This document shows, piece by piece, positions 1 through 64,000 of a stretch of 64,000 nt of DNA. The DNA comes from Polaromonas sp. (GTDB taxonomy: Bacteria > Pseudomonadota > Gammaproteobacteria > Burkholderiales > Burkholderiaceae_C). The notes beneath the pieces were generated by a model. That model saw only the letters and a list, made by a program, of their open reading frames with translations. It searched no databases and was not told the origin of the DNA. The position numbers were made by a program, and so were the translations under genes. The stretch's first letter is position 1, and every line of letters begins with the position of its first letter. The stretch covers positions 1-64,000 of the forward strand of contig JAQGLT010000061.1 of the NCBI GenBank assembly GCA_028292745.1, given 5' to 3'.

Positions 1-466
1 GCGCCGCGGCCATGCCGCCTGGGCCGCCGCCGCAGCCGATGTCCAGGATGCGGGCGCCCCCGGCCAGCGGCTGCCGGGCCAGTTCGGCCTCGATGCAGGC
101 CGCGAACCGGTAGGTGTCCGGGCCGAAAAACACCGCGTCCGCCGCCGCCGTGGGATAGGCCGAATGGGCATACAGCTGCCCGCCCAGGCTGGAAAAGCGG
201 ACCTGGCTGCGAAACCGGCCTTCGAGGCCCGCGCTTTCTTCGAGCAGGCCGCCTTCGCGCAGCCAGCCCAGCACGTGCGCAGGCAGCAGTCTGGCGGCAA
301 ACGGGCGGCTCCAGCCGAAAACGCCGCGCAGGTCCCGGGCGGGGGCCGCAGCGCTGCGGGCATTGACGCGGGCATGGCTGGCCGGCGTGATGGTGGTGTA
401 CTGGTAGCCCACGCCTTGCAGCCAGCGGCCCAGCAGGGTCAGCGTGTCGGGGAGGGAAGGGGCCAT
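1..466 (-). CDS. Class I SAM-dependent methyltransferase, N-terminal part (truncated by window edge)
   Basis: Reading the minus strand from ATG at 466 gives MAPSLPDTLTLLGRWLQGVGYQYTTITPASHARVN... ending ...GGARILDIGCGGGPGGMAAA, a SAM-binding DxGCGxG motif. Not in the ORF track because it runs off the window. Confidence 0.75.
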   Translation of the reverse strand, partial: MAPSLPDTLTLLGRWLQGVGYQYTTITPASHARVNARSAAAPARDLRGVFGWSRPFAARLLPAHVLGWLREGGLLEESAGLEGRFRSQVRFSSLGGQLYAHSAYPTAAADAVFFGPDTYRFAACIEAELARQPLAGGARILDIGCGGGPGGMAAA

Positions 467-608
467 GTGAAAAGTGTGGGAGTGGGGAGTTTAATTTTGC
501 CTCCTTTCAAGTCCAGGCGATCGCGGCGGCTGCGCCGAGGCGCTGTAGGCGGCAGGCGGCGGGCGCGAATCGGCAGAAAACCTTGGCACCGGCCGCCCCC
601 TGGTGGCA

Positions 609-659
609 TGCTATTCATTTAATAGCTGCTGGCGCGCTCCACTCTGCGCTACAGCCTTA
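609..659 (+). repeat. Dispersed palindromic repeat family A, copy 1 (intergenic)
   Basis: TGCTATTCATTTAATAGCTGCTGGCGCGCTCCACTCTGCGCTACAGCCTTA; consensus TGCTATnAATTnAnTAGCTGCTTGCGCA...GCGCTanAGGCCnnAAA. Confidence 0.85.
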
Positions 660-756
660 ATGATGCACAAAGCACAATGCGCAACCGGCCGGCGCCCGCC
701 TGAACCCGCAGGCACTGCTACGCTAGCCATTCCGTAAAAGCCGGTGGAGACAAACC

Positions 757-3021
757 ATGCGCCAGACGCCCCCCCACATTCCCCAGATCCGCCTGTACCA
801 GGACTGGCTGCGCGAGCGCCGCGGCCTGCGGTTCGACAGCTACGACGCGCTGTGGCGCTGGTCCACCACCGAGCTGGACGCCTTCTGGCAAAGCCTCTGG
901 GACTACTGCGACCTGCGCTCGCCCACGCCCCACGGCGCGGCGCTGGCGCGCAACACGATGCCGGGCGCCGAGTGGTTTCCCGGCGCCCAGGTCAACTATG
1001 CGCGGCAGGTGCTGCGCCATGCGGACGCCGCCCACGCCGCCGGCTGTCCCGCCGTGGTCAGCAGCAATGAACGGCAGCGCCTGCGCGAACTGAGCTGGCC
1101 CGAGCTGCGGCGCCAGGTGGCTTCGCTGGCGCTGCACCTCAGGGCGCAGGGCGTGCAGCCCGGCGACCGGGTGGCCGCCTACCTGCCCAACATCCCCGAA
1201 ACCGTGGTTGCCTTCCTGGCCACCGTGAGCATCGGCGGCGTGTGGAGCGTCTGCGCGCCCGACATGGGCACCCCTGCCGTGCTCGACCGCTTCCGGCAGA
1301 TCGCGCCCAAGGTGCTGATCGGCTGCGACGGCGTGACCCATGCGGGCCGCGACCATGACCGCCTGGGCGTGCTCGCCGAGCTACGCGCAGCCCTGCCCAG
1401 CGTGGGGCACACGCTGCTGCTGGGCAATCTGGATGCTATGGTTTCAGTAGCTGGTTGCGCAGACTGGACAAGCGCTACAGCACGAAATGACGCCGAAGTC
1501 GCCGCTTTCGAGCCGCTCTGGCTGGCGTTCGACCATCCGCTGTGGATCGTCTACTCCAGCGGCACCACGGGCCTGCCCAAGCCCATCGTGCACGGCCACG
1601 GCGGCATGATCCTGGTCCAGATGCAGCTGGGCAGGCTGCACAACGACATCGGCTGCAGCTACCACCCCAACTCCCTTGGCGAGCGCTACCACTGGTACAG
1701 CTCCACCGGCTGGGTGATGTGGAATGCGCAGGTGGGCGGCCTGCTGTGCGGCACCACCTGCGTGATCTTCGACGGCAACCCCGGCGGCAGCCGCGAGCGC
1801 CCCGACTGGACCACGCTGTGGCGCTTTGCCGCCGACACCGGCGTCACTTTTTTCGGCGCAGGCGCCGCATTTTTCGCCAATTGCATGAAGGCCGGCATCA
1901 TCCCCGCAGCCTGCGGCGACCTGCGCCGCATCCGCGCGCTGGGCTCCACCGGCTCGCCCCTGAGCGCCGCAGTGCAGCAGTGGGGCACGGCGTTCATGGC
2001 CCCCACGCTGGCCGCTTCGCGTGCTGCGCTGCCCCCCGAGGGGGCTGAACTGCGCTTGGGGCAGCCCGGCGCTGCGTTCATCGCCCCCACGCTGGCCGCT
2101 TCGCGCGCTGCGCTGCCTCCCGAGGGGGCTGAACTGCGCTTGGGGCGGCCCGGCGCTGCGTTCATTGCCCAGGCCGGTGTGGATGGCCGCAGCGACGGCC
2201 GCGCGGACGGCATCTGGTGGTGCAACATTTCCGGCGGCACCGACTTTGCCGGCGCCTTCATCGGCGGCAACCGCGAACTGCCGCAAACCCCCGGAACCAT
2301 GCAGTGCCGCATGCTGGGGGCGGCGGTCGAGGCCTGGGACGCGCAGGGCCGGCCGGTCGTCGGCGAGGTCGGCGAGCTGGTTTGCACCCAGCCCCTGCCG
2401 TCGATGCCCCTTTTCCTGTGGGGCGACGACAGCGGGGCGCGCTATGCCGCCAGCTATTTCGACATGTACCCGGCCGGCCATGGCCGCCAGCCGGGCGGCG
2501 GCGATGCCGGGCCGGAATTCGGCGCGGTCTGGCGCCACGGCGACTGGCTCCGCATCGACCCCGGCGCCGAGGGCGGCTGCGTGATCTACGGCCGCTCCGA
2601 CGCCACCATCAACCGCCACGGCCTGCGCATGGGCACCAGCGAGCTGTACAGCGCCATCGAGGCCCTGCCCGAGGTGCTGGATTCGCTGGTGGTCGACCTG
2701 GAGTACCTGGGCCGCCCCAGCTACATGCCGCTGTTCGTGGTGCTCAAGCCCGGCGTTGCGCTTGACGAGGCAATCAAGGGCCGCATCGCCCAGGCCGTCC
2801 GCACCGCGCTCAGCCCGCGTTTTGTGCCCGACGCCATTTTTCAGGTCGCCGACATCCCGCGCACGCTGTCGGGCAAGAAGCAGGAGCTGCCGATCAAGAA
2901 GCTGCTGCTCGGCCAGCCGCTGGACAAGGTGGTCAACCGGGAGGCCATGGCCAATCCGGGCTGCCTGGACTGGTATGTGGCGTTCGCGCAGGAACGGCTG
3001 CAATGCAGCGCAGGCGACTGA
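757..3021 (+). CDS. Acetoacetate--CoA ligase (acetoacetyl-CoA synthetase), carrying in-frame repeat insertions
   Basis: 754 aa; AMP-binding motif YSSGTTGLPKPIVHGHGG, SGGTDF, C-terminal RTLSGKKQELPIKKLL; N-terminus typical of acetoacetyl-CoA synthetases. Confidence 0.9.
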   Translation: MRQTPPHIPQIRLYQDWLRERRGLRFDSYDALWRWSTTELDAFWQSLWDYCDLRSPTPHGAALARNTMPGAEWFPGAQVNYARQVLRHADAAHAAGCPAVVSSNERQRLRELSWPELRRQVASLALHLRAQGVQPGDRVAAYLPNIPETVVAFLATVSIGGVWSVCAPDMGTPAVLDRFRQIAPKVLIGCDGVTHAGRDHDRLGVLAELRAALPSVGHTLLLGNLDAMVSVAGCADWTSATARNDAEVAAFEPLWLAFDHPLWIVYSSGTTGLPKPIVHGHGGMILVQMQLGRLHNDIGCSYHPNSLGERYHWYSSTGWVMWNAQVGGLLCGTTCVIFDGNPGGSRERPDWTTLWRFAADTGVTFFGAGAAFFANCMKAGIIPAACGDLRRIRALGSTGSPLSAAVQQWGTAFMAPTLAASRAALPPEGAELRLGQPGAAFIAPTLAASRAALPPEGAELRLGRPGAAFIAQAGVDGRSDGRADGIWWCNISGGTDFAGAFIGGNRELPQTPGTMQCRMLGAAVEAWDAQGRPVVGEVGELVCTQPLPSMPLFLWGDDSGARYAASYFDMYPAGHGRQPGGGDAGPEFGAVWRHGDWLRIDPGAEGGCVIYGRSDATINRHGLRMGTSELYSAIEALPEVLDSLVVDLEYLGRPSYMPLFVVLKPGVALDEAIKGRIAQAVRTALSPRFVPDAIFQVADIPRTLSGKKQELPIKKLLLGQPLDKVVNREAMANPGCLDWYVAFAQERLQCSAGD
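1434..1489 (+). repeat. Family A repeat, copy inside acs
   Basis: TGCTATGGTTTCAGTAGCTGGTTGCGCAGACTGGACAAGCGCTACAGCACGAAATG. Confidence 0.85.
1991..2158 (+). repeat. Tandem pair of 84-bp repeat units inside acs (family B)
   Basis: Two near-identical units (1991-2074, 2075-2158) beginning CGTTCATnGCCCCCACGCTGGCCGCTTCGCG and containing GCTGCCnCCCGAGGGGGCTGAACTGCGCTTGGGGC; in-frame (28 aa period). Confidence 0.93.
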
Positions 3022-3054
3022 CACCGGCCCGCTGCTGTCCTTGCGGTGCCTGGA

Positions 3055-4557
3055 TCAGCGCGGCCCTGCCTGCCCAGCAGCGACTCCCCGCAAGAATTCC
3101 GCAAGCCCGGCGTTGGCGCCAAGCCTGCCCGCCAGGGCCGCCGCCTGCATGACATCGCGCGCGGCGCCGATGCTTTCCTGAAGCTGAACGGCCTGCTTAC
3201 GCCAGCGCCTGGCGGGCCGCCGGGATAAAAGCGGGTGCACGGCTTCGATACCGTAGCGAAGCCGCTTGGCAAGGATCCGGGCCTGGTGCTGGCTTTGCGG
3301 ATCGGAAGCGCCTTTCAGGGCGCCCTCCATTTTTTGGTGCAGGCGGCCGATCCGGTGGCCGGCCCAGCGGCGCAGGGAAGTTTTCGGCGCCTCGTCGTCA
3401 AGCCCGTGCGCGTCGGGCAGCGCTTCGAGCCACTGCGTGATGGCCAGCAGCGTCAGGCCAACGGCGGGCTGTTCAAGCGCATGGCAGACCGATTTGCGGT
3501 GCAGCCCGGCAGCCTGCGTCAAGTCCCGCATCAGGGCTTGCCAGATTTCTTCCCTGTGCGGATTTCCTGCCGTGTAGGCGCCGGCGAACGGCGGCAGGGT
3601 TTCGGTGCGCGCCACATCGAGATCCCGCAGTTCGCCCACGAAGGTCAGCAGCGGCCGCAGCGGCTGCCAGTCGGGCATGGCCGGGCCCGCAAGCGCCGAC
3701 CTGAAAAGACGCCATGCGCTTTTAAAGCGCCGCCAGCCCACGCGGGCCTGGTGCACCGCCTCGGGGTCGCCGCCGGCGCGCAGCGCGTTCAGGTTGGTGG
3801 TGAAATGGCCGAACATTTCCCGCAACACCTGCTGCGCGGCAACGGCCAGGGGCATGCCGGCGGTCAGCCTGGGCGGCTGGGCGCGCAGAGGCAGGTCGAG
3901 CGTGCCCTGCAGCAAGGCATGGCCCCGCCCGGCCTTGCTGATGTTGAGCGGCAGCACGGCAATGGAGCGGGCAATCTGCGCCGCCACATCGAACAGGGCC
4001 TGCGGCTTGCCCGCGAGCAGTTCCAGCTCCAGTTCGCAGATGGCTTGCTGCCGGCCGCCGGCCACTATCTGCCCGATGTCCAGCGCCACCTCGACGATGC
4101 TGCCGCCCTGCCTGCGCACGGCCCAGCGGGTCCGCTCGAAGGCCGTCACGAAACACGGCGCCAGCGCCTGGAACAGGCGGCCATCGGCGTCGAGACCGGA
4201 CCACGGCGTGGCCTGAAGCGCCTCTGCCTGCAGTTCGCCGCCCGGCACGGGCACCTCCCATTCGCCCCGCCGGCTCAAGGCGGAGTCGCTGGCGCCGCCG
4301 ATCTTCAGCGTCTGCAGCCATTCGGGCGCCGCCTCGCCGCCCAGGCGCCGCAGCCGCAAGGCAACATGCCTGCGGTGCAGGTCCTGCCCGGGGGTGTCGT
4401 AGTAGATGTTGTGCACCTGCAGCCGGGTCGCCGGACGGCGTGCCAGTACCGCAACGCGTGTGAGCTTCTTGGCCAGGCTGGCCGGATCAGGCCCGGGCAA
4501 TGCCAGCTTGAGTTCGATTTCTTCCTGTCGCGGGGCGGCGGGGCGATGGGTTTTCAT
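3055..4557 (-). CDS. CYTH and CHAD domain protein
   Basis: N-terminal EIELKLALP (CYTH ExExK-like) and C-terminal CHAD helices with conserved His/Arg (EAVHQARVGWRRFKSAWRLF; LAKRLRYGIEAV). Confidence 0.85.
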   Translation of the reverse strand: MKTHRPAAPRQEEIELKLALPGPDPASLAKKLTRVAVLARRPATRLQVHNIYYDTPGQDLHRRHVALRLRRLGGEAAPEWLQTLKIGGASDSALSRRGEWEVPVPGGELQAEALQATPWSGLDADGRLFQALAPCFVTAFERTRWAVRRQGGSIVEVALDIGQIVAGGRQQAICELELELLAGKPQALFDVAAQIARSIAVLPLNISKAGRGHALLQGTLDLPLRAQPPRLTAGMPLAVAAQQVLREMFGHFTTNLNALRAGGDPEAVHQARVGWRRFKSAWRLFRSALAGPAMPDWQPLRPLLTFVGELRDLDVARTETLPPFAGAYTAGNPHREEIWQALMRDLTQAAGLHRKSVCHALEQPAVGLTLLAITQWLEALPDAHGLDDEAPKTSLRRWAGHRIGRLHQKMEGALKGASDPQSQHQARILAKRLRYGIEAVHPLLSRRPARRWRKQAVQLQESIGAARDVMQAAALAGRLGANAGLAEFLRGVAAGQAGPR

Positions 4558-4602
4558 GGAGCCGTACTGCGAATGTTCACCACTGGCAGTTTCCCGGCAG
4601 CC

Positions 4603-5499
4603 TCAGATGCCGTGCATGACCGGCGGTATTTCCAGCAGGATTTCGCGCGCCAGAAACCCCAGCGGCCCATGCCGCCTGGCCAGCCTTTTGCCGGCGCGCG
4701 CGTGCAGCACCACGCCCCAGGCGGCGGCCTGCTCCAGCGAGGCGCCGCGGGCCGCGAGCCCGGCCATGATGCCCGCCAGCACATCGCCCGAGCCGGACGT
4801 GCCCAGGCCCGCATTGCCCGAGACATGGCGCCATGCCGCCCCCTCGGGCGACATGATGAAGGTGGTCGCGCCTTTCAGGGCGATCACCGCGTTGACCCGG
4901 CGGGCCATGTCCTGCGCCACCACCGGCGCATCGTCGATGACCTCGTCCTTGCTGCGGCCGCTCAGGTGCGCCATCTCCCCCGCGTGCGGGGTCAGCAGCA
5001 CCGGCTGGTCAAAGCGGGGCTGGCGCAGCACTGCGTCCATCGCCAGCGCATCCAGAATCACCGGCACGTTCTTCAGCTGGCGCAGCAGCTTCACGACAAA
5101 TTCGACGCTGCCCTTGCCGTCCAGCAGGCCGGGGCCGATCAGGACCGCACCGCTGCGCGCCGTGCACTGCTTGAGCAGTTCGGTGCCCGAGGCCAGCAGG
5201 CCGCCGTCCGGGGCTTCGGGCAGCGCGATGACGCGCGCTTCGGGCATCAGGAGCGCCAGCCCCGCCGCCACGCTTTGCGCCGTGGCAATCGTGAGCTTGC
5301 CAGCGCCAGCGCGCAGCGCTGCCGTGGCCGCCAGCAGCGCCGCGCCGGGAATTTCCCGGCTGCCCGCCACCACCAGCACCTGCCCGCGGCCCTCCTTGTC
5401 CGATGAATCGTCGGCAAGGGGCAGCGGCCACTTGCGCAGGGCGTCCTTGTTCAGCTTGCGCGTGAGAACCGCAGGCTGCAGGGCTTTGGCTTCACGCAT
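4603..5499 (-). CDS. nnrD: ADP-dependent NAD(P)H-hydrate dehydratase (YjeF C-terminal/carbohydrate kinase-like)
   Basis: GRGQVLVVAGSREIPGAALLAATAALRAGAGKLTIAT, LTPHAGEMAHL, GTSGSGDVLAGIMAGLAARG. Confidence 0.88.
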   Translation of the reverse strand: MREAKALQPAVLTRKLNKDALRKWPLPLADDSSDKEGRGQVLVVAGSREIPGAALLAATAALRAGAGKLTIATAQSVAAGLALLMPEARVIALPEAPDGGLLASGTELLKQCTARSGAVLIGPGLLDGKGSVEFVVKLLRQLKNVPVILDALAMDAVLRQPRFDQPVLLTPHAGEMAHLSGRSKDEVIDDAPVVAQDMARRVNAVIALKGATTFIMSPEGAAWRHVSGNAGLGTSGSGDVLAGIMAGLAARGASLEQAAAWGVVLHARAGKRLARRHGPLGFLAREILLEIPPVMHGI

Positions 5500-6262
5500 T
5501 GGGCGCCACCGCCGCATCGGGCTCGGAGGTGACCGGCGTGCCTTCCTCGATCAGCGGCACCAGGAAATTCACCAGGTCCAGCAGGTACTGGGGCTCGGCA
5601 TTGCCATCGTCCTCGCCAATGGCCCGGTAGGAGGTGACGCTGCAGTTGGGCACGTCGCCCAGGCGGTCAATGCCCAGGATGGTCGCCTCATCCATCTGCT
5701 CCACCAGGTAGCGCATGCAGTTCACGATGACCTGATGCGCCACCACCAGCACCCGTTTGCCGGCGTATTCCCGCGTCGTCATTTCCAGCAGGCTGCGCAG
5801 CCGCAGGATGACGTCGCACCAGCTTTCGCCACCGGGCGGGCGAAAGTAGAACTTGCCGACATGGCCGCGCTGCTCGCTCAGTTCGGGGTATTTTTGAGTG
5901 ATGCCCAGGTGCGTCAGCCGGTCCAGGATGCCGAACTCCTTTTCGCGCAGGCGCTCGTCCAGGCGCAGCTTGACGTCGCTCGTAATGCCCGCGCTGTCCA
6001 GCAGCAGGCGGGCCGTTTCCTGCGCCCTGACGTACGGCGAGCACAGCACCACCTGGGGCTGCTCCTGCGCGGGCAGGCTGCCAAACCAGTGGCCCAGGCT
6101 TTCGGACTGGCGCCGGCCCAGGCCGGACAGGGGAACGTCGATGTCGCGCGTGGCAATGTCGATGACATGCAGGCCGCCGGCTTCGGCCGCATCGCGCGCC
6201 ACGTTGCCGGCGCTCTGGCCATGGCGCACCACCCATAAAATTTGCGGCAGTTTGGGGGTCAT
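5492..6262 (-). CDS. Histidine phosphatase family protein (phosphoglycerate mutase-like)
   Basis: VVRHGQSAGN motif, LDERLREKEFGILDRLT, VVAHQVIVNCMRYL. Confidence 0.88.
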   Translation of the reverse strand: MTPKLPQILWVVRHGQSAGNVARDAAEAGGLHVIDIATRDIDVPLSGLGRRQSESLGHWFGSLPAQEQPQVVLCSPYVRAQETARLLLDSAGITSDVKLRLDERLREKEFGILDRLTHLGITQKYPELSEQRGHVGKFYFRPPGGESWCDVILRLRSLLEMTTREYAGKRVLVVAHQVIVNCMRYLVEQMDEATILGIDRLGDVPNCSVTSYRAIGEDDGNAEPQYLLDLVNFLVPLIEEGTPVTSEPDAAVAPNA

Positions 6263-6471
6263 GGCAGTTTCCTGTGCGCCGGGCAGTCCGGCAAGGCGGT
6301 CGGGGGCGTGGTGAAAGGCATGCGCCAGCGTAACGGCTGTCCGGCTGCCCGCCTGTCAGACGGTGTTTAGCCTGTTGTAGGAAAGCGCCGAAGCCGGGCC
6401 GCTGCCCTTGGCACGCAACCTTGCGGTGACCGCCAGTGTCGGGCCGCTTTGCAGCCGCGTCAGACCCCCAC

Positions 6472-7161
6472 TCAGTCCAGCAGCGCCAGGGCGGCCACAA
6501 AGCCCGCCGGCGCCGGCAGCGCCCAGGCCTGCAGCGGCGGCGCGGGGATATCGAACGCCACGGCATAGCGGCCCGACGGGCCCGGCACCACCGACACCGA
6601 CTGCAAATGGTCGGCAATGCCCAGCCCCAGGGCCTTGAGCACCGCTTCCTTGCCGCTCCAGATGCGAAAAAATGCCAGCGTGCCCGCCTCCGCATGCGCC
6701 TGTTCGCTGCAATGGCGCCGCTCCGCCGGGGTCAGGGCGGTGGCGACCGGCCAGTCGCCGGCCGGGCTGCCAACCGCCTCGATGTCCACCCCGACAGGCT
6801 GCCGCGCCGACAGCGCGATCAGCGCGTAATTTTTCGAATGCGACAGGTTGAAGTGCAGCCCTTCCCCGCCCGCCAGCCGGGGCTTGCCGAACCCATCGAT
6901 CCGCAGCGCCACCGCCTGCACCGCAATCTGCAGCCGCTCGGCCAGCAGCCGCCGCAGCGCCACGCGGGCCGCGGCAAAGCGCAGCCGGTGCGCCGGCTGG
7001 CGGTAGCGCAGGCAGCGCGCCTGCTCATCGGCCGGCAGCAGCGGGAGCAGCGCATCGAGCGCCACGTTTTGGGCGTCCAGCGCCAGCCGCCAGACCGCCA
7101 CGCCTGCCGGCAAGCCAGGCGGGGTGATGTCCTGGAGCAAGACCTGGGGAGAAGGGGGCAT
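6472..7161 (-). CDS. Sfp-type 4'-phosphopantetheinyl transferase
   Basis: FNLSHSKNYALIAL, VGVDIEAV and FFRIWSGKEAVLKALG motifs. Confidence 0.9.
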   Translation of the reverse strand: MPPSPQVLLQDITPPGLPAGVAVWRLALDAQNVALDALLPLLPADEQARCLRYRQPAHRLRFAAARVALRRLLAERLQIAVQAVALRIDGFGKPRLAGGEGLHFNLSHSKNYALIALSARQPVGVDIEAVGSPAGDWPVATALTPAERRHCSEQAHAEAGTLAFFRIWSGKEAVLKALGLGIADHLQSVSVVPGPSGRYAVAFDIPAPPLQAWALPAPAGFVAALALLD

Positions 7162-7255
7162 CGGGTCCTCGGGTTATCGGGTCAAGGCTTGTTGTGTTCC
7201 TGGCTTGGCTGGGAAAGCAGGTGGGAGGAAAGTCTCATTCTCGAAAACATGGTTT

Positions 7256-7313
7256 TGCTATGAATTAAATAGCTGCTTGCGCAGGCGGCGCATGCGCTAG
7301 AGGCACTTTTTAC
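7256..7313 (+). repeat. Family A repeat (intergenic)
   Basis: TGCTATGAATTAAATAGCTGCTTGCGCAGGCGGCGCATGCGCTAGAGGCACTTTTTAC. Confidence 0.92.
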
Positions 7314-7379
7314 TGAAATTATCCAAAAATCATCCAGTTGGCATCTGTTCCGCGCGCCAGCGCTCAAGATAAACCGTCA

Positions 7380-7781
7380 TCAGCCGATCTGGCTTGCAAG
7401 GCGAAGCCTTGGCATGACTGCGAACACGAGCAGGAGCCCGAGGTATACCGCGCCCGATACCCTGTCCCGGCTGCTGATGAACTCGGCGAGGGTCTGGTGT
7501 TGAAGGAGAACGGCCAATCCCAGCTCGGCAACGACGGACAAGGCCAAGGCCAGGATGCCTGCAGCCAATGACCGGCGCGGCGAACGTATTTCGGGATAGC
7601 GCCGCAGGACGTGCCCGGCTGCAAAAAAGATAACGGCAGCCATGAAAGGCATTTCCGCAAGCTCAGCCCAGCGCTCGCCCAGGCGGGGCACAAGCATCGG
7701 AACGCGGAACATGCCCAGGACAAAGCCAGTGCCGAGCACGATGGCGAAGTACAGGAGCGCGGCGCGAATCGTTTTTGTCAT
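7380..7781 (-). CDS. Hypothetical multi-pass membrane protein
   Basis: 133 aa ORF with several hydrophobic segments; no family recognised with confidence. Confidence 0.55.
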   Translation of the reverse strand: MTKTIRAALLYFAIVLGTGFVLGMFRVPMLVPRLGERWAELAEMPFMAAVIFFAAGHVLRRYPEIRSPRRSLAAGILALALSVVAELGLAVLLQHQTLAEFISSRDRVSGAVYLGLLLVFAVMPRLRLASQIG

Positions 7782-7805
7782 GGGTATGGGTTGTAAAGCG
7801 GGGGC

Positions 7806-7844
7806 TCGTGATGCTTGGCGCCCGAGCTACATCAAAAATAGCAA
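7806..7844 (-). repeat. Family A repeat, degenerate copy
   Basis: Minus strand: TTGCTATTTTTGATGTAGCTCGGGCGCCAAGCATCACGAGC. Confidence 0.5.
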
Positions 7845-7981
7845 CAAACCCGGCAGCGTTCAACAACGGGCTTCATTACTGCCCAAGTCCAAAACCCGAC
7901 CCAACAGCGCAGGCTGAACATTCTGATGGTAGGGCGCATTCGTTTCGATCACCCGACAGCCTGCTGTCTGGCCCCGCCCGC

Positions 7982-8500
7982 TCAAAGCGGATGTTCGGTG
8001 TAGAACTTCCCGCCATGAAACAGCAGCGGCGCCGCGCCGGCGCGGTGGCTGCAGCGCTCGACCTCGCCGACGAAGATGACGTGGTCGCCCTCTTCGTAGC
8101 GGCTGCGGTTGAAGCACTCGAAAGTCGCCGCCGCGCCGCTCAGCAGCGGCGCGCCGCACGCGCCTTCGCTGAACGGCACGCCCTGCCAGCGGTCCGGGCG
8201 TTTGCTGGCAAAGCGCTCGGCCAGCTCCTTCTGGTCGGCGGCCAGGATATTGATGGCGTAGTGCGAGCCGGTGCTCAGCGCGCTCATCGACGTGGCGCCT
8301 TGCGACAGGCTCCACAGAACCAGGGGGGGGTGCAGCGACACCGAGTTGAAGGAATTGGCGGTCAGGCCGATCAGCGCGCCGGCCGGCGTGCGGGCGGTGA
8401 CGATGGTCACGCCGGTGGCAAACATCGCCAGCGAGGATCGGAATTCTTGGGCGGAAAAGCTCGGCCGGCCTGCTTGGCGAAGAGGAGAAGGAGGCAACAT
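7982..8500 (-). CDS. Flavin reductase family protein (FMN-binding split barrel)
   Basis: FRSSLAMFATGVTIVTART..GALIGLTANSFNSVSLHPPLVLWSL. Confidence 0.9.
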   Translation of the reverse strand: MLPPSPLRQAGRPSFSAQEFRSSLAMFATGVTIVTARTPAGALIGLTANSFNSVSLHPPLVLWSLSQGATSMSALSTGSHYAINILAADQKELAERFASKRPDRWQGVPFSEGACGAPLLSGAAATFECFNRSRYEEGDHVIFVGEVERCSHRAGAAPLLFHGGKFYTEHPL

Positions 8501-8558
8501 AGCAAAGTAATTTAACTGAAGCCTCGGCTTGCTGTGTGCATCAAACTCGCCCCGCTTC

Positions 8559-8610
8559 TTTTTTGATAGCTACGTGCGCAGGCGGGACGTGCGCTTGATG
8601 GTGTTTTGAT
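8559..8610 (+). repeat. Family A repeat, partial copy
   Basis: TTTTTTGATAGCTACGTGCGCAGGCGGGACGTGCGCTTGATGGTGTTTTGAT. Confidence 0.65.
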
Positions 8611-8805
8611 AGTGAAACAGCGCAACCGAGCCGCTCGGCTTGCATCGGCCGGCGCCGTGTAGCGCCCTTGCGGGACGCCCGCCACTTCAGCCAATCGGCG
8701 AATGCCAGGGCATGCAAGCTACGCGCTGGGAATGCGAAATGGCCCACGGCAGCGCGGGCACGCCGCCCCGGCCGGGCCTTTCATTCCCGGGCCTGCCGCA
8801 CCCTG

Positions 8806-9102
8806 TTAAATCCGCTTGTAAGTGCGGTCCATCTCGGCTGCCTTGCTGGTGTCTTTCAGGCCATTTTCAATATCCTGGGCCGCCTGCTCGATCAGCGGGC
8901 TTGTCTGGCCGCTGGTCATGTCAACGGCCTCGTCGCGGTCGCGCGGAAGCTCCAGGGTCTGCTCGACCGAATCGTCGTTGAAGTCGGGCTGCCTGTCGGT
9001 CAGCGGGCGTTGCGGCTGCGGGTCTTTGGCGGGCATGCCCTTGCCGGCGGCCGGCTGGTTGGGCGTGTTGGCCGGGGAGGTGGTGGATTTTTGCTGGGTC
9101 AT
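8806..9102 (-). CDS. Hypothetical small hydrophilic protein
   Basis: 98 aa acidic, Pro/Gln-rich ORF starting MTQQKSTTSPANTPNQPAAGKG; no family recognised. Confidence 0.5.
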   Translation of the reverse strand: MTQQKSTTSPANTPNQPAAGKGMPAKDPQPQRPLTDRQPDFNDDSVEQTLELPRDRDEAVDMTSGQTSPLIEQAAQDIENGLKDTSKAAEMDRTYKRI

Positions 9103-9297
9103 TCACGCACTGTCCTGCGCTTTTGCGGCTGCGGCTGTCATCCTGAAAAAGACCTATCTGTAGGAAACATGCGCAATTCGTCCATTGGCAGCCGGCCGCC
9201 TCCTACAAAAGTGAATGGCTGCAGCCGACTTTCTTGTCTTTAGCGCCACCTGAACACTGAAACGTCCTGATTCAATTGTTTTAACCGGGGAGTTTTT

Positions 9298-10062
9298 ATG
9301 CCATACCAAGTGACCGAATGGAGCACCGCGCTGATGACCTCGCTGGCGGCGGCCATGGCGCTGTTTTTCAGCGCAATTCCAAAAATTTTCGGCTTTATAG
9401 TGATTTTGATTGTCGGCTGGCTGCTGGCTTCGCTGGTGGAAAAGGCAGTGGCCGCCATTTTGCGGACGATCAAATTCAACGAGCTGGCAAAGCGCTCGGG
9501 GCTGGCTGACTTTGTCGGAAAAATGGGGGCCGGCACCGATTCGGCGGGCCTGCTGGGCGCGGTTGTGAAATGGTTTATCCGGCTGATCGCGCTGGTGGTG
9601 GCGTTCGATGCGCTCGGGCTGCCGGCGGTGTCGGACGTGCTGCGCCAGCTGCTGCTGTGGCTGCCCAATGTGGTGGTGGCGCTGGTGGTGCTGGTGATCG
9701 GCGGGCTGCTCGCCTCGGCCTTGAGCAATGTGGTGCGCGGCGCGGCGGCAAAAAGCGGGCTGGGCAACCCCGACTTTCTGGCCAAGGCGGCTTCGGTGCT
9801 GGTGTGGTCGTTTGCCATCGTGGTGGCGGTCAACCAGATCGGTATCGCCACGGCGCTGGTCAATACCCTGTTCATGGCGGTCGTGGGTGCCGTCGCGCTG
9901 GCCCTGGGCCTGGCTTTTGGACTGGGTGGGCGTGAAACCGCCGCCGAAATCGTCAAGACCTGGTATCGCAAAGGGCAGCAAAACCAGGACAAGATCGTCC
10001 GCGCTGCCGATATTGCCGGAGAAGACATGAAAAACCAGGCAGCGCCCTACACTAATCCGTAA
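9298..10062 (+). CDS. Mechanosensitive ion channel-like membrane protein with conserved TM-helix repeats
   Basis: GFIVILIVGWLLASLVEKAVAAILRT..., repeated TM helices, C-terminal ALGLAFGLGGRETAAEIV. Confidence 0.75.
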   Translation: MPYQVTEWSTALMTSLAAAMALFFSAIPKIFGFIVILIVGWLLASLVEKAVAAILRTIKFNELAKRSGLADFVGKMGAGTDSAGLLGAVVKWFIRLIALVVAFDALGLPAVSDVLRQLLLWLPNVVVALVVLVIGGLLASALSNVVRGAAAKSGLGNPDFLAKAASVLVWSFAIVVAVNQIGIATALVNTLFMAVVGAVALALGLAFGLGGRETAAEIVKTWYRKGQQNQDKIVRAADIAGEDMKNQAAPYTNP

Positions 10063-10134
10063 GCCAGCTCAGGCGCCGTGCTGGCGCAGATGGCGGGGCC
10101 AAGTCAGGCTGGGTCAGCCCGGGGAAAGCCCAGC

Positions 10135-11472
10135 CTACCGCCTGGCGCGGGCAAAGCCATAAAAGCCAAAGTCCATCTCTGGCACCTCGCCGCTGATCAA
10201 CTCGGCCATGGCCTTGCCCGAGCCTGCGCCATGCGTCCAGCCCAGCGTGCCATGGCCGGCATTGACCCACAGGCGGCCGACCCTGGTTTTGCCGATGTAG
10301 GGAATGTTGGTTGGCGTGGCGGGCCGCAGGCCGCTCCAGAAGCGAGGCGCGCCGCCTTCCTCCTCCATCCGCGTATCGCACACGCCGGGCAGCACCTCTT
10401 CGATTCGCCGGGCCAGCATGCGGCAGCGGGCCCTGGCCAGCGGGGTGTCAAGCGACAGGTCATAGCCGCCGACTTCGATGGTGCCCGCCACGCGCAGGTC
10501 ATTGCCGAGCCGGCTCATCGCACACTTGACTTCATCGTCGATGGTGCTGACATAAGGCGCGCGGTCGGGCTGGCGCAGCGCGAAGGTGGCGCTGTAGCCC
10601 TTGCCGGGATAGATGGGCAGGTCAACGCCCACCGTGCGCAACAGCGGGGCGGTGTAAGCGCCGCAGGCCACCACCACCGCATCGGCCCTCAACCGCAGGG
10701 TTTGGGGATGTTTTTGGCCTGTAGCGCAGGTGCCGCGGGCGCCTATAGCTACTGAATCAATAGCATTTCCCGTTTTCTCCAGACGCAGCACGTCATGGCC
10801 GTATAAAAACCGCACGCCCCGCGCGGCGCAGCGCCGGGCCAGCGCCTGGGTGAAGAGGCGGGCGTCGCCGCTCTCGTCGCTGGCGGTGTAGGTGCCGCCC
10901 ACGATGCGGTGGGCAAACGCGGCAAAGGCCGGCTCGATCTTCAGCAGCTCGGCGGTGCTGACCACCTGGCGCGCCACGCCGTGGCGGCGCATCAGCGCCG
11001 CCGCCTCGCCGGCCATGTCGAACGACCTGGGGTCGGTGTAATAGTGCGCAATGCCGCGCTCCAGGCGGTGGTAGTCGATGCCGGTGGCGCGCACCACCTC
11101 CTTCAGGGCGGCGTGGCTGTAGGCGCCCAGGGCCACCAGCTGCCGCACGTTGCGCTCGAAGGCCGCGTCATTGCATTGGGCCAGAAAGCGCAGGCCCCAG
11201 CGCCACTGCTGCCAGCCTTCGCCAAACGGCCACTGCGGCCTGAAGAGCAGCGGCGCATCGTCGCGGAACATCCATTTCAGCACCTTCATCGGCGCCTCCC
11301 GGTTGGCCCAGGGTTCGCAGTAGCTGACGGAGATTTGCGCGGCATTGGCAAAGCTGGTTTCCAGCGCGGCATCAGGCTGGCGCTCCACCACCGTGACCTC
11401 ATGCCCGCGCGTCAGCAAATGCCAGGCCGTGCTGACCCCGATGATCCCCGCGCCCAAAACCACAACGTTCAT
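10135..11472 (-). CDS. dadA: D-amino acid dehydrogenase small subunit-like FAD oxidoreductase, carrying an in-frame repeat insertion
   Basis: N-terminal MNVVVLGAGIIGVSTAWHLLTRGHEVTVVERQPDAALETSFANA; C-terminal GLRPATPTNIPYIGKTRVGRLWVNAGHGTLGWTHGAGSGKAMAELISG. Confidence 0.88.
   Translation of the reverse strand: MNVVVLGAGIIGVSTAWHLLTRGHEVTVVERQPDAALETSFANAAQISVSYCEPWANREAPMKVLKWMFRDDAPLLFRPQWPFGEGWQQWRWGLRFLAQCNDAAFERNVRQLVALGAYSHAALKEVVRATGIDYHRLERGIAHYYTDPRSFDMAGEAAALMRRHGVARQVVSTAELLKIEPAFAAFAHRIVGGTYTASDESGDARLFTQALARRCAARGVRFLYGHDVLRLEKTGNAIDSVAIGARGTCATGQKHPQTLRLRADAVVVACGAYTAPLLRTVGVDLPIYPGKGYSATFALRQPDRAPYVSTIDDEVKCAMSRLGNDLRVAGTIEVGGYDLSLDTPLARARCRMLARRIEEVLPGVCDTRMEEEGGAPRFWSGLRPATPTNIPYIGKTRVGRLWVNAGHGTLGWTHGAGSGKAMAELISGEVPEMDFGFYGFARARR
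10711..10765 (-). repeat. Family A repeat, copy inside dadA
   Basis: Minus strand: TGCTATTGATTCAGTAGCTATAGGCGCCCGCGGCACCTGCGCTACAGGCCAAAAA. Confidence 0.88.
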
Positions 11473-11842
11473 GACAGGTCCTTTTGAATGCCAAGTGTGC
11501 AGGAGCGCCTTGTGCTAAGCAATCAAATTAAACCGTTGGAACCGTTGGCAAAACCATTGCATTACCTGGCCAGGCAACTTGCGGTGCCTGCTTTCGATCC
11601 CGCTGCGCACGCAGGTTCAAGCTCAAGAAAATTTCCCTCCGATGGCCGGGGCGCAGGACTATGATCCGCTTCGTACCTGGTGCATGTCTTTAAGGGCCTA
11701 CGTCACGAACACCTGAGTAGGCCTTGCGTTAAGCCAGCACTTAAAAACCAAGAACTGCACTTACCAAGGCGTCGTCACCCCTATGCTCCGCACTTCAGCA
11801 GCAAAAACAAAGACGTCCCTCCCTCAAAAAACGCTGGCAGTA

Positions 11843-11887
11843 GGGATCAGCAAAAGCAACACGGGAGTCGTTGCTTTTGCTGATCCC
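11843..11887. promoter_or_regulatory. Perfect 18-bp inverted repeat with 9-nt loop (strong hairpin)
   Basis: GGGATCAGCAAAAGCAAC - acgggagtc - GTTGCTTTTGCTGATCCC; a T7 run follows ~14 nt downstream on the + strand. Confidence 0.75.
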
Positions 11888-12036
11888 GAAAGACCCAACG
11901 CATTTTTTTCGTGCAGCGCAAGCACCGGTCTCGGACGACGGTGCGCCCGCCGTGATCTACTGGCCCGCTCCCGCCATGCCGCGGTCCGCGCTGTGCCTGA
12001 CGCTTTGAGTCCAATGAAATACCGGAAGGCATCGGC

Positions 12037-15000
12037 GTGCTGAGCTGGCTGGGCCTTCGCTCGCGTCTTGTCCTGCTGGTGCTGCTCGCGCTGGTGCCCG
12101 TGTTTGGCCTGTTTGCCTATTCGGCGGCAAGAAACCAGGAGGCCCTGGTCACGCTTACCCAGGACAGCTTGCAGTCCGAAGCGCTACTGGCTGCGTCGCA
12201 CCAGCAGCTGCTGGTGGAGCGCGCCGCCCAGCTTCTTGGCGACATTGCCAGCGGCCCGTCGGTCAGCGACGGCCACCTGTGCACGCAGTACTTGCAAAGT
12301 CTGCACCTCCAGAACCCAGGCTATACCAACCTGGGCGTGGTGGGCCTTGACGGCCAGCTGACCTGTGATGCGATGAGTTCCAGCCCCGACCGGTATTCCG
12401 GCGACCAGGAATTTTTCAGGCAGGTCCTGGCTGAACAGAAATTTTTGGTCGGCGGCTACGCGCTGTCACGCGCGACCAAAAACCCCCGTATCGCCTTTGG
12501 CATGCCGGTCTACAGCAGCGCAGGCGCGCTCAATGGCGTTGCGTTCGGGACCATGAACATTAACGAGGTCGCGCAGGAACTGGGCAAGAGCACGATCATG
12601 GAAGGGGCGCAACTGCGGGTGATTGACCGAAAGGGGATTGTCCTGGCCTCTCATCCGGTCATTGACAGCCTTCAGGGGAAACAGGAACAAGACACCCTGG
12701 TGTTCAATGCCGTGAAGTCGAAAAAGCCCGGCCTGACCGAGGCGGTCGATTCCATGGGCATTCTGCGGGTCTATGCCTATGCGCTGGTAGGCGGCATTGC
12801 CGATCAAAAGCTGGTGGTTGCCATCAGCGTGCCACACGACGTCATCACGGCAGCCCCGCGCGAATCGCTGAAGATGGATATTGCTGCCTTGCTGGTCGTC
12901 ACGGCCTTCGGCATGGCCTGTGCATGGGCCATGGGCAAACGCCTGGTCGTCAATCCTGCCAATGCCCTTCTGAAAGAGGCCAATGAAATCGCCCGTGGAA
13001 ACCTGGCGCCGCGCGTCAAGCTTGAACGATGGAATCACGATGAGATCGGCCGGTTGGGGCAGGCTTTCAACCACATGGCGGACTCCCTGCAAGTCCAGCG
13101 CAATGCCCTGGACGATGCGTTGCGCCAGGCCGACAGCGAGCGCGCCATGCTTGACCTCATTCTCAACAGCATGAGCGAGGGCGTGATCGCCGTGGACAAC
13201 GAAGGGCATTTTCTGCTTTTCAATGCGACTGCGTGCAAGATATTTCCCCCTCCCGAGCCGGGCATGCTGCTGAAGGAGTGGAAGCACAAGAGCAATTTGC
13301 TCAACAACAAGTTGTTCACGCTTGAGGCCACCGGCAGCGCCATGCCCGAGGGCCCGCTGACGCAGATCCTGCGCGGCGCCGCGATTGACAATTGTGAGCT
13401 GCTGTACGCCAAAGACGGTGCGGAAAACCTTATTTTGAGGATCAGCGGTCGTCCTCTGTTCAACCCGGACAAGCAGCAGGTCGGCGCCTTGATGGTGTTC
13501 ATCGATGTAACCCAACCCAAGGCCGCGGAACGTTTTGCGCTGGCCCAGGAACAGGTGCTGATGCTGATTGCAGGCGGCGCGCCGGTGCACGATTCGCTTG
13601 AAGCCGTGGTGCGGCTGATCGAAAAAACCGCGCCGCAGACGCTGTGCTCCATTCTCCTGGTGGAGGACGGCTGCCTGCGTTACAGCGTTGCGCCCAGCCT
13701 GCCACCGGATTTTGTTCAGGCGACCGACGCCTTGATGATTGCCGAAGGCGTGGGCGTCTGCGGAACTGCGGCATTTCGCAAGGAAACCGTCATCGTCGAG
13801 GATGTCATGCAGGAGCCCCTGCTGCAAAACTACCACGGCCTGCTAGAGGCGCACGGCATGCGCGCCTGCTGGAGCACGCCGGTGATGGCCGCCGATGGCG
13901 AGCTCCTGGCGATTTTTGCAAATTATCGCAAGACGGCCGGAGGGCCCCAGGCCGGCGACCTGGCCCTCATTGCCAGCGCGACCCGGCTGGCGCGCCTGGC
14001 GCTGGAGCGGGTGCGCTCAGAGGCAGCGCTTGTCAGCAGCGAGGTCCGGTTCAAGGAACTGGCCGACAACGTCGAGGATGTGTTCTACAGCATCAACACC
14101 CGAACCCATGAGGTGCTCTACATCAGCCCCAGCTATGAAAAAGTCTGGGGGCGAAGCTGCGAGAGCCTGTATGCCTCTCCCTCGTCCTATTTGAAGGCCG
14201 TGCTGCCTGCGGATCGGCACATCATGCAGCAGGCCATTGAACGCAGCCTGCTCGGCAAGTCAACAAGTATGGAATACCGCATCAGCTTGCCCGATGGCCA
14301 GGTGCGCTGGATCAGCGGCTACTGCTTTCCGGTGATGAACGCGGCCGGCACGCTGGAGCGTGTCGTTGGAACCGGCAGCAACATCACCGAGCAAAAGCTG
14401 GCGGACCTGGAACTGGCGCGCAGCAACCGGGCGCTGCAGATGCTGAGCCGTTCCAGCATCGCCATCAACCGCGTCGATGACGAGCTTGCGCTGCTGGCCG
14501 AGGTATGCCGGGTGGCGGTCGATGTCGGCGGCTACCGCATGGCCTGGGTAGGCTATGCACGGGATGATGAGCAAAAAACCATCCAGCCTGCCGTGCATGC
14601 CGGTGAAGAATTGAATTGCCTCAAGTCGATCAAACTTTGCTGGCGCGATGACCACCCCACCGGACGCGGGCCTGCCGGCAAGGCGATACGCACCGGCCAG
14701 CCGCAGCAAACCGGCGACATCAGAAAGGCGGACAACGAGTTTTACTGGATCAAGGCGGCGGTCAGGCGGGGTTACCTCAGTTCCCTGATGCTGCCTTTGC
14801 GCAATGAGCAGCGCAGCTTTGGCCTGCTGTGTCTTTATTCCGCCGAGGTTCAGGAGTTCGCGCCGGAGGAAGTCCAGCTGCTGCAGGAACTGGCCGATAA
14901 CCTGGCCTTCGGCATCGTGAGCCTGCGTGTGCGCCTGGAGCAGCGCCGCAGCCAGGAGGCGGCGCGTCTTGCCTCCGCCAGGCTGCATGAACAAGCCTCC

Positions 15001-16107
15001 CTCATTGACCTGGCGCCGGATGCCATCATGGTGTTCAACCTGGACCGCACCCTGCGCTTCTGGAGCAAAGGGGCCGAGCGCCTGTACGGCTGGACAGCCG
15101 CAGAGGTGCTTGGGAAAACCATGGAAGGGGCGGTGCAGGGCGACTCGCAAATGCCGACGGTTCCCTTTCAGCGAATACTGGCGGGCAACGGCGACTGGGC
15201 GGGTGAGCTGGAACAGCGGACCAAGGGTGGCGCTGTGCTGCATGTCGAGGCGCGAAGCAGCGTTGTGCTCGACGAAAACGGCGAAATCAACGGCGTGATG
15301 GGTGTTGTCACCAACATTCACGAGCGCCGCAAGGCGCGCGAGGAAATCCTGCAGCTCAATGCAAGCCTTGAAGAGCGGGTCGAGCAGCGCACCGGGCAGC
15401 TGAAGTTTGCCAACCAGCAGCTGGAAGCGTTTTCCTATTCGGTTTCACATGACCTGCGCACCCCCCTCAGCACGGTCAACGGCTTTAGCAACCTGCTTGA
15501 AAAATCGCTTACCCACAATTCCGCCGGCCCCCCCCTGAGCGATCGCAACCGCCACTACCTGGCGCGCATCCGTGCCGGCGCCGGGCAAATGGGTGAGCTG
15601 ATCGACGCCATGCTGTCGCTGGCGCAGGTCTCGCGCTCCACGCTGTGCTGGGAACAGGTGGATCTCGGCGCCCAGGCCCAGGCGCTGCTGCTCGGCTACC
15701 AGGAACGCAGCCCGGACAGGGCAGTGCAACTGGCGGTTCAGCCCGGACTGACGGCTCAAGGCGACCCGCGGCTGCTCAGGCAGGTGCTTGACAACCTGCT
15801 GGGCAACGCCTGGAAATTCACTGCCAAGCAAATGTGCCCCTCCATCACCGTGGGTCAGGAGCAGGGCCGCGACGGCGAAACGGTGTTTTTCGTGCGCGAC
15901 AACGGCCCGGGGTTTGACATGGCTTATGTTGGAAAGCTCTTCGGCGCATTCCAGCGCCTGCATACCGAAGCCGAATTTGCCGGCACCGGCATCGGCCTGG
16001 CCACCGTGCAGCGAATCATTGCCCGCCATGGCGGCAGGGTCTGGGCCGAATCGTGCCTCGGCCAGGGCGCGACGTTCTTTTTCACCCTGGGGCGGCAACC
16101 CCCCTGA
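12037..16107 (+). CDS. Large hybrid sensor histidine kinase (Cache-like sensor, HAMP, multiple PAS/GAF, HisKA, HATPase_c)
   Basis: N-terminal TM plus extracellular sensor region, HAMP-like KRLVVNPANALLKEANEIARGNLAPRV, several PAS/GAF segments, YSVSHDLRTPLSTVNGFSNLL (HisKA), DNLLGNAWKFT..VRDNGPGFDM..GTGIGLATVQRIIARHGG (HATPase). GTG start. Confidence 0.9.
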   Translation: MLSWLGLRSRLVLLVLLALVPVFGLFAYSAARNQEALVTLTQDSLQSEALLAASHQQLLVERAAQLLGDIASGPSVSDGHLCTQYLQSLHLQNPGYTNLGVVGLDGQLTCDAMSSSPDRYSGDQEFFRQVLAEQKFLVGGYALSRATKNPRIAFGMPVYSSAGALNGVAFGTMNINEVAQELGKSTIMEGAQLRVIDRKGIVLASHPVIDSLQGKQEQDTLVFNAVKSKKPGLTEAVDSMGILRVYAYALVGGIADQKLVVAISVPHDVITAAPRESLKMDIAALLVVTAFGMACAWAMGKRLVVNPANALLKEANEIARGNLAPRVKLERWNHDEIGRLGQAFNHMADSLQVQRNALDDALRQADSERAMLDLILNSMSEGVIAVDNEGHFLLFNATACKIFPPPEPGMLLKEWKHKSNLLNNKLFTLEATGSAMPEGPLTQILRGAAIDNCELLYAKDGAENLILRISGRPLFNPDKQQVGALMVFIDVTQPKAAERFALAQEQVLMLIAGGAPVHDSLEAVVRLIEKTAPQTLCSILLVEDGCLRYSVAPSLPPDFVQATDALMIAEGVGVCGTAAFRKETVIVEDVMQEPLLQNYHGLLEAHGMRACWSTPVMAADGELLAIFANYRKTAGGPQAGDLALIASATRLARLALERVRSEAALVSSEVRFKELADNVEDVFYSINTRTHEVLYISPSYEKVWGRSCESLYASPSSYLKAVLPADRHIMQQAIERSLLGKSTSMEYRISLPDGQVRWISGYCFPVMNAAGTLERVVGTGSNITEQKLADLELARSNRALQMLSRSSIAINRVDDELALLAEVCRVAVDVGGYRMAWVGYARDDEQKTIQPAVHAGEELNCLKSIKLCWRDDHPTGRGPAGKAIRTGQPQQTGDIRKADNEFYWIKAAVRRGYLSSLMLPLRNEQRSFGLLCLYSAEVQEFAPEEVQLLQELADNLAFGIVSLRVRLEQRRSQEAARLASARLHEQASLIDLAPDAIMVFNLDRTLRFWSKGAERLYGWTAAEVLGKTMEGAVQGDSQMPTVPFQRILAGNGDWAGELEQRTKGGAVLHVEARSSVVLDENGEINGVMGVVTNIHERRKAREEILQLNASLEERVEQRTGQLKFANQQLEAFSYSVSHDLRTPLSTVNGFSNLLEKSLTHNSAGPPLSDRNRHYLARIRAGAGQMGELIDAMLSLAQVSRSTLCWEQVDLGAQAQALLLGYQERSPDRAVQLAVQPGLTAQGDPRLLRQVLDNLLGNAWKFTAKQMCPSITVGQEQGRDGETVFFVRDNGPGFDMAYVGKLFGAFQRLHTEAEFAGTGIGLATVQRIIARHGGRVWAESCLGQGATFFFTLGRQPP

Positions 16108-16267
16108 CCGCGCCCTGAAACAGCGGCGGCCGGCCGTCCAGCGTGCCGTGTCGCGCACGGCAGCCGGGGGTGCTGCAGCCCGTCATCATGAAGAAAAGGG
16201 CCAAGCCGGCGCCACCGGCTCCTGGAAACGGCAATTAGCTGCAGTTCACAAGCGATTCAGGGCGTTT

Positions 16268-16310
16268 GCGCATGCGCAGAAAGCGCATTCAGCTATTAAA
16301 TTTGTAGCAA
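16268..16310 (-). repeat. Family A repeat (3' of uspA)
   Basis: Minus strand: TTGCTACAAATTTAATAGCTGAATGCGCTTTCTGCGCATGCGC. Confidence 0.8.
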
Positions 16311-16343
16311 AAGAATTCAGTGGCCGGGTGCTGCCCTGGCGCT

Positions 16344-16766
16344 TCAGCGAACCAGCAGCACCGGCACCTTGCAGTGGGCCAGAACCTGGGTCGCGACCGA
16401 ACCCATGACCAAATTGACAAGCGCGGCATGGCCGTGCGAGCCCATGATGAGCAAGTCGAACTGGCCCTCCTCGGCAAATTTGGCAATGGTTTCGCCCGCA
16501 TGTCCCACCTTCCACTCGCTCTGGGCGGCGATGCCATGGCCTGCCAGGTATTCGGACGCCGGCGCAAGCACCTTCGTGGTTTCATCGGCATAGTAGCTGT
16601 TGACCACTTCCTTGCCCACGGCTGAGCGTGCCCGGGGCGGCAACGGGGGCTGTACCGTGAACACGGTATAGGCATTCCCGGCGCCGAACAGCTCCTTGTG
16701 CGCGGTCAGGTAGGCAAGCATTTTTTGGGTGTAGTCGCTGCCGTCAACGGCCAGAAGAATCTTCAT
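16344..16766 (-). CDS. Universal stress protein UspA family
   Basis: MKILLAVDGSDYTQKML...DLLIMGSHGHAALVNLVMGSVATQVLAHCKVPVLLVR. Confidence 0.93.
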   Translation of the reverse strand: MKILLAVDGSDYTQKMLAYLTAHKELFGAGNAYTVFTVQPPLPPRARSAVGKEVVNSYYADETTKVLAPASEYLAGHGIAAQSEWKVGHAGETIAKFAEEGQFDLLIMGSHGHAALVNLVMGSVATQVLAHCKVPVLLVR

Positions 16767-16862
16767 GGGAACCTCTTTTAAAAATTTCAGTTGAACAAGC
16801 GATCTTAATTGCCTGGCCTGGCCTGCCCTGGCCCGGACAAGCGCAGGGCCAGCCGCGCCAGC

Positions 16863-17816
16863 TTACGCCTTCACGCCAATGCACAGCGACTCCCGGAATG
16901 CAGCCTGCTCGCCTTTGCGGGCATAGCCCAGCGGATTGGCCACCACGCGACAGCCGTGCCGGACATAGTCATTCGGGCAGTGCAGATGGCCATGCAGCCA
17001 CAGTGCGGCCAGCGGCATCAGGGCATCGAGCGAATTGCAGAACCCGGCGGTTCCGGGTGTGATGCCGTAGCGCGGGTCGGCGCTGAGGAGACTGGGCGCG
17101 AAATGCGTCACCACGACGGTCGGGCCGTCAAACGGCGCCAGCAGCGCCTGACGCAGCCAGGCCTGGCTCTTCAGGCCTTCCTGGCGCATTTCCTCGGCCA
17201 GCATCGGCTGACCCTGGCGAAGCGCATGGTTTTTTTTCAGATAGAAATTGGCCGCGCGAAAGGCTTTCTCCCGTGCCTTCAGCTGTTCGTCCGGCGCGCG
17301 GCCGCCGTCGGGCGAGGCTGCTTGTGCAAGTGCATCAAAATCACTCCACAGCGTGCAGCCGACAAACCGAACCCCTTGCAGCAGCACGCTCTCGCGTTCG
17401 AGCCAGATGAGGCCCAGGCGTTTGCACGCTTCGCGCAGGCGGCTGTCGGTCGCATCGAAATCCAGGCCGTCGTATTCATGGTTGCCCGGTACAAACAGCA
17501 CCGGTGTGGGCCAGCCTGCGCCGCCAAGCGCCACCGGAAGCGGCGAAAACTGCGCCAGGCCAAAGTCGTCTATGGCCAGGCTGCTCAGCATGGAGCCGGT
17601 TTGGTAGGAACCGATATCGCCAGCCAGCACCAGCACGTCGGCGCCCGGCGCGGGCTTGGCCTTGAAGTGCGGGTTGGATTCAAGGTGCAGGTCGGAAAGG
17701 AGCTGGATATTCACCGCGCCATTGTGCGGCAAGGCCGGCATGACGGCATGCCGCGTGTATCTCTGGCGCCTGGGGCAGTTTGCTGCTATGCAACATTTGC
17801 ATGGCGTCACTTTCAA
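16863..17816 (-). CDS. Metallophosphoesterase (calcineurin-like)
   Basis: IQLLSDLHLESN, VLVLAGDIGS, FVPGNHEYDG, VVTHFAPS, WLHGHLHCPNDY motifs; the true start is probably internal (near VNIQLLSDLHLE). Confidence 0.88.
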   Translation of the reverse strand: MKVTPCKCCIAANCPRRQRYTRHAVMPALPHNGAVNIQLLSDLHLESNPHFKAKPAPGADVLVLAGDIGSYQTGSMLSSLAIDDFGLAQFSPLPVALGGAGWPTPVLFVPGNHEYDGLDFDATDSRLREACKRLGLIWLERESVLLQGVRFVGCTLWSDFDALAQAASPDGGRAPDEQLKAREKAFRAANFYLKKNHALRQGQPMLAEEMRQEGLKSQAWLRQALLAPFDGPTVVVTHFAPSLLSADPRYGITPGTAGFCNSLDALMPLAALWLHGHLHCPNDYVRHGCRVVANPLGYARKGEQAAFRESLCIGVKA

Positions 17817-17891
17817 ACAGGCTTGAAAAATCAGGGAAAACCCTTACTCTATTGAAATCACAATTTTTAACGCTGCACGAGGCAGTTTGAT

Positions 17892-18068
17892 ATGCTTTAT
17901 CTTCTTTCCAAAATCGTCGGGTTCATGACGCCTGACAAAACGCCGGCATCGACAGGCGATGTCGCTTACCAGCTCCTGGCGCATGCGCAAGCCGGTGCCG
18001 GGCGCGACCCGTACCGGGCCCAGGAGCTTCGCGAGGCGGCTTGCGCTTATCTGCGCGTCGTACGCTGA
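17892..18068 (+). CDS. Possible small protein (58 aa)
   Basis: ATG...TGA ORF encoding MLYLLSKIVGFMTPDKTPASTGDVAYQLLAHAQAGAGRDPYRAQELREAACAYLRVVR; not in the supplied track; its end precedes the 3' end of the convergent LysR gene. Confidence 0.45.
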   Translation: MLYLLSKIVGFMTPDKTPASTGDVAYQLLAHAQAGAGRDPYRAQELREAACAYLRVVR

Positions 18069-18104
18069 TGCCCGATGCTTGAACGGCAGCGCCTGGCGCG
18101 TTGT

Positions 18105-19061
18105 TCAGGCTGAAAATGCCTTTTCCGCCGCCCGAACAACCGCCTGACGCAGCCAGGCATGGGCGCTGCGCTGCTGCGAGCGCCGGTGCCACAGCGCATC
18201 CACGTTCACCGGTGAAACCTTGAAAGGAAGGGCGCGCAGGGCCAGCTGGTCTTCAATATGGGTCACCTGCACGAAATGGCGCGGCAGCACGGTGAGCAAG
18301 TTGGATTTGGCCACCACGCGCCCGGCGGTGAAAAACTGGTTGACCGTCAGCACCACGCGCCGTTCCCGGCCCAGCGCCGCCAGCGACTCGTCGATGAATC
18401 CGTAAGGCCGGCCTGAAAAGCTCACCAGCATATGCCGGGCCGAGCAATAACCGTCCAGCGTCAGTGGACCTGCGGCGAGCGGATGGTTCTTGCGCATCAC
18501 GCACACATATTCGCCATCGTAGAGCCGCTGAAACAGAAACGGCGCGGGTTCGCCGCTTTGCGCCTTGGCGGTCAGGTCAGGCACTACCGAGGGGAAATAG
18601 CCTATCGCCAGGTCGCATGCCTCCTCGTCCAGCAGCTGGCGTGGATCGCGTGTGGTCAGCGGCACCACCCGCAGCCCGACACCGGGCGCTTCCTGTTCCA
18701 GGATGTCGCTCAGGCCGGGAATCAGGCTGGCCGCTGTCGCATCGGCCATGGCCAGCACGAATGTCAGGGTCGCTTCGGTCGGCACGAATTCGCTGGGAAT
18801 GAGCGCTGCCTGCAATTGCCGCAGCGCTTCGCGCACCGATGGCCAGATGACCAGTGCGCGCGGCGTGGGCGCCATGCCTTGCCCGCTGCGATGCACCAGG
18901 TCGTCGCCCAGCGTTTCGCGCAGGCGCCGCAAGGCATTGCTGACGGCCGGTTGCGTCAGCGACAGGTTGCGCGCGGCCCGCGTCAGGCTGCGTTCGGCCA
19001 TGACCTCGTCAAAGACACGCAACAGGTTCAAGTCCAGGGTGCGGAAGTTTGGCGTGTTCAA
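18105..19061 (-). CDS. LysR family transcriptional regulator
   Basis: LDLNLLRVFDEVMAERSLTRAARNLSLTQPAVSNALRRLRETLGDDLVHRSGQGMAPTPRA helix-turn-helix and LysR effector domain. Confidence 0.93.
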   Translation of the reverse strand: MNTPNFRTLDLNLLRVFDEVMAERSLTRAARNLSLTQPAVSNALRRLRETLGDDLVHRSGQGMAPTPRALVIWPSVREALRQLQAALIPSEFVPTEATLTFVLAMADATAASLIPGLSDILEQEAPGVGLRVVPLTTRDPRQLLDEEACDLAIGYFPSVVPDLTAKAQSGEPAPFLFQRLYDGEYVCVMRKNHPLAAGPLTLDGYCSARHMLVSFSGRPYGFIDESLAALGRERRVVLTVNQFFTAGRVVAKSNLLTVLPRHFVQVTHIEDQLALRALPFKVSPVNVDALWHRRSQQRSAHAWLRQAVVRAAEKAFSA

Positions 19062-19215
19062 GCGGGTTTCCTTCCAGGTTAAGTCCGAATCAATTCATCA
19101 CCCATGTGAATAATATTAATCACAAATATAAAGTTGAACAATATAAGTATTAACCCTAATATAGCGACATCCGCTGCCAATCAAGCGCAGCAAAATGTTG
19201 TCAAAGGAGTGCATC

Positions 19216-19644
19216 ATGTCCAGTTTCGTTAATGTCAAATATCCTGCCCATCATCACGGCGCAGACCGCGTTGAGGCGGTTATCGTTGCCGGGCAACAGT
19301 TGCGTCATGGTTTTTCCGGCGCCCGTGGCCTGGCCACGCTGCTCTTGTCGGCCGTGGCCGCTGCGGTCATGGTCGTGGCCTATCAGGTCATGGACAGTGT
19401 TGCCGAAGGCCATCTGCTGGTCATGTGGGTTGGCTTGTGGTGCGTGGCTTTTACGGCACTTGCCTTTTTTGCCGGCGCTGCCCGGCGAATTGCGCTGCGC
19501 ACCCGAAATGGGTTGAATGCCTGGTCACGCAGCCTGGCCGAAGCGCGTGCCGACCAGCGCCTGTGGGCCATCGCAAAAGCGGATGCGCGGGTCATGCGTG
19601 ATCTGCAGGCCGCAGTGCTGCGCGATGAGGCGCAAACGCGTTGA
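19216..19644 (+). CDS. Hypothetical membrane protein (two TM segments)
   Basis: AAAGGAG RBS before ATG at 19216; hydrophobic segments GLATLLLSAVAAAVMVVAYQV and LLVMWVGLWCVAFTALAFFAG. Confidence 0.65.
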   Translation: MSSFVNVKYPAHHHGADRVEAVIVAGQQLRHGFSGARGLATLLLSAVAAAVMVVAYQVMDSVAEGHLLVMWVGLWCVAFTALAFFAGAARRIALRTRNGLNAWSRSLAEARADQRLWAIAKADARVMRDLQAAVLRDEAQTR

Positions 19645-19700
19645 AGCGCTTGGTAAACGGCCAGCAGCGCCGGTTGCACGGCGTGACCGGCCAGCCATGA

Positions 19701-19729
19701 AAAAGCCACCGATCAGGTGGCTTTTTTTT
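19701..19729. terminator. Rho-independent terminator
   Basis: AAAAGCCACC gatca GGTGGCTTTTTTTT stem-loop with T-run between the 19216-19644 gene and pckG. Confidence 0.85.
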
Positions 19730-19826
19730 GCGCCGGGGCTTCGCTGACGTTGCCTTTCGCAAGGAGCAGATGCGGTGCAGCGCCGCATGGCGCTGCACCG
19801 CATGGAACGCCTTGAAGCCAGGCGCT

Positions 19827-21689
19827 TCAGGCGGCAAGCCGGCGCTCGATGGCCGCCTTGGTTTCGCCCAGTTCCTTGGGCAGGTGGTGTTCGAGCTGTT
19901 TGAACAGCTCGTCATGCAGTTCCAGCTCCTTCAGCCAGGCGGCCTTGTCGATGCTGGTCACGGTGTCGAACTGCTCGGCGCTGAAGTCCAGGCCCGTCCA
20001 GTTCAGGTCTTCGTAGCTCGGGCTGATGCCGGTGACATGGGCTTGGCCCTTGCCCTGGCCTTCAATGCGGTCGATCATCCAGGCCAGCACGCGCATGTTC
20101 TCGCCATAGCCGGGCCAGACGAACTGGCCGTCCTGGCCCTTGCGGAACCAGTTGGTGGTGTAGATTTTTGGCAGCGTGGCGCCCATGGCCTGCAGCTTCT
20201 GGCCCATGTTCAGCCAGTGCTGGAAGTAGTCGCTCATGTTGTAGCCCGCAAACGGCAGCATCGCAAACGGGTCGCGGCGCACCACGCCTGCCTGGCCGGT
20301 CGCTGCAGCGGTGGTTTCCGAGCCCATGGTGGCCGCCATGTACACGCCTTCGACCCAGTTGCGCGCTTCCGCCACCAGCGGCACCGTGGTCGAGCGGCGA
20401 CCGCCGAAAATGAACGCGTCGATCGCCACGCCTTTGGGGTCGTCCCAGGCGCTGTCGAGCGCGGGATTGTTGGTGGCCGCAACGGTAAACCGGGCATTGG
20501 GATGGGCCGCTTTTGCACCGGTTTGCCTGGCAATTTCCGGTGTCCAGTCATTGCCCTGCCAGTCGATCAGGTGCGCAGGAAGGCTGCCGGTGTCTTTTTC
20601 CATCCCTTCCCACCACACGTCACCGTCATCGGTCAGCGCGACGTTGGTGAAAATGGTGTCGCGCTCCAGGCTGCGCATGCAGTTCGGGTTGGTCAGCAAA
20701 TTGGTGCCGGGCGCCACGCCAAAATAACCGGCTTCGGGGTTGATGGCATAGAGCTTGCCATCGGCGGCGGGTTTGATCCAGGCGATGTCGTCGCCAATCG
20801 TGGTGACTTTCCAGCCGTCGAACCCGGCGGGGGGCACCAGCATCGAGAAATTGGTCTTGCCGCAGGCGCTTGGAAAGGCGGCGGCGACATGGTATTTCCT
20901 GCCCTGCGGATTCGTCACGCCCAAAATCAGCATGTGCTCTGCAAGCCAGCCTTCGTCGCGGCCCATGTTGGATGCAATGCGCAGCGCAAAGCATTTCTTG
21001 CCCAGCAATGCGTTGCCGCCATAGCCCGAGCCATAGGACCAGATTTCACGGGTTTCCGGGTAATGCACGATGTACTTGGTCTTGTTGCACGGCCACGAAA
21101 CGTCCTGCTGGCCTTGCGCAAGCGGCGCGCCCACCGTGTGCACGCAGGGCACGAAATGGCCTTCCGTGCCCAGCACGTCAAACACCGCCTTGCCCATGCG
21201 CGTCATGATCTTCATGTTGACCGCCACATACGGGCTGTCGGAGAGTTCGATGCCGATGTGCGCAATCGGCGAGCCCAGCGGGCCCATGCTGAAGGGCACC
21301 ACGTACAGGGTGCGTCCGCGCATGCAGCCGTCAAACAGCGGCTGCAGCGTGGCGCGCATCTGGCCCGGCTCCATCCAGTTGTTGGTCGGCCCGGCGTCTT
21401 CCTTGCGGGCCGAGCAGATGTAGGTCCGGTCTTCCACGCGGGCCACATCGGTGGGGTCGCTTTGCGCCAGGAAGCTGTTCGGGCGTTTCGCTTCGTTGAG
21501 CTTTTTGAAGGTGCCCGCATCGACCAGCTGCTGGCAAAGCCGCTGGTACTCGGCCTCGCTGCCATCGCACCAGTACACCGTTTCGGGTTTGCACAGGGCC
21601 ACCATGTCGGCAACCCAGGCGATGAGCTTTGCGTTTTTGACGTAGGCGGGCGTATTGAGACTAAGCCCTTGCATGACCGGTTGATTCAT
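19827..21689 (-). CDS. pckG: Phosphoenolpyruvate carboxykinase (GTP)
   Basis: [14 protein letters not shown] active site, [29 protein letters not shown]; likely start [25 protein letters not shown] at 21689. Confidence 0.95.
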
Positions 21690-21717
21690 CGAAATACTTC
21701 CAAAGTTAAAAAGCGTG

Positions 21718-22008
21718 ATTTCGATAAACGTCGGCATCGGCCGTCTGGACGGCAACAGGGCGCGGGACGTTTGTCGAAATGAGGCTTTTCTGGCGCTGGT
21801 TTGACGCAAGACCGTCCCTGTCCCAGGGAGAAGTTTCGGTCGGTAAAGGCGGCTGCCAGCGCGCTGCGAAGCAGGGATCGACAAAGCTGCAAGTCGCCCG
21901 CCTTCACCACAGGACGGCCAGAAGCGTATTTTAGAAATATAAGAATCAGTTGCACCCCAAAGATATGCAAAATACGCATGAGGTTATGTCTATATTTTTT
22001 ATAGACAT
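21718..22008 (-). promoter_or_regulatory. Structured pckG 5' leader (three inverted repeats)
   Basis: 15-nt IR with one mismatch (21718-21732/21766-21780) enclosing GCCGTCTGGACGGC; perfect 9-bp IR GCGTATTTT/AAAATACGC (21924-21932/21969-21977); perfect 9-bp IR ATGTCTATA/TATAGACAT (21986-22008). Confidence 0.5.
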
Positions 22009-22073
22009 CTGACACGAAAGGGGCACTGCGTTCAAATTGCGCCGTCCAGCAAGGCCTGAACCAAATCACAAGA

Positions 22074-22130
22074 CGCTATTTTTTTAATAGCTAATAACCC
22101 TTACCGGATAAGCGCTGTGGCCACTTTTTA
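22074..22130 (+). repeat. Family A repeat (intergenic pckG/ABC)
   Basis: GCTATTTTTTTAATAGCTAATAACCCTTACCGGATAAGCGCTGTGGCCACTTTTTATTTG. Confidence 0.75.
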
Positions 22131-22144
22131 TTTGTTTTTCAATT

Positions 22145-22780
22145 TTAAAGCTGGACCAGGCCTGCCAGCGCGAGCTGCGCAGGCCTTTCGTAGTCCGCGA
22201 CGACCCAGGTACGGCCTGAATGCCGGGCCGCCTGCGCCAGTACCGCCAGCAGGTAGTCAATCGACGGGCGATCCAGCGCCATGAAAGGCTGGTCAAGCAG
22301 CGTGACCGGCGCACCGCACGCCAACGCGCCAGCCACAAGCACCTTGCGCCGGGTGCCGGTGGACATCATGAACAACGCCTTGTCCAGGTGCGGCGCGAGC
22401 GACAGCCCCTTGGCATGCAGCGCCAGCGCGTCGGGATCGAAATCGGGGTGGCTTCGCGGCAGGCTGGCAAAGATCTGCCGCGCGGTCTGCTGGTCCAGCG
22501 CGGTGTCGCGCGGGTCCAGCCAGGCCACCTGTTGCCGGTAGCGCTCGGGATGGTCAGCCAGGCTCACGCCCTTGATGCGCAGTTCGCCCTGGGCCAATGC
22601 CATTGGCAGGCCCGCCAGCAGCCGCAGCAAGGTGGTTTTGCCGCTGCCTTCATCGCCGCAGACGAACGTCACGCCGGGCCCTACAGCCAGCGAGAACTGC
22701 TCCAGCAAAAGTGGGCCGGGCGGATGCGGGTAGCCGAACGAAAGCCGGTCGGCTTGCAAAATGGGAATGCTGGGGTGCAT
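22145..22780 (-). CDS. ABC transporter ATP-binding protein (orphan, divergent signature)
   Basis: Walker A GDEGSGKTTLLRLLAG; signature position reads MSTGTRRKVLVAGAL; Walker B PVTLLDQPFMALD. Confidence 0.85.
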   Translation of the reverse strand: MHPSIPILQADRLSFGYPHPPGPLLLEQFSLAVGPGVTFVCGDEGSGKTTLLRLLAGLPMALAQGELRIKGVSLADHPERYRQQVAWLDPRDTALDQQTARQIFASLPRSHPDFDPDALALHAKGLSLAPHLDKALFMMSTGTRRKVLVAGALACGAPVTLLDQPFMALDRPSIDYLLAVLAQAARHSGRTWVVADYERPAQLALAGLVQL

Positions 22781-22929
22781 TGGGGCGCCTTTTGAATGAA
22801 GGGGCCGGCCGGCAAAGCCTGTCATTGCATTTCCAAATCAGCTCGATCACCGCTGATTTTTGCAGCTTCGCGCCTGGCCTCGGAGCGAGGAGGAAATGGA
22901 ACACGCCTCGGCGTTGCGCCTCCCATGAA

Positions 22930-22954
22930 AAAAGTCCGCCTGGCGCGGACTTTT
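22930..22954. terminator. Rho-independent terminator (bidirectional-looking)
   Basis: AAAAGTCCGC ctggc GCGGACTTTT hairpin just downstream of the small minus-strand TM gene. Confidence 0.75.
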
Positions 22955-22984
22955 CGTCAAGGGCGTAGCGGCCGCAAAGCGGTG

Positions 22985-23152
22985 TCAGGCCAGGTAAACG
23001 GCAATGAATGCCAGCAGAAAAATCAATACGGCGCCGACCAGTGGGAGCACCCAGGGAATCATCGGGACGATGGCGTCAACCGCATCTTGCTCTTGCGCCG
23101 GCGTGGGGCTGCTGTGGGCAGCGTTGGTCGTGTGTTGGGTTGAAGGGTTCAT
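22985..23152 (-). CDS. Small single-TM protein (55 aa)
   Basis: ATG at 23152: MNPSTQHTTNAAHSSPTPAQEQDAVDAIVPMIPWVLPLVGAVLIFLLAFIAVYLA*; followed by a terminator; below the ORF-track size cut-off. Confidence 0.65.
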   Translation of the reverse strand: MNPSTQHTTNAAHSSPTPAQEQDAVDAIVPMIPWVLPLVGAVLIFLLAFIAVYLA

Positions 23153-23266
23153 GGAGCTCCTGGAATGCTTGGGAAAACGGCTTCGAGTTTACCTTTTCCG
23201 CTGGGCTTGGGGGCAATGGCCTTGCGCAGCGGCCTTCTGCATGGGCGCTGGCGGCAGCTGCTTTTT

Positions 23267-24469
23267 TCAATGCTGTTCGCAGGCCGCGAAACCGGCTGCG
23301 TTCAGCGTGGCCAGCACCTGCGCGATGTGCGCCGGGCCGCGCGTTTGCACCACCAGTTCAATCTCCACGTTCTGCGCTGCCAGCATGGTGAAGGCGCGCT
23401 GGTGATGCACTTCCTCGATGTTGGCGCCGGCATCGGCCACGGTGGCCGTGATCTTGGCGAGCGAGCCTGGAATGTCGCGCGCGCTCACCCGGATGCGCGC
23501 CAGCCGCCCGGCGCGCACCATGCCGCGCTCGATGATGGCCGCCAGCAGCAGCGGGTCGATGTTGCCGCCGCACAGCACCAGCCCGACCTTCATGCCGGCA
23601 AAGCGGGCCGGATATTTGAGCAGCGCCGCCAGCCCGGCCGCGCCCGCGCCCTCCACCAGGGTTTTTTCGATCTCCAGCAGCATCACCATGGCCTGCTCGA
23701 TGTCGCCCTCGTCCACCAGCAGCAAGTCGTCGACGCGCTTGGCAATGATGGCCTGCGCAATCACGCCCGGGGTGCCGACGGCAATGCCATCGGCAATCGT
23801 GCTGCTTCCCTGGGGGTGCTGCGTGCCCTTGATGGCATTGACCATTCCCGGAAAGCGCGAGGTCTGCACGCCGATGATTTCAATGCCGGGCTTGAGGGCC
23901 TTGGCCGCCGTCGCCATGCCGGCAATCAGCCCGCCGCCGCCCACGGCAATCACCAGCACCTCCAGCTCCGGGACGGCCCGCAGCATTTCCAGCCCGACGG
24001 TTCCCTGGCCGGCCACGATGGCTTCATCGTCGTACGGGTGCACAAACACCAGCCCTTCGCGCTCGGCCAGCGCCAGCGCATGGCCGCGCGATGCGTCGAG
24101 CGTGTCGCCGTGCAGAACCACTTCGGCGCCAAAGCCGCGCGTGCGCTCGATTTTCACGCCCGGAGTGAAAAGCGGCATCACGATGACGGCGCGCACGCCC
24201 AGGCGCTGGGCATGGTAGGCCACCCCCTGGGCGTGGTTGCCCGCGCTCATCGCGATCACGCCGCGCAGCCGCTCGGCCTCTGTCAGCTGCGCCAGTTTGT
24301 TGCAGGCGCCGCGCTCCTTGAAAGAGGCGGTGTACTGCAGGTTCTCGAACTTCAGGTAAATCTCCGCTCCGGTCAGCTGCGACAAGGTGCGCGACTCCAC
24401 GCAGGGCGTGTTGAGCAGGTGGCCGTGCAGGCGCTGGGCGGCTTGTTCGATGTCGGTCAGGCTGAGCAT
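23267..24469 (-). CDS. ilvA: Threonine ammonia-lyase (threonine dehydratase) with C-terminal ACT domain
   Basis: SLTDIEQAAQRLHGHLLNTPCVESRTLSQLTGAEIYLKFENLQYTASFKERGACNKL (PLP lysine), SAGNHAQGVAYHA, VAVGGGGLIAGMA; start at 24469. Confidence 0.92.
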   Translation of the reverse strand: MLSLTDIEQAAQRLHGHLLNTPCVESRTLSQLTGAEIYLKFENLQYTASFKERGACNKLAQLTEAERLRGVIAMSAGNHAQGVAYHAQRLGVRAVIVMPLFTPGVKIERTRGFGAEVVLHGDTLDASRGHALALAEREGLVFVHPYDDEAIVAGQGTVGLEMLRAVPELEVLVIAVGGGGLIAGMATAAKALKPGIEIIGVQTSRFPGMVNAIKGTQHPQGSSTIADGIAVGTPGVIAQAIIAKRVDDLLLVDEGDIEQAMVMLLEIEKTLVEGAGAAGLAALLKYPARFAGMKVGLVLCGGNIDPLLLAAIIERGMVRAGRLARIRVSARDIPGSLAKITATVADAGANIEEVHHQRAFTMLAAQNVEIELVVQTRGPAHIAQVLATLNAAGFAACEQH

Positions 24470-24683
24470 GGATTTCCTTTGGGTGGCGCGGTGGCAAGGT
24501 GATGCACGAAGGGCACGCCAGTCATTTTCAGCCGCTTTCAGCCGGCTGCCGACCCTGTTGGCCGTGCGTGGTGTGCAGGTAGTGTCTTCCATGAAGCTTG
24601 CGCTTGCGTTATGGTGCTGTCTCTGTGCATCAATAAAAAAATTGGAGGATGGGATAGAGGTGGCTGCCAACCGGAGTTTGTCC

Positions 24684-27062
24684 ATGAACAAGCGTTCTCT
24701 TGCCGAGCATTCCGAACTTTCGCAGCAATGGCTGCTGTCCCCCGGGCTGAAGGACGCACCGGTGCTGGACCTGATGTGCTCGCATTTTGTCCTGACCCTG
24801 GCAGCGCGGCAGGGCGCCAAATTCAACGTGCGGCGCGACCTGAACAGCCTGCTGTCGCTGTCGGGCCGCCACCTGGTGTGGCCGCTGCCGGCGCTGCAGC
24901 GGCTGCGAGAATTCTTGAATCGCCGCTGCAAGGGCAATGACTTCTGGCATGAGCACGAAAGCCTGTCTGACGCCGAATTCATGGCGCGCCACGGCGTCTG
25001 GCGCGGCCCTTACGAGGAAGGCACGCTGTTTTTCTACCTCGACGAGCATGCCAAGGACCAGCCGAAAGACCTGCTGTCGGTCTTGGCCGCCACCGGCGAC
25101 TGGCTGGCCCATGCGCTGAAAAAGCAGTCCACGCTGGTCGAGAAGAACATCGAGGCCCTGGCCAGCCTGCTCCAGCTCAACCGCGCCGAACGGGCGCTGC
25201 TGCTTTACGGCACGCTGGCGCGCTACCAGCGCGACCTGCGCTCGCTGCTGGTCGAGTTCAAGGTCAACAACGCCCCCGAGGCCTATGCTGCCATTGCCGA
25301 GGTGGCCGGGGTCAAGGCTCCGGAAGTCGCCGAGGCGCTGCGGCCGGGCTCCCGGCTGGAGCGCATCGGCATGGTTGAAAACCTGATTTCCGAGCACAAC
25401 CTCACCGACCGGGCCGACCTGATGAAGGTGAGCGAGAAGCTGCCGCCCGTGCTCATGCGCAAGTACCGCGACCACAGCGAGCTGATGGCCGTTTTCACCC
25501 GCCCAGCCAGCCGCAGCCTGCTGGGGATGGCCGATTTTGCATTTGTGCAGGACGATGCCGAGGTGCTGGCGGCCTTGCTGCGCAACGCGGTCGCGGGCAG
25601 GGAGCAGGGCGTCAATGTGCTGCTCTACGGCCCGCCCGGCACCGGCAAGACCGAGCTGGCCAAGGTGGTGGCGCAGGCCGCCGGCCTGGATTTGTTCGAG
25701 GTCGAATATGCCGACCGCGACGGCAACTCGCTGAGCGGGCGCGACCGCTACCGCTCGCTGCAGATCGCCCAGGTGTTTTTGAAGGGCAGCGCCCACTCGG
25801 CGCTGCTGTTCGACGAGGTGGAGGACGTGTTTCCGCCCATTTCAAGCGAAGCCGCGCAGCTCATGGCCCGCTCCGAGCAGCTGAGCGCCCCGGCCAGCCA
25901 TTCGGTCAGCGGCAAGGCGTGGGTCAACCAGATACTCGAATCCAACGCGGTGCCGACGATCTGGGTGACCAACCGCATCGAGCAGATCGACCCGGCGTTT
26001 CGCCGCCGCTTTGCCTACCACCTGGAGCTGCGGTCGCCGCCGCCGGGAGCGCGCGAGGGCATCATCCGCCGCACGCTCGAAGGCGTGCAGGTCAGCGACG
26101 CGTTCGTGGCCAAGCTCACCGCCCGCAAGGGCCTGACGCCAGCGCAGATCCGCACCGCGGTACGCTTTGCGCGCCTGGCCAGCGCCCCCGAGAAGGCCGT
26201 GGACGCCGAGGTCGATGGCGCCGGGATGCAAGCCATCCTCGCCGGTGGCCGGCCCGCGCTGATGGAGGCGCTGATCGAGCGGCAGCTCAAGAACGCCGAT
26301 GTTGCCCTGGGCAACAAGACCGAGGCCAGGGGGCGGCGCAGCGTCACCACCTACGACCTGGCGATGCTCAACGTGGAATCGCGGTTTGAAATTCCGCGCA
26401 TGGTGCAGGCCCTTAAAAGCCGGGGCCACGGCAGCCTGTGTTTTTACGGCCCCCCGGGCACCGGAAAAACCGCGCTGGCCGAGCATATCGCCAGTGCCCT
26501 GGAGCAGCCCCTGATCATCAAGCAGGCCAGCGACCTGATGAGCAAGTACGTGGGCGAAACCGAGCAGCACATGGCCGCGATGTTCCGCGAGGCCGAAGCT
26601 GAAAAAGCCGTGCTGCTGCTCGACGAGGCCGACAGTTTTCTGCAGGACCGGCGCGGCGCCCAGCGCACCTACGAGGTGACCGAGGTCAACGAGATGCTGC
26701 AGGGCATGGAGCGCTATGGCGGCATTTTCATCTGCACCACGAACCTGCTGGAAACGCTGGACCAGGCCGCGCTGCGGCGCTTCACCTTCAAGATCAAATT
26801 CATGCCGCTGACCGCCGCACAGCGCGAGACGATGTTCGTCACCGAAGCGCTGGGTGGCGATGCGTCGCTGCTGACGGCGCCAGTGCAAAGACGGCTGGCC
26901 CAGCTGACGCAGCTGTGCCCCGGCGATTTCGCGGCGGTCAAGCGGCAGGGGGTAATTCTCGATGCGCAGCTGTCGGCGGAAGAATTCCTGGCGCAGCTGG
27001 AGGCCGAGCACCGCATCAAGCCCGAGGTGCGGGAAGGGCGGTCGATGGGGTTCATGCGTTAG
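24684..27062 (+). CDS. Double AAA+ ATPase (CDC48/SpoVK-like)
   Basis: Two P-loops GPPGTGKTELAKVV and GPPGTGKTALAEHI with Walker B LLFDEVEDVF and LLLDEADSFLQDRRG; start MNKRSLAEHSELSQQWLL at 24684. Confidence 0.88.
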   Translation: MNKRSLAEHSELSQQWLLSPGLKDAPVLDLMCSHFVLTLAARQGAKFNVRRDLNSLLSLSGRHLVWPLPALQRLREFLNRRCKGNDFWHEHESLSDAEFMARHGVWRGPYEEGTLFFYLDEHAKDQPKDLLSVLAATGDWLAHALKKQSTLVEKNIEALASLLQLNRAERALLLYGTLARYQRDLRSLLVEFKVNNAPEAYAAIAEVAGVKAPEVAEALRPGSRLERIGMVENLISEHNLTDRADLMKVSEKLPPVLMRKYRDHSELMAVFTRPASRSLLGMADFAFVQDDAEVLAALLRNAVAGREQGVNVLLYGPPGTGKTELAKVVAQAAGLDLFEVEYADRDGNSLSGRDRYRSLQIAQVFLKGSAHSALLFDEVEDVFPPISSEAAQLMARSEQLSAPASHSVSGKAWVNQILESNAVPTIWVTNRIEQIDPAFRRRFAYHLELRSPPPGAREGIIRRTLEGVQVSDAFVAKLTARKGLTPAQIRTAVRFARLASAPEKAVDAEVDGAGMQAILAGGRPALMEALIERQLKNADVALGNKTEARGRRSVTTYDLAMLNVESRFEIPRMVQALKSRGHGSLCFYGPPGTGKTALAEHIASALEQPLIIKQASDLMSKYVGETEQHMAAMFREAEAEKAVLLLDEADSFLQDRRGAQRTYEVTEVNEMLQGMERYGGIFICTTNLLETLDQAALRRFTFKIKFMPLTAAQRETMFVTEALGGDASLLTAPVQRRLAQLTQLCPGDFAAVKRQGVILDAQLSAEEFLAQLEAEHRIKPEVREGRSMGFMR

Positions 27063-27132
27063 CCTGAAAATTGTCGTCCTTCAGCAAAGGCTGATTTCAC
27101 GGTTGCCCAATCCCCTGATTTCAAGTCGAGTT

Positions 27133-27189
27133 TGCTATTAATTCAATAGCTGATTACGCAGGCCCATCATGCGCTACAGCCTCTTTTCT
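27133..27189 (+). repeat. Family A repeat (between AAA ATPase and recQ)
   Basis: TGCTATTAATTCAATAGCTGATTACGCAGGCCCATCATGCGCTACAGCCTCTTTTCT. Confidence 0.9.
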
Positions 27190-27243
27190 TGTTAATTTTC
27201 AATTGCTGCCCGGGCCTGGCGTAGTTCAGCGGGCGCCAGCCTT

Positions 27244-29319
27244 CTAAGCCTCCTGCGCACACACCCGCAGCACCTCGGCCCCATAGGCCTGCAGCTTCTT
27301 CACCCCCATGCCGCTGATCCCGCTCAAGGCCTGCAGGTCCTGCGGCGCCTGCTCGGCGATGGCGCGCAGGGTGGCGTCGTGAAAAATCACGAAGGCGGGC
27401 AGGTTGTGCTCCTTGGCGACCTCGGCGCGCCACGCCTTCAGGCGGCTCAGGCGCTCCAGGGCGCCGGTGTTCAGGGTCGCTTCGGCCATGCCCTTCACGG
27501 ACGTTTTCAGCGGCTTGGCGCCGCGCCGGGTGCGCTCGGTCTTGCTGCCCAGCGTCTGCTGGCGCAGCAGGACGCTGACGCCGCCTTTCAAGACCTGGCG
27601 CGCGTCGGGCATCAGCTGCAGCGTGTTGAAGGCTTCGGCATTCACCCGCACCAGATTGGTGGCGATCAGCTGGCGCAGCACGCCGCGCCACTGCGGCTCG
27701 GCCAGGTCGGCGCCGATGCCGAAGGTGCTGAGCTGGTCGTGGCCGTACTGCATGACTTTTTCAGTCGGCTTGCCGCGCAAAATATCCATCAGGTGCCCGG
27801 CGCCAAAGCTGATGCCGCTGGCCTGCTGCACCCGGTAGATGCAGCTGAGCATCTTGCGCGCCGCCTCGGTGGCGTCCCACACCGCCGGCGGGTTCAGGCA
27901 GTTGTCGCAGTTGCCGCAAAAGTAGGAGGCCCCCACGCTTCCCGCTTCGCGTGGTTCGCTGCCCCCCGAGGGGGCTGGCCTTGCTAGGGGCGGCCCGTCG
28001 CTGCGGCCTTCATGGGAAGCCCCCACGCTCCCCGCCTCGCATGGTTCGCTGTCCTCTTGGGGCGCTGGCCTTGCTTGGGAAGCGGGCCTGTCGCTGCGGC
28101 CGCCGTTCAGTTCTTCGCCGAAATAGCTGAGCAGACTCGCTCGGCGGCAGCGCGTGCCCTCGGCCAGCGTGAGCAGGGCGTCGAGCTTGCCGCGCATGAC
28201 CTGCTTGAACTCTTCGCTGGCGACCTCGCTGGTGTCGATCATGCGGCGCTGGTTCACCACGTCCTGCAGGCCGTACACCATCCAGGCGTCGGCCGGCAGC
28301 CCGTCGCGCCCGGCGCGGCCGGTTTCCTGGTAGTAGCCCTCGATGTTTTTCGGCATGTCCAGGTGGGCGACGAAGCGCACGTCGGGCTTGTCGATGCCCA
28401 TGCCGAAGGCAATCGTCGCAACCATGACCACCGCGTCCTCGCGCAAAAAACGGTCCTGCCGCTCCTGGCGCAGCTTGGCGTCGAGCCCGGCGTGGTACGC
28501 CAGCGCCTTGAGGCCGGCCTCTTGCAGCATGCCGGCGATCTCCTCCACCCGTTTGCGCGACTGGCAATAGACGATGCCGGCCTCGCCGTGGTGCTCGGTC
28601 TGGATGAAGCGCAGCAGCTGGCGCGTGGGATCGGTTTTCTCGACGATGGTGTAGCGGATGTTGGGCCGGTCAAAGCTGCTGACGAACTGGCGCGCGTCCT
28701 CCAGCTTGAGCCGCTCGATCATGTCCTGCCGCGTCAGCGCATCGGCGGTGGCCGTCAGCGCCATGCGCGGCACGTCGGGAAAGGTCTCGTGCAGCAGGCT
28801 TAAAGATCGGTATTCGGGCCGGAAGTCGTGCCCCCACTGGCTCACGCAATGCGCCTCGTCGATGGCGAACATGCTGAGCAGGCCGCGCTCGTGCAGGGAC
28901 GCCAGCAGGCCCTTCATGCGGGGCGTGTTGATGCGCTCGGGGGCGGCGTACAGCAGCGTCAGCTCATTGCGCAGCAGCCGCTTTTCGAGCTGGCTGCCTT
29001 CGTCGAAGCTCTGGGTCGAATTGAGGAAGGCCGCCGACACGCCGGCCTCCAGCAGCGCGCCGACCTGGTCGTGCATCAGCGCGATCAGCGGCGAGATCAC
29101 GATGGTCACGCCGTGGCCGGCGTTTTGCCGCACGATGGCCGGGATCTGGTAGCACAGCGACTTGCCGCCGCCGGTCGGCATCAGCACCAGCGCATCGCCG
29201 CCCTGGACAACGTGCTCGACGATGGCTTCTTGCGGGCCGCGAAATTCGCTGTAGCCAAACACCTGGCCGAGCACGTCCAGCGGCGTCGGCTGGGAGGAAA
29301 TGAGAGGCAATGAGGACAA
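27244..29319 (-). CDS. recQ: ATP-dependent DNA helicase RecQ, carrying an in-frame repeat insertion
   Basis: [74 protein letters not shown] zinc motif, C-terminal HRDC domain. Start uncertain (TTG around 29319/29310); the long N-terminus in the track is antisense to metH1. Confidence 0.92.
27926..28102 (+). repeat. Tandem pair of ~90-bp repeat units inside recQ (family B, opposite orientation to the gene)
   Basis: Units starting GCCCCCACGCTTCCCGCTTCGCGTGGTTCGCTGCCCCCCGAGGGGGCTGG (from 27929) and GCCCCCACGCTCCCCGCCTCGCATGGTTCGCTG (from 28019); 90-bp period, in-frame within RecQ. Confidence 0.9.
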
Positions 29320-29357
29320 GTTCGGACCAGACAGTGAGCGTGGGTGAAAAATCTGAT

Positions 29358-29415
29358 TGCTATTAAAAAAGTAGCTGCTTGCGCATGAGGGGAAAGCGCT
29401 GCAGCCTGTTTTGGT
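29358..29415 (+). repeat. Family A repeat (upstream of recQ)
   Basis: TGCTATTAAAAAAGTAGCTGCTTGCGCATGAGGGGAAAGCGCTGCAGCCTGTTTTGG. Confidence 0.88.
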
Positions 29416-29574
29416 TACTATTTTCAAGCGCCGGCCCTGCTCGGGCTGCGGGTCTGCCGGCGTTGTGCGCCTGGCGCTCCGAGCGCTTTTCTTGCGCTTC
29501 ATGCGGGGCCACCAGGCCAGCCCTCTATTGTCGGGGAAAGTCAACGGCCATGGCGGCCACCCTAAAATGCCGCC

Positions 29575-30651
29575 ATGAAGCCGATCACCTACACCCGCGC
29601 CCAGCAGCTCCCCGCCCTCCTGGCAGAGCGCATCCTGATCCTCGACGGCGCGATGGGCACCATGATCCAGCGCTTCAAGCTCAATGAGGCGCAGTACCGG
29701 GGAGAAGGTTACGCCGGCCCCGGCGGGGTCGGCGAGCGCTTTAAGGACTTTCACAAGGACGTGAAGGGCAACAACGAGCTGCTGAGCCTGAGCCGCCCCG
29801 ACGTGATCCGGGACATCCACGAAGGCTACCTGGCCGCCGGCGCCGACCTGATCGAGACCAACACCTTCGGCGCCACCACCGTGGCCCAGGCCGACTACGA
29901 CATGGCCGAGCTGGCAGTGGAGATGAATTACGAATCGGCCCGCATCGCCAGGGCCGCCTGCGACAAGTTCTCCACGCCAGAAAAACCCCGCTTTGTCGTC
30001 GGCGCCCTCGGCCCCACGCCGAAAACCGCCAGCATCAGCCCCGACGTGAACGATGCCGGCGCGCGCAACACCAGCTTCGAGGAGCTGCGAAAAGCCTATT
30101 ACGCGCAGACCGAGGCGCTGGTTCAGGGCGGCAGCGACGTGCTGCTGGTCGAGACGATCTTCGACACGCTCAACGCCAAGGCGGCGCTGTTTGCCATCGA
30201 CGAGTATTTCGAGGCCAGCGGCGAGCGCCTGCCGATCATCATCAGCGGCACCGTCACCGACGCCTCGGGCCGCATCCTCTCGGGCCAGACGGTGACCGCC
30301 TTCTGGCATAGCGTGCGCCATGCCGAGCCGCTGGCCGTCGGCCTGAACTGCGCGCTCGGCGCCGCGCTGATGCGCCCCTACATCCAGGAGCTGGCCAAGG
30401 CCGCGCCCGACACCTTCATCAGCTGCTACCCGAACGCCGGCCTGCCCAACCCGATGAGCGACACCGGCTTTGACGAAACGCCCGATGTCACCTCGCGCCT
30501 GCTGCACGAGTTCGCGGCCGAGGGGCTGGTCAACATCGTCGGCGGCTGCTGCGGCACCACGCCGGCGCATATCCAGGCGATTGCCGAAGCGGTGGCGCCG
30601 ATGCACGGGCGCAGGCTGCAGCGCGGCGGTTTTTATGCCGAGGCGGCCTGA
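29575..30651 (+). CDS. metH: Methionine synthase, homocysteine-binding domain (split MetH part 1)
   Basis: [26 protein letters not shown]..., [25 protein letters not shown], zinc-ligand [14 protein letters not shown]. Confidence 0.93.
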
Positions 30652-30791
30652 ACGGCTTGATGCTGCCTGGGGCCGTCATGCCCGCGGCGGTGCAAAAGGG
30701 TAAAAGGCCCGCAGGCCGGTCGCCAGCAAGGCAGGCCTGCACGCTTCGGCTTGGCAACCAGGCCGCCTTCAGGCGCTGCCGTGCATGTGCA

Positions 30792-31373
30792 TCATGCCGT
30801 CGGGCGTGAAGTGAGTTCCTGCTCCATCGCCTGCGTCAGCTGGGCATACATCTTGAGCTTGCCGGTGACCTCGCGCAGCCGCACCCCGATGCGCATGGAC
30901 AGCGCAAGGAGCAGCTTGGCGGCCACCAAGCAGTTTTCTTGCATCAAGAGGTCCAGCGCCTCCCGGCTGAGAATCGCGCAGCGCAGCGGCGTCGTGGCAA
31001 CGCAGGTGGCATAGCGTGCCTCGCCGTCCAGCAGGCCCAGCTCGCCGATCAGGCTGCCCGGGCCCAGCACGGTGATGGTGATGGGCGCCACCCGGCTCAC
31101 CACCAGGGTTTCAACGGTGACTTCGCCGTCCAGCAGCAGCATCATGAAACCGGTGTCCTGGTCGCCTTCGTGAATGAAGGCCGTGCCTTTGTCGATGCGT
31201 TGCGGCTGCATGTAGCGCACCACGACGCGCGCTTCCTCCAGCGTCAGCTGCATCAGGGCGGTCGGGGCGATCAGCAGCTCGGCCGCCAGGTCGGCCGCCG
31301 GGGAGCCTTGCGTCGTGCCGTGGCGCCCGCTGCCCGCCTGGGGAGGTTTCTTCCTGAAAATTGAATTGAGCAT
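30792..31373 (-). CDS. Cyclic nucleotide-binding (Crp/Fnr-like effector) domain protein without obvious HTH
   Basis: GTAFIHEGDQDTGFMMLLLDGEVTVETLV..VLGPGSLIGELGLLDGEARYATCVATTPLRCAILSREALDLLMQE. Confidence 0.85.
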   Translation of the reverse strand: MLNSIFRKKPPQAGSGRHGTTQGSPAADLAAELLIAPTALMQLTLEEARVVVRYMQPQRIDKGTAFIHEGDQDTGFMMLLLDGEVTVETLVVSRVAPITITVLGPGSLIGELGLLDGEARYATCVATTPLRCAILSREALDLLMQENCLVAAKLLLALSMRIGVRLREVTGKLKMYAQLTQAMEQELTSRPTA

Positions 31374-31439
31374 GGTTAAAAAAGCGGTAATTTGGGAGGT
31401 GCTGGCAGGCTATCGGCATTCGATGCTTAAAATTGAGCT

Positions 31440-31543
31440 TAACCCAAGGAGCGTTGCAGCGAAACATGGTTTCGTCAGGCTTGGGTAAACGGGGCCGCAG
31501 CCCCCTTTTTGCAACGACGCTCACCTTTGTTCCAAGGTGAGCC
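31440..31543 (+). ncRNA. S-adenosylhomocysteine (SAH) riboswitch-like leader of metH2
   Basis: AACCCAAGGAGCGTTGCAGCGAAAC..GTTTCGTCAGGCTTGGGTAAACGG...GCAACGACGCTCACC: P1 CCCAAG/CTTGGG, P2 CGAAAC/GTTTCG, pseudoknot partners GAGCGTTGC with GCAACG(A)CGCTC. Followed by GCTCACCTT tgttcc AAGGTGAGC, which covers the RBS of the ATG at 31544. Confidence 0.85.
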
Positions 31544-34375
<2,832 letters not shown>

Positions 34376-34500
34376 AGCGGCTTCTCCCGGACGGGTAGCC
34401 GCCGCGCGCCTTCGGGGTCGCCGGTGTTCGCGCTTTTCTATTTCCCCGGCGGGGATAGAGAAATGCGGGGGAAAGCCAAAAAACGACAACCTTTTTGATC

Positions 34501-34555
34501 AAAAATGGCTGCAGCGCAGGCGGCGCTTGCGCAAGCAGCTATGAATTCAGGAGCA
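34501..34555 (-). repeat. Family A repeat (left edge of the NRPS/PKS/GT accessory region)
   Basis: Minus strand: TGCTCCTGAATTCATAGCTGCTTGCGCAAGCGCCGCCTGCGCTGCAGCCATTTTT. Confidence 0.9.
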
Positions 34556-34614
34556 GCTTGCCTGCTGGCGTCCGCCATGGCACGCGCTACCACCCGCGCC
34601 TGGGTCCGCTTTCT

Positions 34615-35862
34615 TCAATCGGGGCGCGCTGCAGGGGCTGGCCCGACAAATCCCGGGCTTTCCTGCGTGGACAGCAGCGTTTCCTTCAGGTGGCCGGCGG
34701 CCCCGAAATGGCGCCGGTGCACGCTGGCCACATTGGAGAAAAAACTGGACAGGCAAAAATGCCGCAAATACAAGGCGCGGCCATTTTTTGCCAGCGATTC
34801 CTTCAGTCCGGCTCCCTGCAGCACCTTTTGCATGCCTGCGGCCAGGCTCGCAGGGTTTTCCGCCGTGACGAACACGGCGTCGATGCCGTCGGTCAGCAGC
34901 GAAGGGATTTCTCCCACCGCCGTGGTCACCACCGCGACGCCGTGCGCCAGGGCCTCCAGGATGGCCAGGGGCAGCACCTCATCATGGGAAGGCAGCACCA
35001 GCATGTCGCAGTTCGCCAGGAGGCGACCTACTTTTTTCTGGTCGCACCAGCCTTCGAAATGGACAATCGTGTCAACGCCCAGCTCCCGTGCCAGGGTCCG
35101 GTAGCGTGCGACATCGCCGCCTCCGGCAATCGTCACTTTCACGCGCGACGTGTCCAGGACCGGTTCCGCCAGCGCCCGCAACAAGTCCAGCACGCCCTTG
35201 CGGTCCGACAGATTGCCCAGAAAAAGAATGTGCTGCGGGGCATCGGCAGGCACAAGTTCACGCGCCTGGCCCGGCTCAGGCACGCCATTGATGATCACGC
35301 ACACCCGGTCAGCCGGCACCAGCAACACGTCGATGACGAATTTTTTCGCGGCCGGCCCGATCACGATAACCGCCTGCGCCAAGGAAAAGACCCAACGTGT
35401 CAGGCTGCGCAGAAAAGTCGGCAACCGGTGGTAGAAGCATTGCATCTGGGCATGCAGGTGCAGCACTGTCGGCACGCCCAGCGCAGCGCACGTCATGATC
35501 AGGGTGCCCTTTCGAAAAAGGCTCATGCGGGCGGCCATGTTGACGTGAACGCCCGCCAGCCCGCCCTGCAGCCGGCCTTCCACGATCTTGGCCAACGCCG
35601 TGAGCAGAACCCAGAGCGAAAACACAGGGCTTCCGGCCCCGCGCGTGTCCAGCGGACGCAGCTGTGCGGCCTTGGCTGGCAGGCGCTCGGCCTGGGACTG
35701 GATCAGGTAGTCGGCTACCTTGTACATGCCGCCGCCGCCGGGCGACCACGGGCAGGCAATATAGATGTAGCGCGCCTTGCGACTGCTGACAAGCGAAGCC
35801 GCCTTGTTGACAGCGCGGCTTGGAACGGGGGGCTGTTGCATTTTCTCCATCGAATTACACAA
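34615..35862 (-). CDS. Glycosyltransferase family 4 (GT-B)
   Basis: CPWSPGGGGMYKVADYL, ILFLGNLSDRKGVLDLLRA, LVLPSHDEVLPLAILEALAHGVAVVTTAVGEIPSLLTDG. Confidence 0.9.
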   Translation of the reverse strand: MCNSMEKMQQPPVPSRAVNKAASLVSSRKARYIYIACPWSPGGGGMYKVADYLIQSQAERLPAKAAQLRPLDTRGAGSPVFSLWVLLTALAKIVEGRLQGGLAGVHVNMAARMSLFRKGTLIMTCAALGVPTVLHLHAQMQCFYHRLPTFLRSLTRWVFSLAQAVIVIGPAAKKFVIDVLLVPADRVCVIINGVPEPGQARELVPADAPQHILFLGNLSDRKGVLDLLRALAEPVLDTSRVKVTIAGGGDVARYRTLARELGVDTIVHFEGWCDQKKVGRLLANCDMLVLPSHDEVLPLAILEALAHGVAVVTTAVGEIPSLLTDGIDAVFVTAENPASLAAGMQKVLQGAGLKESLAKNGRALYLRHFCLSSFFSNVASVHRRHFGAAGHLKETLLSTQESPGFVGPAPAARPD

Positions 35863-35944
35863 AAAATTTGAATAAACACAACATTATTGATTCAGCAATA
35901 GCGGATATGCAGAGCCCGGTTTCAGTTTATTACATCGATAATGT

Positions 35945-36967
35945 TTGGCGCTCAACGACAATTTCTTTTTCATTAATTGCTATACCCCTATGCTCAGACA
36001 GCTGGTTAGAAAAGGATTGAATGCCGTTGACGATCTCGTCGTTGCCGCCGACCCACGGGCCGAGGATCACCATTCGCTGGTCAATGTGCTTTTTCATTCC
36101 CTCTACGAAAGCAGCGCTCAGCTTGGCGACCCGGCCCTTGCTCCGAATCAGAACGTGACCGTGGCCGATTTCAGCGCCTTCATCGAGGAAATGCTTGAGA
36201 ACAACTACAAGGTCGTGTCGCCTGCGCAGGTGGATGCCGGGCTCAAGCCGGGCGGACGCTATTTGACAATCACCTTCGATGATGGCTATTTCAACAATCA
36301 GCTCGCGCTTGAGGTGCTGAACCGGTTCCGTGTTCCGGCAACCTTTTTCATTTCCACCGACCATGTGCATCAGAACAAGGCCTTCTGGTGGGATGCCTTC
36401 AGCCGCGAGCTGTCGCGTAGCGGTGTTCCCGCCACTGCGCAAAAGGCCGAAATAGAGCAGCTCAAGGTCTGGACGCCCGAAAGGATCGATGCGTTTTTGT
36501 GCCAGCGCTTTGGCTCTTCGGTCCTGAAGCCGTCCGGTGACCTCGACCGTCCATTCACCCCCCGGGAACTTGGGCAGTTTGCCCTTAACCCATGGGTGCA
36601 TATCGGCAACCACACGCGCGACCATGCCATCCTCACCAACTGCACGCCTGACGAGATGGCGGAGCAGATCAGGGCGTGCCAGGATGCGCTTGCGGACTTG
36701 GTGGGTTACCGGCCTGTCGTGATCGCCTACCCCAACGGCAACTGCTCGCCCGCTGCCGTTCAGGCCGCCTTGGCAGCCGGTCTGCGACTGGGGTTTACGG
36801 TGGCACCGCAAGCCCCCCGGCTGCCGCTGGATGACGCGAGCCGAATGACAATGGGGCGCTTTTTCTTTTTTGGAGGGCAGGACATTCGCCGGCAATGCCG
36901 CCTGTTTGGCGCGCGGCTCGTTCCCAGCCATGCCCTCAAGCGCTTGATGCAGTCGTCGCCGTACTGA
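35945..36967 (+). CDS. Polysaccharide deacetylase (NodB homology, CE4)
   Basis: LTITFDDGYFNNQLALEVL and IGNHTRDHAIL metal-binding motifs; start possibly MLRQLVRKG at 35990. Confidence 0.9.
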   Translation: MALNDNFFFINCYTPMLRQLVRKGLNAVDDLVVAADPRAEDHHSLVNVLFHSLYESSAQLGDPALAPNQNVTVADFSAFIEEMLENNYKVVSPAQVDAGLKPGGRYLTITFDDGYFNNQLALEVLNRFRVPATFFISTDHVHQNKAFWWDAFSRELSRSGVPATAQKAEIEQLKVWTPERIDAFLCQRFGSSVLKPSGDLDRPFTPRELGQFALNPWVHIGNHTRDHAILTNCTPDEMAEQIRACQDALADLVGYRPVVIAYPNGNCSPAAVQAALAAGLRLGFTVAPQAPRLPLDDASRMTMGRFFFFGGQDIRRQCRLFGARLVPSHALKRLMQSSPY

Positions 36968-37093
36968 AACTGAACAGGCACCTGCCGGTGCCCTGGCATC
37001 AGTCATCAACATGGCGTCCAGCCGTTTCGAACGGATCGAGTGAGCCAAGCGATTGGCACTCCTGAACCCAGCCGCAGCAACAGCAACCCGGGT

Positions 37094-40000
37094 TCATGCA
37101 GTGCTGAGCTTCCCATTGATGCCCGAACCCGTGTTTTCAGGCTTGGCGGCAATAAGTTGCTCCGACCTGAATGCCTTGACCGCCTCGATCAGTGCCAACT
37201 CCTTGCGAAACCCGTCAATCAGCTGCGCAACCCCAGGCATCATCATCATCGAGAGATGCGAGCCTTCCACCGGTATCACGCGAATGTTCCCGTGGATATG
37301 CTCCTCCCAGCCCAAGCTCCTCCCCGCGCTCAGATACTGCGTGCTGGCATGGGTCGCCTTGAACAGCACGAGCGAACCGTCGTAAGGCTGCGGTTCGTAG
37401 CGGTCTTGCGCTTCGAGGTAGTTGCGGGACAAATGAAAGTCAACCAACTCCGGCGTCAGCGGCACGCCGGCCAGAATTTTTTCCCTGACTTGTTCCGCAA
37501 TGACCGGTTCAAGGCGTTTCTTTTGGCGGCGCTCCGAGCGTTCCGCCACAAAGTTCGGGGAACGGTGCTGCAACAGCCACAGGCGTTTCAAAAAAGGAAT
37601 TTTGCGTTTTGCGGCCGCCGGGGACAGCGTGTCCATCATCCCGAGGAATTCGATGGTTGCCCCGGCCCGTGTCAGTTGCTGCGCCATTTCAAAGGCAATC
37701 ACGCCGCCGCCCGAAAACCCTGCAAGTTGGTATGGGCCTTGCGGGTCTACCGACCGGACAGCCTCGACATACTGCGTCGCCATGGCCTCAATGGTGGGCA
37801 ATACAGGAAGCCGGCCATCCACTCCTTGGGCCTGCAGGCCGTAGAAAGGTTGTTCTGGTCCCAGCTGATCGGAAATCAGTTTGAAGTTAAGAACATTTCC
37901 ACCGGCGCCATGGACTAAAAACAGCGGCCTGCGGCCAGGGAGCCCCTGGCAGATCGTCACCAGTGGCGACCATGCGCGCTTGAGCGGCATTTTGCCCTGG
38001 CTCGACGCGCTTGCCTGCACGGCATCGGAACCTGCGCCGGGCTGTAAGTCTGGTGCACGGCTTTCCTCCACGAGCGCTGCCAGGGCTGCCAGCGTTGGCG
38101 CCTGAAACAAGGTGGCCAGCGGAAGGTCGACCGAGAACTGCTTTCGAATTCTGGCAAACAGCCGAACCGCGGCCAGCGAATGCCCGCCCAGCGCAAAGAA
38201 GTCATCGTCTTTTGCCACCTCGTCGACCCCGAGGAGTTCGCACCAGACATCGGCAATGGCGCGCTCAACGGGATTCAACGCCACGCCGCCCGAAGCTGCG
38301 CCGGCCTTGACGGACTTGGCGGCAACGGGCTTGGGCGCTGCCTCCTTCATCGCACGTTTCAACTCGCTCATCGCAATAGACGAGACGGATAACTCACGTT
38401 CTGTGCTGGCGAAAATCCGTTCGAACAACGCTGGCGAGTCTTCCCCCCGGATACCGCAGGACAGCAGTGATTCGGCCAGCGTCAATTCTTTGGGCGCCTG
38501 GACGGCCGGTTGATGGGATATTGCGGCAGGATGAACACCGCGCAGGGAAAATCCCTCGAACGTTGCGACGGGTGAGCCGTCCGGCGCGTGCAAGCTGACA
38601 TCAAATGCGGCAAAGCGCTCCTGGGGTTGGCCTTTCAAGGCCACACGGCTGATCAATTTGCGCGGCACCGGCGCAACAAGACGTATGCGTTCAATCGACA
38701 GCGGCACAAAAAGATTGTCTTGCCGGTGCTTCACCTCAAGAATGTGAAGCCCAAAGGTCGCGGCCATGTCAGTGAGGGCAGGGTGGCAGGAATATTCACC
38801 AAGATCGTCCGCAAAGCGCTCGGCAAGTTCCATTTCCGCAGTGCCGCCGCGCTCGGTCAATTGCATGGAGGCAATGCTGTGCCAGCGGGGGCCAAAAGCA
38901 ACCGCTTGCTCCTGGGGAATTTCACCCTGGCGCCACTGCCCGGCGGGAAGGAAAGGCAGTGCTTGCAGGCTGCCGCGAAACACGCTGACACTGGCGCGCG
39001 CATGCTCCAGCCACTGCTTGTCCGATGAACTGCGGCTCAGCACGCAAAAATCGTAGCCTTCCCGGGAAAGCCGCATTTCAGTGCGCACGGTCCGCGTGAC
39101 GTCCTGCTCGAACATCATCGCCTCTTCGAAGGACAGCGCCCGAATCTCGATCGCCGTGCCGGGGTGAAGAAAGGCCATGGCGGCACGGACAATCTCGACA
39201 TAGGCCGTTCCCGGAAGCACTGGCCGGCCCGCGACCCTGTGCTCCTGAAGCACCCACAGGGAATTCGTTGCATAAACGGCCTCGAAAACCGCGCCATTCT
39301 CCCTGGCCACCTGCACCCCCAGAAGCGGGTGGATCGCCTTCAGCCTGTTGAGCGCAGGAGTGGCCTTGCCGTAGGCCCGAGCGGCCATGCCCATGTCGCT
39401 CCAGACCCCCCACTGAATACTCAGCCCATCCGGCCGGGAAGCGGCAAGCGATGTCAGGTAGGCATTGGCGGCGGCGTAATCAACCTGTCCAGCCACGCCG
39501 AGATAAGCACTGGTGGAAGAGAAGACGGCAAAGAGATCGAGCGTTCCGGGCGGGAAGAGCGCATGCAGCACCTGTGCGCCGTGGACCTTGGGCATGAACA
39601 CGCGTTCGATGCTTTCCGGTGTCTTGCTGGCGATGAGCGCATCCTCAAGCGTACCCGCAGCATGAAAAACGCCATTGATGGCGCCAAAATGGCGCTGGCA
39701 ATCGGCAACGACCCTGGCCATTGCCGCAGGGTCGGCTACATCGGCGCTGAAAACCTGTATTTGCGCACCCTGGGTTTCGAATTCCATCAGCCGGCGGACG
39801 ATTTGGGCTTCAGGCGAAAATTCCTGGCTCAAGGCGAGCGCCTGCCAGGCTGCCTTGGGTGGCAGGGCGCGTCGGCTCACCAGGGCCAGCCTTGCCTTTT
39901 TCGTGGTGGACAGGAAGGCTGCAAGATCCAAGGCAATGTCGCCCAATCCGCCGCTGACAAGGTAGACGCCTTCGTGGCGCAGGCGCGGCGGCAGGCTGGA

Positions 40001-43000
40001 GGCGGGTGATGCCGCGGCCTTGGACAACTGCGCAATATAGCGTTCGCCATTGCGATAGGCGACAAGGTCTGTTTCGTCAGGGCTCTGGCTTTCGGAAACA
40101 ACCGCGCGGGCGCATGTGCCGGCCAAAACATCTGCATCGGCAAAATCAATCAGGCAGGCTGTGACGTTCGCTATTTCACGCGGAATGACCCGCGATGGCC
40201 CCAGCGCCAGCGCCCCTTCCGGATGCAGCACCGGCTCTCCCAATACCGACTGGCAGGACGCAGTGGCGATGGTGAGGTGGATCGGATGCGCAAGGTCAAC
40301 AGCCTGAATGGCCTTGGCGGTATGCACCAGGCTGCCGAAGGCCAGCATTTGCTCTGCATTGGCCTGGCCCTTCGTGCCTTGCACCGCCTCCAGCGCCCAC
40401 AGATGAATGATGGACTCGGGGGACCTGCCTTCTTGCTCAAGGGCATCGAAAAGACTGCGGTAGCCGTCTGCATCGGCAGGCGCGAGTGTGAAATTCCCAT
40501 CGCTCAGTCTGGCAAAGTTTTTGCCAGGCCGAACAAGCGTCACCTTGCCGCCGCCCGCTGTCAGTTCTGCCACCACGTTGCGGGCCATCTGCGTGTCATG
40601 GCCGAATACGAGCGATTGGCCGCCGGAGCGGACGGTAGCAGCCGGTGAAGGCGTGCGGCGCCACCGGGGTGTCAAAAACCAGTCGTCGTAGGAGGCAAGG
40701 CGCTTGAGAGCCTGCGCCCTCGGCGGAAGGGTTTCCCGTGCCTCTGCTGATGAGGCATGGATGGAAACGCCCGGCTCAATCCAGTGACGCTGATGATCGA
40801 AAGCATAGGTGGGAAGCGAAATACGCCGCGCCTGCACCGGACCGCGAACCACCTCCCACTTGGGCAGGACGCCGCGCGTCCACAGTGCGCCTGCGGCCGT
40901 CAGCATCAGGGCAAGGTCGGCGCTGGGCTCCTGGGCCTTGCAGGTCGAGGCAAGGATGGCCCTCGGTTCACCGCGGCTGTTCTGGCGGGCAAGCGCGCAC
41001 AGGCCCTGACTGGGCCCGGCTTCGATAAAGACAAGATCGGGCGCCAATTGCAGCAGTTTTTGAAAGCCATCGGCAAAGCGCACCGGGTTGCGCAAGTGCT
41101 TGACCCAGTACTCGGGATCCGTGAGCGTCTTCGCGTCGGCCCAGGAGCCCGTCAGATTCGATATGAAAGGAAGGGTTGGCGGGTTAAAGCGGATTCGTGA
41201 AACCCGCTCGCGGAAGGTTTGCAGAATGCCATCGAGCAAACGCGAGTGCGCTGCCACGTTGATGCGCAAGCGTCGCCCTTCCAGTCCCTGGTCGGCAAGC
41301 CGCTGCTCTACCTGCGCAATGGAGGCAAGCGATCCTGAAGCAATGCATAAGTCCGGTGCGTTGACAGCCGCGACATCGACGTCCAGCCCGGTTACCAAGG
41401 TGCGCAGTTCTTCCTCGGAAAGATCGACTGAAAGCATGCTGCCTTGCGGCGCTGTTTCAAAAAGCTGTCCGCGCAAGACCACCATTGCCAGCGCGTCTTC
41501 CACCGACATCACGTCGGCCAGGCAGGCCGCCGCGTATTCCCCGGCGCTGTGCCCAATGACGGCCGCAGGCGTGACGCCCCAGCTCTTCCATAGTTTTCCC
41601 AGGGCATATTCAAGAATGAACAAGGCCGGAATGGCGTAGGAGGGTTTTTCCATCGCACTTGCCGCATCAACAGTGCTTAAACCGCTGTTGAACATCACGG
41701 CGCGCAGGTCAGGCGGTGCGCTGGGGGGAATGAGGCTGAAGCACTCATCAACGGCCTGCCTGAACCCTGGCTGGCTCAGCAGTTCACTGCCCGCTCCGGG
41801 ATAGTGCGCGCCTCCGCCTGGGAACATCAGCACAACCCCGGGCGGATTCGCCGCTGCTTTGCCGGTAACGGACCGGGCATTGGGTTTGGGCAGCAACGCA
41901 GTGCGCAGGCCGGCCACATCCTGTGCAACGATGGCGCAGCGATGGTCGAAAGATTTGCGTCCGACCTGCGTGGTGTACGCAGCATCGGCCAGCCGAAAGC
42001 CCTCGGGCGGGGACGCAAGGAAATCGCACCACTTTTCCTTGAGCTTTTCGAGCGATGCCGGATTGCGCGCAGAAAAATTAAAAACCTGCCAGCCCGCATC
42101 CGGCGCGGCGGTGGCCATGGCCGGTGGCTCCTGCAAAATGACGTGGGCATTGGTGCCGCCCACACCCAGTGCATTGACGGCGGCGCGGCGGGGGCTGTTC
42201 GCCTCAGGCCAGGGCTTTGCTTTGTCCACTACATAAAAGGGCGTCTTGCCCATGTCGAACCGGCTGTTCGGTTCGCTGAAGTTCAGGCTTGCTGGAATCA
42301 GGCGATTCCGCAGGGCAAGAGACACCTTGATGAGTGAGGCCACACCAGCGGCCGTGTCCAGATGCCCAATATTGGTCTTGAGTGAGCCAATGCCGCAAAA
42401 GCCTTTGCCCCCGCCTCCATAAGCCTGGCTAAGCGCTGCCACTTCAATCGGGTCGCCCACAGGCGTGCCAGTGCCATGGGCTTCGATGTAGGAGACACTG
42501 GCCGCTTCGACGCCTGCAACGGCAAGGGCCTCGACGGCCGCGCGAGCCTGGCCGTCCACACTGGGCGCCAGATAGCCGGCTTTGCCCGAACCGTCGTTGT
42601 TAACGGCTGATCCGCGAATGACGGCATAAATATTGTCGCGGTCCTTGATGGCGTCTTCCAGGCGCCGCAGCACCACAATGCCTGCGCCGCTGCCAAAGAC
42701 CGTGCCCTTGGCGTTGTTGTCAAAAGCACGGCAGTGGCCATCAGGCGAGAGGATTTCACCTTCCGCATAGTGGTAGCCCCGGCGGTGGGGCAGCTCAATG
42801 CTCACGCCGCCCGCAAGCGCCATGTCGCATTCGCCTGACAACAGGCTCTGCGCGGCAACATGGACTGCGACCAAGGAGGTCGAGCAAGCCGTCTGGATAC
42901 TGATGCTGGGGCCCTTGAGGTCCAGCAGGTAAGACACGCGGGAGGTGAGGAAATCCTTGTCGTTGCCCGTGTGCCGCAGCAAGAACATGCCCACTGACTT

Positions 43001-43435
43001 CACCAGCTGTGGATTCGTCAACAGATTGAACGGCAGGTAGGCCTGCATGCCGCAACCGCCGAACACACCGATGGCACCCGGAAAGTTTTCAGGCATATGC
43101 CCGGCATCTTCCAGCGCTTCCCACGCGCATTCGAGAAAGTGGCGATGCTGCGGATCAAGTATTGCCGCATCGCGCTTGCTGAAGCCGAAGAACTCGGCAT
43201 CGAACATTTCCATGTCCGGAAGCACGAGGCTGGCGCGCACGTACTGGGGGTCATCCATGTCGGCCTGGGCCACCCCGGCAGTGCGCAGTTCCTCGTCCGT
43301 CATCCACTGGGTCGCTTCCTGGCCGTCGCGCAGGAGATTCCAGAGTTCAGGGGCCGAGCGTGCCGCCGGAAACCGTCCGGCAAGCCCGACGATGGCGACG
43401 CTGCCCGGTTCGAAGTCGTGAGTAGAGTCATCCAT
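37094..43435 (-). CDS. Type I polyketide synthase, KS-AT-KR-DH-ACP-TE
   Basis: KS (QTACSTSLVAVH, EAHGTGTPVGDP, KTNIGHLD), AT (GHSAGEYAAA), KR (SGGLGDIALDLAAFL, FSSTSAYLGVAGQVDYAAANAYL), DH (LQEHRVAGRPVLPGTAYVE; HPALTD), ACP (FFALGGHSLAAVRL), TE (GFSGGGVIAFEMA). ATG at 43435 preceded by AAGGAG. Confidence 0.92.
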   Translation of the reverse strand: MDDSTHDFEPGSVAIVGLAGRFPAARSAPELWNLLRDGQEATQWMTDEELRTAGVAQADMDDPQYVRASLVLPDMEMFDAEFFGFSKRDAAILDPQHRHFLECAWEALEDAGHMPENFPGAIGVFGGCGMQAYLPFNLLTNPQLVKSVGMFLLRHTGNDKDFLTSRVSYLLDLKGPSISIQTACSTSLVAVHVAAQSLLSGECDMALAGGVSIELPHRRGYHYAEGEILSPDGHCRAFDNNAKGTVFGSGAGIVVLRRLEDAIKDRDNIYAVIRGSAVNNDGSGKAGYLAPSVDGQARAAVEALAVAGVEAASVSYIEAHGTGTPVGDPIEVAALSQAYGGGGKGFCGIGSLKTNIGHLDTAAGVASLIKVSLALRNRLIPASLNFSEPNSRFDMGKTPFYVVDKAKPWPEANSPRRAAVNALGVGGTNAHVILQEPPAMATAAPDAGWQVFNFSARNPASLEKLKEKWCDFLASPPEGFRLADAAYTTQVGRKSFDHRCAIVAQDVAGLRTALLPKPNARSVTGKAAANPPGVVLMFPGGGAHYPGAGSELLSQPGFRQAVDECFSLIPPSAPPDLRAVMFNSGLSTVDAASAMEKPSYAIPALFILEYALGKLWKSWGVTPAAVIGHSAGEYAAACLADVMSVEDALAMVVLRGQLFETAPQGSMLSVDLSEEELRTLVTGLDVDVAAVNAPDLCIASGSLASIAQVEQRLADQGLEGRRLRINVAAHSRLLDGILQTFRERVSRIRFNPPTLPFISNLTGSWADAKTLTDPEYWVKHLRNPVRFADGFQKLLQLAPDLVFIEAGPSQGLCALARQNSRGEPRAILASTCKAQEPSADLALMLTAAGALWTRGVLPKWEVVRGPVQARRISLPTYAFDHQRHWIEPGVSIHASSAEARETLPPRAQALKRLASYDDWFLTPRWRRTPSPAATVRSGGQSLVFGHDTQMARNVVAELTAGGGKVTLVRPGKNFARLSDGNFTLAPADADGYRSLFDALEQEGRSPESIIHLWALEAVQGTKGQANAEQMLAFGSLVHTAKAIQAVDLAHPIHLTIATASCQSVLGEPVLHPEGALALGPSRVIPREIANVTACLIDFADADVLAGTCARAVVSESQSPDETDLVAYRNGERYIAQLSKAAASPASSLPPRLRHEGVYLVSGGLGDIALDLAAFLSTTKKARLALVSRRALPPKAAWQALALSQEFSPEAQIVRRLMEFETQGAQIQVFSADVADPAAMARVVADCQRHFGAINGVFHAAGTLEDALIASKTPESIERVFMPKVHGAQVLHALFPPGTLDLFAVFSSTSAYLGVAGQVDYAAANAYLTSLAASRPDGLSIQWGVWSDMGMAARAYGKATPALNRLKAIHPLLGVQVARENGAVFEAVYATNSLWVLQEHRVAGRPVLPGTAYVEIVRAAMAFLHPGTAIEIRALSFEEAMMFEQDVTRTVRTEMRLSREGYDFCVLSRSSSDKQWLEHARASVSVFRGSLQALPFLPAGQWRQGEIPQEQAVAFGPRWHSIASMQLTERGGTAEMELAERFADDLGEYSCHPALTDMAATFGLHILEVKHRQDNLFVPLSIERIRLVAPVPRKLISRVALKGQPQERFAAFDVSLHAPDGSPVATFEGFSLRGVHPAAISHQPAVQAPKELTLAESLLSCGIRGEDSPALFERIFASTERELSVSSIAMSELKRAMKEAAPKPVAAKSVKAGAASGGVALNPVERAIADVWCELLGVDEVAKDDDFFALGGHSLAAVRLFARIRKQFSVDLPLATLFQAPTLAALAALVEESRAPDLQPGAGSDAVQASASSQGKMPLKRAWSPLVTICQGLPGRRPLFLVHGAGGNVLNFKLISDQLGPEQPFYGLQAQGVDGRLPVLPTIEAMATQYVEAVRSVDPQGPYQLAGFSGGGVIAFEMAQQLTRAGATIEFLGMMDTLSPAAAKRKIPFLKRLWLLQHRSPNFVAERSERRQKKRLEPVIAEQVREKILAGVPLTPELVDFHLSRNYLEAQDRYEPQPYDGSLVLFKATHASTQYLSAGRSLGWEEHIHGNIRVIPVEGSHLSMMMMPGVAQLIDGFRKELALIEAVKAFRSEQLIAAKPENTGSGINGKLSTA

Positions 43436-43446
43436 TGCTGTCTCCT

Positions 43447-46400
43447 TCAAGCAGTGGGTGTTGGCGCAAGGGTAGTACGTGCGCGCATATTGCGACGCGC
43501 ATTGGCGCGGCTCAACCCATCTCCAACTGCTGTACTGGCGCCCTGACCGCTCAGATGCGCGGCAAGTGCCTGAATGGTTGGCAAGCGAAACATGTCCGTG
43601 ATGGACACTTCATGCCCCGACACTTCGTGCAGGCGGCGCTGCACCTGCACGACAAGAAGGGAGTGCCCTCCGAGATCGAAGAAATTGTCGGTCATGCCAA
43701 CACTCGGCAGGCCAAGCGCTTCTTGCCAGATCGTGGCGATGCGCTTTTCGAGCTGGCTTTCGGGAACAGTCGCGCTGGGCACTGCGGCGGCGGATCGCAG
43801 TTCCGGAAAGGCGCGCCGATCCACTTTGTTGTTGGGCGTCAGGGGAAACGCCTGAAGTACCTGGAGCGCCGCAGGCACCATGATTTCAGGCAGATCGACT
43901 TTAAGGGCGGCTCGAATCTGCTCGGTGTCCAGGGAAGCACCGGCTCTTGAGGTGAGGTAGCCAACGAGGCGCTTGTCGCCCATGCCATCTTCGTGAACGA
44001 TGACCACGGCTTCCTTCACCCCCGGCTGTTGCATGAGTGCATTTTCGATTTCGCCGAGTTCAATGCGGTGGCCGCGAATCTTCACCTGATGGTCGATGCG
44101 CCCCAGAAACTCAAGTTTCCCGTCGGGATGACGGCGCACCAGATCGCCTGTGCGGTAGAGCCTTGCACCCGGCTCTGCCGGGTCGGCGATGAAGCGTTCG
44201 GCGGTAAGCTCCGGGCGCCGCAAGTAGCCAGCGGTGACACCGGCTCCGCCGATGAGCAATTCGCCCGCAACAAAGGCGGGGCATTCCTGCCCGCCGGGCG
44301 TGCGAATGTGCAGCCGGGTATTGGCAATCGGTTCTCCCAGGGGAATGAACTCGCCGATGTCCGTCAGATTGCAAGTGCTGGACCAGACGGTGGTCTCTGT
44401 CGGCCCATACATATTCAGAAGCGTCCCAGGCACCAGTGCCCGCAATTCCCTGGCAAGCTTTACAGGCAAGGCTTCGCCTCCGACCATGAGAACTGAAAGA
44501 CGCCCCAATGCGGCGCGGCCTGCGGCATCGGCCACCAGCATCGACGCCATGGAGGGAGTGCACTGCAGGTGGGTGATCTGGTTCTGCGCGACTTCCTCGG
44601 CAATGGATGCCTGCTGTACGGCCGTGCTGGGAAGCTGCGCGGATTCCATCAGCTGTTTGAGGGGCTGCAAGTGCGCCAGGACGGTGTCGGTGTCAATCCC
44701 GAAGTCGATCAGGCAGGCAATCTCGTCAACACCGGCATCCTTGAGCTTGTGCACCATTGGAAGGCAGCGCTGCGGCGTGCCGAAAAGCGAACTCGTGCCG
44801 TAGTAGCGGGAAAATGCATGTTCAAGCAGCGCATCCATTTCCTCATCCGACAGGGGCTTGGCGTCCATGATTTCGACCGGACTTTTACCGGATTCGGCGC
44901 CGCGCTGGACGAATGTGGGAAAGGTCCAGGCGGCCTGCTTGATCAGGTCGAGCGAACTGCGCAGATAGGCCTTCATGGGTTCCCGGACCGTTTCGCGCAC
45001 CGTGTTTTCATCATCGCCGACAAAGGTGTGCACCATGAGCGTCACATGCCCGAGACCTGCGTGGCCGGCCTTTTGCCAGGCGGCCCGGTAAAGCCTGAGC
45101 TTTTCGGCCATATCCTCCAGGCTTTGTCCCAGCAGGTGCGTGAGTACATGGCAGCCCATCTCGCCCGCCTGCTGAAATGTTTCGGGATTTCCCGCGGCCG
45201 TCAGCCAGATCGGCAGCTCTTTCTGAACAGGACGCGGCAGGGTCTGAATGTCAACGGGTTTTCCGAGGGGACCGGGAAATGCAACGCTTTCGCCCCGCCA
45301 CAAGCGGCGGACAGTATCGATGTTGGCAAGCATTTCGTTCTTGCGGTCAGCAAAGGCATTGGGCGCGATCACGAAATCGTTGGGCTGCCAGCCTGCGGCA
45401 AAGGAAACGCCCACCCGGCCCTTGGAAATGTTGTCAACGAACGCCCAGTCTTCTGCCACCCGGATCGGGTGATGCAGTGGAAGCACGCAACTCCCGGCGC
45501 GTATTTTCAGGCGTGTGGTGGCGGCGGCAAGCACTGCGCTGGTCAGGGCTGGATTGGGATAGAGCCCGCCAAAAGCATGGAAATGCCGCTCTGGCGTCCA
45601 GATGGCGGTAAAGCCCGCCTCATCGGCGAATTTGGCCCCTTCTAACAGTAGCTTGTAGCGATCTTTCGACGTGGTCGAATCGCTTGAGAAATAAAAGAGG
45701 CTGAACTCCACCGATTGAGGGTTGGCGGTTTTTACGCTGTTCGAATAGAGAACGACCGTGAAGCCTCGGGTGAGTGTCCAGCACAGCTCAAGCACCGAAA
45801 TATCGAAGGACAGACTGGTCACCGCCAACCATTGCCCTGCCGGTTCGCCAGGCACACGCTGTGCCATGCCGGCAAAGAAGTTCATCACGTTGCGATGGGT
45901 GACGATGACACCTTTCGGCCGACCCGTGGAGCCGGAGGTGTAGATCACGTAAGCCGCGCTTTCGGCTGTCACGACCGGAAGCTCAATGCCTTCGGCGGGC
46001 AATGCAAGGACCGGCGCATCCATCAAAAACGTTTTTTCGGCAGGAATTCCCAGTGAGGCTGCGAGCGATGAATGCGTGACGACGATCGATGCCATCGAAT
46101 CCTCGATCATGTACAGGATTCGGTCTTGCGGATAGGCGGGATCCAGCGGCAAGTAGGCGGCGCCAGCCTTCAGGACGGCCAGCAAGGTGATGACGAGATG
46201 GGGCTCGCGCTCCAGGCAGATGCCGACGATATCGCCCGGCCGGACCCCGCGCTCCACCAGGCGGCATGCCAGGACGGTGGCTTCCCGGTCTAGCTCGCGA
46301 TAGGACAGGTTCTGTGACTGCCACCTGATTGCGACATGCTCCGGGGTGCCGCATGCCTGCGCGGCAATGGCCTCATGCACGCAGATGGCCTCGTCATACG

Positions 46401-48021
46401 CAGTAGCCGTCGCATTCAGCCGACCGAGCATTTGCAGCTCGGCGTCGGGCACCAGGCAAATTTCTGCAACCGTGGCGGATTCGTCCTGGCAGGCACCCAA
46501 GTAGGCAGTGAGATGCAATGCCATGGACTGGAGGGTTTCATGCGAGAACACCGCGCCATCGCCGACAAGTTCCAGGTTTTTCCCGCCTGCATCGACAGCC
46601 AAAAGCAGCTCGGCCTTGCATGCACCCAGCTTGCCATTCATTGAAATACCAATTTTGATTGGCATTTCACCGACGGCCTTGGGATTGATTCGTGACGGCA
46701 GGTCACATGCAAAAGAGCCTGCCTGATGAATTTTGTTGATTTGGGCGTTTGCGAGCGCTTCCCCTTCACGCACTGAAGCCTGGGCATTCGTTACCAGTGT
46801 CAACGGAACCCAGGGAGAAAGCCAATGCTCAACGCCATCTGTGTGCCGCGCCAGCAGATCATCCGAGTAAATGACTGAAATTTTCGATTGCCCTGTCAGT
46901 GCCGACAGCCACCCGAAAAATGCGCCAACCGTCCGGCCCCCTTGCGCCGCAAGGTGAAGCGGGATATGCACCGGCTGGCGTGAAGCCGATAAGGACTGGG
47001 AAGCTTGGCGTGGATAAGGGAGTTCCACAGGGGCCAGATCGGCGAACACCCTGCGCCAAAAAGGCTCGCTTTGGGCGGCCTGGGGAATACGGGAGGAGAG
47101 CTTGTCGCGAATCAGATCATCCAGACGTGGAAGTACCGTGCCTTTGCCCAGTTCCCGCAGCACGACCGGACCTGCTGCATCAGAAATTCCACCCAGCAGA
47201 AGATCCGCATCCCCCGTTGCAACGATCAGCGAATCGTCGTTGACTTCAAGCACCGTGCCTGGTGCCGCACGGGATGAAACCTTCATGGCAACTGCCGAAC
47301 GCACATACAGAATTTTGCTGCCCAAGTAGATTTTCGGCCGCGCCAGGGGGTTGAGATAAGAACCAAAGTCCAGGCCGCGCACCAATGACTCCAGCTCCTG
47401 CGCTGGGCGGGAAAAATCAAGGGTTCCAAGCAAGGCCGGACGCTTGCGGCCAGAAACATAACTTCGCAGGCCCTGTTGCTCCGTGAGCTGGAGCCTGTCC
47501 TGGCCCAGGTCTTCAATCAGGGCGCGAAAGCTGGCAAATCCGGCTTCATAGCATTTTGCGTTAAGGCTGAAGGCGGTTTCGCCTGCTGCAATCTCTATAG
47601 GCGCCTGCCTGACGATACGGCCTGCATCCACCTCCGGTGTCATTTCGTGCCACGTGATGCCGTGTTTTTTTCCCTGTGCAATCAATGCCCAGGCGGTGGC
47701 ATTCAGGCCGGCGTAATGGGGGAGCAGGGCATCATGGAAATTGATGGCAAGTTTTCGGGGCTTGGTGATAACGCTTGTGGGCAGGATATGCAGAAAAGCA
47801 ACACTGAAGAGATAATCAAATTCAAGGTCTGGAAGCGCGACTGGCGAATCGGGTGCTAACCTAATCGCATTAATGTTTTTTTCCGCCGCCCATGCCAATA
47901 TGTTTTGCTCATGGCTTGCCACGGCAATTATCTTATGGCCTGCATTGCTATAGGCTTCCGCACATTGGATTAATAGGCTTCCATCACCAATAAACACAGC
48001 ACTCGTGACCATTAAGCTCAA
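43447..48021 (-). CDS. NRPS: formyltransferase - partial condensation-like region - A domain interrupted by luciferase-like monooxygenase - PCP
   Basis: FT triad context NFHDALLPHYAGLNA...MTPEVDAGRIV; A1 LSYREL, A2 LKAGAAYLPLD, A3 YVIYTSGSTGRPKGV, A4 LSFDISVLEL; LLM domain VEFSLFYFSSDSTTSKDRYKLLLEGAKFADEAGFTAIWTPERHFHAFGGLYPNPALTSAVLAAATTRLKIRAGSCVLPLHHPIRVAEDWAFVDNISKGRVGVSFAAGW; A5 LNMYGPTETT, A7/A8 YRTGDLVRRHPDGKLEFLGRIDHQVKIRGHRIELGEIE; PCP NFFDLGGHSLLVVQV. Confidence 0.92.
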   Translation of the reverse strand: MSLMVTSAVFIGDGSLLIQCAEAYSNAGHKIIAVASHEQNILAWAAEKNINAIRLAPDSPVALPDLEFDYLFSVAFLHILPTSVITKPRKLAINFHDALLPHYAGLNATAWALIAQGKKHGITWHEMTPEVDAGRIVRQAPIEIAAGETAFSLNAKCYEAGFASFRALIEDLGQDRLQLTEQQGLRSYVSGRKRPALLGTLDFSRPAQELESLVRGLDFGSYLNPLARPKIYLGSKILYVRSAVAMKVSSRAAPGTVLEVNDDSLIVATGDADLLLGGISDAAGPVVLRELGKGTVLPRLDDLIRDKLSSRIPQAAQSEPFWRRVFADLAPVELPYPRQASQSLSASRQPVHIPLHLAAQGGRTVGAFFGWLSALTGQSKISVIYSDDLLARHTDGVEHWLSPWVPLTLVTNAQASVREGEALANAQINKIHQAGSFACDLPSRINPKAVGEMPIKIGISMNGKLGACKAELLLAVDAGGKNLELVGDGAVFSHETLQSMALHLTAYLGACQDESATVAEICLVPDAELQMLGRLNATATAYDEAICVHEAIAAQACGTPEHVAIRWQSQNLSYRELDREATVLACRLVERGVRPGDIVGICLEREPHLVITLLAVLKAGAAYLPLDPAYPQDRILYMIEDSMASIVVTHSSLAASLGIPAEKTFLMDAPVLALPAEGIELPVVTAESAAYVIYTSGSTGRPKGVIVTHRNVMNFFAGMAQRVPGEPAGQWLAVTSLSFDISVLELCWTLTRGFTVVLYSNSVKTANPQSVEFSLFYFSSDSTTSKDRYKLLLEGAKFADEAGFTAIWTPERHFHAFGGLYPNPALTSAVLAAATTRLKIRAGSCVLPLHHPIRVAEDWAFVDNISKGRVGVSFAAGWQPNDFVIAPNAFADRKNEMLANIDTVRRLWRGESVAFPGPLGKPVDIQTLPRPVQKELPIWLTAAGNPETFQQAGEMGCHVLTHLLGQSLEDMAEKLRLYRAAWQKAGHAGLGHVTLMVHTFVGDDENTVRETVREPMKAYLRSSLDLIKQAAWTFPTFVQRGAESGKSPVEIMDAKPLSDEEMDALLEHAFSRYYGTSSLFGTPQRCLPMVHKLKDAGVDEIACLIDFGIDTDTVLAHLQPLKQLMESAQLPSTAVQQASIAEEVAQNQITHLQCTPSMASMLVADAAGRAALGRLSVLMVGGEALPVKLARELRALVPGTLLNMYGPTETTVWSSTCNLTDIGEFIPLGEPIANTRLHIRTPGGQECPAFVAGELLIGGAGVTAGYLRRPELTAERFIADPAEPGARLYRTGDLVRRHPDGKLEFLGRIDHQVKIRGHRIELGEIENALMQQPGVKEAVVIVHEDGMGDKRLVGYLTSRAGASLDTEQIRAALKVDLPEIMVPAALQVLQAFPLTPNNKVDRRAFPELRSAAAVPSATVPESQLEKRIATIWQEALGLPSVGMTDNFFDLGGHSLLVVQVQRRLHEVSGHEVSITDMFRLPTIQALAAHLSGQGASTAVGDGLSRANARRNMRARTTLAPTPTA

Positions 48022-48904
48022 CCTTCACACAAAAATTAACATTTTCTCAATGCTACCTGTGATGGGTTGTTAAGTTGTAAAGTTAATGGTTTTGTTACAT
48101 TCAGCAAACAAATTTTCAATTTGTCGTTACCCCTAACTCACCCACATGTCCTAGTGATGGACTAATCACCCGTCGAATTTTGCAGGCGTCAGGGATGAAA
48201 TGGAAATAACCCCTGTGCAGGCTGGCAAAATTGTCGTTTTTTGGTGAAATTATTCACTTGTTCGAGAGGCTTGGTAAAAGCAGGTTTGAAGCTTCTTAAA
48301 AGCGCAACCAGTCCCCAACTGTCTGGCGGAAAGCCTCCACATCGCTCCAGTCGCAAGTGAACAGCCAGATTAGATGCGCTCTGGGGTTGCTTTAACCCTG
48401 CCCTGGAGGAGCTAAACAATAAATCCAGTCAGAATATTGGAGCCGGCATGGCGGTTTGAATCAGTTCCATGCGGATTCCAGCAGACTGAGTTTGGTTAAT
48501 ACTCAGAAAATTATGCTGATGCTGAGAAATTGAGTAGAAAAAACCTCTTCTGAACAGCGCAGGAAAAACATATTTTCTGCAGCCTTTATGAAAAAAGATA
48601 ATCGCTGAAAACGTCTTGTCTCAGCCAACCGGCCCCTGGCACAACATACAAGGTTGGAAGAAAATATAAGCAGGGCTGTCGGTTGGCGACTTGAACCGTC
48701 TGGTTTGAATGCGCCGTGCGTCATCATCCAGCAAATTCATGCCGCGCCATTGCGCAACTTCAGCTTTTCAAGGGAAGTCTGTCCAGGCTTGGATCCGCTG
48801 GCCGCTGAAATCAAGCAGCTTTTTTCTAACATGCCTATGTTAATTTCCCGCTTTTTACTGTAATCATTGATTTCAAGCGTAAAAATCTTTGGAATGTAAG
48901 CGCT

Positions 48905-50446
48905 TTATTGACTTTTGAGTGCGCGCCGGTATTGCACCGCTTCAGCCACATGCGTGAGTTGCACCGTCTGGGCACCGGCCAAGTCGGCGATGGTCCGGGC
49001 TACCTTCAGGCAGCGATGGATGCCGCGACCCGACCAGCCGAGCCGTGTCGCCGCGGTGTTGAGGAACTGCGCCGCAGCCGTATCGAGCTGGCATTGCGCA
49101 TCGATAGCCTGGCCCTGCAATGCCTGGTTGCTGCTGCCTTGCCGCGTCATGGCGTGTTCCCTGGCCCGTACCACGCGATGGCGAATCTCCTGGGTGGATT
49201 CGCCAGGCGGCGCATTGACCAGTTCATCGGCTGTCAGGGCGCCTACTTCGACATGCAGGTCGATCCGGTCCAGCAGCGGACCGCTGATCTTGCCCTGGTA
49301 GCGCGCCACCAGTTCAGGCGAGCAGCGGCAGCTTCGCAGGCTGGAGCCGAGGTAGCCGCAAGGGCAGGGGTTCATCGCCGCGATGAGCTGAAACCGAGCC
49401 GGGAACTCGGCCCGTTGCGCAGCCCGCGAAATGGTGATGGTTCCGGACTCCAGGGGCTCGCGAAGCGCCTCCAGCGCCGCCCTTGGAAATTCGGGAAGCT
49501 CGTCCAGAAACAGCACGCCTCGGTGCGCCAGAGAGATTTCTCCGGGACGCGGCGGCGAGCCACCGCCGACCATGGCCACCGCGCTGGCTGTGTGGTGGGG
49601 CGCGCAGGTGGGCCGGACGGCCCAGTTGTTCAGGGTAAATCGCCCACCCAGCGAGGCCACCGCCGCGGTTTCAAGGGCCTCCTCGGTTGTCATGGCCGGC
49701 AGCAGACCGGCAAAACGCTGCGCCAGCATGGACTTGCCGGAGCCGGGCGAGCCGACCATCAGGACGCTGTGGCCGCCGGCGGCGGCGATTTCCAGCGCCC
49801 GGCGGGCGGCTGCCTGGCCTTTGACATCGGCAAGGTCGGGGTAGGCCGGCGCGTCCGAAGGCGCGCTGCAGGCGGCACGGCTCCAGCCCGTTGTCGCCTC
49901 GGGCAGCGCCTGGCCGGGCAGAAATTGCCTGACGACATCGAGCAGATGGTGCGCGCAGTAAATCTCGGCGTCCGGCACCAGCGCGGCTTCCTGGGCACTG
50001 CCTTCAGGCAACACCAGCCGAGGGGGTTTGTGCTGCATGCCGTGCGCCGGCCGGGCAATGGCCAGGCTCATGGCCAGCGCACCGCGAACCGGGCGCAGGT
50101 CGCCACCCAGCGACAGTTCGCCGGCAAATTCATAGCCGCCCAGCTTGCGCGCATCGATCTGCCCGCTGGCGGCCAGAATGCCCAGGGCGATCGGCAAGTC
50201 AAAACGGCCTGAATCCTTGGGCAGATCGGCTGGCGCCAGGTTCACGGTGATGCGCTTATTGCCGGGAAACTCCAGGCCTGCATTCTGGATGGCCGAACGA
50301 ACCCGCTCACGCGCTTCCTTGACTTCCGTGTCCGCCAGACCCACCAGCGTAAAGCTGGGCAGGCCGTTGGCCAGGTGGACTTCCACGCAGACCGGACGGG
50401 CTTCCAGGCCCAGCAGCGCGCGGCTGTGCACTAAAGACAGGCTCAT
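48905..50446 (-). CDS. comM: YifB/ComM family Mg chelatase-like AAA ATPase
   Basis: MSLSLVHSRALLGLEARPVCVEVHLANGLPSFTLVGLADTEVKEARERVRSAI, VGSPGSGKSMLAQRFAGLLP, GVLFLDELPEF. Confidence 0.95.
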   Translation of the reverse strand: MSLSLVHSRALLGLEARPVCVEVHLANGLPSFTLVGLADTEVKEARERVRSAIQNAGLEFPGNKRITVNLAPADLPKDSGRFDLPIALGILAASGQIDARKLGGYEFAGELSLGGDLRPVRGALAMSLAIARPAHGMQHKPPRLVLPEGSAQEAALVPDAEIYCAHHLLDVVRQFLPGQALPEATTGWSRAACSAPSDAPAYPDLADVKGQAAARRALEIAAAGGHSVLMVGSPGSGKSMLAQRFAGLLPAMTTEEALETAAVASLGGRFTLNNWAVRPTCAPHHTASAVAMVGGGSPPRPGEISLAHRGVLFLDELPEFPRAALEALREPLESGTITISRAAQRAEFPARFQLIAAMNPCPCGYLGSSLRSCRCSPELVARYQGKISGPLLDRIDLHVEVGALTADELVNAPPGESTQEIRHRVVRAREHAMTRQGSSNQALQGQAIDAQCQLDTAAAQFLNTAATRLGWSGRGIHRCLKVARTIADLAGAQTVQLTHVAEAVQYRRALKSQ

Positions 50447-50582
50447 TCAATGGCTTTCTAATTGATGCATCAAAGTTGTGCATGCGCAACGCTTCACGAT
50501 GGTGCATTGCAGTGGGGGTGCTCTAGCGTAACGCGCCACTCCCTCAAATCGCTGGCGTCTGGCCGTGACGATGAAAAATAGC

Positions 50583-50598
50583 TGGCACGGTCCCTGCT
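50583..50598 (+). promoter_or_regulatory. Sigma54 (RpoN) -24/-12 promoter candidate
   Basis: TGGCAC-GGTCC-CTGCT: correct N5 spacing against TGGCAC-N5-TTGCW with one core mismatch; lies ~40 nt upstream of the porin-glnK-amtB operon. Confidence 0.7.
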
Positions 50599-50636
50599 AG
50601 CAGGGTTGCACCGCCCTCAACATTTCTGGAGCCTGC

Positions 50637-51437
50637 ATGAACTTCCTCTCTGTGCCTTTCGCCTGTTGCGCCCTTGTCCTGCTGTCGGGTGCCGCGGCTG
50701 CCCAAACCGCCGCGCCCGCAGGGCCGGCCGCATCGCCGCTGTCGTTCAACATCGCACTGACCAGCAACTACAAGTTCCGCGGACAGGATCAGGACCAGTC
50801 CAAGACCAAGGTCTTCAAGCCGGCCCTGCAAGGCGGCGTTGACTACGCGTTCGACAGCGGGTTTTACCTGGGCAACTGGAATTCGACGGTGAACTGGACC
50901 CGGTACCTGCCTTCGAATCCGAGCAACCACGTCGAAATCGATATTTACGGCGGCTACAAATTCAATGCCGGACCGCTGGCCATGGATGTGGGCGCGCTGA
51001 CGTATTTCTACCCCGGCGCCAGCGGCGCCAGCACGACCGAGGCGTACCTGGGCGCCGGCTTCGGCCCGCTCAGCGCCAAGTATTCGCACACCGTGTCCAA
51101 GGGCTATTTCGGCATTGGCAAGGAATTCCTGGTTGGCGAGGGGCGTGGCACCGGCTACCTGAACCTGGCCTTCGCGCAGGAAGTGATGCCCAACGTCACG
51201 CTCAAGGCATCGCTGGGCTTTACCAACCTCAAGAGCGGCGCAAACTCGGCCGGTCTGCCCGACTACCTCGATTACAGCGTCGGGGCGAGCTATGACCTGG
51301 GCAGCGGCCTGGCCCTGTCGGGTGCATTCGTGGGCGCCGACAAGAAGCCGAGCTATGTCTACCCGGCCGCGGTGGACACCAGCGGCCGTTCCATCAACAA
51401 GAACACGCTGGTCGTGATGCTGACAAAAACCCTGTAA
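50637..51437 (+). CDS. TorF family putative porin (beta-barrel, signal peptide)
   Basis: Signal peptide plus LSFNIALTSNYKFRGQDQDQSKTKVFKPALQGGVDYAFDSGFYLGNWNSTVNW, typical of this porin family. Confidence 0.82.
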   Translation: MNFLSVPFACCALVLLSGAAAAQTAAPAGPAASPLSFNIALTSNYKFRGQDQDQSKTKVFKPALQGGVDYAFDSGFYLGNWNSTVNWTRYLPSNPSNHVEIDIYGGYKFNAGPLAMDVGALTYFYPGASGASTTEAYLGAGFGPLSAKYSHTVSKGYFGIGKEFLVGEGRGTGYLNLAFAQEVMPNVTLKASLGFTNLKSGANSAGLPDYLDYSVGASYDLGSGLALSGAFVGADKKPSYVYPAAVDTSGRSINKNTLVVMLTKTL

Positions 51438-51479
51438 TGCGGAGCCGGCGGCCCCCGCCGCCGACCGTGGTTCATCTGA

Positions 51480-51830
<351 letters not shown>

Positions 51831-51863
51831 GCCCCCTTTTTCCAAAAAACAAAGAACATTGCC

Positions 51864-53414
51864 ATGAAAAAATTATTTGCCTCCCTGGTGCTGGGATTGA
51901 GCCTGCTGGGCTCGGGTGCGGTCGCCTGGGCGCAGGCCCCGGCCGAAGCGCCTGCCGCCAGCGCGCCAGCCACGGCTGCCGCCGCCGCACGCCCTGACAC
52001 TGCAGCACCTGCTGCATCCACTGCGGCCGTGGTAGCCGCGCCCGCAGTTGCTGCCCCGGCGGCTGCCGCGCCCGCGCCGGTGCCCAACAAGGGCGACAAC
52101 GCCTGGATGATGGTCTCGACCATCCTGGTGATCCTGATGGTCGTGCCGGGCCTGGCGCTGTTTTATGGCGGCCTGGTGCGCAGCAAGAACATGCTGTCGG
52201 TGCTGATGCAGGTGATGGTGACGTTCTCGATGATCGTCGTGCTGTGGTTCATCTACGGCTACAGCCTGGCCTTTACAGAGGGCAATGCCTTCTTTGGCGG
52301 CTTCGACCGCTTGTTCATGAAGGGCATCTGGGACAACGCCGCCGGCGCCTTTGCCAACGCCGCCACCTTCAGCAAGGGCGTGGTGATTCCTGAAATCGTG
52401 TTTGCCGCTTTCCAGGCCAGTTTTGCCGGCATCACCTGCTGCCTGATCGTCGGCGCCTTTGCCGAGCGCATCAAGTTCTCGGCCGTGCTGCTGTTCATGG
52501 TGATCTGGTTCACCTTCAGCTACGCCCCGATGGCGCACATGGTCTGGTTCTGGATGGGCCCCGACGCCTACACCGGCAAGGAAGTGGTCGACGCGATGAA
52601 CGGCAAGGCCGGCTACATCTGGCAGACGGGCGCGCTTGACTTTGCCGGCGGCACCGTGGTCCACATCAATGCGGCCGTGGCTGGCCTGGTCGGCGCCTTC
52701 ATGGTGGGCAAGCGCATCGGCTACGGCAAGGAAGCCATGGCGCCCCACAGCCTGACACTGACCATGGTCGGCGCGTCGCTGCTGTGGGTGGGCTGGTTCG
52801 GCTTCAACGCCGGCTCGGCGCTGGAAGCCAACGGGTTTGCCGCGCTGGCCTTCATCAACACCCTGGGCGCCACCGCCGCAGCTGTGCTGGCCTGGTGCCT
52901 GGGCGAGGCCATGATGCGCGGCAAGGCCTCGATGCTGGGTGCGGCGTCGGGCGCCGTGGCCGGCCTGGTGGCCATCACGCCGGCGGCCGGCAATGTCGGC
53001 ATTGGCGGCGGTCTGGTGATTGGCTTCATCGCCGGGTTTGCCTGCCTCTGGGGCGTGCATGGGCTGAAGAAGATGCTGGGCGCCGACGATTCGCTCGATG
53101 TGTTCGGCGTGCATGGCGTGGGCGGTATCGTCGGCGCGCTGCTGACCGGCGTGTTCAACTCGCCCAACCTGGGCGGCCCCGGCTTCGTGGCTGACTGGGT
53201 GACGGCGACCGGCGTCACGGCGGCCGATTATTCCATCGTGTCCCAGGTCTGGATTCAGGCCAAGGCCGTGCTGATCACGCTGGTGTGGTCGGGCGTCGTG
53301 TCGTTCATCGCGTACAAGGTTGTTGACCTGACCATTGGCCTGCGCGTCAGCGAAGAGGATGAACGCGAAGGCCTGGACATCACCTCGCACGGTGAAACCG
53401 CCTACAACCGCTAA
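51864..53414 (+). CDS. amtB: Ammonium transporter
   Basis: Signal peptide and Ala/Pro-rich linker, then NAWMMVSTILVILMVVPGLALFYGGLVRSKNMLSVLMQ; DVFGVHGVGGIVGALLTGVF. Confidence 0.95.
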   Translation: MKKLFASLVLGLSLLGSGAVAWAQAPAEAPAASAPATAAAAARPDTAAPAASTAAVVAAPAVAAPAAAAPAPVPNKGDNAWMMVSTILVILMVVPGLALFYGGLVRSKNMLSVLMQVMVTFSMIVVLWFIYGYSLAFTEGNAFFGGFDRLFMKGIWDNAAGAFANAATFSKGVVIPEIVFAAFQASFAGITCCLIVGAFAERIKFSAVLLFMVIWFTFSYAPMAHMVWFWMGPDAYTGKEVVDAMNGKAGYIWQTGALDFAGGTVVHINAAVAGLVGAFMVGKRIGYGKEAMAPHSLTLTMVGASLLWVGWFGFNAGSALEANGFAALAFINTLGATAAAVLAWCLGEAMMRGKASMLGAASGAVAGLVAITPAAGNVGIGGGLVIGFIAGFACLWGVHGLKKMLGADDSLDVFGVHGVGGIVGALLTGVFNSPNLGGPGFVADWVTATGVTAADYSIVSQVWIQAKAVLITLVWSGVVSFIAYKVVDLTIGLRVSEEDEREGLDITSHGETAYNR

Positions 53415-53455
53415 CGCTCAGCGGTAACCCGGCAGAGATTCTCCAACGGAAGTTC

Positions 53456-53490
53456 AGCCCGCCGGCGCCATGCCAGCGGGCTGTTTTTTT
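53456..53490 (+). terminator. Rho-independent terminator after amtB
   Basis: AGCCCGC-cggcgccatgcca-GCGGGCT followed by GTTTTTTT. Confidence 0.8.
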
Positions 53491-53532
53491 GGTGCTACGG
53501 CGCCTTCGTTAAGCAGCAACCAGATTTTTAGC

Positions 53533-53590
53533 ATCAAATATGCCTTTGGCGCATGCGTGGTCTGCGCAAGAAGCTATTAATTCAGTAGCA
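53533..53590 (-). repeat. Family A repeat (between amtB and SMP-30)
   Basis: Minus strand: TGCTACTGAATTAATAGCTTCTTGCGCAGACCACGCATGCGCCAAAGGCATATTTGAT. Confidence 0.88.
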
Positions 53591-53695
53591 AAAGCTGTTC
53601 GGCATCCTGAACGACGCGATGGAAGGCCAAGGTGATTTTGCTCTAGAGTAGCAGGGCATCACTGCACATCCCGGCAAGGCTTTCAAGGAACCCGC

Positions 53696-54610
53696 ATGAC
53701 CTGGCATACCGCTGTTTCCCAGCCCAGCGAACTGGGCGAATCCCCGTTCTGGCACCCGGACGAGCAAACCCTCTACTGGGTGGACATCGCCGCCCGCCAG
53801 GTTTGCCGCGCCAACATGCCGATGGGCACGGTTCAGCGCTGGGGCATGCCGTCGGAGCCCGGCTGCATTGCACCGGCCCGAAGCGCCGGGCTGGTGATTG
53901 CCCTGCGCGACGGCGTCTTTCGGGCCCGGCAATGGGGCGGGGCGCTGGAATTGCTGGCGCCGTCCCTGCATGACCCCGCCACAAGCCGCTTCAACGATGG
54001 CAAGGCGGATCCGCTCGGGCGCTTCTGGGCGGGCACCATTTACGAGCCGCGCGATGCCGCGCGGGCACAGCTTTTTTGTCTCGATTGCCGCGCAGGCCGG
54101 ACGCCGGCACTGGCGGTGAAAGCCGGCAATGCCACCACGGCCAACGGCCTGGCCTGGTCGCCCGATGCGTCCACCCTGTACTGGGCCGATACGCCGCAGC
54201 ACACCATCCGCGCCTGGGACTGGGATGCCGAGGGCAACACCTTGGGCCGGGAACGGGTCTTTTGCCGATGGCCTGGCAAGCCCGCGGGGTGGAAGCCGGG
54301 CATGCCCGGCTACGGCGGGCGCCCGGACGGCGCTGCCGTGGACGTGCGGGGCAACTACTACGTCGCGATGTATGAGGGGGCCCGCCTGCTCAAGCTCTCG
54401 CCGGCCGGCGCGCTGCTGGCCGAGTTCGCGGTTCCCGCGCACTGCCCGACCATGCCGTGCTTTGGCGGCGAAGACCTGAAGACGCTGTACCTCACCACCG
54501 CGCGCCAGAACCGTCCGGCCAGCGAGCTGCGCGCCTGGCCGGAATCGGGCTGCGTGTTTTCAATGCGGGTGGAGACGCCGGGCCTGCCCGTGAATTTCTT
54601 CACTGATTGA
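53696..54610 (+). CDS. SMP-30/gluconolactonase/LRE family protein
   Basis: LGESPFWHPDEQTLYWVDIAARQV, RFNDGKADPLGRFWAGTI, NGLAWSPDASTLYWADT, PDGAAVDVRGNYYVAMY. Confidence 0.93.
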   Translation: MTWHTAVSQPSELGESPFWHPDEQTLYWVDIAARQVCRANMPMGTVQRWGMPSEPGCIAPARSAGLVIALRDGVFRARQWGGALELLAPSLHDPATSRFNDGKADPLGRFWAGTIYEPRDAARAQLFCLDCRAGRTPALAVKAGNATTANGLAWSPDASTLYWADTPQHTIRAWDWDAEGNTLGRERVFCRWPGKPAGWKPGMPGYGGRPDGAAVDVRGNYYVAMYEGARLLKLSPAGALLAEFAVPAHCPTMPCFGGEDLKTLYLTTARQNRPASELRAWPESGCVFSMRVETPGLPVNFFTD

Positions 54611-54631
54611 CGCGCAACTCCAAAATTTAAG

Positions 54632-54690
54632 CAAAAACCTGCTCTTGCGCTTACTGGTCAAGCGCTACCAGCTATGATTTTCATAGCTGA
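54632..54690 (-). repeat. Family A repeat (between SMP-30 and glcE)
   Basis: Minus strand: CAGCTATGAAAATCATAGCTGGTAGCGCTTGACCAGTAAGCGCAAGAGCAGGTTTTTGC. Confidence 0.8.
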
Positions 54691-54808
54691 TAAAAAGTTT
54701 TTGGCTGGCTTGCCACTTCACTTGCGCGACCCGGCAGGCGCTGTTGCAAAAAACCGAACAGGCGCCGTGCAAAAAAATCAAAGCCGTTTTTGGCCGGGTC
54801 CGCGTACC

Positions 54809-55966
54809 ATGACTGGCATGAACGCAGACACCGATTTCACGACTTCGATGGCTGACCGCATTCGCGCCGCCGCCGATGCAGGCAGGCCATTGCGCATCCG
54901 CGGCGGCGGCAGCAAGGATTTCTACGGCCAGGCCCTGGAGGGCGAGGTGCTCGACATGTCGCCGTTCACCGGGGTCATCAGCTACGAGCCCAGCGAGCTG
55001 GTCGTCACCGTGCGCGGCGGCACGCCGCTGGCCGAGCTGGAAAACCTGCTGGCTGCCCACCGCCAATGCCTGCCATTCGAGCCGCCGCACTTCGGGCCGC
55101 ACGCCACCGTCGGCGGCATGGTCGCCAGCGGGCTGAACGGCCCGGCGCGCGCCAGCGTGGGCGCGGTGCGCGACTACTTGCTCGGTGTCGTCCTCCTCAA
55201 CGGCCGGGGCGAGCGGCTGACCTTCGGCGGGCAGGTCATGAAAAACGTTGCCGGCTACGACGTCTCGCGCCTCATGGCCGGTGCATTCGGCACCCTGGGC
55301 GTGCTGCTGGAGGTCTCGCTCAAGGTATTGCCGGTGGCCCCGGCTGAAGCCACGCTGATGTGCAGCCTGCCGCAGCAGGCCGCGCTGGACCTGCTCCACC
55401 GCTGGGGCGGCCAGCCGCTGCCGCTCAACGCCAGCTGCTGGGTGCATGACGACACCAGCGCGCCCATGCAGGACTTTTTGTTTGTCCGCCTGCGCGGCGC
55501 CCAGGCCGCGGTCGAGGCGGCCCGCCCGCGCATGGTGGCCGATGTGCAGGCCGCGGGCGGCAGCGCCGTGCCCATGGACAACGCCCAGGCCGGTGCCGAC
55601 TGGAACGCCTGTCGCGAGCAGACCCTGCCTTTTTTTGCGCAGCCGCCTTCCCCGGACGCCTGCCTGTGGCGCCTGAGCGTGCCGCAGACCACGCCTGCGT
55701 TCGAGCTGCCTTTTGCCCAGCTGATCGAGTGGCACGGCGGCCTGCGCTGGCTCTGGGCGCCTGCGTCGGCGGCCGGGCGGCTGCGCGAGCTGGCCGGGCA
55801 GTCCGGCGGCCATGCCACGCTGTTCCGGTGCGCCGGCCAGGCGCCTGCCGACCTGCCGGTTTTCAGCCCGCTTTCGCCGGTGCAGGCGCGTGTCCAGCAA
55901 GCCTTGAAGATGCAATTCGACCCGGCCGGCGTCTTCAACCCGCGCCGCATGTCCAGTGACTGGTAA
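54809..55966 (+). CDS. glcE: Glycolate oxidase subunit GlcE (FAD-binding)
   Basis: ADAGRPLRIRGGGSKDFYGQ, EPPHFGPHATVGGMVASGLNGPARASVGAVRDYLLGVVLLNGRGERLTFGGQVMKNVAGYDVSRLMAGAFGTLGVLLEVSLKVLP. Confidence 0.92.
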   Translation: MTGMNADTDFTTSMADRIRAAADAGRPLRIRGGGSKDFYGQALEGEVLDMSPFTGVISYEPSELVVTVRGGTPLAELENLLAAHRQCLPFEPPHFGPHATVGGMVASGLNGPARASVGAVRDYLLGVVLLNGRGERLTFGGQVMKNVAGYDVSRLMAGAFGTLGVLLEVSLKVLPVAPAEATLMCSLPQQAALDLLHRWGGQPLPLNASCWVHDDTSAPMQDFLFVRLRGAQAAVEAARPRMVADVQAAGGSAVPMDNAQAGADWNACREQTLPFFAQPPSPDACLWRLSVPQTTPAFELPFAQLIEWHGGLRWLWAPASAAGRLRELAGQSGGHATLFRCAGQAPADLPVFSPLSPVQARVQQALKMQFDPAGVFNPRRMSSDW

Positions 55967-55974
55967 GGCGCGGC

Positions 55975-56739
55975 GTGCGGCGTTTTCGTCACCTCACCGG
56001 CCAGCACCGGACGGCCTCCATCAACCGCCTGCTCGGCGCCCTGCTGGCCTTCAACGCCGGCGCGGTGAACGCCGGCGGGTTTCTGGTGGTGGCGATGTAC
56101 ACCTCGCACATGACCGGCTTCGCCTCGCTGCTGGCCGACAACCTGGTGCTGGGCAACACGGCGCTGGTGCTGGGGGCGGTGGGCACGCTGCTGGCCTTCA
56201 CCACGGGTGCTGCTGTCACGGCCATTTTGGTCAACTGGGCGCGCCAGCATGCGCTGCGCAGCGAATACGCGCTGCCGCTGCTGCTAGAGGCGGCGCTGCT
56301 GCTGGTGTTCGGCCTGCTGGGCGCCACGTTGAACCGGCAGACGCCGTTTGCGGTGCCGCTCACGGTGCTGGTGCTGGCCTTCACCATGGGCCTGCAGAAC
56401 GCGCTGGTCAGCAAGATTTCGTCGTCGCAGATTCGCACCACGCACATGACGGGCATCGTGACCGACATCGGCATCGAACTGGGCAAGCTGTTTTACTGGA
56501 ACCGCACCGGCAGCCCGCCGGAATCGCGGGTGCGCGCCAACCGCATCAAGCTGCGGCTGCTGGTGACACTGCTGGGCGCTTTCGTGGCCGGCGGCATCGT
56601 GGGCGCGGCGGGCTTCAAGTACATCGGCTTCATCTGGGTGGTGCCACTGGCGCTGCTGCTGCTCGCCCTGTGCCTGCCACCCCTGTATTCAGACCTGCTG
56701 CGCATGCGGCGGCGTAGAAACATTCCACAAGGCATTTGA
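55975..56739 (+). CDS. YoaK/DUF1275 family membrane protein
   Basis: LLAFNAGAVNAGGFLVVAMYTSHMTGFASLLADNLVLG...FTMGLQNALVSKISSSQIRTTHMTGIVTDIGIELGKL. GTG start. Confidence 0.9.
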   Translation: MRRFRHLTGQHRTASINRLLGALLAFNAGAVNAGGFLVVAMYTSHMTGFASLLADNLVLGNTALVLGAVGTLLAFTTGAAVTAILVNWARQHALRSEYALPLLLEAALLLVFGLLGATLNRQTPFAVPLTVLVLAFTMGLQNALVSKISSSQIRTTHMTGIVTDIGIELGKLFYWNRTGSPPESRVRANRIKLRLLVTLLGAFVAGGIVGAAGFKYIGFIWVVPLALLLLALCLPPLYSDLLRMRRRRNIPQGI

Positions 56740-56747
56740 GGCTTTCC

Positions 56748-57995
56748 ATGCAAACCCAACTCGCTCCCGAATTCCAGAACACGGCCGACGGCCAGCAGGC
56801 CGAGGCCATTTTGCGCAAATGCGTGCATTGCGGCTTTTGCACCGCCACCTGTCCCACCTACCAGCTGCTCGGCGATGAACTCGACGGGCCGCGCGGCCGC
56901 ATCTACCTCATCAAGCAGGTGCTCGAAGGCCACCAGCCGACCCGCAAGACCCAGCTGCACCTGGACCGCTGTCTGACCTGCCGCAACTGCGAGACCACCT
57001 GCCCCAGCGGCGTGCAGTACGGCCATCTGGTCGACATCGGCCGCAAGCTGGTCGATGAACGGGTGCCGCGCCCGGCCGGCGACCGCGCCCTGCGCTGGGC
57101 CCTCAAGGAAGGCCTGCCGTCGCCGCTCTTCGCGCCCGCCATGCGGGCGGGGCAGACGGTGCGCGGCCTGCTGCCTGCGGCGCTTAAAAACAAGGTGCCG
57201 CCCCGGCAGGCCGCCGGCAGCCGGCCCACGCGCGTCCACGCGCGCCGCATGCTCATGCTGGAGGGCTGCGTGCAGCCGGCCATGATGCCCAACATCAATT
57301 CGGCCACCGCCCGGGTGCTGGACGCCGTCGGGATTCAGGTCGTGGTGGCGGCCAAGGCGGGCTGCTGCGGCGCCGTCAAGTTCCACCTGAACGACCAGGA
57401 CGGCGGCCTGGCTGAAATGCGCCGCAACATCGATGCCTGGTGGCCGTCTGTGGAAGGCGGCGTGGAGGCCATCGTCATGAATGCCTCCGGCTGCGGCGTG
57501 ACGGTCAAGGAGTACGGCTACCTGCTGAAAAATGACCCGGCCTATGCCGAAAAAGCCGCCCGCATCAGCGAGCTGACACGCGACCTGAGCGAGTTGCTGC
57601 CTGCCATTGCCGAGTCGCTGCAAGCCGCCCGCCCGGATCTGGCCAGCCAGATCGCACAGCACGCTCCCAAGCTGGCGTTTCACCCGCCCTGCACGCTGCA
57701 GCACGGCCAGCAGCTGCGCGGCGGCGTCGAGCATTTCCTGTCCGATCTCGGGTTCGACATCCAGGTGGCCGGCAACGAGGCGCACCTGTGCTGCGGCTCG
57801 GCCGGCACCTATTCGGTGCTGCACCCGGACATCGCCTACCAGTTGCGCGACCGCAAGCTGGCCAACCTGGGCGAGGTCATGCCCGAGGTGATTGTCTCGG
57901 CCAACATCGGCTGCATCACGCACCTGCAAAGCGGCACGCGAACGCCCGTGCGCCACTGGGTCGAGGTGCTGGATGAAGCCCTGTCGGGCAGCTAG
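56748..57995 (+). CDS. glcF: Glycolate oxidase iron-sulfur subunit
   Basis: CVHCGFCTATCPTYQLLGDELDGPRGRIYLIKQVLEG, CLTCRNCETTCPSGVQYG, CCG motifs (GCCGAVKFH, CCGSAGTYS). Confidence 0.94.
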   Translation: MQTQLAPEFQNTADGQQAEAILRKCVHCGFCTATCPTYQLLGDELDGPRGRIYLIKQVLEGHQPTRKTQLHLDRCLTCRNCETTCPSGVQYGHLVDIGRKLVDERVPRPAGDRALRWALKEGLPSPLFAPAMRAGQTVRGLLPAALKNKVPPRQAAGSRPTRVHARRMLMLEGCVQPAMMPNINSATARVLDAVGIQVVVAAKAGCCGAVKFHLNDQDGGLAEMRRNIDAWWPSVEGGVEAIVMNASGCGVTVKEYGYLLKNDPAYAEKAARISELTRDLSELLPAIAESLQAARPDLASQIAQHAPKLAFHPPCTLQHGQQLRGGVEHFLSDLGFDIQVAGNEAHLCCGSAGTYSVLHPDIAYQLRDRKLANLGEVMPEVIVSANIGCITHLQSGTRTPVRHWVEVLDEALSGS

Positions 57996-58199
57996 CAGCC
58001 AAGGTCTGGCAAGAGCAGCCAATGACCGGGCCGCAACGCCATTGGCGAGTTCCTACACAGGTCAAAACCAATGGACTACCCGTTGGTTCCGGATGAAGTT
58101 TTTCAATGTCGCTGTGGTGAACGAACGGTTCACTGCAACCGTGGTGCCGCAGTTTGCGGCGCCCAGTCCAAGTCTTTTAACTTTGATGAGGAGTCCTAA

Positions 58200-58553
58200 A
58201 TGGCATCCAACAACCAAGGCGAAAATTCAGGCGGCACACGCGGCGGCACGCCCCAGCAGCATGCGGAAGCAGGCCGCCAGAGCCATAAAAATGACGACAA
58301 GGGCGGCAGCGCCAACCAGGGCGGCGGCAACCAGGCCGGCAGCGGTGAGAGCGGTGGCGGCACCCGTGGGGGCACCCCCCAGCAGCACGCCGAAGCCGGT
58401 CGCCAAAGCCACAAGAACGATGGCCAGGGCGGCAGCGGCGGGCAGCAACAAGGGGGCAGCAGCGGCTCGGGGGGCGCTTCCGGCGGCACGCGCGGCGGCA
58501 CCCCCGAGCAGCATGCCGAAGCGGGGCGCCAAAGCCACAAGAATGACAAGTAG
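58200..58553 (+). CDS. KGG/con-10-like general stress protein with three tandem motif repeats
   Basis: Three repeats of GGTRGGTPxQHAEAGRQSHKNDxxGG in 117 aa. Confidence 0.85.
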   Translation: MASNNQGENSGGTRGGTPQQHAEAGRQSHKNDDKGGSANQGGGNQAGSGESGGGTRGGTPQQHAEAGRQSHKNDGQGGSGGQQQGGSSGSGGASGGTRGGTPEQHAEAGRQSHKNDK

Positions 58554-58707
58554 GCTGCACTAAACATCGGCATTGGCATTGCCGTTCACCACAAGGCGGC
58601 CGCAAGCCGCCTTGTTTCATTGCCGGGCCGCCAGGGGTTCCGGTGAGGCAAACGGTCCACCGCCTGAAGCGAATGCGTAGAGCGAAATCGCGTTGCGCAA
58701 TTTCTTA

Positions 58708-58763
58708 TAAAAACTTGGCTTTGGCGTAGACCCACCTGCACATCCAGCTATCAATTCAAGAGC
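58708..58763 (-). repeat. Family A repeat (3' of glutathione peroxidase)
   Basis: Minus strand: GGCTCTTGAATTGATAGCTGGATGTGCAGGTGGGTCTACGCCAAAGCCAAGTTTTTA. Confidence 0.8.
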
Positions 58764-58802
58764 CTCAAGGGGAAACCGCCTGCTTGCCACTTTCCGGCTT
58801 CA

Positions 58803-59303
58803 TCAGGCCGCCAGCGCAGCCTCGATGTCTTTCGCCAGGCCCGCCGGTTTGTCCAGGGGGGCGTAGCGCTTGATGACCTGGCCCTCCTTGCCGATCAGGA
58901 ACTTGGTGAAATTCCATTTGATGGCCTTGCTGCCCAGCAGGCCGGGCGCTGCAGTGGTCAGCCATTGGTAGAGGGGGTGGGCGGTCGGTCCGTTCACGTC
59001 GATCTTGCGCATCATCGGAAAGCTCACGCCGTAGTTGGCCTGGCAAAAGCTGGCGATTTCGCTGTCCTGGCCCGGGTCCTGCGCGCCAAACTGGTTGCAC
59101 GGAAACCCCAGCACCACCAGGCCCTGGCTGGCATACGTCCTGTGCAGTTCCTGCAGGCCGCCGAACTGCGGCGTGAAACCGCAGGCGCTGGCGGTGTTGA
59201 CGATCAGCATGACCTTGCCTCTGAAGCCGGACAGGGCAACGTCCTGGCCGTTGATCTGCTGGGCCTCGAAGTCGTAAACGGTTTTTTTGCCTGCGGACAT
59301 CAA
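58803..59303 (-). CDS. Glutathione peroxidase family protein
   Basis: VMLIVNTASACGFTPQFGGLQELHRTYASQGLVVLGFPCNQFGAQDPG, IKWNFTKFLIGKEGQVIKRY. Confidence 0.95.
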   Translation of the reverse strand: MMSAGKKTVYDFEAQQINGQDVALSGFRGKVMLIVNTASACGFTPQFGGLQELHRTYASQGLVVLGFPCNQFGAQDPGQDSEIASFCQANYGVSFPMMRKIDVNGPTAHPLYQWLTTAAPGLLGSKAIKWNFTKFLIGKEGQVIKRYAPLDKPAGLAKDIEAALAA

Positions 59304-59331
59304 AACTCCTGGCGTGTGGGAGAAGGCGGAA

Positions 59332-60264
59332 TCAGGGCGATTTTGCGCCGTTTTTGCCCGATGGGTCCGAAGGCGCCATGGCCGCCAGCACGGCCGCCAG
59401 CACGATCAGGCTGCCGCCCAGCACGATGCGGGGCGAGAAGTGGGCCGCCCCCAGCGCGGCCGAAGACAGGCTGGCAAACAGGATTTCGGTCAGCATCACG
59501 ATGGCGGTGGTGCCCGCTGCCAGCTGGGCGGCGCCAAACTGCAGGGCCGCGTTGCTGGCCATGAAGGCCAGCGTCAGCCCCAGCAGCACCGGCAGGCCGG
59601 CCGCCTGCAGCGCGGGGGCGGGCACCACCAGCAGCGACATGCCCGCCAGGGCGGCCACCGCCGCCAGCAGGCCGCTTCCGCCAAACATGGCCAGCATCCG
59701 GGCGGCGCTCGGGGTGTGGCCGTATTTGCGCAGCAGGGAATTAGTCACCGCAAAACTGAAGCCGCCAAAAATGGCCAGCCAATCGGCCGCCCCCTGCGGC
59801 AGCGGCCAGGGCGAAGCCGGGGTTTTGAGCACCACCAGGACGCCGGCCATGGCCAGCGCCAGCCGCAGGAGGGCAGGCACGGTCGGTTTTTCACCCAGGA
59901 CCGCCCAGGCCACCAGCACCGACCAGGCCGGCATCAGGTAGAAAAGCAGCACCACGCGGACCACATCGCCCACGGTCACGGCCCAGTTGAAGCAGACGTT
60001 GGTCAGGCCCGCCGCAAAGCCCAGCAGCCACAGCTGCGGGTAGGCCGCAAAGCTGCGCCAGGCCTTGAATTGCAGCACCAGCACGCCGGCGGCAATCACC
60101 AGGTACATCAGCGCCGTTGCCCACAGCGGATGCAGGCCGTGGCCCTGCAATGCACGAAACGGCCACCAGGACACGCCCCACACAAAGGCGTTGAATACCA
60201 GCGCCCCCGCCGCCAATGTGGCCGCGCGCCCGGTTGCGGCGCCTGTCAACTCCGCGCCCGCCAT
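59332..60264 (-). CDS. EamA/DMT family transporter
   Basis: About 10 hydrophobic segments with EamA-type repeats; start MAGAELTGAATG at 60264 overlaps the lplT stop. Confidence 0.85.
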   Translation of the reverse strand: MAGAELTGAATGRAATLAAGALVFNAFVWGVSWWPFRALQGHGLHPLWATALMYLVIAAGVLVLQFKAWRSFAAYPQLWLLGFAAGLTNVCFNWAVTVGDVVRVVLLFYLMPAWSVLVAWAVLGEKPTVPALLRLALAMAGVLVVLKTPASPWPLPQGAADWLAIFGGFSFAVTNSLLRKYGHTPSAARMLAMFGGSGLLAAVAALAGMSLLVVPAPALQAAGLPVLLGLTLAFMASNAALQFGAAQLAAGTTAIVMLTEILFASLSSAALGAAHFSPRIVLGGSLIVLAAVLAAMAPSDPSGKNGAKSP

Positions 60265-61544
60265 CAGTGCGATTTGTCGCTGCGGGCAATGCTCATCAGG
60301 TGGTCGAGCTGCAGCTTGTATTTGACGGTGTTGCTCTTGTGCCAGCGCTGGATCACCCACATGAAACCGGCCACCACGATGCCGAACGCGGTGATCGCGC
60401 CAAAGGCCGACAGGCCCATGCCGGTGGACAGGCTGTAGCCCGCCCCCAGGCTCAGGATGCAGGCCTGTTCGTTGAAATTTTGCACCGCGATCGAGCGGCC
60501 CGCGCCCATCAGGTTGTGGCCCCGGTGCTGCAGCAGCGCATTCATCGGCACGACCAGGAAACCGCCCAGCCCGCCCAGCAGGATCAGGAAGGGCGCGGCG
60601 ACCCAGACGTTGCTGATGAAGTTCATCAGGATCACCAGCACGCCCATGGCAATGCCCAGCGGCATGACGCGCGGCGCCTGGTCCAGGCGCATCCGCATCG
60701 AGGCCAGGATGGCGCCGACGGCCGTGCCAATCGCCACCACGCCGACCAGCGCCGAGGCCTGGGTGGTGGTGTAGCCCAGCGCAGCCGCGCTCCAGGCCAG
60801 CACGATATAGCGCAGATTGCCCGAAACGCCCCAGAAGAGCGTTGTGGTGGCCAGCGAAATCTGGCCCAGCTTGTCGCGCCACAGGGCGGCATTGCAGTTC
60901 CAGAAATCGGGCAGCAGCTCAAGCTTGTTGCGCGGCATGGGACGCATTTCAACGCCCGTGCTGGGGATGCGCAGGTTGAACCAGGCCGCCACCATGTACA
61001 GCAGGATCAGCAGCGAAATGGCCGCCTCGGGGGCACTGTCGATGCCGGTGTTGAGAAAGGGCAGGTCAAATGCCAGCAATTTACCCGCGATGGCATGGCC
61101 CACCAGCTGCCCGCCGAGCAGCACCCCCAGAATGATCGAGGCAATCGTCAAGCCCTCGATCCAGCCGTTGGCCTTGACCAGCTGGGAGGCCGGCAGCAAT
61201 TCGGTCAGGATGCCGTATTTGGCCGGTGAATAGGCCGCTGCGCCCAGACCGACGATGGCATACGCGAGCAGCGGGTGGGAGCCGAACAGCATCATCAGGC
61301 AACCGACGACCTTGATGGCGTTGCTGACGAACATGACGTTGCCCTTGGGCCGGGCGTCGGCATAGGCGCCGACATAGGGCGCCAGCACCACATAGAACAG
61401 TGCAAACATCGGCACCAGCGCCGCCGGCTGCCACTTGGGCGCTCCGTTGGTCTTGAGTAATTCCACAGCCGCTACAAATAGCGCGTTGTCAGCCAGTGAG
61501 CTGAAAAACTGGGCTGCCATGATGGTGTAAAAACCGCGCTTCAT
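60264..61544 (-). CDS. lplT: Lysophospholipid transporter (MFS)
   Basis: MKRGFYTIMAAQFFSSLADNALFVAAVELL...GILTELLPASQLVKANGWIEGLTIASIILGVLLGGQLVG. Confidence 0.9.
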   Translation of the reverse strand: MKRGFYTIMAAQFFSSLADNALFVAAVELLKTNGAPKWQPAALVPMFALFYVVLAPYVGAYADARPKGNVMFVSNAIKVVGCLMMLFGSHPLLAYAIVGLGAAAYSPAKYGILTELLPASQLVKANGWIEGLTIASIILGVLLGGQLVGHAIAGKLLAFDLPFLNTGIDSAPEAAISLLILLYMVAAWFNLRIPSTGVEMRPMPRNKLELLPDFWNCNAALWRDKLGQISLATTTLFWGVSGNLRYIVLAWSAAALGYTTTQASALVGVVAIGTAVGAILASMRMRLDQAPRVMPLGIAMGVLVILMNFISNVWVAAPFLILLGGLGGFLVVPMNALLQHRGHNLMGAGRSIAVQNFNEQACILSLGAGYSLSTGMGLSAFGAITAFGIVVAGFMWVIQRWHKSNTVKYKLQLDHLMSIARSDKSH

Positions 61545-61728
61545 TGAACTGTATTGATCACCGTAAAAAATCCATCGGTCGGCCCGATGTTGCAAGATAG
61601 AAGGTGAATGTCTCCAAGGATCGCTGTTTATAGCATGGGGATAGAACTGTCAAAATCTGTAAAGACCCTTACCAAATCTTGATAACCGGCTGCCGCTGCC
61701 GCCTTCAACCCCTTTCATTCATTGCGCC

Positions 61729-62841
61729 ATGCCCCGTCCCATTCTTGCTACCGTCCATCCCGCGGCCATTGGCCATAACCTGGCGCGGGTCCGCACTGCC
61801 GCGCCGGACGCCCGCATCTGGGCCGTCGTCAAGGCCAACGCCTATGGCCACGGCATCGAGCGCGTCTTCGATGCGCTGCGCGGCGCCGACGGCTTTGCCC
61901 TGCTCGACCTGGCCGAGGCCCAGCGCCTGCGCGCGCTCGACTGGCGCGGCCCGATCCTGCTGCTCGAAGGCTGCTTCGACGCGCGCGACCTGGAGCTGTG
62001 TTCGCGCCTGGGCCTGTGGCACACCATTCACTGCAACGAGCAGATCGACCGGCTGGCTGCCCACAAGACGCAGCTGCCGCACCGCGTGTTCCTGAAAATG
62101 AACACCGGCATGAACCGCCTGGGCTTTCGGCCCGAGCGCTTTCGCGCCGCCTGGACCCGCCTCAATGCGCTGCCGCAGGTCGAGGAGATTTCGCTGATGC
62201 AGCATTTCCCCGATGCCGACGGCCCCGGGGGCATTGGCGCGCAACTCGAAGCCTTCGATGCCGTGACCCACGACCTGCCCGGCGAGCGCACGCTCAGCAA
62301 CAGCGCGGCCATCCTGCGCCATGGCAGTGCGCTGGCGGGCCGCTCCGACTGGGTCCGGCCCGGCATCGCGCTCTACGGCAGCGCGCCGGACTTTCCACAG
62401 CGCAGCGCCGCCGACTGGGGCCTGCAGCCGGCGATGACGCTGTCGTCCCGGCTCATCGGGCTGCAGCAGCTCGCCGTGGGCGACACGGTGGGCTATGGCT
62501 CCAGCTTTGTCGCCGACCAGCCCCTGCGCATCGGCGTGGTCGCCTGCGGCTACGCCGATGGCTATCCGCGCCACTGCGGCACCGGAACGCCGGTGCTGGT
62601 GAGCGGCGTTCGATGCCGCATGGTCGGGCGCGTCAGCATGGACATGATCACCGTGGACCTCACGCCCGTGCCCGGCGCCGGCATGGGCAGCGAGGTCACG
62701 CTGTGGGGCCGCGCCTCCAGCGGCGCGGTGCTGGCCATCGACGAGGTGGCGCAGGCGGCCGGCACGGTGGGCTATGAGCTGATGTGCGCGGTGGCGCCGC
62801 GCGTGCCGTTTGCGCCGTCCGCGTCGGTATTGGCCGCGTGA
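61729..62841 (+). CDS. alr: Alanine racemase
   Basis: [17 protein letters not shown]-lysine motif, [35 protein letters not shown]. Confidence 0.94.
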
Positions 62842-63668
62842 TAAACCTGTCGAACTGGCGCTCGGTGCGGCTGCTGGAAAGCCAGCTGGAACACGATTTG
62901 CGCCAGCGCCATACCTTCTGGCTGCACGGCTTTTTCATCGGCCTGGTGACCCTTGGCCTGACCTGGGGTACGTCCCATGCGCAGATGCTGCTGGGTGTCG
63001 AGTCGCTCGCGCTGCGCTACCTGGTCTCGCTGGGGCTGGGTTATCTGGGGTATTTGCTGATGCTGCGCCTATGGGCCGGCGCGCTGGTGCGGCGGCACCG
63101 TCAGCAGGACGGCTGGGGCGGCCTGGATGGCGGCTGGCCTGGCGGCGACAGCGCGGGGTCCGCCGTGCCGCGCATGCCGCAGATGCGCAGCGGCGGCTCA
63201 GGCGACTTTGGCGGCGGCGGCGCGTCGGGTGATTTCTCTGGTGCGGTGGATGCGACAGGCGTCCTTGACAACGCATATGCCGAGGGTGGCTTGGGGAAGA
63301 TGGTCAGCGGTGGGCTGGATGCTGCTGGCTCTGCCGACGAGGCGGCGGTTGTCGTGGTGCCGGTAGTCGCCATTTTCCTGATCGGCTGCGCTGTGTTCTT
63401 CGGCGCTGGCTCGCTGGTGCTGATGTATTTTGGCTGGGAAGCCTTGCTGGCCGTGGCGGTGGAACTGGCGTTTTCCTATGCCTCCGCCCGCGTGGCAGTG
63501 CGGGTGGTGCGCGAAGGCTGGCTGAGCGCCGCCCTGCGCCTGACCTGGAAACCCTTGCTGGGTGCAGTGGTGTGCGCCGTGCTGCTTGGCGCGACGGTGG
63601 ATCATTTCGTACCCGCAGCCCATTCGCTGCCGCAGGCGCTGCGGCTGGTCAGCGAGAAAGTTCCTTAA
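62838..63668 (+). CDS. Hypothetical membrane protein with Gly-rich segment
   Basis: GTG start overlapping the alr stop (GTGA); four or more hydrophobic segments and a [24 protein letters not shown] region. Confidence 0.65.
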
Positions 63669-64000
63669 TACAAGCCCTTGACCCGCGCCTGCACCCGCGC
63701 CAGCCCCAGCAGGGCATCGGTGAACGGCGTGGGCACGCCGGTCAGCTCGCCCAGTTCCTTCACCACGGTCACCAGGGCATCGAGTTCCACCGCCTTGCCG
63801 GCCTCCACATCCTGCAGCATCGACGTCTTGAAAGCGCCGAGCTTGCGCGTGACCTGGTGCCGGTCCTCGGGCTGCTGCGCGATCGGGATGCCGATGCGCG
63901 CGCCGATTTCCTTGGCTTCGAGCATCACGCTGGAGATGAACCCACGCACCAGCGCATCGTCCATGATCAGGTCGGTGGTGGCGCCGGTCAGCGCGCTGAT
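63665..64000 (-). CDS. 2-dehydropantoate 2-reductase family, C-terminal part (continues beyond window)
   Basis: ...DDALVRGFISSVMLEAKEIGARIGIPIAQQPEDRHQVTRKLGAFKTSMLQDVEAGKAVELDALVTVVKELGELTGVPTPFTDALLGLARV, the ApbA/PanE C-terminal pattern. Confidence 0.85.
   Translation of the reverse strand: MSALTGATTDLIMDDALVRGFISSVMLEAKEIGARIGIPIAQQPEDRHQVTRKLGAFKTSMLQDVEAGKAVELDALVTVVKELGELTGVPTPFTDALLGLARVQARVKGLY

Follow-up and report, generated by a model that had tools for sequence, protein, structure and literature searches.

A SAH riboswitch upstream of metH2 in the split methionine synthase of Polaromonas sp., with a predicted translational switch

SAH riboswitches act as ON switches in coenzyme recycling according to the title of Wang et al. 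2008 (quoted in PMC9971707), and they prefer SAH 1000-fold over SAM (PMC7367207). In the portions of Leyn et al. 2014 consulted (PMC4239095), MetH was already presented as a taxon-specific target of these riboswitches in Comamonadaceae, to which the family of the genome considered here presumably corresponds and with which it is equated for this comparison. Another class, the SAM/SAH riboswitch (RF01727), acts on translation by means of a pseudoknot close to the Shine-Dalgarno sequence (PMC7367207). Division of the MetH domains was also known, since the methionine synthase of Phaeobacter inhibens is a three-part enzyme with split MetH domains (PMC5764234).

The window analysed here is a stretch of 64,000 nucleotides from Polaromonas sp., in which metH is distributed over two genes. 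Gene metH1 (29575-30651, + strand) encodes the homocysteine S-methyltransferase half (358 aa) and displayed Pfam domain PF02574 alone. Gene metH2 (31544-34375, + strand) encodes a 943-aa protein with the folate-binding, cobalamin-binding and activation domains (PF00809, PF02607, PF02310 and PF02965), that is Pterin_bind, both B12-binding domains and Met_synt_B12. All MetH domains were accounted for across the two genes, and the split suspected from the sequence is therefore real. A gene for a cyclic-nucleotide-binding-domain protein (30792-31373, - strand; PF00027) lies between both halves; it is divergent from metH2, and homologues occupied the same place in several relatives, among them loci L214, L215, L221, L222 and L200.

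Scanning the window with cmscan matched RF01057, the SAH riboswitch, at 31440-31529 (+ strand) with 55.5 bits (E 1.6e-7) for a gathering score of 37 bits. The match covered the full model (positions 1-78 of 78), and no other gathering-level Rfam match was encountered in the window. A covariance model built from aptamers of the family attributed 80.2 bits to the site, a score that is not independent since the training set includes this site; the next-best place in the window reached 13.3 bits. A sequence-only reading had proposed this assignment from characteristic sequence blocks, all of which are present, and the Infernal search that it had recommended thus confirmed it.

According to the Rfam structure line, P1 pairs CCCAA (31443-31447) with TTGGG (31481-31485), and P2 is the hairpin CGAAAC-ATG-GTTTCG (31460-31474). 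GAGCG (31449-31453) is the 5' strand of an aptamer helix with downstream CGCTC (31518-31522), the strand shared by both states of the predicted switch. The variable linker contains an optional hairpin, GGGGC-CGCA-GCCCC (31491-31504), followed by a T run; all these parts are on the + strand. Among 40 aligned metH2 aptamers, compensatory changes on both sides were displayed by five of the seven modelled P1 pairs, and compensatory changes were also found at five of the six P2 pairs. P1 and P2 had a covariation score of 0.356, a value that none of 500 shuffles reached (0.121 when shuffled), and sliding the partners of these helices lowered pairing from 91.8% to about 31-42%. The strands of the pseudoknot, GAGCG and CGCUC, were complementary in each of the 40 aptamers, yet their sequence did not vary, and hence they contribute no covariation support. 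The aptamer sits 5' of metH2, a gene of the SAM cycle, and a second copy is found in the same genome 5' of ahcY. Judged from its sequence and from the comparison with relatives, the element is a genuine and ordinary member of RF01057, and by analogy with this known family it would bind SAH.

The aptamer is followed by a perfect 9-bp hairpin (31519-31542, + strand) composed of GCTCACCTT (31519-31527), the loop TGTTCC (31528-31533) and AAGGTGAGC (31534-31542), with the Shine-Dalgarno sequence in the 3' arm. Its computed free energy was -13.2 kcal/mol, and the unconstrained minimum-energy fold of the metH2 leader included it. The sequence-only reading had described both stem and loop accurately and had rightly located the ribosome-binding site in the 3' arm, but its spacing of 7 nt to the ATG had to be corrected: one base separates the arm from the metH2 ATG at 31544, and the Shine-Dalgarno core AAGG ends six bases before this codon. 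GCUC at 31519-31522 is complementary both to GAGC of the aptamer (31449-31452) and to GAGC at the base of the hairpin (31539-31542), and its aptamer and anti-RBS pairings are mutually exclusive. When the aptamer strands were withheld from folding, only a 5-bp remnant hairpin was left (-2.7 kcal/mol). In this predicted fold, the probability of being unpaired rose to 0.71-0.88 at 31539-31542, from about 0 otherwise, and most positions between 31539 and the AUG were unpaired, with the Shine-Dalgarno core (31536-31537) still mostly paired in the remnant.

Conservation of this stem was examined in metH2 leaders of relatives by searching the strand after CGCTC against the region preceding the start codon. 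Stems of at least seven bp were retained in 71 out of 80 non-identical leaders, with loops of greatly varying length, while the other nine displayed shorter stems at the searched register; a stem of at least six bp adjoined an in-frame start codon in 63 of the 80. With the register fixed by the SD-like motif alone, covariation was uncovered at stem positions 8 and 9, in the form of T-A/C-G and G-C/T-A exchanges, a T-A to G-C exchange being included at position 9. Pairing was observed in 67 of 77 cases at position 8 (54.1 with shuffled 3' arms) and in 58 of 77 at position 9 (34.0), with p about 0.0002, or 0.0002 and 0.0012 once the rows had been deduplicated. As the sequences share descent, the values from shuffling are indicative and not strict probabilities. 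The alternative pairing of CGCTC put forward in the sequence-only reading thus agrees with sequence, energies and the conserved stem. In a few leaders, for example those of loci L209 (G199) and L239 (G157), the 3' arm of the metH2 hairpin included the start codon (CATGAGC; ATCGATGACC) in place of a Shine-Dalgarno sequence. In these the start codon itself seems to be what is hidden, and they would represent a variant platform associated with the same aptamer.

A putative -10 box of metH2, TAAAAT, was located about 7 nt 5' of the aptamer (31428-31433, + strand). A TANNNT box was present between -24 and -12 from the GGAGCG anchor in all 80 metH2 leaders, against 0-5 of 80 in equally wide background windows taken further upstream; the exact TAAAAT was found in 59 of the 80 leaders and in none of the background windows. 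A consensus promoter scan, which also demands a good -35 box, made no call at 31428-31433, and the predicted promoter is supported by this conservation and not by a consensus score. Given a -10-like box in all 80 leaders, metH2 probably forms a transcription unit by itself.

Scanning with Rfam detected at least one SAH riboswitch in 196 of the 201 genomes of the family: 162 displayed two or more, 34 displayed one and five displayed none. These counts are slight underestimates, as the element of locus L169 was missed at the genome-wide threshold; this riboswitch (3290-3420, - strand) precedes metH2, has an unusually long P2 and linker and obtained 23.9 bits with model R1. The SAH riboswitch loci read in the family were situated 5' of ahcY or metH2. 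With the family model, each of 63 riboswitch-bearing metH2 loci harbored exactly one element, before metH2, and none was found before metH1 in the 30 of these loci that included a complete metH1 and at least 150 nt upstream of it. Likewise, neither the Rfam scan nor the family-aptamer model uncovered a SAH element 5' of metH1 in the window, so the earlier attribution of the element to metH2 and not metH1 held both here and in the loci of relatives. Third SAH matches in genomes G157 and G174 (38-39 bits) were located before neither metH nor ahcY and were taken as chance, as was a match of 22 bits inside the metH2 coding sequence of locus L163. A plasmid search found nothing.

Outside the family, other families of the order mostly displayed metH as a single gene of about 1250 aa, with the SAH element elsewhere. 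A split metH devoid of a SAH element was found in 19 of 20 loci read from genomes of the family with one SAH riboswitch, the remaining locus being L169 with its variant of 23.9 bits, and also in families f32, f17 and f39. A fused full-length metH preceded by a SAH riboswitch was encountered in L189 (G369, family f21; 2259-2326, + strand; 44.4 bits with model R1), apparently as an independent association. A joint origin of the riboswitch and the metH split was rejected as a strict link, given these exceptions in both directions, and each of the two can occur without the other. Tandem SAH riboswitches, with two matches on the same strand within about 120-200 nt, were present in four further families of the order; such matches were located at G270:C93, G299:C45, G306:C1, G308:C32, G349:C31 and G384:C151.

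The second SAH riboswitch of the Polaromonas genome, 5' of ahcY, displayed 60.1 bits. Leaders of ahcY (L001 and others) usually kept a CTCACC...GGTGAG hairpin, situated tens of nt 5' of the start codon of ahcY; in many of them a second segment, TGCGGGTT, which is complementary to ACCCGCA, lay closer to this codon. The switch at ahcY is probably more elaborate than that at metH2.

The reading held here, with high confidence, is that of an RF01057 leader with its own promoter and a Shine-Dalgarno-hiding hairpin, operating as a SAH ON switch of metH2 translation; binding of the ligand, the ON direction and the translational level of control are attributed by analogy with the known family. The riboswitch would form the 5' leader of metH2, transcribed from the promoter situated about 7 nt 5' of the aptamer. 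At low SAH, GCUCACCUU (31519-31527) would pair with AAGGUGAGC (31534-31542) and mask the Shine-Dalgarno sequence, resulting in low translation. Accumulating SAH would stabilise the aptamer, in which CGCUC (31518-31522) pairs with GAGCG (31449-31453), leaving the weak 5-bp remnant hairpin alone, so that the ribosome could start. As the aptamer and anti-RBS strands are shared and their pairings exclusive, the start site is expected to become accessible on binding of SAH. SAH would thereby raise the B12/folate half of methionine synthase together with ahcY, and homocysteine released from SAH would be remethylated to methionine.

Low-scoring SAH-like sequences do exist in these genomes (19.3 and 18.9 bits, besides the matches of 38-39 bits mentioned above), and a GC-rich leader might happen to fit the SAH consensus. 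For the present element such a chance likeness has a negligible probability, given an E value of 1.6e-7 over the full model length and retention of the element at this position by most of the family, and it was ruled out by this conservation together with the compensatory changes in the helices. A SAH riboswitch acting on transcription, with polymerase halted by the linker hairpin and its T run (31491-31510) or at another step, is also improbable, if less remote than a fortuitous match. The linker indeed contains a terminator-like match (31491-31504), but four such sites were found in the region for about 2.2 expected by chance. The linker moreover ranged from 11 to 54 nt in relatives, many of which had neither hairpin nor T run, and the linker terminator was rejected on account of this poor conservation; the feature that relatives do conserve is the hairpin hiding the Shine-Dalgarno sequence.

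What this translational switch implies for the balance of both halves is less certain. We lean slightly towards a situation in which, in most of the family, a dedicated promoter and the riboswitch let SAH turn on the folate/B12/activation half alone, the homocysteine half being outside SAH control, and SAH would then set the ratio of the halves. The halves could instead be effectively co-regulated, metH1 being reached indirectly by a shared regulator or by read-through, in which case one-sided SAH control would matter little. This we regard as rather unlikely, even though only about 110-240 nt separate metH1 from metH2 in some relatives, transcription may read through from metH1 into metH2, and a post-translational balance would be invisible in the sequence. 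The metH1 and metH2 genes of the window are separated by an opposite-strand gene; in 32 of the 63 riboswitch loci, metH1 was absent from the available upstream sequence, which extended to about 5.3 kb at most and was short in a few loci; and all leaders had the -10 box 5' of the aptamer. All three points argue against co-regulation. A split methionine synthase with one regulated half offers a natural case for asking why that subunit was chosen.

Compared with described RF01057 riboswitches, the element displayed the same full aptamer, a SAM-cycle gene downstream and an ahcY copy in the genome; its sole departure was the linker from P1 to the 3' pseudoknot strand, 14 nt longer than in the consensus. 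It shares with the SAM/SAH riboswitch (RF01727) translational control involving a pseudoknot, predicted in the present case. RF01727, which was not matched in the window by the Rfam scan, differs in its fold, in its location before metK in Rhodobacterales and in turning translation OFF. As in Phaeobacter inhibens, MetH domains are on separate genes, but the enzyme of that species is split three ways and lacks PF02965, whereas the present one is in two parts with the activation domain in MetH2. Control of MetH by a SAH riboswitch is not new, having been published in 2014 for Comamonadaceae, and the arrangement is common to most of the family. In its portions consulted, the main text of Leyn et al. 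2014 (PMC4239095) contained no statement on the half of a split metH that is regulated, nor on an RBS hairpin. More generally, the placement before one half only across most of the family, the conserved putative promoter proper to metH2 and the SD-hiding hairpin were not found stated in the examined parts of the literature. These three features add detail to an already described system: in most genomes of the family, SAH sensing is located at ahcY and at a single half of the split methionine synthase, and the element of the window provides a clean and testable example, predicted to be translational, of a known riboswitch class.
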